Program-made: the position numbers and the translations under genes
The notes under the pieces: model-generated
The model's input: the letters and a program-made list of their open reading frames with translations, nothing else
What the model was told of the DNA's origin: nothing
Databases searched by the model: none
In this document: one piece after another, positions 1 to 36,332 of the stretch
How the letters are laid out: every line of letters begins with the position of its first letter
How positions within the stretch are numbered: position 1 is the stretch's first letter
DNA from: an uncultured Spirochaetota bacterium
GTDB taxonomy: Bacteria > Spirochaetota > Spirochaetia > Treponematales > UBA12059
Direction: 5' to 3'
NCBI GenBank assembly: GCA_937873275.1
Contig: CALMRC010000073.1
Span: 1 to 36,332, forward strand
DNA length: 36,332 nucleotides

Positions 1-549
1 CAGGCCCGTCACGCACACGGCGGAGGTAGCCGTGAATATCGAATTCAGGAACTCGAGCCCGCGGCCGTCGGGAGTCGCGAAGGGCATCATGAGGAGTAGT
101 GCCCCGGTCAGGATCACGAGAAGGAAGGAGCTTACGATCGTCTGGGCCGGATGCACGGAAAAGCGTTCGGTGAAGGCGGAGAGCTTCCGGACGCGGCCCG
201 CTATCTTGAGGATCAAGAAGCCGTTTCGAAGGAGCCGGGGGACGAGGCTTGAGGCCGCCTCTTCGGAGCCGGAAAAGGACAGGTACTTCGTGTACGCGAA
301 GAGGATCGTGAACCCGAATACGAAGAGCAGGGACGGAGCGTTCTTGCGGACGTGATTCCATTTATAGGAGGCTCCGGCGATTCCCGCCGCGGCCTCCCAG
401 AGGATCAACCCGAGAACCGCGAAGTCCAGGACGTGAAGGACGGCGGCCAGCATCCGGGAGGGTTCCGTCTGCTCCAGGAATAGCCCCACTACGCTCAGCA
501 GGAAGGCGGAAAGGACCAGGCGGCCGCGGTTGTCCATGTGGGCTAGCAT
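1..549 (-). CDS. TrkH/KtrB-type potassium uptake protein, N-terminal part (cut by window edge)
   Basis: Translating the minus strand from position 549 gives an open frame that runs off the window at base 1. It has several hydrophobic segments and then, at the edge, a first pore-loop reading FTATSAVCVTGL. That T-A-T-S-A-x-C-V-T-G-L pattern is the first selectivity-filter loop of the TrkH/KtrB family, preceded by the usual hydrophobic helix (LLVILTGALLLMMPFATP). The family forms the membrane pore of K+ uptake systems, working with a cytoplasmic RCK subunit (TrkA/KtrA); no such partner is visible here. The start is the ATG at 549 or the in-frame ATG at 537; neither has a clear Shine-Dalgarno sequence. 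About 180 residues are present. A charged stretch (residues about 100-125) separates the first hydrophobic helices from the family-typical helix. The gene is divergent from the aldo/keto reductase. Confidence 0.85.
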   Translation of the reverse strand, partial: MLAHMDNRGRLVLSAFLLSVVGLFLEQTEPSRMLAAVLHVLDFAVLGLILWEAAAGIAGASYKWNHVRKNAPSLLFVFGFTILFAYTKYLSFSGSEEAASSLVPRLLRNGFLILKIAGRVRKLSAFTERFSVHPAQTIVSSFLLVILTGALLLMMPFATPDGRGLEFLNSIFTATSAVCVTGL

Positions 550-631
550 ACCCAAGCGGTTGGATGCTTGTGAAGATACCCCGGCCCGGCGTATACGGCG
601 GCCGGCGGGATTAGAGCCGTAAGCTCGAGTG

Positions 632-660
632 TTCCGCTTTTATACGGATTCCGCTATACT
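632..660 (+). promoter_or_regulatory. Promoter of the aldo/keto reductase, probably leaderless
   Basis: TTCCGC (632-637) and TATACT (655-660) are separated by 17 bases. The ATG of the reductase follows only 7 bases after the -10 box, and no Shine-Dalgarno sequence precedes it. Transcription would therefore start at or next to the start codon. The -35 match is weak. Confidence 0.5.
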
Positions 661-667
661 CCCGGCC

Positions 668-1813
668 ATGCAATACCGAGCCTTCCCCAAGATTCCGGAT
701 CTCCCGATATCCGCCCTGAGCCTGGGGGCCATGCGCCTGCCCGTCCTGGCCGGCGACGACGGACGCGTCGATCCGGACGCCCTGGACGGCATGCTCCGGG
801 CCGCCGCCGAGGCGGGGATCAACTACCTGGACACCGCCTACATCTACCACAACGGAAGGAGCGAGGAGGCGGTGGGCCGATCCCTGGACCGCACGGGGCT
901 TCGCGGAAAATTCCTCCTGGCCACCAAGAGTCCCACCTGGATGGTCAAGTCCGAGTCGGACTGGGAGAAATTCCTCTCGGACCAGCTCGGGCGTCTGGGG
1001 ACGGAGCGGATCGACTTCTACCTCCTCCACGCCCTGACCACGCCCCGCTGGGAGAAGGTCCTCCGGTTGGGGGGGCTCGACTTCCTGCGGAAGGCCAAGG
1101 AGGACGGCCGGATCGGGCACATCGGGTTCTCCTTCCACGACTCCCTGGAGGTGTTCAAGCGGATCGTGGACGGCTGGGAGGGCTGGGAGTTCTGCCAGGT
1201 CCAGTACAACTATCTGGACACGGAGTTCCAGGCCGGCCGGGAGGGTATCCGGTACGCGGCCTCGAAGGAGCTCGGGGTCATCGTGATGGAGCCCCTCCGG
1301 GGAGGCGGCCTGGCCGTCCTGCCGCCGGAAGCCCGGGACGTCTTCGCCCGCTGGCCCGTGCCCCGGATGCCCGCGGAGTGGGCCCTCCGCTTCGCCCTGG
1401 ATCCCCAGGAGGTGGTGACCGTCCTCTCGGGCATGGGGTCCGAGTCCCAGGTCTGGGAGAACGCCGCGGTGGCGGACGCCGCCCGGTCCAACGCGGTCAC
1501 CGAAAAAGAGACGGCCCTGTACCGGGAAGTCCGCGCCTATTTCAAGGAAAAGATGCCCGTGCCCTGCACGACCTGCGGGTACTGCCTGCCCTGCCCGCAG
1601 AAGGTCCCGATCCCCGAGGTCTTCGCGATCTACAACACCTGGGCCGCCTTCCCCGATCGCCGGGAGGACCGCCGCCGGTGGTACGAATCCGCGTACCGCC
1701 GTTCCGGCATCGGGGGGGACGCCTGCGTCTCCTGCGGCCAGTGTACGGTGAAGTGTCCCCAGGGCATCGCGATCCCGGACCGCCTGGCGGAGGCCCACGG
1801 GCATCTTTCCTGA
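668..1813 (+). CDS. Aldo/keto reductase with C-terminal Fe-S cysteine motifs
   Basis: Product of 381 residues. The N-terminal TIM-barrel domain has the aldo/keto reductase tetrad: Asp55 and Tyr60 (in YLDTAYIYHNG), Lys87 (LATKS) and His121 (FYLLHA). These enzymes reduce carbonyls with NAD(P)H. The C-terminus carries two ferredoxin-like motifs, CTTCGYCLPCP and CVSCGQCTVKCP. This marks the subfamily of predicted oxidoreductases that also bind 4Fe-4S clusters, common in anaerobes; the substrate is unknown. The ATG at 668 is chosen because the protein then begins MQYRAF, the usual family start. An upstream in-frame GTG at 629 would add 13 residues that read through the promoter. The gene stands alone between a divergent transporter and fhs. 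Confidence 0.9.
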   Translation: MQYRAFPKIPDLPISALSLGAMRLPVLAGDDGRVDPDALDGMLRAAAEAGINYLDTAYIYHNGRSEEAVGRSLDRTGLRGKFLLATKSPTWMVKSESDWEKFLSDQLGRLGTERIDFYLLHALTTPRWEKVLRLGGLDFLRKAKEDGRIGHIGFSFHDSLEVFKRIVDGWEGWEFCQVQYNYLDTEFQAGREGIRYAASKELGVIVMEPLRGGGLAVLPPEARDVFARWPVPRMPAEWALRFALDPQEVVTVLSGMGSESQVWENAAVADAARSNAVTEKETALYREVRAYFKEKMPVPCTTCGYCLPCPQKVPIPEVFAIYNTWAAFPDRREDRRRWYESAYRRSGIGGDACVSCGQCTVKCPQGIAIPDRLAEAHGHLS

Positions 1814-1850
1814 ATCGCCGCTATTCTTAATTGGGTATGAAAATATTTAA

Positions 1851-1880
1851 TTGGACTCCCGTGCCCGGGTGGGTTAGCAT
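1851..1880 (+). promoter_or_regulatory. Promoter of fhs
   Basis: TTGGAC (1851-1856), an 18-base spacer and TAGCAT (1875-1880). The start codon at 1908 has a strong Shine-Dalgarno AAGGAGG at 1898-1904, so this gene has a normal short leader, unlike its neighbours. Confidence 0.45.
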
Positions 1881-1907
1881 TTATGTACCCTGGTTCAAGG
1901 AGGACCC

Positions 1908-3671
1908 ATGTCCGTCGAGAGACTCAAGCCCGTTCCCAGCGACATCGACGTAGCCCAAGCCGCGAACGTGAAGCCCATTACCGAGATCGCCGGCCGGTAC
2001 GGCATTCCCGCCGAACGCCTGGAGATGTACGGGGAGTACAAGGCCAAGGTGCGCCTGGAGTTCCTGCGGGAGAACGCCGCGGCGCCCAAGCGGGCCAAGT
2101 ACATCGACGTGACCGCCATCACCCCCACGCCCCTGGGGGAGGGAAAGACCACCACCACCGTGGGTCTGACCCAGGGTCTGGGACTCCTGGGCCGGAAGGC
2201 CATCTGCGCGATTCGTCAGCCTTCCATGGGCCCCACCTTCGGAATCAAGGGGGGGGCCGCGGGAGGCGGGTACAGCCAGATCGTGCCCATGGCGGACTTC
2301 AACCTCCACCTCACCGGGGACATTCACGCGGTGTCCGCGGCCCACAACCTCTGTTCCACCGCCCTGGACGCCCGGATCTACCACGAGGGGCGCTGGTCCG
2401 ACTCGTACTTCGAGAAGCTGGGCCTGCGGAAGCTCAACTTCGATCCTTACGAAGTCTGGTGGCGCCGGGTCCTGGACATGAACGACCGCACCCTCCGCAA
2501 GATCCTTGTCGGTGTGGGGGGCATCGAGAACGGTCCCCTCCGGGAGACGGGCTTCGACATCTCCGTGGCCAGCGAAGTTATGGCAATCCTGGCCCTGGCC
2601 ACGGACCTCCGGGATCTCCGGGAGCGGGTGGGACGCATCGTCCTGGGCCTGGACAAGTCCGGCAAGCAGGTGACCACCGAGGACCTGGGGGTGGCGGGAG
2701 CCATGACGATCCTGCTCAAGGATGCCCTGGCCCCGAACATCATGCAGACCCTGGAGGAGCAGCTGGCCTTCGTCCACGCGGGTCCCTTCGCGAACATCGC
2801 CCACGGCAACTCCTCCATCCTGGCGGACCTGGTGGGCGTCAAGGTCGGGGACTACCTGGTCACGGAAAGCGGCTTCGGCGCGGACATGGGCTTCGAGAAA
2901 TTCGTGGACATCAAGTGCCGGGCCAGCGGGATCTACCCGGACGCCGCCGTCCTGGTGGCCACCGTCCGGGCCCTCAAGATGCACGGCGGAGGACCCAAGG
3001 TCGTTCCCGGTAAGCCGCTGGCCTCGGAATACAAGGAAGAGAACCGGGAGCTCCTCAAGAAGGGCCTGGTCAACCTGAAGGCCCACCTGGGCATTCTCCG
3101 GAAATTCGGCGTACCCGCGGTGGTGGCCATCAACGCCTTCCCGACGGACACCCCGGCGGAATGGGACCTGATCCGCGAGGCCGCCCTGGATGCGGGCGCC
3201 TCGGACGCCGTCACGGCCTTCCATTGGGCCGAGGGCGGGGAGGGGGCCGCCCCCCTGGCGGAGGCGGTCGAGAGGGCGGCCTCCAAACCCAGCGACGTGA
3301 AGCCCCTCTATTCCCTCGACCTCTCCCTGGAGGAGAAGATCGAGAGGATCGCAATGGAGGTCTACGGCGCCGGGTCCATCGAGTACAGCCCCGCGGCCCG
3401 GAAAGCCCTGGAGGGCTATTCCAAGCTCGGGTACGACAAGCTTCCCGTCTGCATGGCCAAGACCCAGTACTCCCTGAGCCACGATCCCGCCGTGAAGGGG
3501 GCCCCGTCGGGATTCGCCTTCCCGATCAGCGACATCCGGCTCTCCGCGGGCGCGGGCTTCATCTATCCCCTGATCGGGGAGATCAACACCATGCCGGGCC
3601 TGCCCTCCAAGCCGGGGTACGTCGGCATGGACATCGACCCCGAGACGGGGAGGATCACGGGGTTGTCGTGA
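1908..3671 (+). CDS. fhs: Formate-tetrahydrofolate ligase
   Basis: Product of 587 residues. The enzyme joins formate to tetrahydrofolate using ATP, giving 10-formyl-THF; it feeds purine synthesis and, in acetogens, the methyl branch of the Wood-Ljungdahl pathway. The ATP-binding loop TPLGEGKTTT lies at residues 74-83. Other family landmarks are RQPSMGPTFGIKGGAAGGGYSQ (about 105-125), a long central domain including AHGNSSI, and the C-terminal SAGAGFIYPL and TMPGLP motifs. Length is a little above the bacterial norm of about 555. The ATG at 1908 is preceded by AAGGAGG. fhs is typical of anaerobic spirochaetes and clostridia. No other one-carbon genes are next to it, so acetogenesis cannot be inferred from this window. 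Confidence 0.97.
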   Translation: MSVERLKPVPSDIDVAQAANVKPITEIAGRYGIPAERLEMYGEYKAKVRLEFLRENAAAPKRAKYIDVTAITPTPLGEGKTTTTVGLTQGLGLLGRKAICAIRQPSMGPTFGIKGGAAGGGYSQIVPMADFNLHLTGDIHAVSAAHNLCSTALDARIYHEGRWSDSYFEKLGLRKLNFDPYEVWWRRVLDMNDRTLRKILVGVGGIENGPLRETGFDISVASEVMAILALATDLRDLRERVGRIVLGLDKSGKQVTTEDLGVAGAMTILLKDALAPNIMQTLEEQLAFVHAGPFANIAHGNSSILADLVGVKVGDYLVTESGFGADMGFEKFVDIKCRASGIYPDAAVLVATVRALKMHGGGPKVVPGKPLASEYKEENRELLKKGLVNLKAHLGILRKFGVPAVVAINAFPTDTPAEWDLIREAALDAGASDAVTAFHWAEGGEGAAPLAEAVERAASKPSDVKPLYSLDLSLEEKIERIAMEVYGAGSIEYSPAARKALEGYSKLGYDKLPVCMAKTQYSLSHDPAVKGAPSGFAFPISDIRLSAGAGFIYPLIGEINTMPGLPSKPGYVGMDIDPETGRITGLS

Positions 3672-3800
3672 ATGGTGGACTGTGGTCGGTGGACGGTGAC
3701 GGCTGAAGGTACCTGATACCATTCACGTACCGGCGTGAATATGTATCGATATCTGAAGCCACTTCCGTTTACTGTTCACCGTCCACCGTTTACTGTAAAA
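3672..3800. repeat. Heptamer-like repeats and hairpin between fhs and lgt
   Basis: After the fhs stop there is a run of GGTGGAC/CGGTGGACGGTGA words (3674-3703). Near lgt the complementary words TTCACCGTCCACCG appear (3775-3788), with CCGTTTACTGT present twice (from about 3766 and 3786). The two blocks form an imperfect inverted repeat enclosing about 70 bases. Between them lies the hairpin ATTCACG-TACCGG-CGTGAAT (3721-3740), which has no T-run. The unit resembles the GTTCACC-type heptamer arrays found in intergenic DNA of some environmental bacteria, from memory only. Confidence 0.5.
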
Positions 3801-3807
3801 TATCCCC

Positions 3808-4839
3808 ATGACTCCTCTCTACACCCTCTTTCCCTCCTGGATCTCCCCGGAGATCATCCCCGGACTTCCGTTCCGGTGGTACGGGCTCATGTACCTGGTG
3901 GCCTTCGGGATCACCTACCTGCTTTTCCAGCGACAGGTCCGGCGGGAAAAGCTGGGCTGGTCCGAGGACGAAGTCTCGAACTTCTTCCTGGCCGCCATCC
4001 TGGGTCTCATATTGGGCGCCCGGCTCTTCGGGACCTTCCTCTACGAGCCGACGGGTCTGTACTGGCGCAAGCCCTGGCTGGTGATCTGGCCCTTCGACGA
4101 GGCGGGGCGCTTCACAGGCTTCCAGGGGATGAGCTTCCACGGCGGGCTCGTCGGAGTCGTGGTCGGGACCGTGATCTACGCCCGCCGGAAGGCCCTGGAC
4201 TACTGGGAATGGGCGGACCGGATGGCGGTGTCCGTACCCCTGGGCTACACCTTCGGCCGCCTGGGCAATTTCATCAACGGGGAGCTCTGGGGCAAGGTTA
4301 CCTCGGGACGCCTGGGAATGGTCTTTCCCCACGCGGAGCGGTTCCCGACCTCGGAGTCCTGGGTCCGGGAGGTGGCGGAGAAAGCCGGGATGGCCCTGGA
4401 CTCCGCCCGGATCAACCTGCCCCGCCATCCCTCCCAGCTCTACGAGGCCTTCTTCGAGGGCATCGTGCTCTGGGTGGTGATGTGGTTCCTCGTCCGCCCC
4501 CGGCGTCCCTACAAGGGCTTCGCGGTGGGGGCCTACCTCATCGGGTACGGGGCGATCCGGTTCGTCATCGAGTACTTCCGGGAGCCGGACTCGGGCCTGG
4601 GCTACATCCTCAAGTTCGGGGACCCGAACGCCCCGATCCATACCTTCACCACCCTGTGGAACTTTTCCATGGGCCAGATCCTCTGCTTCCTTATGATCGC
4701 GGCGGGGGTAGGGTTCCTGGCCTGGCGGAAGAACGCGTCCGTACGGGAAGCGGCAGCGGCGCGGACGGTACGGGGCGGTTCCGGGGATCCCTCCCGCCGC
4801 AAGCGGGAGGCCCGCAAGCTCCGCAGGAAGATAGGATAG
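3808..4839 (+). CDS. lgt: Prolipoprotein diacylglyceryl transferase
   Basis: Product of 343 residues, a multi-pass inner-membrane enzyme. It transfers diacylglycerol from phosphatidylglycerol to the lipobox cysteine of prolipoproteins, the first step of lipoprotein maturation. The signature GRLGNFINGELWG is at residues 150-162, with the conserved Arg at 151. SFHGGLVG at 109-116 holds the conserved His111. RHPSQLYEAFFEGI and FVIEYFREPD follow as in the family. The C-terminus ends in a basic tail of about 30 residues (RRKREARKLRRK) beyond the last helix. A TAAAAT box (3796-3801) sits 6 bases before the ATG and no Shine-Dalgarno is present, so the transcript may be leaderless. Several lipoproteins encoded in this window would be its substrates. 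Confidence 0.95.
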   Translation: MTPLYTLFPSWISPEIIPGLPFRWYGLMYLVAFGITYLLFQRQVRREKLGWSEDEVSNFFLAAILGLILGARLFGTFLYEPTGLYWRKPWLVIWPFDEAGRFTGFQGMSFHGGLVGVVVGTVIYARRKALDYWEWADRMAVSVPLGYTFGRLGNFINGELWGKVTSGRLGMVFPHAERFPTSESWVREVAEKAGMALDSARINLPRHPSQLYEAFFEGIVLWVVMWFLVRPRRPYKGFAVGAYLIGYGAIRFVIEYFREPDSGLGYILKFGDPNAPIHTFTTLWNFSMGQILCFLMIAAGVGFLAWRKNASVREAAAARTVRGGSGDPSRRKREARKLRRKIG

Positions 4840-4841
4840 AG

Positions 4842-4859
4842 CCGGGCGCTCCCGCCCGG
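4842..4859. terminator. GC-rich hairpin between convergent genes
   Basis: CCGGGCG (4842-4848), loop CTCC, CGCCCGG (4853-4859) directly after the lgt stop, followed by further CCGCCCGG. There is no T-run, so intrinsic termination is doubtful. Its place between convergent genes fits a bidirectional 3' end. Confidence 0.35.
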
Positions 4860-4885
4860 AAACCGCCCGGCCGGATCGTACCCGA

Positions 4886-5509
4886 TCAGGCCGGAAGGAC
4901 CCCCGCGGCCTCCAAGGCCAGGGCCGCGGCGGTCAGGAGGGCCCCTCCGGCCGCCGCAAGGACTTCCTCCCGGGTCGGCTTCGGGGAAGCCCCCCGAAGC
5001 CCGGATCCCCGGCGGTCCAGCTCGAACCGGGCCCATCCGCAGGAGGCGGCCGCCAGGATCGCCCAGGCGAGCATCTCGTAGATCATCCCCCGGGAGAAGA
5101 CCCGGAAGGTCGGCGTGATCCGCTGGGCGTAGGGAACCAGGAACGAGTTGGTCCCGGCCTTCACTCCTGCGTACAGGAAGCCCCAGGCCGCGGCCAGGTA
5201 GCCCGCGGGCAGGCCCCGGATCCGGAGCAGGAGGTTCCCTGCCAGGACGGCGGCCGCGGTCAGGGCCCCCCCGGCCGCGGAGAAACCGATCCCGGAGGGT
5301 CCCGCCCGCAGCAGGCCCTCGGGCAGGAAGAGGTAGCTCACGTACCAGGCGACCAGGAAGGCCAGGCCGCCGACGCCGGCGGCCCGGAGGATACGGACGG
5401 CCAGGGACGGGGCTGTCAGGAAGGGGATCAGCTTGTCCGGCGGGACGCCGTCCGGGGCGGCGGGATCCGGACCGGCTCCCCGGCCTCCCTTACGGTTCGT
5501 TGCGCTCAT
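4886..5509 (-). CDS. Integral membrane protein of unknown function (207 aa)
   Basis: I do not recognise a family. The protein starts with a hydrophilic Gly/Pro-rich stretch of about 30 residues. About five or six hydrophobic helices follow (for example GVGGLAFLVAWYVSYLFL, ALTAAAVLAGNLLL, MLAWAILAAASCGW and a final alanine-rich helix). Its start at 5509 overlaps the last 20 bases of the preceding gene (5490-5846), so the two are probably translationally coupled. It is the last gene of the minus-strand operon with pfk and converges on lgt. A role with its small membrane neighbour is likely but unproven. Confidence 0.7.
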   Translation of the reverse strand: MSATNRKGGRGAGPDPAAPDGVPPDKLIPFLTAPSLAVRILRAAGVGGLAFLVAWYVSYLFLPEGLLRAGPSGIGFSAAGGALTAAAVLAGNLLLRIRGLPAGYLAAAWGFLYAGVKAGTNSFLVPYAQRITPTFRVFSRGMIYEMLAWAILAAASCGWARFELDRRGSGLRGASPKPTREEVLAAAGGALLTAAALALEAAGVLPA

Positions 5510-5846
5510 CGACGACCCCCTCGTTCGATTTCTTCAGTCTCTTCACCAAGGACCCGGCGCCCTGTCCGATCAGCAGGACCAGGATTCCGTACACCCAGAC
5601 CGGGAGGTTCCGGCCGAAGGCCAGGACGTAGAGGTACGGGGCCGCCGTGGCGGCCAGGAAGACGGCGCTCCAGAGGCCGGTCCGGCCGCCGGATTTCCGG
5701 GCCAGAGACCGCAGGAGCCGGTAGAGGGAATAATAGAACACCGGGCCGGAGCCCAGGAAGATCGCCAGGAAGACCGCGGGATTCACCCCGTAGGTATCCC
5801 GGGCCCGGGACATGACTCCCGCGGCCCAGTCCGCTATACCCCGCAT
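5490..5846 (-). CDS. Small membrane protein (118 aa)
   Basis: Not recognised. It has an N-terminal amphipathic stretch, a hydrophobic segment (PAVFLAIFLGSGPVFYYSLYRL), a basic loop (RSLARKSGGR), and two more hydrophobic segments (WSAVFLAATAAPYLYVLAFG and VWVYGILVLLIGQGAGSL). It ends in a charged tail. A Shine-Dalgarno GGGGGAGG lies just before the ATG at 5846. It follows pfk by 39 bases and overlaps the next gene by 20 bases. The pattern of three membrane segments with a lysine-rich C-terminus says little about function. Confidence 0.7.
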   Translation of the reverse strand: MRGIADWAAGVMSRARDTYGVNPAVFLAIFLGSGPVFYYSLYRLLRSLARKSGGRTGLWSAVFLAATAAPYLYVLAFGRNLPVWVYGILVLLIGQGAGSLVKRLKKSNEGVVDERNEP

Positions 5847-5885
5847 CGGACCTCCCCCGTCCCCCTGCCGCCAAGCACCCCCGCC

Positions 5886-6989
5886 TCACTCGTCGCCCAT
5901 GCAGGTGCCCACCAGGCGGGCGGTCTGGATGAGGCGGTGGTCCCGGGGGACGGGCTTGATCCTGCCGGCGACTTCCGAGAGGGGGACCGCGTCGATCCGC
6001 TCCCCCGAGAGGCACACCATCTTGCCGTAGTCCCCCCGGGCCAGCATCTTAGCGGCCTCGGTGCCGAAGGCCGTGGCCAGGAGGCGGTCGTAGGGGCTGG
6101 GAACTCCTCCCCGCTGGAGGTAGCCCAGGACGGTCACCCGGGTCTCCATGCCGACGGCCTCCTGGATCTCCGAGGCCACCCGGTACCCGATGGACGGGTG
6201 GGTCATCTTCTCCCGGGCCTTCTTCCGGTCCTTCTTGGAGAGCTTGGACTCTTCCGCGGACAGGGCGCCCTCGGCCACCACGACGATGGAAAAGCTCTTG
6301 CCCTCCTTGGCGCGGTTCGTCAGGTGCCGGGCGATGGAGTCGATCTCGTAGGGGATCTCGGGAAGGAGAACCACGTCTCCGCCCCCGGCGATCCCCGCGT
6401 ACAAGGACAGCCAGCCCGCCTTGTGGCCCATCAGCTCGATGACCATGATCCGGTTGTGGGAGAGGGCGGTGGAGTGGAGGCGGTCGATGGCCTCGGTGGC
6501 GATGTCCACGGCGGAGTGGAAGCCGAAGGTCACGTCCGTCCCCCACAGGTCGTTGTCGATGGTCTTGGGAAGGCCGATGACGTTCAGCCCCGATTCCTGG
6601 AGCAGGTGGGCCGTGGTCTGGGTCCCGTTGCCCCCCAGCACGACCAGGGCGTCCAGGCCCATCTTCCGGTAGTTCTCCCGGATGAGCTCCGGGGCGGAGC
6701 TGCCCGCGTCCGCGTCCGTCTCCGCCCCGTCGTCCCGGCCCTTGAAGGGCTTTTCCCGGGAAGATCCCAGGATGGTGCCCCCCAGGGTCAGGATACCCGA
6801 GAAATCGGCGGATGCGAGGTCCCGGGAATCCCCCAGGATGAGGCCCCGGTAGCCGTTGGAGATCCCCACGGCCCGCATCCCGTAGGCGTCGCAGGCCGCC
6901 TTGGCGACCCCCCGGATCGCGGCGTTCAGGCCGGGGCAGTCCCCCCCGCTGGTGAGGATGCCGAAGGTCTTGGTGGCGCTCCGGGGCAT
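5886..6989 (-). CDS. pfkA: 6-phosphofructokinase, group III type
   Basis: Product of 367 residues. It phosphorylates fructose 6-phosphate to the 1,6-bisphosphate in glycolysis. ILTSGGDCPGLNAAI (11-25) is the phosphate-donor loop. GGNGTQ is at 119-124 and PKTIDND at 141-147 with catalytic Asp145. The donor is set largely by two positions equivalent to E. coli Gly104 and Gly124. Here they are Gly (GGNG) and Lys (PKTIDND), the mix seen in ATP-using group III enzymes of actinobacteria; PPi enzymes usually have Asp and Lys. The residue before that Gly is Asn where Asp is normal, which is unusual because the Asp helps bind magnesium. The ATG at 6989 has AAGGAGG just upstream. It is second in an operon behind the SDR-like gene, 14 bases away. 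Confidence 0.93.
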   Translation of the reverse strand: MPRSATKTFGILTSGGDCPGLNAAIRGVAKAACDAYGMRAVGISNGYRGLILGDSRDLASADFSGILTLGGTILGSSREKPFKGRDDGAETDADAGSSAPELIRENYRKMGLDALVVLGGNGTQTTAHLLQESGLNVIGLPKTIDNDLWGTDVTFGFHSAVDIATEAIDRLHSTALSHNRIMVIELMGHKAGWLSLYAGIAGGGDVVLLPEIPYEIDSIARHLTNRAKEGKSFSIVVVAEGALSAEESKLSKKDRKKAREKMTHPSIGYRVASEIQEAVGMETRVTVLGYLQRGGVPSPYDRLLATAFGTEAAKMLARGDYGKMVCLSGERIDAVPLSEVAGRIKPVPRDHRLIQTARLVGTCMGDE

Positions 6990-7003
6990 GGTCCCTCCTT
7001 GGG

Positions 7004-7717
7004 TCAGGGCCGGTTGAAGAGGGTGCTCTTTCCCGTGAACCGCAGGATACGTCCCGGCCGGCGTTCCGGGGGGGCCTGCAGGATCCGGGACAGGTACTGG
7101 GCCGCCAGGTCGTCCTGGGGGCAGGAATCCTGGACCGCCCAGACGTCGTAGGGGGCGTCCGGGGCGGATTCCGCCAGGGCGGCGGCGAAGGCCGAAACCG
7201 CCCCGAAGGCCGCCGCGGCCGCGGGGTCCCGGGGGGGCTGGCCCCGGTCCGCCAGGACGATGACAAGCCGGCCGGGCCCTCCCCCGGAGCCCCGGGCCGC
7301 GAAGTGGGTCAGGAGTTCCCGGGCGAGCCAGAGGAAGGAGAGGGCCCGGTCCTGCAGGATCCTCTCGATCTCCGCGGGCTTCGCCGCCAGGCCCGTCCCG
7401 GTTCCCGGGGAGGCCACGAGGATGGCCTCGTCCACGGATCCGAAGCGGACGGAGGCCTCCAGGACGGCGGAACGGGCGGAGACGAAGGAGGGCGGATTCC
7501 AGAGGATCGGCGGATCCTCGGCGGGGCGGGGGCTTTCGGCGGGCGCCTCGGCGTCCCCGGCCTCGGAGGGTTCTCCGCGCCGCCCTTTTTTTCCGCCCCG
7601 GCTTTCCCCGGTACCCGGGAGGAGGGCGGCTACGGTTCGGCCCAGGGCGCGGGCTTCCCCGGCCGCGGCCCGGGCCAGGGGATCGTCGTAGGGAGCCACG
7701 AGCGTTGTCTTTTTCAC
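7004..7717 (-). CDS. SDR-like (Rossmann-type) protein, probably degenerate, 237 aa
   Basis: Not assigned to a known enzyme. The order of motifs resembles a short-chain dehydrogenase. A beta strand MKKTTLVAP is followed by a long charged insert (residues 45-70, Gly/Lys/Glu/Pro rich). Then come SVDEAILVASP, a central helix ending LELLTHF-like, a strand GRLVIVLADRG, and a helix where the Tyr-x-x-x-Lys pair should be but is replaced by AAFGAVSAFAAAL. The glycine-rich cofactor loop is also missing. It may be a non-catalytic relative or a different Rossmann protein. The start is GTG at 7717. A TACACT box ends 6 bases before it with TTGCGG 17 bases further upstream, so the transcript may be leaderless. 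First gene of the pfk operon, divergent from nadE. Confidence 0.55.
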   Translation of the reverse strand: MKKTTLVAPYDDPLARAAAGEARALGRTVAALLPGTGESRGGKKGRRGEPSEAGDAEAPAESPRPAEDPPILWNPPSFVSARSAVLEASVRFGSVDEAILVASPGTGTGLAAKPAEIERILQDRALSFLWLARELLTHFAARGSGGGPGRLVIVLADRGQPPRDPAAAAAFGAVSAFAAALAESAPDAPYDVWAVQDSCPQDDLAAQYLSRILQAPPERRPGRILRFTGKSTLFNRP

Positions 7718-7723
7718 GGCCCC

Positions 7724-7752
7724 AGTGTACTATGGCCCCCGTCGCTCCGCAA
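7724..7752 (-). promoter_or_regulatory. Promoter of the SDR-like/pfk operon, overlapping the nadE promoter region
   Basis: On the minus strand TTGCGG (7747-7752), 17-base spacer, TACACT (7724-7729), then 6 bases to the GTG at 7717. On the plus strand TGTACT (7726-7731) could serve nadE, whose Shine-Dalgarno and GTG follow at 7756-7770. The two promoters share the same bases, so the divergent genes may be regulated together. Confidence 0.5.
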
Positions 7753-7767
7753 GGCGAGGAGGCTCCC

Positions 7768-9435
7768 GTGATCGTCGCCCTGGCACAGATAGACGCGGTG
7801 GTCGGGGACTTTTCCGGCAACCGCGCCCGAATCGCCCGCCTGGCCCGGGAAGCCCGGGACCGGGAGCCCCGGGTATCCCTCGTCGTCTTCCCGGAGACGG
7901 CCCTCTGCGGCTACCCGCCCATGGACCTCCTGGACCAGGAATCCTTCGCGGAGGGGAGCCTGGCCGCCCTCCGGGCCCTGCAGAAGGACCTTCCCGAGGG
8001 ACTCGCCGTGGCGGTGGGCTACGTGGACCGCAACCGTTCGGGCTCCGGGAAACCCCTGGTCAACGCGGTCGCCGTGATCCGGGACGGCCGTATCGTCTTC
8101 ACCCAGGAAAAGACCCTGCTTCCCACCTACGACGTCTTCGACGAGGCCCGGTATTTCGAGCCCGCCCGGGAGCGCCGGATCCTGGAGCTGGAAGGCGTGA
8201 GGATCGGGTTCGCCATCTGCGAGGACATCTGGTGGGAGGAGCCCGCGGTGCCCGGCAGCCGCTACCCCGTGGATCCCGTCCGGGACCTCCTGGACCTGGG
8301 ACCCGACCTGGTCGTGGTGCCCTCGGCCTCGCCCTTCCACGCGGGCAAGCAGGAAACCCGCCTACGGCTCGCCTCCAACCTGGCACGGGAGGCTTCCGCC
8401 CCGGTGCTCTACTGCAACCTCGTCGGGGCCACGGACTCCCTGGTCTTCGACGGCCGATCCTTCGCCCTGGATCCGGGGGGGGACCTGGTCGTCCAGGCGG
8501 GCTGGGAGGAGGGTCTCACCTTCGTGGACACCGGTGCTCCCGGTACCGCCGCCCGGGTCCCCGCGGACCGATGGGAGGAGACCGAGCGGGCCCTGGTTTC
8601 CGGCATCCGGGAGTACATGCGGAAATGCGGATTCCGTACAGCCCTGGTCGGGATCTCCGGGGGGATCGATTCCGCCCTGGTGGCGGCCCTGGCCGCGGAG
8701 GCGGTGGGGCCGGAGAACCTGACCCTCCTGGGCATGCCCTCCCGGTTCTCCTCGGAGGGCTCGATCTCCGATTCCCGGTACCTGGCGGACGCCCTGGGGG
8801 CGCGGATGGAGGTTCTGCCCATCGAAGGGCCCTTCTCCGCCTACCTGGACCTCTTCGAGCCCCAGTTCCGGGACCTTCCCTTCGGGCTCGCGGAGGAGAA
8901 TCTCCAGGCCCGAATCCGGGGAGCCCTCCTGATGACCTGGTCCAACAAGTTCGGCTCCCTTCTATTGACCACGGGCAACAAGAGCGAGCTGGCCTGCGGC
9001 TACTGCACCCTCTACGGGGACATGTGCGGAGCCCTGGCGCCCATCGGGGACCTCCTCAAGACCGAGGTCTACGCCCTGTCCCGGGCCCTGAACGAGCGAA
9101 GCAAGGCCGAGGGGCGGATTCCGCCCATCCCGGAGGCCACCCTCACCAAGCCCCCCAGCGCGGAGCTCCGGCCCAACCAGACGGACCAGGATTCCCTGCC
9201 CCCCTACGAAACCTTGGACGCCATCCTGGAGCTCTACATCGTCCGGAACCTCTCGGGCTCCGAGATCGTCGACCGGGGCCACGACCCGGCCCTGGTGCGG
9301 AGGGTCCTCCAGATGGTCGGCCGGGCGGAGTACAAACGCCGCCAGGCGGCCCCGGTCCTCAAGGTCTCCCCCCGGGCCTTCGGTATGGGGAGGCGCATCC
9401 CCATCGCCCGGGTCCTCCACGAGACGGACGCGTGA
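7768..9435 (+). CDS. nadE: Glutamine-dependent NAD+ synthetase
   Basis: Product of 555 residues. It amidates deamido-NAD to NAD+ with ATP and ammonia released from glutamine. The N-terminal nitrilase-like glutaminase has its triad at Glu43 (FPETALCGYPP), Lys115 (EKTLLPTYDVFDE) and Cys151 (FAICEDIWW). The C-terminal synthetase domain has the PP-loop GISGGIDSALVAAL at about 295-308. Downstream motifs GNKSELACGYCTLYGDMCG and PPSAELRPNQTDQDSLPPY are typical. I chose GTG 7768 because GAGGAGG stands 5 bases before it and the protein then begins IVALAQIDAVVGDF. The ATG at 7732 would add 12 residues without a ribosome site. The stop overlaps the next gene's GTG in GTGA, so capA is probably coupled. 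Confidence 0.93.
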   Translation: MIVALAQIDAVVGDFSGNRARIARLAREARDREPRVSLVVFPETALCGYPPMDLLDQESFAEGSLAALRALQKDLPEGLAVAVGYVDRNRSGSGKPLVNAVAVIRDGRIVFTQEKTLLPTYDVFDEARYFEPARERRILELEGVRIGFAICEDIWWEEPAVPGSRYPVDPVRDLLDLGPDLVVVPSASPFHAGKQETRLRLASNLAREASAPVLYCNLVGATDSLVFDGRSFALDPGGDLVVQAGWEEGLTFVDTGAPGTAARVPADRWEETERALVSGIREYMRKCGFRTALVGISGGIDSALVAALAAEAVGPENLTLLGMPSRFSSEGSISDSRYLADALGARMEVLPIEGPFSAYLDLFEPQFRDLPFGLAEENLQARIRGALLMTWSNKFGSLLLTTGNKSELACGYCTLYGDMCGALAPIGDLLKTEVYALSRALNERSKAEGRIPPIPEATLTKPPSAELRPNQTDQDSLPPYETLDAILELYIVRNLSGSEIVDRGHDPALVRRVLQMVGRAEYKRRQAAPVLKVSPRAFGMGRRIPIARVLHETDA

Positions 9436-10673
9436 GCCGCGGGGCGACTCACGGCAACGAAGCCCTGCGGGCTTCGTCGAGGTTTCCGGCACTTTTTTCC
9501 CCGATCGGGGTTTCCGCCGCCGAGTTCCGAGGCCTCGCTCGGGCGGGCCGGGCCGCCGCCGCGGGCCGGGGCCCGGCCGGGCCGGCCCTCCTCCTGGCGC
9601 TGCTCCTGTCCTCCTGCCAGCCCCGGTTCCCCGGCACGGGACCCGCGGAGACTCCCGACCCGGCGGAGGTTCCCGGGGTGTCCCTATCCCTGGAGGGTGC
9701 CCGGACCCCGGGGCCCGTGACCCTCCTGGCCTGCGGGGACGTCCTCCTGTCCCGGACCGTCGCGGCCCGGATCGAACGCCACGGGTACCGATGGCCCTTC
9801 CGGCACGTCCGGGACCTGGTGTCCTCCGCGGACCTGGCTTTCTGCAACCTGGAGAATCCCGCCTCCTTCGTCGGAACTCCCTATCCGGGCAAGCCCGCGG
9901 AGGTGACCTTCCGGGCGCCGCCCGGGGCCCTCTTCGGCCTGAAATGGGCGGGGTTCGACGCGGTTTCCCTGGCGAACAACCACATGAGCGATTACGGCCC
10001 GGCGGCGATCCGGGAAACCCTGGACTACCTGGACCTCCTGGGGATCGGCCGGGCCGGAGCCGGGGTCGACGAGACCTCCGCCCGGGCCCCCGCCGTCCTG
10101 GAGACCCCGGGCGGGCGGGTGGCCTTCCTGGCCTACGCGGAGGCCGGTTGGAGCGTGGTTCCCGCGGGCCCGGACCGCGCCGGGGTGGCCCCGGCGGATC
10201 CGGCCCGGATGGCCGAGGACATCGCCGCACTCCGGAGGGACCTTCGGCCGGATTACATCGTCGTCTCCGTCCATTGGGGCGAAGAACACGAGCGTCACCC
10301 CGGTCCGGCCCAGCGGGAGTTCGGGCGGGCGGCCGTCGACGCGGGGGCCCACCTGGTCCTGGGACACCATCCCCACGTCCTCCAGTCCCTGGAGCGGTAC
10401 CGGGACGGGCTTATCGTGTATTCCCTGGGCAACTTCGTATTCGACATGTCCGCGGATTCCACCTACGACACCGCGGCCCTCCGGATCACCCTGCAGGGCG
10501 CCCGGGTCCGGGCCGCGGAAATCCTCCCCCTCCGGATCGAACGCGGGGACTACGCCCCCCGGCCCGCCTCCCCGGAGGAAGCCGCCCGTATCCTTACGGG
10601 CCTCCGGGACGGCTCCCGCCTTTTCGGAACCGCCGTCGAGATAGAGGGCGCCCGGGGCCGGATCGACTTCTAG
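9432..10673 (+). CDS. CapA-family (poly-gamma-glutamate capsule type) lipoprotein
   Basis: Product of 413 residues from the GTG that overlaps the nadE stop. The PGA_cap/CapA metallophosphatase-like domain is clear: ACGDVLLSRT, FCNLENPAS, SLANNHMSDYG, VSVHWGEEHER, LGHHPHVLQ and YSLGNFVFD. CapA proteins take part in polyglutamate synthesis or act as envelope phosphoesterases; the substrate here is unknown. A hydrophobic stretch with lipobox LLLSSC lies at about residues 54-63, so the mature protein should be lipidated. Its N-region of over 50 residues is far longer than normal and contains the hairpin repeat at 9453-9483 right after the start codon. No other ATG, GTG or TTG occurs in frame between the GTG and the lipobox. 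The repeat probably arrived between the start codon and the signal sequence. Confidence 0.85.
   Translation: MSRGATHGNEALRASSRFPALFSPIGVSAAEFRGLARAGRAAAAGRGPAGPALLLALLLSSCQPRFPGTGPAETPDPAEVPGVSLSLEGARTPGPVTLLACGDVLLSRTVAARIERHGYRWPFRHVRDLVSSADLAFCNLENPASFVGTPYPGKPAEVTFRAPPGALFGLKWAGFDAVSLANNHMSDYGPAAIRETLDYLDLLGIGRAGAGVDETSARAPAVLETPGGRVAFLAYAEAGWSVVPAGPDRAGVAPADPARMAEDIAALRRDLRPDYIVVSVHWGEEHERHPGPAQREFGRAAVDAGAHLVLGHHPHVLQSLERYRDGLIVYSLGNFVFDMSADSTYDTAALRITLQGARVRAAEILPLRIERGDYAPRPASPEEAARILTGLRDGSRLFGTAVEIEGARGRIDF
9453..9483 (-). repeat. Hairpin repeat A, copy 1
   Basis: A 31-base unit whose core CGAAGCCC-TGC-GGGCTTCG is a perfect stem. Its reverse complement matches 20533-20563 at 28 of 31 bases, and the three differences are all in the loop. 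It lies inside the N-terminal coding part of the capA gene, eighteen bases after the nadE stop. Confidence 0.8.
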
Positions 10674-10778
10674 GGGAGGGGCCCGGGGCCGGGAAATTGG
10701 CGAGCCGGGCGGAAAAGGGCGATACTTTACCCTGGGATACGGGAAATCCTGTGATATCTTGGAGGTATAAGGACCCGG

Positions 10779-12728
10779 ATGAACAGCGCCCGTCGAATCC
10801 GCCGGTCCGCCCGGACGTTTCACGCCGCGGCGGCCCTTCTGGCGGCCCTCCTCACCGCCGCCTGCGATGACGGGATCGGTCTGCTCACGATGGACGAGCG
10901 CCAGGCCCTCTACCGGGCCGAGGTTTCCGGCAAGGGGAGCGCCCTGGCCGTGTCCGCCGAGAACCCCGGGGCGATCCTGGACCCCACCGAGGGGATCCGG
11001 GTCTCCTTCGAGACCCTGCGGGGTTCCGAGGAACCCTCGGAGTTCCTCGTGACCCTCCGGGACGCCCCGGGGACGTACACAGCCGCGGTCCGCTACCGCA
11101 CCGGAGCCTCCCCCTCCTCCGAGGGGGCCGAAGGATCCGCCCCGCGGGAAATCCGGGTACCCACCCTCGGCTCCTTCTCGGGCACCTTCGAGGTGCCCCC
11201 GGAATTCCCGGACGGGTACTACGAGCTGACGATGGACGCGCGCTCCGCCCGGGAGGAATCCCTCTCGTATTCGGCCATCGGACTCTTCCTGGTCCGGGGC
11301 TCCCTCCCGGCCCCGTCCATCCTTTCCTATCCCCCGAACCCGGTTCCCGGGGCCCGGGTCCTCCTGGTGGCCGATCTGGCAGGGTACGAGGGGAGGGATC
11401 CCTACCTGCGATGGACCGTGGACGGGGCGGTCCGGGCCGAGGGGCCCGCCTCCCGGGGTATGGACAAGCTCCTCTGGCCCGCCCCTCCGGCGGGGTCCGC
11501 GGCCCCCGTCGGACTGGCCCTCTATCCGACGGCGCCTCCGCCCGGGGTGGCGTATTCCTTCCCGCCTCCCCGCGGCGCCTCCGCGAGCCTCCTGGTGGCC
11601 CCGGGCACTCCCGTGTCCCAGGATGAATTCACCCGGCCGGAGCGGTTCCGGGCCCTGTTCCGAATGGAGGATACCCCCGATTACGAGGGCGTGCCGGGCG
11701 GGGAGGCCTCCTTCCTGGGAACCCCGCGGCTGGACGTGCATCCCGGCGGATTCGGACTGATCTTGGGCGGGGATGCCGGTGCGGGGATCCGCGCCCCGGC
11801 CCTGCTCCTGCCCGTCCGGGAGGGGCGGCTCCAGCCCTGCACGATCCTGGTCCGGCTGGTTCCCTCCAAGTCCGTCGGGGGCGTCCTGTTCCGGGCCGGG
11901 TCCGGATCCTCGGACCCGGTATTGGAGATCCGGGTAGTGGAGGGGAGGCCCGTCGCCGTCCTGCGGACGGGAGACAAGGCCGGAGAGCTTGCGGCGGGCA
12001 CCCTGCTGACTCCGGGCCGCCCCGTGCTCCTCGGGGTCACCCTCCGGCCCGCGGGCTCGTCCCTGGAAGTCGGGTTCCTCGCGGACGGGCTCCCCGCGGG
12101 GGGAGGCATCCTGCGGTTCGGGGCCGAGGGATGGGGACCCGAGGGCGTCACGACCGTGGCGGGGCCGGGCGGATTTGAGGGCCTGTACGAGGACGTCGGC
12201 GTCTGGGCCTTCGACGAACTCGACCGTCCCGGGGTCTTCCCCGCTTTCCGGTACGCGTCCCGCAGGGCCCTGGGAACGTCGTTGTTGCTGGCCGAGGGCT
12301 TCGAGGGGGCCTACGGCGAGCCTCCCGTCCTGGAAGGCGGGGCTTCGGCGGATTCGGGGGAGGGGCTGCGCCTGCCGGCGGGCGCGACCGCGCGGTTCCC
12401 GGCCGACCTGGACGGGTCCTTCGACGTGGAGGCGTCCCTGGCCTCGGGGACCGCGCCGGTGCTGGTCCTGTCCGGGCCGGAGGGCTCTTTCCGGATGGCC
12501 TGGAATCCCGGGGAGGCCGGGGTGGACCCCGGCACGGGCCTGCCCCTGCTTCGGGCGCAATTCCGGCCCTCCGGAGAGGGCGGAGGCCTGCGGGTCCTGG
12601 GGTGGCCCTCCGAGATCCGCGTCTCCGGTCCGGGCCCCTGGACCCTCTCCTTGGAAGGAGCCGGCCCCGGCGTCTCCGGAATCCGGTCTATCCGCGCCTT
12701 CCGTTCCGGGCGGACCCCGGGGGATTGA
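10779..12728 (+). CDS. Large lipoprotein with LamG/concanavalin-like region (649 aa)
   Basis: Family not recognised. The N-terminus has a twin-arginine-rich n-region, a hydrophobic segment AAALLAALLTA and a lipobox-like TAAC at about residue 28-29, so a lipid anchor is likely. Residues about 60-170 look like repeated beta strands of an immunoglobulin-like fold (TYTAAVRYR, FSGTFEVPPEFPDGYYELTMDAR). Residues about 290-500 have strands resembling a concanavalin/LamG fold, ending GLYEDVGVWAFDEL, as in laminin-G-like domains. The last 130 residues are again beta-rich. The gene is solitary. TATAAG (10766-10771) stands 7 bases before the ATG, but AAGGA also lies there, so it is unclear whether it is a -10 box or a ribosome site. 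Confidence 0.7.
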   Translation: MNSARRIRRSARTFHAAAALLAALLTAACDDGIGLLTMDERQALYRAEVSGKGSALAVSAENPGAILDPTEGIRVSFETLRGSEEPSEFLVTLRDAPGTYTAAVRYRTGASPSSEGAEGSAPREIRVPTLGSFSGTFEVPPEFPDGYYELTMDARSAREESLSYSAIGLFLVRGSLPAPSILSYPPNPVPGARVLLVADLAGYEGRDPYLRWTVDGAVRAEGPASRGMDKLLWPAPPAGSAAPVGLALYPTAPPPGVAYSFPPPRGASASLLVAPGTPVSQDEFTRPERFRALFRMEDTPDYEGVPGGEASFLGTPRLDVHPGGFGLILGGDAGAGIRAPALLLPVREGRLQPCTILVRLVPSKSVGGVLFRAGSGSSDPVLEIRVVEGRPVAVLRTGDKAGELAAGTLLTPGRPVLLGVTLRPAGSSLEVGFLADGLPAGGGILRFGAEGWGPEGVTTVAGPGGFEGLYEDVGVWAFDELDRPGVFPAFRYASRRALGTSLLLAEGFEGAYGEPPVLEGGASADSGEGLRLPAGATARFPADLDGSFDVEASLASGTAPVLVLSGPEGSFRMAWNPGEAGVDPGTGLPLLRAQFRPSGEGGGLRVLGWPSEIRVSGPGPWTLSLEGAGPGVSGIRSIRAFRSGRTPGD

Positions 12729-12839
12729 TCCGTTCGATCTTGATTTTCCCGGCCGGTTCGATACATTTTAAACCGACGCTCCGAACCCGTGCACGGCGCT
12801 TCCCGGCGGACCGCCATGGTTTGGAACACCCTAACGTGC

Positions 12840-12845
12840 TATATT
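12840..12845 (+). promoter_or_regulatory. Extended -10 box upstream of lipoprotein gene 12874
   Basis: TGCTATATT gives an extended -10 (TATATT 12840-12845). No good -35 is present at 16-18 bases. The leader then carries AAGGAG at 12862-12867, before the ATG at 12874. Confidence 0.4.
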
Positions 12846-12873
12846 CCTAGAACGTACCGGCAAGGAGTCTGGA

Positions 12874-13938
12874 ATGAAACAACGTGCTGCCCTGGCCGCG
12901 GTCCTTGCGGCGATATTCTTCCTTTCGAGTTGTGTGAGCGCTCCTCCGCCGGCCCCCGCCGCCCCGCCGGCCGCCGGCAGTACGGCTCCGGCGTCCAGCC
13001 CCGACAAGGACCGGGCCAAGGCCCTGATCCAGGGCGGAGGGGACGCGGGTTCCCAGGTTCCGCCCGTCGGGGCCCCGGCCGCCCCCGCCGCGGCTGCGGC
13101 TGCGGCTCCGGTACCCGCCGCGGACGTGCCTCCCCCTCCCCCGGGAAAGCTGACCCCCGAGGAGGAAGCCTACCTCCAGAACTACCTGGCCAGGCTCAAC
13201 TACATGGTCTATTACGACGAGGACGCCGGCCTGGAAAAGACGTACGCCAAGACGGCGGTCAACCAGGCCAACCGCTACCTCATCGAGCGGATGGGCCTGT
13301 CCGTCCTGGACTTCGACCAGGTGGAGAAGAACAAGAAGGACCAGCAGGCCGCCTACCAGTCCGAGACCGGGGGTGCCATCGACCTGATCCAATACCTTGC
13401 CCAGAAGTACAACGCCGACGCCTACGTGGAGATCTCCTTCACGGCGACTCCCTCGGCTTCGGGGGGCCGGTTCTACGCCACCGCCCAGGGCTCCATGAAG
13501 ATCTTCGACACCTCCACCGGCACCCTCCTCGGGAGCGTGGCCTTCCAGAGCCCCCAGGTGATGAATCCCGTCTCCCAGGAATCCGCCATCTCGAACGCGC
13601 TGGCGGCGTCGGTGTGGAACGCGATGCCCAAGATGACCGAGCAGACCAAGGCCCTGATCCAGAACTCCCTGGCCCGGGGAATCCGGTACGAGATCGTGGT
13701 GCAGAACACCGCGGACTCCAAGGCCATGAGTGACTTCCGACGGGCCTTGGCGCGGCAGGTACGGGAGGTCGAGCAGGTTTCCTATTCCGCCGCGGAAACC
13801 AAGCTCTTCGTCTACACCTTCCAGAGCCGGGACAAGGTGGAGGACGCGGTCTACGCCGCCGCGGAACGGGCGGGCATGCCGGACCTCTACCTGGTGTTCA
13901 ACCGGGGCAAGGCCTTCACCTTCAACACCGGGAGGTGA
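12874..13938 (+). CDS. Lipoprotein with Pro/Ala linker (354 aa), possibly DUF6175-like
   Basis: The signal sequence MKQRAALAAVLAAIFFLSSC ends in the lipobox LSSC, with Cys20 as lipid anchor. Residues 21-95 are a low-complexity proline/alanine linker, as expected for a tether through the periplasm. The folded part (about 95-354) has the pattern NADAYVEISFTATPS, TAQGSMKIFDTSTGTLLGSV and a C-terminal repeat-like segment of alternating helices and strands. This resembles the DUF6175/CsgG-like fold, but the assignment is from memory and tentative. A Shine-Dalgarno AAGGAG precedes the ATG. It is the first of three lipoprotein genes in the same direction, each with its own gap of more than 100 bases. 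Confidence 0.75.
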   Translation: MKQRAALAAVLAAIFFLSSCVSAPPPAPAAPPAAGSTAPASSPDKDRAKALIQGGGDAGSQVPPVGAPAAPAAAAAAAPVPAADVPPPPPGKLTPEEEAYLQNYLARLNYMVYYDEDAGLEKTYAKTAVNQANRYLIERMGLSVLDFDQVEKNKKDQQAAYQSETGGAIDLIQYLAQKYNADAYVEISFTATPSASGGRFYATAQGSMKIFDTSTGTLLGSVAFQSPQVMNPVSQESAISNALAASVWNAMPKMTEQTKALIQNSLARGIRYEIVVQNTADSKAMSDFRRALARQVREVEQVSYSAAETKLFVYTFQSRDKVEDAVYAAAERAGMPDLYLVFNRGKAFTFNTGR

Positions 13939-14079
13939 CGGCGCCGGTACGTGGGATCCAGTATGATTCCGGGGTCCGGGGAGGAGGTTCCCCGAGCTTC
14001 GGGGTGGAGGACGGGATTCCGGATTTTTCCGGGCTCCCGCGATACAAAGGTATCAAGACCTGAGTTTTAGGAGGTTACC

Positions 14080-14742
14080 GTGAAGAAGACCCTGTACGTT
14101 CTCGCGATCCTGCTCATGGCCCTGGCGGCCATGGGCTGCGCCAGCAAGCCGAAGGCGCCGCCCCCCCCGCCGACCAATACTCCGCCCTTCGAGATCCTCC
14201 AGCACAAGGGAACCACCCTGGGCGTCGTCATGCCGCCGGCGTGGATCGAGGCCTCCCTCATGGGCCCGAAGGCCGTGGAGAAGCTTCCCGACTACCAGGG
14301 CAAGTTCGTCGTGGTCGTCGACGTGACCGGCAAGGACCTCGAGGGCACGTCCCTGGCCGCCCAGCGGCTCAACGCGGACACCGAGATCGCCCGGTACCTG
14401 AGCCTGCGCGTGAAGGATACCTTCGCGGGCGCCCAGGTCGGCGACAAGGACAAGATCGAGACCTACATGGAGCGGGTGGTGAAGAGCGTGTCCGAGATCC
14501 GGTTCGCCGGATTCCAGCGCGCCGCCGACTGGTGGGTGCAGATCCGCTGGTACAAGCCCGACGGCAAGAAGACCTGGGACCGGGACGAGTTCCGGGTTCT
14601 CCAGCTGTACACCGTGGACAAGGACATCCTCCAGAAGCAGCTCGAGGGCGTCCTCAAGGGCGAGCAGGCCGCCGAGCCCAAGACTCCGGAGAAGGAGCGG
14701 GCGATGCAGGCGGTCCAGCAGGCCTTCTACGAAGGCTTCTGA
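14080..14742 (+). CDS. Lipoprotein of unknown function (220 aa)
   Basis: Starts with GTG at 14080, preceded by AGGAGG at 14069-14074. The signal sequence MKKTLYVLAILLMALAAMGC has a relaxed lipobox AMGC, as tolerated in spirochaetes. A proline run (KAPPPPPTN) follows. The remainder is a mixed alpha/beta domain with FVVVVDVTGKDLEGT, a helix with IARYLSLRVKDTFAGAQVGD, and ADWWVQIRWYKPDGKKTWDRDEF. The helix-strand order resembles the LPP20 fold of its downstream neighbour, so the two may be distant relatives; this is inference. The N-terminal MPPAWIEASL segment recalls the 'P.W' motif near the start of LPP20 proteins. Confidence 0.7.
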   Translation: MKKTLYVLAILLMALAAMGCASKPKAPPPPPTNTPPFEILQHKGTTLGVVMPPAWIEASLMGPKAVEKLPDYQGKFVVVVDVTGKDLEGTSLAAQRLNADTEIARYLSLRVKDTFAGAQVGDKDKIETYMERVVKSVSEIRFAGFQRAADWWVQIRWYKPDGKKTWDRDEFRVLQLYTVDKDILQKQLEGVLKGEQAAEPKTPEKERAMQAVQQAFYEGF

Positions 14743-14763
14743 GCCGAGCTTCCCGTGAGCTTC

Positions 14764-14794
14764 GGGGCATCTCCGGTCATTCCGGGGATGCCCC
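14764..14794 (+). terminator. Long hairpin after lipoprotein gene 14080
   Basis: Arms GGGGCATCTCCGG (14764-14776) and CCGGGGATGCCCC (14782-14794) pair over 13 positions with one G-T pair and a 5-base loop TCATT. Only two T residues follow. It lies 22 bases after a stop codon, which suits a terminator or an RNA 3' end. Confidence 0.5.
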
Positions 14795-14957
14795 TTGCCG
14801 TCCCGGGGGAGACTCCCCGGGATGGAGGATGCCTCGGAAGGCCGGCCTTCCGGGAGCGCCCGGGTGCCTCGCGCCCGCGCTCCGGTCCCGGAGTCGCCTT
14901 GAAAGCCCGCCTTCCGAACCATCCGACCGATTCCACGAGCCCCGAAAGGAGATCGAC

Positions 14958-16433
14958 ATGATAAAGCGCTTCGCGGCCCTGGCTTCCGCGGCCTTACTCC
15001 TGGCCTCCTGCGTATCCACCCCCGCCCAGCCCAAGGCACCGGATTGGGCCCTGACCACGCCGCCCCCGGACGGCACCTACACCTACTTCGTGGGGTATTC
15101 CGCGGACCCCGCCGGGGACGCCGCCAAGGCCGCCGAAGGCGCCACCGCCAACCTCCTTTCCTCCATCATGAACTACATCGGGGTCAAGATCACCGTGGAC
15201 TCCTCCGCCACGGCCAAGGCCTCCTACGATTCCTACCAGGCGGAGATCGTCCAGACCGTCCGGACCCAGTCCACCAACCGCCTGGCGGGCTTCATGGTCA
15301 AGGACCGGTACCAGGTCAAGGAGAAGGGCGGCCGGGTGACGGTCTACATCCTGGCGTCCTACATCACCAAGGACCTGGAGGCCGAGAAGACCCGGATCCA
15401 GAGGCTCTTCCAGGAGCAGATCGACGCCGTGGCGGTGCCGGAGCGGAAGGGACAGAGCCTGGAGGGCGAGGGGCGCTTCTTCGAGGCCGTCCAGAGCTAC
15501 ATCGAGGCCGCCGTGGCCGCCTCCGGGGCGGACATCGACAACGCGGACATCAAGCTGGAGCGCAACGTCAACAACGCCCGCAGGGTCCTCCAGCGCCTTC
15601 GCTTCGTGGCCGCGGGACCCTCTCCGACCGCGGGGCTCGGCCAGCCCTTCTCCGCTCCCTTCTCCGCCCGCCTGGTCTACGGCGAGAACGACTCCGGCCC
15701 CGGCATTCCCAGCGCCGAAGCCTACGTCACCTACCAGGTCCGGCAGGCCTCGGGACGCCTCACCGGCAAGACCGAGCGGATCGTCTCCGATTCCCGGGGT
15801 CTCTTCTCCTTCACGCCCCCGCCCCCCAATTTCGTGGGCAAGGCCAAGCTGATCCTCCGGCTCAACCTTGATTCCTCCCTGGACCTCCTGGACAAGTTCC
15901 CCGCCAAGTTCGAGTCCTTCCGCTCATCCCTGGAGACGGAGCTCCGGGGGCGGACCATCGAGTTCGAGTACACCGTGGTCTCCGTGGCCAAGGACGTGGC
16001 CACGGGCATCGCCCTGGCGGACCTGGATGAGAAGGGCGCCGCGATCCCGGGCAGCCAGGCCCAGGCGGGCCTGCTCGAGGCGATGATCCGGCAGAAGTTC
16101 AAGGTCCAGGCGGCGCCCCTGGACGCCGCCCTCCTGGCGGGCGGGGACGACGCGGCCATCCTGGCGGCCGCCCAAAAGGCGTACAAGGCCCGGTTCGGTC
16201 GCATCGTGGCGGGAGTCGCCCGGATCGAGTCCGTGCGGAAGGACGGATCGAACTACATGGTGTCCGTCCGGGCCTCGGTCAAGTGCTGGGATCTGGCCAC
16301 CGGGGACCTGCTGTACTCGGCGGACAAGGCTTACACCGGGGTGGGCCCCGACGAGGCGGCCGCCCGCCGGGCCTCCCTCCAGCAGCTGGGCCGGGACACC
16401 CTGGGCCGGGACCTGATGGCTAACCTTCCGTGA
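14958..16433 (+). CDS. LPP20-family lipoprotein (491 aa)
   Basis: The signal MIKRFAALASAALLLASC ends in the lipobox LASC. PKAPDWALTTPPPDGTYTYFVGYS and the following helix AAEGATANLLSSIMNYIGV match the LPP20 domain (P-x-W, G-x-G/S-x and an 'A...A...L' helix), followed by RLAGFMVKDRYQVKEKGGRVTVYILASY. Residues about 160-200 are a helical, TPR-like segment (RFFEAVQSYIEAAVA). Beyond it are two beta-rich domains, one immunoglobulin-like (ARLVYGENDSGPGIPSAEAYVTYQV). The C-terminus repeats an LPP20/FlgO-like region ending DEAAARRASLQQLGRDTLGRDL. ATG 14958 has AAGGAG 6 bases upstream. LPP20 proteins are outer-membrane or periplasmic lipoproteins; some work in flagellar (FlgP) assembly. Confidence 0.85.
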   Translation: MIKRFAALASAALLLASCVSTPAQPKAPDWALTTPPPDGTYTYFVGYSADPAGDAAKAAEGATANLLSSIMNYIGVKITVDSSATAKASYDSYQAEIVQTVRTQSTNRLAGFMVKDRYQVKEKGGRVTVYILASYITKDLEAEKTRIQRLFQEQIDAVAVPERKGQSLEGEGRFFEAVQSYIEAAVAASGADIDNADIKLERNVNNARRVLQRLRFVAAGPSPTAGLGQPFSAPFSARLVYGENDSGPGIPSAEAYVTYQVRQASGRLTGKTERIVSDSRGLFSFTPPPPNFVGKAKLILRLNLDSSLDLLDKFPAKFESFRSSLETELRGRTIEFEYTVVSVAKDVATGIALADLDEKGAAIPGSQAQAGLLEAMIRQKFKVQAAPLDAALLAGGDDAAILAAAQKAYKARFGRIVAGVARIESVRKDGSNYMVSVRASVKCWDLATGDLLYSADKAYTGVGPDEAAARRASLQQLGRDTLGRDLMANLP

Positions 16434-16593
16434 CAGCTGTTTCGGGAATCACCACGGAGGACACGGAGTAGAAACGGGAAGTAAAAACGTAGACCGGATG
16501 ACAGGATGAAAAACCGATGGACAGGATTCGATCCCTAGATCAATCCTGTCCATCTTTTTTGTTCCCTGTACATCCCGTCTATCCGTGATCGGC
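16434..16593. repeat. CACGGAG and GGACAGGAT repeats with bidirectional terminator
   Basis: The gap after the LPP20 gene carries two repeat words: CACGGAGGACACGGAG (about 16452-16467) and GACAGGATGA / GGACAGGATT (16500-16528). The perfect hairpin GATGGACAGGATT (16516-16528) / AATCCTGTCCATC (16542-16554) is followed by TTTTTT (16555-16560), an intrinsic terminator for the plus-strand gene. In the other direction the stem is followed by GGTTTTTC, so it may also end the GDPD operon. The words resemble the 'CACGGAG' and 'ACAGGATG' units seen in intergenic DNA of several environmental bacteria, from memory. Confidence 0.75.
16516..16560 (+). terminator. Rho-independent terminator after the LPP20 gene
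   Basis: A perfect 13-bp stem, a 13-base loop, and a run of six T residues immediately after the stem. Confidence 0.85.
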
Positions 16594-17349
16594 TCAGCGG
16601 TTCAGGGGGATCCCCAGTTCATGCGGCCGGTTCGAGATGATCCCCGCGCAGCCCAGGGACAGGAGCCTCCGGGCCTCGGCGGGGTCGTCCACGGTCCAGG
16701 CCGCCCGTTCCCGGCCGCCCGGAGGCGGAGGGGCCTGCACCAGGACCTTGTCGGGCTTGAGGTAGTCCGTCCGGGCTATCCACCGGCCCTGGCCGCGCCG
16801 CAGGTACCAGGGCTGTTCCTTGGACCGGCACCAGATGATGGCCGTGGGGATAGCCGGGGACAGAGCTTTAAAGCGCCGGAGCGCGAAGGGGTTGAAGGAG
16901 GAGACCGCGATCCTACCGGACAGCCGGGGGCTGTCCAGGAGCTTGGCCAGAGCCGCCTCCAGGCCCCGGTCCCCCGTGTCCTTGCTCTTGATCTCGATGT
17001 CCCAGTAGAGGTCCGTCCCGAACTCGTCCAATAGATCCGCGAGGAGGGGCAGCCGCTCCCCCTTGTACTCGGGGCCCTTCCAGGAGCCCGCGTCCAGGTC
17101 CCGAAGGCGCTCCCAGGGTGCGGACTCGACCTCGAGCTCTGTCCCCGTCACCCGTTTGGTAGAGTGGTCGTGGGTCACCACGAGCTCGCCGGAGGCGCAG
17201 AGGTGGACGTCCAGTTCCACGCCGGGCACGCCGAGTTTTCGGGCCAGGGCGAAGGCCGCCCGGGTGTTCTCGGGGGCCACGGAGGAGACGCCCCGGTGAG
17301 CGAACACCAGGGGCCGGGGGAAGTCCGGGAGGAGGGGGAGACGGCTCAT
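16594..17349 (-). CDS. Glycerophosphodiester phosphodiesterase
   Basis: Product of 251 residues. It hydrolyses glycerophosphodiesters to an alcohol and glycerol 3-phosphate. The GDPD signature is complete: FAHRGVSSVAPENTRAAF (catalytic His and Glu), GVELDVHLCASGELVVTHDHS (metal-binding Glu, Asp and catalytic His), and later WDIEIKSK and VSSFNPFALRRF. No signal peptide is seen, so it is probably cytoplasmic. It ends the operon with the coiled-coil and outer-membrane genes; its ATG is 3 bases after the preceding stop. Two copies of the dispersed GGGGACAGAGCTC word fall inside it. They encode GTEL in RVTGTELEV and ALSP in KALSPAI, with no change in expected protein length. Confidence 0.93.
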   Translation of the reverse strand: MSRLPLLPDFPRPLVFAHRGVSSVAPENTRAAFALARKLGVPGVELDVHLCASGELVVTHDHSTKRVTGTELEVESAPWERLRDLDAGSWKGPEYKGERLPLLADLLDEFGTDLYWDIEIKSKDTGDRGLEAALAKLLDSPRLSGRIAVSSFNPFALRRFKALSPAIPTAIIWCRSKEQPWYLRRGQGRWIARTDYLKPDKVLVQAPPPPGGRERAAWTVDDPAEARRLLSLGCAGIISNRPHELGIPLNR

Positions 17350-17352
17350 GAT

Positions 17353-17820
17353 CTAGGATTCGCCTTTCAACTTCCGCTTGAGTTCTTCCAGGGCCGCGTC
17401 CGCGGTCCCGGACCGGATGGTCTTGTCGAGTTCCGCCAGGGTCGCGGATTCGGGATTCAAGGCCTCCCCCGTGACCATCTGGAGCTGGGCCAGGAGGAGG
17501 TCCGCGTCCACGGACCGCTCCGAGGCCTTGAGGACCGGGAGCTTTTCCCGGATTCGGGCGATCTTGCGGGCCAGGTCGGCCTTTTCGGCCTCCAGGGAGG
17601 CGGCCTTGGCCTCGGCCTCCCCGGCCTTGGCCCGGGCCGCTGTCTCCAAATTCGCCATTCCCTTGGAGGCGGCCAGGGCGGCCCGGTCGGTCCACATCCG
17701 GACCTCCTGGCGGGCCGCCTCCAGGGCCTTCTCCGCGGTCTTGAGGGCCGTCATGAACTCCAGGGCGTAGGCCCGGGCGGACGGGTAGTCCAGCCCGGAC
17801 AGGTCCGTGTCGTCCGTCAC
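17353..17820 (-). CDS. Coiled-coil protein of unknown function (155 aa)
   Basis: No family recognised. Nearly the whole protein is helical. Residues 20-95 form a long coiled coil rich in Ala, Glu, Lys and Arg (ETAARAKAGEAEAKAASLEAEK). A short C-terminal part follows with EELKRKLKG. It lacks a signal peptide and is probably cytoplasmic. Its GTG start overlaps the stop of the barrel-protein gene (GTGA at 17817-17820) and its stop is 3 bases before the GDPD start, so the three genes should be translated together. A link with envelope stress or membrane remodelling is only a guess from context. Confidence 0.75.
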   Translation of the reverse strand: MTDDTDLSGLDYPSARAYALEFMTALKTAEKALEAARQEVRMWTDRAALAASKGMANLETAARAKAGEAEAKAASLEAEKADLARKIARIREKLPVLKASERSVDADLLLAQLQMVTGEALNPESATLAELDKTIRSGTADAALEELKRKLKGES

Positions 17821-19178
17821 AGCTTGAAGCTCACCCCGCCGCCGAAGGACACTCCGCCGTAGTTGGAGTAGAGCTGCGTCAGAGCCAGCCAGTACTCGAA
17901 GCCCGCCTCGGCGTAGATCTTCGTATTGCGGTTGAAGAGATAGGACACGTTGAGGTAGGCCTGCCCGCCGATGTGGGGGAAGAGCATGTCGCTGGTGTCG
18001 TAGGTGGAGCCCGAAAGAGCTTCGGTGATGTAGATGAAGCTGGTGCCGATGCCCGCGTAGGGGGTGATCGCCAGGCGGCCCAGGTAGAGGTTGTACTCCG
18101 CGCCCAGAAGGACGTTCACGGGCACGAAGACGAAGCTCAGGATGCTCCGGATTCCATTGACCGGGATCTGGATGGCCGCGTAGGGCCGCACGTCGAAGAA
18201 GCCCCGGGAAAGCGGCATGCGCAGGCCGACGAGGATGTTGCTTCCATCGGCCTCGGCTTCGGGCTGTACGGGATCCCCGATGACCCGGAGGAGGGAGCCC
18301 TGGGCCAGGTGCAGGTACGGCGCCGCGTCCACGCCCCGCCGGGGGATTTCCCGGAGCTGGGTGTCCGGGCCCGTCTTGACGGAACTATAGAGGACCAGGC
18401 CCGTGGAGACCTCGGGGCCCACGTCCTTGATGAGCACGAGACCCTGTTCCCGCTCGTCCTGGAAGCCCGCCACCTGGGAGGCGACGATGATGGAGTACTC
18501 GTCCCCCTTCTTGATGCCCATGTTGGTCCCCAGCTGGAGCTTGATCTCCTTGCCCGAGGCCGCGAGGACCCGGGTGTTCAGGGTGAAGGCCGGGATGGAC
18601 CGGATCTTGTACTGGAGCTCCATGGGGATGCCGCCGATGGCGGACTGGATGGAGGCCAGCTGGCTATTCTTGTCCGTGCCCGAGGTCTGGACGTCCGCGA
18701 TGCCGGTGAGGGTTCCCGTGCCCGCGTCCACGAAGGAGACGGAGGTCTTGATGTTGGTTTCCCAGCGGCCGTTCTTGTTGCTGTAGGCGCTGTCGAAGGA
18801 GACGACCACGGGGATGGCCACCTGGAAGGCCCCCAGGAGCTTCTCGAAGTCCGCGGCGGTCAGGAAGGCCTCCCCGAACTGGTACTTCTCGGGCAGGACG
18901 AAGTTGGTCTCCTTGGCCTTCTTTAGGATGTCGATGAAGGACTGCACGTCCGTGGACGTGAAGCGCTGGGCATAGCCCACGACCGTGAAGCGCCCGAGGT
19001 CCAGGAAGACCTTCTGGATCTCCAGGTCGATGGAGCCCAGAGCCTCCCGGGGGATGTTCCAGCCGTAGTACCCCATGGCGAAGATCGCCACTTCCTGCTT
19101 CTCGCTCACCTTGGGCTGGGCGGCCAGGGGGGCCAGGGCCAGGGCCGTCAGCAAGAGCGCCGCGATGATCCTTCTCAT
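17817..19178 (-). CDS. Outer-membrane protein: CsgG-like N-half, C-terminal beta barrel (453 aa)
   Basis: The start ATG at 19178 has AAGGAGA just upstream and begins a signal peptide MRRIIAALLLTALALAPLAAQ, cleaved after an A-x-A type site. The N-half (about 25-190) opens VSEKQEVAIFAMGYYGWNIP and contains FTVVGYAQRF and SVSFVDAGTGTL, a pattern like the CsgG/LpoB-type domain of envelope lipoproteins. A small beta domain follows with LQLGTNMGIKKGDEYSI. The C-half, from about 290, alternates amphipathic strands (FFDVRPYAAIQI, AEYNLYLGRLAITPYAGIG, AYLNVSYLFNRNTKIYAEAGFEYWL) and ends FGGGVSFKL, as in outer-membrane barrels with a terminal aromatic/hydrophobic strand. The combination suggests a periplasmic sensor or adaptor joined to a small pore. 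Confidence 0.75.
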   Translation of the reverse strand: MRRIIAALLLTALALAPLAAQPKVSEKQEVAIFAMGYYGWNIPREALGSIDLEIQKVFLDLGRFTVVGYAQRFTSTDVQSFIDILKKAKETNFVLPEKYQFGEAFLTAADFEKLLGAFQVAIPVVVSFDSAYSNKNGRWETNIKTSVSFVDAGTGTLTGIADVQTSGTDKNSQLASIQSAIGGIPMELQYKIRSIPAFTLNTRVLAASGKEIKLQLGTNMGIKKGDEYSIIVASQVAGFQDEREQGLVLIKDVGPEVSTGLVLYSSVKTGPDTQLREIPRRGVDAAPYLHLAQGSLLRVIGDPVQPEAEADGSNILVGLRMPLSRGFFDVRPYAAIQIPVNGIRSILSFVFVPVNVLLGAEYNLYLGRLAITPYAGIGTSFIYITEALSGSTYDTSDMLFPHIGGQAYLNVSYLFNRNTKIYAEAGFEYWLALTQLYSNYGGVSFGGGVSFKL

Positions 19179-19376
19179 ACCGTCTCCTTTTTGGTGTCCG
19201 TCCCGGGGCGAGGCGTCCGGCCCGGTGCTTTCCAAGGGGCCGCGCCTCGACAATTTCCTTCAAATATACTGCAGAATCGAGCTTAACCACCGAACTCGAA
19301 AGACAAGCTCTGTCCCCAAAGGGTGGAAGATTTGCCGGGCCTTGTCAAGGCGCGCCGGGGGCGGCTATCGTACCCC
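19179..19376. promoter_or_regulatory. Divergent control region between the barrel-protein operon and mnmE
   Basis: For mnmE, TTGTCA (19342-19347), 18 bases and TATCGT (19366-19371) lead to ATG 19377 only 5 bases later; no Shine-Dalgarno is visible. For the minus strand a TATATT box lies at 19263-19268 with a weak -35. One copy of the dispersed word (AGCTCTGTCCCC, 19306-19317) lies between them, outside any gene. Confidence 0.5.
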
Positions 19377-20822
19377 ATGCCCTCCGGATACCTCCGCCTC
19401 GACGTCCCCATAGCCGCTTTAGCCACGGCCCCCGTCCCCGCCGCCCTGGCGGTGATCCGCACCTCGGGTCCCGGGGCCCCGGAGCTCGCGGCCAAGGCCT
19501 TCTCCCGGCCCGAAGCGCTTTCCCGGGCGGAAACCCATCGGGCCGTGCACGGCTTCGTGCGGGATCCCGCGACGGGCAGGGACGCGGACGAAGTCGTCGC
19601 CCTGGTCTTCCGGGCACCCTCGGGATACACGGGACAGGACGCGGTGGACTTCGTGTGCCACGGCGGACCCGCGGCCTGGGAGGGGGTCCTGGCCGCCCTG
19701 GAAAAGGCCGGGTTCGAGCGGGCCCTGCCGGGGGAGTTCACCTTCCGGGCCTTCGCGGCCGGGAAGATGGACCTGGCCGCCGCGGAGGCGGTGGACGAGC
19801 TCGTCCGGGCCCGCACGGGCGAAGCCCGGGAAGGTGCCCTGGAACGCCTGTCCGGCGGCCTGGGGCGGGAGGTCTCGGACCTGCGGGACGCGGTTCAGGA
19901 TGCCCTGGCGGAGGCGGAGGCGCGGCTGGACTACGGGGAGGACGAGCTGGCGGACGGGCCGGGCGACCTTCTCGCGGCCGTGGAGGCCGCCCGGGCCCGC
20001 GCGGAAGCCCTGGCCGCGAGCCACGCGGTGGGCCGTCTCCTGTCCGAGGGCGCCCGGGTGGCCCTGGCGGGCCCCACGAACGCCGGGAAGTCCCGTCTCT
20101 TCAACCTCTTCTTAAAGGAAGAACGTTCCATCGTTTCCGAGTCCCACGGCACCACCCGGGACTACATCGAGGCGGATCTGGACCTGGACGGGATCCCGGT
20201 GACCCTGGCCGACAGCGCGGGCCTCCGGGACGCCCCGGACCCCGTGGAGGCCGAGGGGGTCCGCCGGTCCCGCCTCCTGGCCGAGGGGTCGGACTTGGTG
20301 GTCTACCTGGTGGACGGCACCCGGGGCGCCGGGCCCGCGGACCTGGACATCCTCGAATCCCTGCCCGGGGCGGTCCGGGTGTGGAACAAGGTCGACCGTC
20401 CCGAGGCCCTGCCTGCCCCGGAGGGCTGGATTCCCTTGTCCGCGGCCACGGGGGAGGGTTTTTCGATCCTGGCCGCCGAACTGGGCGCGCGCCTCCGGGG
20501 CGCGCGGCTGCGAGGAGGTCCGTCTTCCGGAGACCTCGACGAAGCCCCCCGGGCTTCGTTGCCGCGAGTTGCTTCGCAACTCGCGCGGGGGACAGAGCTC
20601 GCCTCGGCGCCGCGCATCGCGAGCAGGCGCCAGGCCGAGTGCGCCCGCCGCGCCGCCGGGGCCCTGGCCGCGGCCCGGGATGCCCTGGTCGCGGGAGCCC
20701 ACCTGGACGCCGCGGCGGTTGACCTCCGGGAAGCCGCGGACGCCTTGGCGGAGCTCACCGGCGAGTCCGTGCCGGAATCGGTGCTGGAGATGATCTTCTC
20801 GCGTTTCTGCGTAGGTAAGTAA
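19377..20822 (+). CDS. mnmE: tRNA uridine-5-carboxymethylaminomethyl modification GTPase MnmE
   Basis: Product of 481 residues. With MnmG it makes the cmnm5 group on U34 of certain tRNAs. The N-terminal folate-binding domain (1-120) has GYTGQDAVDFVCHGG. The G domain has P-loop GPTNAGKS (232-239), HGTTRDY (258-264), DSAGLRD (279-285) and NKVD (337-340). The C-terminus ends FSRFCVGK with the conserved Cys478. It is about 27 residues longer than E. coli MnmE. The excess lies at residues 386-408, between the G domain and the C-terminal helices, and is encoded by two tandem hairpin repeats. The frame is open through the insertion and the catalytic residues remain, so the enzyme is probably functional. 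mnmG starts 3 bases after the stop. Confidence 0.95.
   Translation: MPSGYLRLDVPIAALATAPVPAALAVIRTSGPGAPELAAKAFSRPEALSRAETHRAVHGFVRDPATGRDADEVVALVFRAPSGYTGQDAVDFVCHGGPAAWEGVLAALEKAGFERALPGEFTFRAFAAGKMDLAAAEAVDELVRARTGEAREGALERLSGGLGREVSDLRDAVQDALAEAEARLDYGEDELADGPGDLLAAVEAARARAEALAASHAVGRLLSEGARVALAGPTNAGKSRLFNLFLKEERSIVSESHGTTRDYIEADLDLDGIPVTLADSAGLRDAPDPVEAEGVRRSRLLAEGSDLVVYLVDGTRGAGPADLDILESLPGAVRVWNKVDRPEALPAPEGWIPLSAATGEGFSILAAELGARLRGARLRGGPSSGDLDEAPRASLPRVASQLARGTELASAPRIASRRQAECARRAAGALAAARDALVAGAHLDAAAVDLREAADALAELTGESVPESVLEMIFSRFCVGK
20533..20600 (+). repeat. Tandem hairpin repeats A and B with GGGGACAGAGCTC tag, inside mnmE
   Basis: Repeat A (20533-20563) has the core CGAAGCCC-CCC-GGGCTTCG. 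Directly after it, repeat B has arms CGCGAGTTGC (20563-20572) and GCAACTCGCG (20576-20585), then C and GGGGGACAGAGCTC (20587-20600). The B unit shares its outer stem and all of the right-hand flank through the tag with the PrsW-gene copy, while the inner stem bases differ but still pair. That compensating change is the mark of a structured element. Confidence 0.85.
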
Positions 20823-20825
20823 TCT

Positions 20826-22706
20826 ATGGACTATGAAGCATTGGTTGTAGGCGGGGGGCACGCGGGGATCGAGGCCGCCTCGGCCCTGGCCCGGCTGGGA
20901 CACCGGACCCTCCTGGTGACCCAGAACCCCGACGCCATCGGGCGGCTCTCCTGCAATCCCGCGGTCGGGGGCTTGTCCAAAGGGAACCTGGCCCGGGAGG
21001 TGGACGCCCTGGGCGGGGAGATGGGCCTGCTGACCGACGCCTCCATGATCCAGTACCGGGTCCTGAACCGGTCCCGGGGCGCCGCGGTCCAGGCCCCCCG
21101 GGCCCAGGTGGACAAGGCCCTCTACTCGGCCCTCGCCCGGCGCCGCCTGGAGTCCCTGCCGGGCCTGGATATTCGCATGGACACGGTCAAGGATATCCTG
21201 ACCGGTCGATCCGGCACCCGGGTCGAGGGGGTCGTCACCGAGCGGGGAGATCGGATCGGGGCGGCCGCCGTGGTCCTGACCACGGGGACGTTCATGGAGG
21301 GAAGACTCTTTATCGGCGAGTGGGAGGCCCCGGGGGGCCGTCTGGGCGAGGGGGCGGCGGTCGGCCTGGGGACAGAGCTGCGCGCGAAAGGCTTCGCCGT
21401 GGGTCGGATGAAGACCGGGACCCCCGCCCGGGTCCGGGGCCGGTCCCTGGACTACGGCCGGATGGAGCGCCAGGAGGGGGAAATCCCCCGCCCCTTCTCG
21501 TTCCGGAACGACGGAGTGGACCGGCCCTCGGTCCCCTGCTGGATCACGTACACCACCGAGGCCGCCCACGCGGCCATCCGGGCGGGTCTCCCCCGCTCTC
21601 CCCTGTACGGGGGGAAGATCACCGGCCGAGGCCCCCGGTACTGCCCCTCCATCGAGGACAAGGTGGTCCGGTTCCCGGACCGGACCCGGCACCAGGTCTT
21701 CGTGGAACCCGAGGGCCTGGATACCGACGAGATGTACCTGAACGGCCTTTCGTCCTCCCTGCCCGAGGACGTCCAGGAGGCCTTCCTCCGGACCATCCCG
21801 GGCTTGGAGCGGGTCGAGATCGTCCGGCCCGCCTACGCTGTGGAGTACGACTACCTGGACCCTCTTCAGCTCTGTCCCTCGCTGGAGACCAAGCGGATCC
21901 GGGGTCTTTTCACCGCGGGTCAGACCAACGGGACGTCGGGGTACGAGGAGGCCGCCGCCCAGGGGATCTTGGCGGGGCTCAACGCTTCCCGGCGTCTGCG
22001 GGGAGAGGAGCCCCTGGTCCTTTCCCGCTCGGAGTCCTACATCGGGGTTCTGGCGGACGACCTCACGACCCTGGGCACCCGGGAGCCCTACCGGATGTTC
22101 ACCAGCCGAGCCGAGCGCCGCCTTTCCCTGCGCTGCGACACTGCGGACCGCCGGCTTACCCCTGTCGGCCGGCGGGAAGGACTGGTGGACGACGCTGCCT
22201 GGGAGCGCTTCGAGGCTCGCCGGGCGGGTATCGAGGAAGTTGCCGAGCTCCTGCGAACCCGAAAGGTCACCGCGGCTCATGCGGCGCAGGCGGAAGCTCT
22301 GTACCCGGAGCAGGCTACGGAGCGAGCTCTGTCCCCGCTGGCCCCCCACGTCGGCGAGCCCTGGGACCGGGCGGTACGGGATCCCCGGGTCTTCGACCTG
22401 GACTTGACCGCCTTCCTGCCCGAATTGTCGGCTCTGTCCCCGGACCGGGTGGAGACCGCGGTCCTGGATGCCCGCTACGAGGGATATGCGGCCCGGGAAG
22501 CCCGCCAGGCCGCCCGGCTCGGCCGTTCCGAGGACCTCCGGATTCCCGAGGGCTTCGACTACCGGACCGTGGAGGGGCTTTCCTCGGAGTCCCGGGAGAA
22601 GCTCGAGGCGGTTCGGCCCCTCACCCTGGGCCAGGCGGCCCGGATCCCGGGCATGCGGCCCGCGGACGCGGCCCTGCTCATGGTGCGGCTGTCCCGGGGC
22701 GGGTGA
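20826..22706 (+). CDS. mnmG: tRNA uridine-5-carboxymethylaminomethyl modification enzyme MnmG
   Basis: Product of 626 residues, the FAD-dependent partner of MnmE. The FAD-binding motif [12 protein letters not shown] is at residues 7-18. The family signature [65 protein letters not shown] and [20 protein letters not shown] are all present. The C-terminal helical domain ends in [14 protein letters not shown], the MnmE/tRNA-binding region. Five or so copies of the dispersed word fall in the gene: 21368 (GTEL), 21868 (QLCPS), 22295 (one mismatch, ALYP), 22324 (RALSP) and 22431 (SALSP). They do not visibly change its length. The Cys in QLCPSLETK is unusual for that position. The ribosome site is weak, so mnmG may depend on coupling to mnmE. 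Confidence 0.97.
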
Positions 22707-22742
22707 AGGGGGCGGAGGAGCAACCATTGGGATGAAACTTAT

Positions 22743-23072
22743 TCAGTCCTCAACCGCAAGGGCGATTCTCAGGGCGGCTCCGAGAAGTGCAAGCTTGGCC
22801 GGGGACAGAGCCCCGACATAATCCGAGAGTCGTTCCTTGGAAATGCTGACCAGTTCGTCGCAATGAATGGCGCATTCGTGCTTGAGACCCTCATCGGGCC
22901 CGACCGGCACCTGAGTGGAAAGGCCGTCCCGTGAAGTATAGACCGGGGCGCAGGTCACGGTAGAGAACCTGGAGTCTATCAGGATCTGACGGCTCACCAC
23001 CACAAAGACGCGGTAGTCCTTCGCATCAGTCCGGGAACCTCGATGGACCCTGTACAGTTCGCCTCGTTTCAC
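22743..23072 (-). CDS. MazF/PemK-type toxin
   Basis: Product of 109 residues. It begins [29 protein letters not shown], then [25 protein letters not shown] and [19 protein letters not shown], the order of strands and helices of the CcdB/PemK fold. MazF-type toxins are ribosome-independent endoribonucleases. Its start overlaps the stop of the antitoxin gene in ATGA (23069-23072), the usual coupling. A copy of the dispersed word falls near the C-terminus, encoding ALSP in VGALSPAKL. It converges on mnmG, 36 bases away. Confidence 0.85.
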
Positions 23073-23296
23073 ACCGGGACCTGGTAAGAAAGCACGTCCA
23101 GGGCTTCACGGTTCAGCCTCTCCGAAGACCCGTCGATCCTTACCAGTTCGTCCCGGTCCCGAGCCTCGCGCCGAAGAAGTTCCAGGTAGCGCCACAACGC
23201 CCTTTCAATGAAATCGGACCTGGTTCCCTCGCTGGTCCAGCCCCGGAGTTCCTCGAGGAGTTCTTGGGATAAGGTTATCGAGGTTTTCGTTTTCAT
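23069..23296 (-). CDS. Ribbon-helix-helix antitoxin of the MazF-type toxin
   Basis: Product of 75 residues. [36 protein letters not shown] is a ribbon-helix-helix DNA-binding domain: one strand (KTSITL) and two helices, with G-x-x-S-D-F-I at the turn. The C-terminal half (about 45-75) is charged and would wrap the toxin. Gene order antitoxin-toxin with a 4-base overlap is standard. The ATG at 23296 lies 6 bases after a TATAAT box with no ribosome site, so the message seems leaderless. Confidence 0.85.
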
Positions 23297-23302
23297 ACGG
23301 CC

Positions 23303-23331
23303 ATTATACCACCAAAGTGGTATACAGTCAA
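23303..23331 (-). promoter_or_regulatory. Autoregulated promoter of the toxin-antitoxin pair
   Basis: On the minus strand TTGACT (23326-23331), exactly 17 bases, TATAAT (23303-23308), close to consensus. A perfect palindrome with 8-base arms TATACCAC and GTGGTATA around 4 bases (23305-23324) fills the spacer and overlaps the -10 box. That is where the ribbon-helix-helix antitoxin would bind to shut off its own promoter. Confidence 0.85.
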
Positions 23332-23403
23332 ATCAAGTTTTCAATCCGTTAGGATGCTCGACCCAGAGACCGAACCTGCAGGTGAGTAGCCGGTCGCTCC
23401 CCT

Positions 23404-23691
23404 TTATGGCACGCTTCGTATCTTGTACAGCTCATCCGTCAGCCGCCGGCGCTCCTCCGCCAGATCGTACCGGTTCTGGAGGCCCAGCCAGAATTCCGGA
23501 TCGTTCCCGAAATATCGGGCCAGGCGAAGGGCCGTCTCCGCGTTGATCTTCCTCTGCCCCCGGAGGATTCCGGACACCCGGGTGGCGGGGATGCCGGCAT
23601 CCTTGGCGACGCGGTAGATGGAAATTCCCCGGGGGATCATGAACCGCTTCCGCAGGATCTCCCCGGGAGAAGGATAAAACGCTCCGGACAT
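23404..23691 (-). CDS. higA: HigA-family antitoxin, orphan
   Basis: Product of 95 residues. SPGEILRKRFMIPRGISIYRVAKDAGIPATRVSGILRGQRKI is an XRE helix-turn-helix of the HigA type, followed by TALRLARYFGNDPEFWLGLQNRYDL. Most of its residues match the HigA encoded at 23854-24141, so the two are duplicates. No toxin gene is next to it: the 162 bases upstream hold no HigB-like frame, and the next gene downstream belongs to the MazF pair. AGGAG stands 7 bases before the ATG, and a possible promoter (TTAGGG, 17 bases, CATAAT) precedes it. It may act as a free regulator or an anti-toxin for the neighbouring HigB. Confidence 0.85.
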   Translation of the reverse strand: MSGAFYPSPGEILRKRFMIPRGISIYRVAKDAGIPATRVSGILRGQRKINAETALRLARYFGNDPEFWLGLQNRYDLAEERRRLTDELYKIRSVP

Positions 23692-23853
23692 GGCGGACTC
23701 CTGGTTAATTATGGGTTTCGGCTGGAATTACCCTAAAACTGGACGGGCGGGGCGTCAAGGTGGATGGCATTTTTTTCAGCTCTGTCCCCGGGCCGGTCCC
23801 GTAACGACGAAATCCCTCGGTACTCGAAGCCCGGGGCGATCCTGAAACCCGCT
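23692..23853. other. Gap between the two higA genes
   Basis: Carries the possible promoter of the orphan higA, a T-run ATTTTTTTC (about 23769-23777) and one copy of the dispersed word (AGCTCTGTCCCC, 23778-23789). I see no remnant of a HigB toxin on either strand. Confidence 0.5.
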
Positions 23854-24141
23854 CTACGCCACGCTTCCGATCGACTTCAGTTCTTCCGCCAGCCGCTCCC
23901 GCTCTTCCCGCAGATCGTGCTCGTTCTGGATGCCCAGCCAAAAGTCCGGGGAGTTCCCGAAGTATTTTCCCAGCCGCAGGGCGGTGTCGACGGTGATCTT
24001 GCGCCGGCCGTGGAGGATTTCCGCGATCCGGGTCGCCGGGATCCGGGTTTCCTTGGCCAGCCGATAGGCGGTAATTCTATGGGGGATAAGAAACTCCTCC
24101 CGTAGGATCTCGCCGGGGGAGATGTTCGAAATCCGGTCCAT
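23854..24141 (-). CDS. higA: HigA-family antitoxin paired with HigB
   Basis: Product of 95 residues. ISPGEILREEFLIPHRITAYRLAKETRIPATRIAEILHGRRKI is the helix-turn-helix, followed by TVDTALRLGKYFGNSPDFWLGIQNEHDL. It binds and silences HigB and represses its own operon. I chose ATG 24141 because AGGAGGA lies just upstream. A longer in-frame reading from 24216 would run through the toxin gene's end. It follows higB by 8 bases, the order toxin-antitoxin typical of hig loci. Confidence 0.9.
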   Translation of the reverse strand: MDRISNISPGEILREEFLIPHRITAYRLAKETRIPATRIAEILHGRRKITVDTALRLGKYFGNSPDFWLGIQNEHDLREERERLAEELKSIGSVA

Positions 24142-24149
24142 ACTTCCTC

Positions 24150-24431
24150 CTAATGGTAATCGACGATGTGGACGTCTTGGGCGTTTCCATCCACCCATTG
24201 GAAGCAGATCCGCCATTGATCGTTGATTCGGATGCTGTATTGACCTTCCCGGTCTCCCGAAAGCCGTTCCAGCCTGTTCGCAGGCGGCATACGCAGATCC
24301 GCCAAGGATACGGACCTGTGGATCATGATCAACTTCCGAAGAGCCGTTCCTTGGATCTCCCGAGGCAGTTTTCGGGAGTACTCTTGGTTCCAGATTTTCT
24401 CTGTTTCCTTGTCTCCGAATGAGGAGATCAT
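24150..24431 (-). CDS. higB: HigB-type toxin (RelE fold)
   Basis: Product of 93 residues. MISSFGDKETEKIWNQEYSRKLP is the family start, followed by RALRKL-like helix, LADLRMPPANRLERLSGDREGQYSIRINDQWRICFQW and a terminal VDYH. The NRLE, QYSIRINDQWRICF and final D-Y-H are hallmarks of the HigB group of ribosome-dependent mRNA interferases. The start at 24431 is preceded by TACTAT 6 bases upstream and no ribosome site, so the operon is probably leaderless. Confidence 0.92.
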   Translation of the reverse strand: MISSFGDKETEKIWNQEYSRKLPREIQGTALRKLIMIHRSVSLADLRMPPANRLERLSGDREGQYSIRINDQWRICFQWVDGNAQDVHIVDYH

Positions 24432-24437
24432 GATTCC

Positions 24438-24466
24438 ATAGTAACGTGTTGCGTTGCTAACGTCAA
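24438..24466 (-). promoter_or_regulatory. Promoter of higB-higA
   Basis: On the minus strand TTGACG (24461-24466), 17 bases, TACTAT (24438-24443), then 6 bases to the ATG. The spacer and upstream bases hold repeated GTTG/GCGTTG words (about 24447-24475) that may be the HigA operator. Confidence 0.7.
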
Positions 24467-24771
24467 GCGTTGTTATGATATGATACACGGCGGCTCTGTC
24501 CCTGATGCCAGGATCCTCTCGCCATTCCTGGCCATGGCGCCCGCCGCGCGCCGAGCACACGAGCCCCCTCGGCGGCCTTACAAACCCCTCTTAGGCCCAC
24601 CGATTCCCGTTAAAACGACAAAATCAGGAAATATGTAAAACACGATGTATCGAAGGCACAGCATAGATCTGCTTTTCTAAGTTCTTTTTGTAAAATCATT
24701 TAAAAATCCATGAAAACCCTTTGAAATCCGAATTCCAACCTTTCCAAGGTTACAAAAAACTTCTTTTTTTC
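24467..24771. other. AT-rich gap upstream of the porin-like gene
   Basis: About 300 bases without a gene. The left part is GC-rich and carries a weak copy of the dispersed word (24493-24502). From about 24600 the DNA turns distinctly AT-rich, with A and T tracts (TTCTTTTTGTAAAATC, TTTAAAAATCC, ACAAAAAACTTCTTTTTTTC) and a small inverted repeat AACCTT-TCC-AAGGTT (about 24738-24752). A and T tracts directly before a near-consensus promoter can act as an UP element for RNA polymerase. I see no coding sequence. Confidence 0.5.
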
Positions 24772-24800
24772 TTGACACCCCATTTTGCGAAGGCTATACT
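24772..24800 (+). promoter_or_regulatory. Near-consensus promoter of the porin-like gene
   Basis: TTGACA (24772-24777), 17 bases, TATACT (24795-24800). The -35 is perfect and the -10 differs at one base. A leader of about 65 bases follows, with ribosome site AAGGAGGA at 24858-24865. Confidence 0.9.
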
Positions 24801-24871
24801 GCCTCAAAGTGATAGGGGAGCGCCGGACCGTAGGTTCAGCCCCCTGCCAACTCCACAAGGAGGAATTTCAG

Positions 24872-25855
24872 ATGAAGAAGCTTTTCGTTCTTCTCCTCGC
24901 GCTCTCTGTCCTCGCCGGCGCCGTCTTCGCGCAGGCCACGGTCAACGGGTACGTTCGGTCCATGGCTACGTACAACAGCGAGACCGAATCGTTCAACGTG
25001 TACAACCGCCTCCGCCTTACCCTCGGATGGACCTCCGAGGACAAGAATGTGACCTTCGGTGCCCGCGTTCAGGCTTCGGACTGGACCGGTGCTTCCAACG
25101 CCATGACCGTCGCCGACTATGCGTACGGGAAGATCAAGCTCGCCGATGGTATGTTCGTCATTTCTGGCGGCCGGCTCTGGAACTTCGACTACGACATCTC
25201 CTCCACCGGCTCCGACTACTCGGCCATCGGTAACGTGGCGAACGGCGGCGGGTACGGCGTCTTCGACAGCGTCGACGGCATGCTCTTCCAGGTCCTGCCT
25301 GTGGAAGGCCTCAATATCGGCCTCCTCCTGACCCCGGATTCCACGGACGCCGGATTCCAGGAGTTCGGCCTGGGCGCCAAGTACGCCATCGCGGACATCG
25401 GCGAGATCGTCTTCTCCATGAAGGGCGCCGCCGCCCTCGAGGATTCCGCCCTCAGCGCCAGCTTCGCCTTCACCGGCGTCGAGAACCTCTACGCGGCCGT
25501 CGGCTACAAGGGCCTGGCGACCAACGGCGTGTACGGACTGTTCCAGTACACCATGGACGCCCTCTTCATCGAGCTCGCTCCCGAGATGAACTTCGACACC
25601 GACGTGTTCTACATCGAGGCTCTCGTGAAGTACACCATGGAAAAGGTCGCGATCGCCGGTCTCTTCGGCTATGACAAGGACATGCTGGCGGGGAACTTTG
25701 CGTACACCAGTGGTGTTCTCGCCGGTCTGACCGACGAGATGTGGTTCGGCGCCGAAGTCTACTTTACCTTCGGCAAGGGCCAGCTGGTCGCCACCGCCGA
25801 GTACGGCGATGCCACCGGATTCTCGCTCGACTTCGTGACGAAGGTCAGCTTCTAA
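24872..25855 (+). CDS. Porin-like outer-membrane protein (327 aa), highly expressed
   Basis: The signal peptide MKKLFVLLLALSVLAGAVFAQ ends with A-x-A (VFA). The rest alternates short hydrophobic/aromatic strands (YNRLRLTLGWTSED, VTFGARVQASDW, NLYAAVGYKG, VFYIEALVKYTM) and ends GFSLDFVTKVSF with a terminal Phe, as in 12-16 strand outer-membrane barrels. The specific substrate is unknown. The consensus promoter, strong ribosome site and terminator suggest a major envelope protein. Its codons look less GC-extreme than its neighbours (for example many GTT, GCT and TAT), consistent with high expression or a different history. It is a single-gene unit. Confidence 0.85.
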   Translation: MKKLFVLLLALSVLAGAVFAQATVNGYVRSMATYNSETESFNVYNRLRLTLGWTSEDKNVTFGARVQASDWTGASNAMTVADYAYGKIKLADGMFVISGGRLWNFDYDISSTGSDYSAIGNVANGGGYGVFDSVDGMLFQVLPVEGLNIGLLLTPDSTDAGFQEFGLGAKYAIADIGEIVFSMKGAAALEDSALSASFAFTGVENLYAAVGYKGLATNGVYGLFQYTMDALFIELAPEMNFDTDVFYIEALVKYTMEKVAIAGLFGYDKDMLAGNFAYTSGVLAGLTDEMWFGAEVYFTFGKGQLVATAEYGDATGFSLDFVTKVSF

Positions 25856-25881
25856 GCATCTTCGGTACCTAGGTACCTCGG

Positions 25882-25910
25882 AGCCGCCCGAAAGGGCGGC
25901 TTTTTCCTTT
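25882..25910 (+). terminator. Terminator of the porin-like gene
   Basis: AGCCGCCC (25882-25889), tetraloop GAAA, GGGCGGCT (25894-25901), followed by TTTTCCTTTTT. A self-complementary GGTACCTAGGTACC lies just before it at 25865-25878. Confidence 0.95.
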
Positions 25911-25987
25911 TTCGTTCACTCCCGGGAGACAGTGCGTTCTTGCGGGTTCGCGCAAGCAAACCAGCCCTACCCGAGCGTATCCCCGGT

Positions 25988-26132
25988 ATGCACAAACCAA
26001 GGGAATTACAGACCGGCCTTCTCTACCACGTTACCGCCCGGGCGAACCGGAAGGAGAAGGTCCTGGAGTACAAGGGCATGAAGGATCACTTCCTTCAGGT
26101 CGTCACCCGCGACCGAAGCCTTTTCGGCTCCG
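25988..26132 (+). pseudogene. Fragment of a REP-associated tyrosine transposase (RAYT)
   Basis: From ATG 25988 the frame reads MHKPRELQTGLLYHVTARAN, then a basic stretch, then MKDHFLQVVTRD. This is the start of a RAYT/IS200-like Y1 transposase (usual form: PR.L..G..YHVT.R.N). These proteins move or mobilise REP-type hairpin repeats. Similarity stops after about 48 residues. The later HxH metal site and catalytic Tyr are missing and the frame runs into the 3' end of the next gene, so it is a dead fragment. It lies just after the porin terminator, where an insertion would be tolerated. Confidence 0.8.
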
Positions 26133-26168
26133 GCGCCGTCGCGGTCCCCCGGTGGGTACCGGGCCTTC

Positions 26169-27254
26169 CTACCGCTTCTTCACCGGGGACCGCTCGAAGC
26201 CGGAAACCTTGAGGCCCGGGTCCAGGTTGGGGTTCCAGGATCCGTCGTCGGTGTAGATGACCTCCCCGCCGGGGCCGACCCAGCGGTGCTTCCACTCGTT
26301 CGAGCCGAGCTCCACCTCCTTGGTCCGGGGATTCACGTAGAGCTCCTGGGAGGTGAGGGTCAGGTACTGGTCCTGCTGTATGGCGGCCATGGTCTGGGAC
26401 CGGCTCCTGGCGATCTCGGCGTCCACCCGGGAGATATCCCGGAGGGTGGCCGCGGCGATGTCCGCCCGGCGGGCCTGGCCGGCCAGCTCGCCCTGGAGCC
26501 ACAGGGGGTTGAGGGCGAAGGAGTTGACCACGGTCCGGGCGACGGGGCCCCAGGCCTCGAACTCGGCTTCCGGCGTCCGGGCGACGATGGTGAAGGGGTT
26601 GTCCCAGAGCCCGGCGCCCATTATCGCGTAGCCTTCCACTGCGGCGAAGAGGATCTCCTTGAACCGGACGCCGCCTTCCTCGTAGGTGACCGTGAGGGTC
26701 GCGGCGTCGGCGTGGAAGGCCCCGCCCTGGCTGCGGATTGCCTGGGCCACGGGCATCTGGTACACCGCGGCGACGATGTCCGGGCGCTGGACGGTCTCCA
26801 CCACCTTCACGTTCCGGGCCTGGGGGTGGAGGGCGGGGAAGAGCATACGGCCCAGGAAATCCGCGGCCCGGGGGTAGGCCACGACGGGCATCCCGTTCCA
26901 GTTGCCCCCCAGCATGGCATTTGACGGGGAGGGTTGGGCGTAGTTGATCTTGGGCAGCCAGCGGATCTGGACCCTGCCCGAGGCGTCCTTGGCCACGGCG
27001 AAGTCGATCTTGGCCTCCGTCGCGTTTCCGACTCCTCCCTGGGCGGCCAGGGGGTTCACCCGGACCATGCCGCCTTGGGTGATCCAGCCCTTGGGCACGA
27101 GGACGAAGAAAGCGCCCTCGGTCCTGTCGAAGTACTTGGTGAACACCAGGGGCGGGGAGGCCGCCGCGGCCGGGAAGGCCGCGACGATCGGAAGCAGGGA
27201 CAGAGCTGAGAAGATAGCCAATAATCGAACCGGTACTCGATCGAAGGTCCTCAC
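26169..27254 (-). CDS. Secreted protein of unknown function (361 aa)
   Basis: Starts with GTG at 27254 behind GGGAGGG. A signal peptide (RLLAIFSALSLLPIVAAFPAAAAS) is followed by a mature domain rich in beta strands (FFVLVPKGWITQGGMVRV, AKIDFAVAKDASGRVQIRWLPKINY). The C-terminus reads LTSQELYVNPRTKEVELGSNEWKHRWVGPGGEVIYTDDGSWNPN. I recall that tail pattern from a group of uncharacterised secreted bacterial proteins, but cannot name a function. A PsbP-like fold is conceivable. It follows tkt by 36 bases and may share its transcript. A copy of the dispersed word lies in the signal peptide (27197), encoding SALS. Confidence 0.75.
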   Translation of the reverse strand: MRTFDRVPVRLLAIFSALSLLPIVAAFPAAAASPPLVFTKYFDRTEGAFFVLVPKGWITQGGMVRVNPLAAQGGVGNATEAKIDFAVAKDASGRVQIRWLPKINYAQPSPSNAMLGGNWNGMPVVAYPRAADFLGRMLFPALHPQARNVKVVETVQRPDIVAAVYQMPVAQAIRSQGGAFHADAATLTVTYEEGGVRFKEILFAAVEGYAIMGAGLWDNPFTIVARTPEAEFEAWGPVARTVVNSFALNPLWLQGELAGQARRADIAAATLRDISRVDAEIARSRSQTMAAIQQDQYLTLTSQELYVNPRTKEVELGSNEWKHRWVGPGGEVIYTDDGSWNPNLDPGLKVSGFERSPVKKR

Positions 27255-27290
27255 GGCGCCCTCCCTTCCCTCGGTATGTGCTGTTTCTGG

Positions 27291-29261
27291 CTACCCCGCG
27301 ATCAGCTCCGCCAGCCTCTCGACCGTGAGGCCGAGATGGGCGGCCACCTTGTCCCCGGGGCCGGAGGCCCCGAAGCGGTCGATGGACAGGACGTCCTTCG
27401 GGGTCGTGGTCAGGGCGTCCCAGCCCCAGGCGGTCCCGGCCTCCACGGCCACGACCCGGGCTCCTGTGGGCATGAGCACCCTGAGGACCGCCGGATCCGA
27501 CGCGCGCAGGAGCTCCAGGCTGGGCACGGAGAGGACCCGGACGTCCCGGCCGACCGCCTTGTCCGCGGCGGCCAGGGCCAGGGGCACCTCGCTGCCCGAG
27601 GCCAGGACGACCACGTCCGGCTCGGCCTTGGAGTTGCGGACCACGTAGGCTCCGAGCTTCATCGTCTCCCGCCAGTCGGGATCGGCCTTGGCCAGGACGG
27701 GGAGGTTCTGCCGGGTCAGGGCCAGGACGGTGGGGCCGTCGGTCCGCTCCAGGGCCAGGTGCCAGGCCTCGGCGGTCTCCTCGGGGTCCGCGGGCCGGAG
27801 CACCCGGACGTTCGGGATGCAGCGCAGGGAGGCCAGGTGCTCGATGGGCTGGTGGGTCGGCCCGTCCTCGCCCACGAAGATGGAGTCGTGGGTCAGGATG
27901 TAGATCACCGGCAACTTCATCAGGGCCGCCAGGCGCAGGGCCGGGCGGAGGTAGTCCGCGAAGACCAGGAAGGTGGCACAGAAGGGGCGAAGGCCCCCGT
28001 GGAGGGCCAGTCCGTTGGACACCGCGGCCATGGCGTGCTCCCGGACCCCGTAGTGGATCATGCGGCCCGCGGGGTTGGCGCGGGAGAAGACCCCGCCCTC
28101 GGGAAGCTGGCTGGAGTTGGGGCCGGTGAGGTCCGCGGACCCTCCCACGAGGTTGGGCCAGGCGGCGGCCGCGGCGGCCAGGGCCTTGCCGGAGGCGGCC
28201 CGGGTGGCCAGGCTCTCCCCGGCGGCGAAGGTTGGGGCCGCGAAGGGGGCCGAAGCCTTGCCGGCCAGGAAGGCGTCCAGTTCCTTGGCCTTGCCGGGGT
28301 TGGCGGCCTTCCAGGCGGCGAACAGGGCGTTCCAGGCTTCCCGGGTCTTTCGGAAGGCGGTCCGGCGGCCCTCGAAATAGGAGACCGCTTCGGGGGCCAC
28401 GTAAAAGTCCGCGTCCGCGGGGACGCCCATCGCCTCCCGGGCCCGCTTGATCTCCTCGGCCCCCAGGGGCGCCCCGTGGACCTTGTGGGAGCCCTGCATC
28501 GTGGGGGCGCCCTTTCCGATCAGGCTCTTGAGGATGATGAGCTTGGGCCGCTCGAGGTCGGCCTTGGCTTCGGCGACCAAGCGGGAGACGCCCGCGAAGT
28601 CGTACATGTCCCCGGACAGGACCTTCCAGCCGTAGGCTTCGTAACGGCGGGCGACGTCCTCGGTGAACGAAAGCTCTGTCCCCCCGTCGATGGTGATCTT
28701 GTTGGAATCGTAGAACACGACGAGCTTCCCCAGGCCCAAGTGGCCCGCCAGGGAGGAGGCTTCGGCGGACACGCCCTCCTGGAGGCAGCCGTCCCCGGCC
28801 AGGGCGTAGGTCCAGTGGTCGATCACCGGGTGGGCGGGGGTGTTGAACCGGGCGGCCAGCATCCGCTCCGCCATGGCCATGCCCACCGCGACGGCGATCC
28901 CCTGACCCAGGGGGCCCGTGGTGGTCTCGACGCCCGGGCAGTGGCCGTACTCGGGATGCCCCGCGCAGGGGGAGCCGATCTGGCGGAAGGCGCGGATGTC
29001 GTCCAGGCTGACCTTGTAGCCGGACAGGTGCAGGAGGGAGTAGAGGAACATGGAGCCGTGCCCCGCGGAGAGGACGAAGCGGTCCCGGTCCAGCCAGGCG
29101 GGGTCCGAGGGGTCGTGCTTGAGGATCTCCCCGTAGAGCAGGGCGCCCAGCTCGGCGCAGCCGAGGGGAAGGCCCGGGTGGCCGGAATTGGCCTTCTGGA
29201 TGGCGTCCATGGACAGGGTCCGGACGGTCAGGGCGACTTTGGCGAGGGCTGCGGTATCCAT
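27291..29261 (-). CDS. tkt: Transketolase
   Basis: Product of 656 residues, the usual length. It moves two-carbon units between sugar phosphates in the pentose phosphate pathway using thiamine diphosphate. The motifs are complete: [35 protein letters not shown], the TPP site [38 protein letters not shown], and the central pyrimidine-binding part with [18 protein letters not shown] and [22 protein letters not shown] precedes the ATG. A copy of the dispersed word encodes GTEL in [12 protein letters not shown], which fits the normal family sequence without insertion. Confidence 0.97.
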
Positions 29262-29292
29262 GCGGGACTCCTTATCTATCGAGCGGTTCAGA

Positions 29293-29353
29293 CGCGGCTC
29301 CGAGGGAGCCGCGGACTTGGGACGATTGTACGGGTCTCGGCCGGAATGGGCAA
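29293..29353 (-). promoter_or_regulatory. Promoter and leader hairpin of tkt
   Basis: On the minus strand TTGCCC (29348-29353), 17 bases, TACAAT (29325-29330). The short leader then holds a hairpin with 9-base arms CGCGGCTCC and GGAGCCGCG around 3 bases (29293-29313), before the ribosome site AAGGAG. It could stabilise or control the message; there is no sign of a known riboswitch. Confidence 0.6.
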
Positions 29354-29436
29354 GATATCCATAGTGTTACGAAGCTTGTACCGGTTTTTCCGCCGGGGAC
29401 TGGCCCGGCCGGCTCGGACCGGGATAGAATCCCGCC

Positions 29437-30198
29437 ATGCTCGACCTCGCCTACAGCGTCCTTCTGGCCGCCCTGCCCGCCGCCGTCCTCCTGGCCTGGT
29501 TCCGGCGCCAGGATCGGGCCCGCCCCGAGCCGGTGGGCCTCCTGGGCCGGAGCGTGCTCTACGGCTTCGCGGCTACGGTGCCGGCGGCGGCCCTGGAGCT
29601 TGTCCTCCTTCGATTCGGGCCCTCGGGACCGAGGCTCTTGGCCGCCGCCTTCGACGCCTTCGCGGTGGCGGGCCTCGTGGAGGAGGGGGTCAAGTATTTC
29701 TTCGTGCGGCGATACCTCTACCGGCGCCCGGAGTTCGACGAGCGCATGGACGGCATCGTGTATGCCGCCTGCGTCTCCCTGGGCTTCGCCTTCGCGGAGA
29801 ACATCCTGTACGGCTACGCGGACCGGACGGTCCTGTTCTTCCGGGCCTTCACCGCGGTGCCCATGCACGCTGCGGTCTCGGGGATCCTGGGCTACTGGAT
29901 CGGCCGGGCCAAGATAGAAGGCGCGCGAGTCGATCCTCGACTCGCGCGGGGGACAGAGCTCGGTCGCAAACGCCTGGGAGGGACAGAGCTCGACAAGGTT
30001 GAGTCCCCGCCTCGGGCGCTCCGGGGTCTCGTGGAGGCGGTCTTCCTGCACGGGGCCTACGATTTCTTCCTGTTCACCCGCTCCGCCTGGGCCCTGATGG
30101 CCGTGCCCGTCCTGCTGGCGGCGATCCTGCGCCTGGTCTTCCTGGTAGCGGACGCCAAGCGGCGGGACCGGGAGGATAGGGCGCTCCCGGCGTTATAA
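29437..30198 (+). CDS. PrsW-family intramembrane protease
   Basis: Product of 253 residues with about seven membrane helices. The PrsW/CAAX-like glutamic protease motifs are present: EEGVKYFFVRRY (E82, E83, K86), FAFAENILYGY (Glu121), and histidines at 144 (VPMHAAVSGILGYWIG) and 205 (EAVFLHGAYDF). PrsW-type proteins cut membrane-bound anti-sigma factors or similar substrates; none is encoded next to it. Residues about 161-190, between two conserved helices, are unlike the family and come from the repeat at 29923-29991 (two GTEL units). The insert is in frame and probably sits in a loop. TAGAAT (29425-29430) lies 6 bases before the ATG without a ribosome site. Confidence 0.87.
   Translation: MLDLAYSVLLAALPAAVLLAWFRRQDRARPEPVGLLGRSVLYGFAATVPAAALELVLLRFGPSGPRLLAAAFDAFAVAGLVEEGVKYFFVRRYLYRRPEFDERMDGIVYAACVSLGFAFAENILYGYADRTVLFFRAFTAVPMHAAVSGILGYWIGRAKIEGARVDPRLARGTELGRKRLGGTELDKVESPPRALRGLVEAVFLHGAYDFFLFTRSAWALMAVPVLLAAILRLVFLVADAKRRDREDRALPAL
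29923..29991 (+). repeat. Hairpin repeat B plus two tag copies, inside the PrsW gene
   Basis: Arms GCGCGAGTCGA (29923-29933) and TCGACTCGCGC (29937-29947) form a perfect 11-bp stem with a 3-base loop. GGGGACAGAGCTC follows at 29949-29961, and a second copy, preceded by A instead of the first G, at 29980-29991. The outer stem and the whole right flank through the tag match the mnmE copy. Confidence 0.85.
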
Positions 30199-30240
30199 GT
30201 ACTGCATGATTTTGGGCTTGCATACCATTTTCCCCAGGAG

Positions 30241-30299
30241 TATGCGAAGCTCACCTAATCGGCTCTGGATAGGAATTATGCGAGGCTCTTATAATCGGC
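30241..30299. repeat. Two 23-base imperfect direct repeats
   Basis: TATGCGAAGCTC...TAATCGGC (30241-30263) and TATGCGAGGCTC...TAATCGGC (30277-30299), 19 of 23 bases alike, repeating every 36 bases. They lie in the gap between the PrsW gene and the convergent ABC-F gene. The second contains TATAAT reading toward the ABC-F gene, which would give antisense RNA; this may be chance. Confidence 0.55.
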
Positions 30300-30309
30300 C
30301 GCCGTTCCG

Positions 30310-32319
30310 TTACGGCGCACCCTCCGACGCGGCCTGGAGCTGCTCGGCCACGTCCTCCCACTCGAGGTTGAGCTTGTCCGCCTCCGCGTCCAGGACCGAG
30401 ACGGCCTCCTGGAGGCGCTTCATCCGCGTCCCGTCGGAGTAGTTCTCGGGTTTCCCCATCTCCGCCTCCGCTGCGGCCTTCTGGGCGCCCAGGGTCTCCA
30501 GCCGGGCCAGGATCTCTTCTTCCCTCTTCTGGAGCTTCCGGAGGGCGGCCTTCCGGGCTTTCTCCTCCTCCCAGGTAAGAGCGGCGCCGGCCGGGGCGGC
30601 CGAAGCACCGCGCGCGGATGCGGCTCCCGGCCGGGCGGAATCGCCGTTCCGGGCGACGCCCTTGCCGGAGGCGCCGGAAGCGGGCCCCGCCGAGGCCTCC
30701 GCGTCCAGGGAGGCCCGCTTTTCCCGGTAATAGCCGTATCCGCCGGGGTAGAACCGGGGGACGGAGCCGCATTCGAGTTCCAGGACCCGGTCGGCCAGCT
30801 CCTCCAGGAAGAACCGGTCGTGGGACACGAAGAGGACCGTCCCCTGGAAGGCCTTGAGGGCCGCCAGGAGGACGTCCTTGGAGTCCAGGTCCAGGTGGTT
30901 GGTGGGCTCGTCCATCACCAGGAGGTTGGCGGGGTGGAGGAGCATCTTGAGCAGGGCCAGCCGGGACCGCTCGCCCCCGGAGAGGACCCGGACGCTCTTG
31001 AAGACGTCGTCCCCCCGGAAGAGGAAGGCCCCCAGGAGGTTCCGGATCGAGGGGATCAGGTCCGTCGGGCAGACCGAGAGGGCCTCCTCCTCCACCGTCC
31101 GGGACCCGTCCAGGGATTCCGCCACGTCCTGGGCGAAGTAGGCCGTCGTCACCCCGCTCCCCAGGCGGATCGTTCCCCGGTAGTCCGTGTCGACCCCGGC
31201 GACCAGGCGCATCAGTGTGGACTTGCCGGCCCCGTTCGGGCCGACGAAGGCCACCTTCCACCCGGAATCCAGCATCAGGGAGAGGTCCCGGATCACCGTC
31301 GCCTCGCCGTAGGCCTTGGACAGGCCTTCGACGGTCAGTGCGATTCGTCCGCACTTGGGGGCCGGGGGAAAGCGGAAGTGGATGCGCTTCATGCCCTCGG
31401 GGATCTCGATGGGAACGATCCGCTCCAGCTGTTTTACCCGGCTCTGCACCAGGGTCGCCTTGGAGGCCTGGTAGCGGAAGCGGCGAATGAAGTCCTCCAG
31501 CTTGGCGATCTCCTCCTGCTGCTTTTCCCATTCTTTCAGCAGGGTTTCGAGCTCCTGCTGCCGGGCTTTCTCGTAGGCCGAGTACGTCCCCTCGTAACGG
31601 GTCAGCCGGCCGTTCCAGAGCTCGTAGACCTGGGTGACCGTGGAATCCAGGAAGGACCGGTCGTGGGAAACCACCACGAAGCCCCCGGGAAAGCTCCGCA
31701 GGAAATCCTCCAGCCAGTCCCGGGCCTCCAGGTCCAGGTAGTTCGTGGGCTCGTCCAGCAGGAGGATGTCCGGGTTTTCCAGGAGGACCTTGGCCAGGGC
31801 CACGCGCATCTGCCAGCCCCCGGAGAACTCCTCCACGGGGCGGTCCAAGTCTCCGTCCCGGAAGCCCAGGCCCGAGAGGACTTCCCGGATGCGGTCCCTC
31901 CGGCGCCAGTACCCGGAGCCCTCCACGGCCTCGTGGAGGCGGTGATGCTCCTCCACCAGGGCCAGGGTGCGGGGGTCGTCCGCCACGGAGCCTTCCAGCT
32001 CCCGGCCGATCTCCTCCTGGCGGCGGATCAGGGTCTCCACGGACTGGTAGGCCCGTTCGGCCTCCTCGAAGACCGTACAACCCCGGTAGACCACCCCAGT
32101 CTGGGGCAGGTAGGAGATCCGGGCGCCTTTTTGGATAGCCCGGTCCCCGCCGTCCGGGGCCAGGAGCCCCGCGGCGATCTTGAGCAGGGTGGTCTTGCCG
32201 GCTCCGTTGGGGCCCGCCAGGGCCGCCTTGGTTCCCGGAGCCAGGAAGAGGCTGGCGCCTTTCAGGATATCCCGGTCCCCGAAGGACAGGGAGACGTCGG
32301 TGAATTGTACGAAGGCCAT
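30310..32319 (-). CDS. ABC-F family ATPase
   Basis: Product of 669 residues with two ATPase domains and no membrane helices. Domain 1: GPNGAGKTTLLK (36-47), EFSGGWQMR (164-172), LLLDEPTNYLDLEARDWLE. Domain 2: GPNGAGKSTLMR (360-371), LSGGERSRLALLKM, LVMDEPTNHLDLDSKDV. The charged linker between them (about 245-300) is the ribosome-reaching P-site interaction motif, and the C-terminal 90 residues are a coiled coil, as in Uup/YheS. ABC-F proteins act on ribosomes, for example relieving stalls or giving antibiotic resistance. It starts 2 bases after the stop of the SH3-like lipoprotein gene and shares its transcript; no clear ribosome site of its own. Confidence 0.95.
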   Translation of the reverse strand: MAFVQFTDVSLSFGDRDILKGASLFLAPGTKAALAGPNGAGKTTLLKIAAGLLAPDGGDRAIQKGARISYLPQTGVVYRGCTVFEEAERAYQSVETLIRRQEEIGRELEGSVADDPRTLALVEEHHRLHEAVEGSGYWRRRDRIREVLSGLGFRDGDLDRPVEEFSGGWQMRVALAKVLLENPDILLLDEPTNYLDLEARDWLEDFLRSFPGGFVVVSHDRSFLDSTVTQVYELWNGRLTRYEGTYSAYEKARQQELETLLKEWEKQQEEIAKLEDFIRRFRYQASKATLVQSRVKQLERIVPIEIPEGMKRIHFRFPPAPKCGRIALTVEGLSKAYGEATVIRDLSLMLDSGWKVAFVGPNGAGKSTLMRLVAGVDTDYRGTIRLGSGVTTAYFAQDVAESLDGSRTVEEEALSVCPTDLIPSIRNLLGAFLFRGDDVFKSVRVLSGGERSRLALLKMLLHPANLLVMDEPTNHLDLDSKDVLLAALKAFQGTVLFVSHDRFFLEELADRVLELECGSVPRFYPGGYGYYREKRASLDAEASAGPASGASGKGVARNGDSARPGAASARGASAAPAGAALTWEEEKARKAALRKLQKREEEILARLETLGAQKAAAEAEMGKPENYSDGTRMKRLQEAVSVLDAEADKLNLEWEDVAEQLQAASEGAP

Positions 32320-32321
32320 GT

Positions 32322-33740
32322 CTAGTTCGCCGATCTCCGGAACCGGAGGGAGAGGGGGGGCTCGGACAGGGTGTTCACGACGGCCCCCTCCTTGTCGATG
32401 GGGCGGACCAGCTGGAGGTCCAGGCCCCCCGGGGTGGACCGGTACACGAAGTCCACCCGGGGCTTGGTCCCGCCGTCGAAGAAGAGGGACAGGCCGCCGT
32501 CCCAGTCCCCTTCCAGGAGGGGGCCCGGGAAGAGCCCGAGGACGATCGCCCCGGCCTCGCCGGAGTATTCGGGTACGGCCTCGGGGATGATCTTGTCGTA
32601 GGCCGCCCAGGTGAACCGGCCGGACCGGGACAGGGTCAGGGCTCCCCATTCCTCGGACACGAAGCGCTCGCCGTTGGCCACGATGCGGGCCAGGACGTTC
32701 GCCCTCCGCAGTTCCTCCCGGCGGATGACGTCCCGGATCTCCTGTCCGAACTCCTTGAAGGTGTAGGTGCCCGCCCCGTAGTCCGCCTCGATCGTCACCT
32801 CCAGGGTGTCCGCGTCCGGGAACCGGATCGTCAGGGGAAGGTCCTCGAACCGGAAGGAACCGTCGGGCTGGGCCGCGATGTTCGAATAGTTGAAGAACCG
32901 GGAGGCCCCGGGGTACTCGATCCGGATCTGTCGGCGTACCGCGTCCGTGAAGACCCCGAACTGCGGGCCGAAGAGCTCCAGGTCCACCCGGTTCTGGTCT
33001 ACCATGGTCTGGAAATACGCCGGACGCCAGGTCCGCGTGAACAGGGGATCCAGTTCCGCGCTCGCGTCCGGGCCGGATTCGGCCGTCGTCGGGGCGGGCC
33101 CTTCGGAATCGTCGTAGATCCGGAGCTGGTTGGAGAAGACGTAGCCCCGGGTGCCGTCGTCCCCCATGGCCAGGTACCAGTCCCCGGGCAGGATCTGGCC
33201 GCCCGTGGTCACCACCTCGCCCTCCGTCCGCTCCAACAGCTTGATCGTCTGGTCTCGGCGCATCCGGTACACCTGTACGGCGGTGTTCCGGGGTTCCTCC
33301 CGGAGCACCAGGCCGTCGCGGAGGGTGATCGCGTAGAGCCGGGCGTAGGGCTCGAAGGCCTTGGCCCGGGCTTCCGCGTCCTTCCGGCCCCGAAAGAGCT
33401 CGATCTTCCAGATCGGGACTTCCGCCTTCTTCCGGGTTACCGGATTCTCCACCACGAAGGTCTGGTTGATGTTCGACTTGATGAGGACCGGCACCACCGT
33501 CCCGGCGGCCACCCGGTCCGCGCTCCGTTCTCCGCCGGACCCCGGGGCCGGTCCCCCCGCTTCGACCTCCGCTCCGGGCGCGCCTTCCCCGGTCTCGAGG
33601 CCGGGTATCCCGGTCCGCTCCTCGGTCCCGTCGAAGTGCCAGAGCACGACGCCCCAGCCCAGCCTCCGGGAGCAGCCCGAGAGGGCGGCGGCCAGGAGGA
33701 TGATCGAGAGGAGTACGGTTCGGCGGCGGGCGGAATTCAT
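32322..33740 (-). CDS. SH3-like lipoprotein (472 aa)
   Basis: The signal MNSARRRTVLLSIILLAAALSGC ends in lipobox LSGC. Residues about 50-90 are a Gly/Ala/Glu-rich linker. An SH3-type beta module is likely around 130-205: LYAITLRDGLVLREEPRNTAVQVYRMRRDQTIKLLERTEG, then GDWYLAMGDDGTRGYVFSNQLRIY. This is the pattern of bacterial SH3 cell-wall-binding domains. The C-terminal 230 residues are beta-rich with no family I can name (TFKEFGQEIRDVIRREELRRA). TAGACT stands 7 bases before the ATG with TTGATG 18 bases further up, so it too seems leaderless. It heads a two-gene unit with the ABC-F gene. Confidence 0.8.
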   Translation of the reverse strand: MNSARRRTVLLSIILLAAALSGCSRRLGWGVVLWHFDGTEERTGIPGLETGEGAPGAEVEAGGPAPGSGGERSADRVAAGTVVPVLIKSNINQTFVVENPVTRKKAEVPIWKIELFRGRKDAEARAKAFEPYARLYAITLRDGLVLREEPRNTAVQVYRMRRDQTIKLLERTEGEVVTTGGQILPGDWYLAMGDDGTRGYVFSNQLRIYDDSEGPAPTTAESGPDASAELDPLFTRTWRPAYFQTMVDQNRVDLELFGPQFGVFTDAVRRQIRIEYPGASRFFNYSNIAAQPDGSFRFEDLPLTIRFPDADTLEVTIEADYGAGTYTFKEFGQEIRDVIRREELRRANVLARIVANGERFVSEEWGALTLSRSGRFTWAAYDKIIPEAVPEYSGEAGAIVLGLFPGPLLEGDWDGGLSLFFDGGTKPRVDFVYRSTPGGLDLQLVRPIDKEGAVVNTLSEPPLSLRFRRSAN

Positions 33741-33747
33741 GGCGGCC

Positions 33748-33777
33748 AGTCTACAACGCGTGCGGGGAATTCATCAA
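33748..33777 (-). promoter_or_regulatory. Promoter of the SH3-like lipoprotein/ABC-F operon
   Basis: On the minus strand TTGATG (33772-33777), 18 bases, TAGACT (33748-33753), followed 7 bases later by the ATG. Confidence 0.65.
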
Positions 33778-33795
33778 TACGAAACACGGGACGGC

Positions 33796-33825
33796 TTGCG
33801 CGGAGGGCGCGGGGACCGACATACT
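33796..33825 (+). promoter_or_regulatory. Promoter of the ROK kinase/phosphatase operon
   Basis: TTGCGC (33796-33801), 18 bases, CATACT (33820-33825). The -10 box ends 7 bases before the ATG at 33833 and 19 before the ATG at 33845. Its position back-to-back with the lipoprotein promoter leaves about 20 bases between the two -35 boxes. Confidence 0.5.
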
Positions 33826-33844
33826 TCAGGGTATGGAGGACGCC

Positions 33845-34837
33845 ATGGCGGAGGACACGGGTTTCGTCGCGGGCATCGACTTGGGGGCCACCAAGATCCT
33901 GGCCGTGGTGTTCGACGGGGGCATGAAGGCCCGGGCCCAGGCCAAGGTCAAGACTCCGGGGAGCGGGTCCCCGGACCAGGTCCTGGCGGCCATCCTGTCC
34001 GCCCTGGACACGGCCCTGGGAGAGCTCGGGATGGAGCGGGGGGACCTCCGGGGGCTGGGAGTCGCCGTGCCCTCCCCGGTGAATCGGAAGAAGGGGATCG
34101 TCCTGTCCACCCCGAACATGGGCATGAAGGACTTCCCCCTCCGGGACCGTCTGGCCGGGCTGCTAGCCCTCCCGGTGGCCCTGGAAAACGACGTCCAGGC
34201 CGGCACCCTGGGGGAGCTCCGGGGAGGGGCCCTGCGGGGCCGGAAGTCCGCCGCCGCCTTCTTCGTGGGCACCGGGATCGGCGGCGGGATCGTCCTGAAC
34301 GGGGAACTCTACCGGGGCTCCACCGGATCCGCCGGAGAGCTGGGGCACATGATCCTCCAGGACGGGGGATCCCTGTGCGGTTGCGGACGCCGGGGCTGCC
34401 TGGAGGCCCTGGCCTCCCGGACGGCCATGGCCCGGGACGCCGTGGCGGCGGCCGCGGCCGGAAAGGCCCCGGTGCTCCTGGAACGGGCGGGTACGGATTT
34501 CCGCAAGTTCCGGAGCTCCGTCTTCGCCAAGAGCGTGGAGTCCGGGGAGAAGGCCATCGAGCGCATCGTGGAGCGGTCCGCCTACTGGCTGGGGATCGGA
34601 GCGGCCAACGTGACCGCGGTGCTGAACCCCGAGGCGGTCCTCCTGGGGGGCGGAATGGTGGCCCGGTTCCCGGACCTCTACAAGGAAACGGCCTTCAAAT
34701 CCCTGAAGGACCATTTGATGCCGGCCCTGGCGGGGACCGTGGAGCTCCTGATCACCAAGCTGGGGGACCTGGCCGTGCCGACGGGGGCCGCATGGGCCGC
34801 CCGCGAGGAAACGGGCGCCCGGGAGGCGGCGGAATGA
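33845..34837 (+). CDS. glk: ROK-family sugar kinase (glucokinase)
   Basis: Product of 330 residues from ATG 33845, which has GGAGG 5 bases upstream. The ATG at 33833 would add 4 residues and would be leaderless. The ATP loop GIDLGATKI is at the N-terminus. VPSPVNRKKG and LENDVQAGTLGELRGG follow, then the ROK signature GTGIGGGIVLNGELYRGSTGSAGELGHM. SLCGCGRRGCLE is the zinc site (C-x-C-G-x-x-G-C-x-E). It should phosphorylate glucose or a related sugar with ATP, feeding pfk and tkt. Its stop overlaps the start of the Ppx/GppA gene in ATGA. Confidence 0.92.
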   Translation: MAEDTGFVAGIDLGATKILAVVFDGGMKARAQAKVKTPGSGSPDQVLAAILSALDTALGELGMERGDLRGLGVAVPSPVNRKKGIVLSTPNMGMKDFPLRDRLAGLLALPVALENDVQAGTLGELRGGALRGRKSAAAFFVGTGIGGGIVLNGELYRGSTGSAGELGHMILQDGGSLCGCGRRGCLEALASRTAMARDAVAAAAAGKAPVLLERAGTDFRKFRSSVFAKSVESGEKAIERIVERSAYWLGIGAANVTAVLNPEAVLLGGGMVARFPDLYKETAFKSLKDHLMPALAGTVELLITKLGDLAVPTGAAWAAREETGAREAAE

Positions 34838-36332
34838 CCGGACCCAAGACCCTGGCGGTGGTGGAGGTGGGCTCCACGGGGATCCGGCTGATCGTGGCGG
34901 CGGTGGAGCCGACGGGGGAGTACCGGGTCCTGGACCACGCGGGCAAGCCGGTCCAGCTGGGCCGGGACGTCTTCGTTTCGGGCTCCGTAAGCCGGGCTTC
35001 CATGATCGAGGTGATCGCCGTGCTCCGGGGATTCCGGGAGCTCCTGCGGACCTACGGGATCGAGCCCAAGGACGCCCGGGTCATCGCCACCAGCGCCCTC
35101 CGGGAGGCGGACAATCGGGACACCTTCACGGACCGGATCGCCCTGCAGACGGGCTTCTCGGTGGACATCGTGGAGGACATCGAGGAAAACCACCTGATGT
35201 ACCTGGCGGTCCAAAAGGCCCTGGGGGAGGAATTCCGCTCCCTGGCCCGGGGGAACGCCCTGATCATCGAGGTGGGGGGCGGTTCCACGGAGCTGATGCT
35301 GCTTCGCCGGGGGCGGATGATGGCCGCCCATTCCCTGCGCATCGGGACCATCCGGGTGGACGAGCAGGTCCGGGCGGCCATGGGCTCCCCGGCCTCCCTG
35401 GAGCGGTACCTGAAGGACAACGTCCGGACCACCTGCGACAATCTGGACTCGGACATGCCCCTGGCCACGGTGCGCAATTTCGTGGTGATCGGCAGCGACG
35501 CCCGCTTCGCGGCCCGGACCGTCGGGACCCGGTCCGAGGGGGGGGACTACTACGTCGTGTCCCGGGATTCCTTCGACCGTTTCGTCCAGGAGATCCAGGA
35601 GCTCCGGACCGAGGACCTCGTGGCCCGCTACCGGGTGACCCACGGGGAGGCGGAGGGGTACGCGGTGGGCCTGTTGATCACCAAGCTCTTCCTGGAGAGG
35701 ACCGCCGCGGAGGAGCTGATCGTGCCCTTCGTGTCCATCCGGGACGGCTTCCTCATGCGGATCACCCAGGGCCCCTCGGCGTCCCTGGAGAACGAGCTGC
35801 ACCGCCAGGTGGTCGCCTCGACGGTGGCCCTGGGCCGCCGCTTCCACTTCGACGAGGAGCACGCCCAGCACGTCTCGGTCCTGGCCCTGGAGCTCTTCGA
35901 CCGCCTGGCGGACGAGCACGGCCTGGGCAAGCGGGAGCGCCTGCTGCTGGAGGTGGCCGGCCTCCTGCACGACGTCGGGACCTTCATCCGCACCAGCGGC
36001 CACCACAAGCACTCGGAGTACATCATCGCGAACAGCGAGATCTTCGGTCTCCAGCGGGACGACCTGACCATCATCGCCAACTGCGCCCGGTACCACCGGA
36101 AGGCCAGCCCCTCCTCGGCCCACCCGAGCTTCATGAGCCTGTCCCGGGAGGACCGGATCCTGGTCCTCAAGCTGTCGGCCCTGCTGCGGGTGGCGGACGC
36201 CCTGGACCGGGGCCACACCCAGAGGATCCGGATCTCGGACCTGGAGCGCAAGGAGGACCACCTGGTCATCCGGGTGGAGGAGGGCGGGGAGCTGACCCTG
36301 GAGCGGTTGTCCCTCGAGGAAAAAGGCGATAT
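34834..36332 (+). CDS. Ppx/GppA phosphatase with HD domain (cut by window edge)
   Basis: About 499 residues are in the window and the 3' end is missing. The N-terminal part has the actin-like fold of exopolyphosphatase/guanosine pentaphosphatase: VVEVGSTGIRLIVAAVE, VIATSALREADNRDTF, IIEVGGGSTELMLLRRG, HSLRIGTIRV and GSDARFAARTVG. It then reads GEAEGYAVGLLITKLFLE. A C-terminal HD-type domain follows with LEVAGLLHDVGTFIRTSGHHKHSEYII, which gives the longer Ppx2-type layout. It releases phosphate from polyphosphate and/or pppGpp. ATG 34834 overlaps the kinase stop and has GGGAGG upstream, so the two are co-translated. Confidence 0.93.
   Translation, partial: MTGPKTLAVVEVGSTGIRLIVAAVEPTGEYRVLDHAGKPVQLGRDVFVSGSVSRASMIEVIAVLRGFRELLRTYGIEPKDARVIATSALREADNRDTFTDRIALQTGFSVDIVEDIEENHLMYLAVQKALGEEFRSLARGNALIIEVGGGSTELMLLRRGRMMAAHSLRIGTIRVDEQVRAAMGSPASLERYLKDNVRTTCDNLDSDMPLATVRNFVVIGSDARFAARTVGTRSEGGDYYVVSRDSFDRFVQEIQELRTEDLVARYRVTHGEAEGYAVGLLITKLFLERTAAEELIVPFVSIRDGFLMRITQGPSASLENELHRQVVASTVALGRRFHFDEEHAQHVSVLALELFDRLADEHGLGKRERLLLEVAGLLHDVGTFIRTSGHHKHSEYIIANSEIFGLQRDDLTIIANCARYHRKASPSSAHPSFMSLSREDRILVLKLSALLRVADALDRGHTQRIRISDLERKEDHLVIRVEEGGELTLERLSLEEKGD

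Follow-up and report, generated by a model that had tools for sequence, protein, structure and literature searches.

The mnmE gene of this uncultured spirochaete encodes a tRNA uridine GTPase, and its reading frame (ATG at 19377, stop at 20822) also contains two hairpins, A and B, and the 12-letter word GGGGACAGAGCT, here called the tag, head to tail and all in frame. How did such a sequence come to lie in this gene, and do the hairpins and the tag belong together? We analysed the whole 36,332-nucleotide stretch of DNA, referred to as the window (Table 1), and compared the host's own genome (G000) with others, almost all of which are MAGs. The nearest named relative is Spirochaetes bacterium RA.bin110 (G001; MnmE identity 90%; good assembly), followed by Treponema sp. 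AS27yjCOA_177 (G002; MnmE identity 87%; a fragmented assembly of 550 contigs). Both are congeners, or sister species, of the host.

Table 1. Coordinates of the mnmE insert, the tag copies and related features in the window
Feature	Position	Strand	Basis or remark
Two-hairpin repeat, further copy	9429..9479	-	Begins at the upstream gene's stop codon; same element in G001 and G002
Exact tag, antisense in GDPD-family gene	16856..16867	+
Exact tag, same GDPD-family gene	17135..17146	-
Exact tag, upstream of mnmE	19306..19317	-
mnmE (tRNA uridine GTPase), intact frame, insert in linker	19377..20822	+	Pfam TrmE_N, MMR_HSR1, MnmE_helical; NCBIfam TIGR00450/NF003661; alignment
Constant hairpin A of two-hairpin repeat, encodes DEAPRAS	20537..20562	+	Found at this mnmE site in G001 and G002 too
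Private second hairpin B of two-hairpin repeat	20563..20585	+	Other sequence at same place in G001/G002
Tag GGGGACAGAGCT in mnmE, encodes RGTEL	20588..20599	+	Sequence matches
Exact tag in mnmG	21368..21379	+	Identical in G001 and G002
One-mismatch tag AGGGACAGAGCT in mnmG	21868..21879	-	In place: QLCPS, relatives QLYPS
Length-variable stretch of mnmG	22295..22336	-	One-mismatch tag 22295-22306, exact tag 22325-22336
One-mismatch tag GGGGACAGAGCC in mnmG	22430..22441	-	Identical in three species
Exact tag between two HigA-like genes	23778..23789	-
Truncated RAYT remnant, about 70 N-terminal residues only	~25913..26125	+	tblastn 63% over 71 aa, E 1.8e-22, to the intact G001 homolog
Exact tag in transketolase	28672..28683	-	Identical in G001 and G002
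In-frame hairpin CGCGCGAGTCGATCCTCGACTCGCGCG and tag in PrsW-family protease gene (29437-30198)	29922..29960	+

A sequence-only reading had described two tandem palindromic units in frame in mnmE, placed between the GTPase domain and the C-terminal helices without breaking the enzyme. Both perfect hairpins and GGGGACAGAGCT are indeed present at 20537-20599, the placement is borne out, and MnmE is otherwise intact. Its figure of about 27 extra residues exactly there is roughly true. Measured from the P-loop to the C-terminus, MnmE has 250 residues here and 254 in both congeners, against 219-231 in most family members, and the extra length of about 20-30 residues relative to most relatives falls in the segment linking the G domain to the C-terminal helices. 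That reading raised the possibility of an exposed loop at residues 386-408; in the AlphaFold model residues 377-409 have pLDDT below 50, and the insert is thus a predicted disordered linker. The insert is not present in MnmE of other genera, although the linker does grow by other means: in L108 it is enlarged by unrelated sequence, a tandem peptide repeat, and further MnmE proteins have enlarged it likewise, which marks the linker as a permissive place. Put most cautiously, a tolerant linker of MnmE holds a two-hairpin repeat of REP-like kind together with the tag of a REP-associated tyrosine transposase (RAYT).

The tag recurs throughout one part of the window. There are nine exact matches, and 15 copies with at most one mismatch where 0.36 are expected (approximately 40-fold), all of them between 16856 and 29990. 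The copy between the HigA-like genes lies in a toxin-antitoxin cluster (22743-24560, minus strand) consisting of a PemK/MazF-like toxin and its partner, a HigB-like toxin, and two HigA-like HTH genes, the last of which account for a 272-nt direct repeat (72% identical). Between species, the tags are kept at the DNA level. In the comparison of the own genome with G001, 35 of 49 aligned tags are identical over 12 bases, compared with 16% of nearby 12-mers (binomial p ~9e-18). At four-fold degenerate sites of 28 coding tags, 67 of 71 (94%) are identical, whereas the flanks retain 538 of 845 (64%; p 6e-9). Tags in coding DNA use all six coding phases on both strands, as called from substitution periodicity, and selection on the protein therefore cannot explain their conservation.

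One explanation for these copies is that the tag is a mini-element, a short TIR copied by a RAYT, that transposes by insertion, with the coding copies being tolerated in-frame survivors. The copies in mnmE and in the PrsW-family gene, where a tag variant occurs once more at 29979-29990, do sit in extra residues, C182:3310 shows 6 extra bp (GGGACA) when compared with G001, and tandem arrays of tags exist beside RAYT genes. The mnmG copies at 21368 and 21868 behave differently. They lie in conserved, ungapped blocks with no length change against about 30 homologs, and the tag replaces codons, GLGTEL standing at 21368 where relatives have GLGTAL; these are substitutions and not insertions. Insertion alone also leaves the 94% identity at four-fold sites unexplained, given 36% divergence alongside. 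We consider it an unlikely origin for the tags.

The RAYT remnant in the window has no family hit itself, but its intact homolog in G001 (G001:C1:565348-565677), approximately 7 kb from mnmE in that genome, matches Pfam Y1_Tnp (E 3.6e-13) and NCBIfam REP_Tyr_transpos (81.1 bits, cut-off 80). It carries the motifs GNHFHL and YIDRNP, and it has the Y1_Tnp domain with HUH and catalytic tyrosine of a RAYT. RAYT proteins here are about 170-180 aa. In the available parts of the published descriptions (Di Nocera et al. 2013, PMC3733652; subclass 2.1 of PMC6006769), the TIRYT motif GGGGWSAS adjoins the gene for the transposase, and GGGGACAGAGCT fits this motif; in mostly non-subscription papers, nothing beyond GGGGWSAS was found to match the word. 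The exact tag stands just upstream of or at the ORF start in most of nine RAYT loci of G000 and G001, and the remaining loci have variants with one or two mismatches at the same place. Tags near the RAYT gene at G001:C1:565348 are all in one orientation, and an inverted partner was seen only in the C130/C7 pair, where it is degenerate and located upstream. The C-terminal HTH of subclass 2.1 was absent in the one RAYT tested (170 aa), which has Y1_Tnp only.

Tags cluster around these genes. In G001, 36 of 66 lie within 10 kb of five RAYT (Y1_Tnp) genes, where 2.7% are expected (p ~9e-39), and 61 of the 66 within 50 kb. In a de novo scan the top 10-mer reached a score of 20 or more in 23 of 27 RAYT windows and in one of 18 control windows, nearly all of the controls being drawn from G001; the sole control above this score is a RAYT neighbour with the same word. 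Within our own window the score is 57 for 16-31 kb and 10.8 for 1-15 kb. Across 39 genomes, having at least five tags is associated with the presence of RAYT (16/3 vs 6/14, Fisher p 0.001). Several observations count against the reading favored below. Word enrichment is weak or lacking in four RAYT windows (G009c, G034_3456k, G008 and G001:C7), the top words are unlike a tag in two of the 23 enriched ones (G029 and G015), and G006 and G014 have 5-6 tags with no RAYT hit. G002 has 49 exact tags and no Y1_Tnp hit in its fragmented assembly, but its tag arrays lie at contig ends, and the RAYT genes may be lost in assembly gaps. Tags around the remnant in the window show no visible decay; their dependence on the RAYT is putative.

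Could the tags be functional host sites for nucleoid, segregation or regulatory binding, held by purifying selection, with RAYT genes simply embedded among them? Strong conservation at the DNA level, on both strands and in coding as well as intergenic DNA, would fit such sites. However, the RAYT-specific words (GGGGACAGAGCT, GGGGACAGACC, AGGGACACTCT, GGGGACAGACAC, ACCTGGCACC and others) differ by RAYT, even within one genome (G009, G034), and the tag cluster of the window coincides with a RAYT gene that has decayed here. We find this explanation quite improbable. In another genus, at L187 (G009:C82:68600-88599), ACCTGGCACC occurs 55 times around a RAYT gene, both strands counted.

The sequence-only reading had treated the hairpins and the tag as one inserted element, yet 67 of the 71 own-genome tags have no adjacent hairpin. 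That the mnmE hairpins are a RAYT-mobilised element of REPIN/BIME type, forming one mobile unit with the tag, is very unlikely: hairpin and tag do abut at 20563-20599 and 29922-29960 and share ACTCGCGCGGGGGACAGAGCTCG, but an adjacent palindrome accompanies only 4 of 71 tags in the own genome and 2 of 66 in G001, a background rate that speaks against a single unit, the hairpin repeat is absent from most genera carrying the tag, and no two-hairpin repeat directly flanks a RAYT gene in the loci read. The tag is separate from the hairpin repeat. In mnmE of G001 and G002 it lies upstream of hairpin A and not after the hairpins as in the window, and the G002 ortholog of the PrsW-family gene has the tag and lacks the hairpin. 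That hairpins and tag are neighbours in mnmE may in part be chance, the linker being permissive.

The hairpins have a family of their own. Hairpin A is ACGAAGCCC-CCC-GGGCTTCGT (stem 20539-20559) and hairpin B is CGCGAGTTGC-TTC-GCAACTCGCG. The window has six hairpins with an arm of at least 9 and a loop of 3-5, against a mean of 1.1 in Markov-resampled copies, and none of 60 resampled windows had two within 10 bp. Strict copies of the constant hairpin number 15 in G000, 22 in G001 and 9 in G002; genus g9 has more copies and G028 a single match, and none was found in the remaining genera searched. Of 64 copies read, 40 have a near-perfect palindrome after the constant hairpin (CGACGAAG..CTTCGT(C/T)GC) without a spacer; the arms of this palindrome measure 9-21 (few shorter), its loop is mostly 2-5, and its sequence varies by copy. 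The repeat can be called intragenic and REP-like, since this family of palindromes has members in genes, mnmE among them, as well as outside genes. It is not a CGTC REP. That family is defined by an unpaired terminal CGTC, an 8-9 bp stem starting AT, a loop of 4-5 and a CCA tail; here the stem begins AC, the loop has a length of 3, and part of CGTC would be paired. Rfam gave no match at gathering score anywhere in the window.

The constant hairpin stands at the same place in mnmE of all three species; the insertion is not a fresh one. The second hairpin reads CGCGAGTTGC.. in the window and CGCCAATCTCGGGGCGG.. in G001 and G002, and orthologous copies with unrelated second hairpins are also found at C182:12593 and between L127 and L172. 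At another orthologous second hairpin (L161, L162; window 9429-9451), the loop is TCC in G001 and GGA in G002, as if flipped. If the second hairpin were an inverted copy of target DNA, one arm should match native sequence. In G001 the distal arm does coincide with PRLAS of native MnmE, but this is no general rule, since at C81 (G002/own) the distal arm is missing and the proximal one kept. The gap between mnmE and mnmG is 3 bp in the window and approximately 450 bp in both sister species (G001:C1:571777-572232; G002:C215:3306-3752), where the start of mnmG is present in repeated copies and a two-hairpin element follows each one.

We favor, with moderate confidence, the reading that the mnmE insert is a remodelled REP-like repeat plus the recognition word of a nearby RAYT, whose word accumulates and stays locally. 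A clade-specific repeat would have entered the disordered linker of MnmE in frame before the three sister species split, and would have been remodelled since, so that the second hairpin differs between species. GGGGACAGAGCT would be the recognition word of a TIRYT-like RAYT, an HUH single-strand endonuclease, whose gene probably once stood about 5 kb from mnmE and is now a truncated remnant here and intact in the sister species. Over tens of kb around each RAYT gene, on both strands and inside genes, copies of its own word would build up, often through point substitutions in codons that nearly match and not through insertion, and would then be held at the DNA level. Close to the gene that encodes it, the RAYT may bind or nick its word in single-stranded DNA, and the tag fields would be maintained either because sites are converted to the word again and again or because the word is selected for. 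More tentatively, it is possible that domesticated RAYTs convert near-matching sequence within tens of kb, including codons of essential genes, in place to their own word and hold it there, as a miniature cis-acting molecular drive.

The field resembles DNA uptake sequences (DUS/USS), short fixed words in coding DNA that occur on both strands, are conserved at orthologous sites and are thought to spread by biased conversion. The tags share the first three properties, but uptake words are genome-wide, whereas the tags keep to the surroundings of a RAYT gene and vary from one RAYT to another. As far as the accessible parts of the TIRYT/TIRtron descriptions go, the likeness there consists of a RAYT-type Y1 HUH transposase, the GGGGWSAS motif, and motif families that are transposase-specific and occur as singles, dimers or groups. 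Those parts deal with TIRs located at the gene and with moderate repeat families. In our case the word forms a field inside genes that extends over tens of kb and depends on distance, and it is conserved at synonymous sites; tags beside the gene are often in direct orientation, and the RAYT tested has no C-terminal HTH. A report of such a local, conserved, in-gene tag field was not found in the literature searched, most of it non-subscription.

The hairpin part of the insert is ordinary because in-frame REP-like inserts are already known. PMC3733652 tabulates REPs that lie in coding regions, frequently as dimers that code for 20-30 residues, and cites the Rickettsia palindromic elements as well; the earlier claim that palindrome insertion into such an enzyme is rare does not hold. 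Like these, the mnmE repeat is palindromic and in frame, in a housekeeping gene at a tolerant position, where such inserts usually add 20-30 residues. It differs in joining a constant hairpin to a private second palindrome, in being found almost only in two genera, and in that a mobilising enzyme for it was not found here. Its private second palindrome is a separate small puzzle.

While the mnmE insertion by itself is ordinary, the step beyond the sequence-only reading is that RAYT words form local fields in genes, conserved at the DNA level. A dense word field in the genes around a RAYT offers a direct and testable way to learn where in the cell the enzyme acts, and it suggests a transposase-linked process that shapes codons in core genes, mnmG and transketolase among them.
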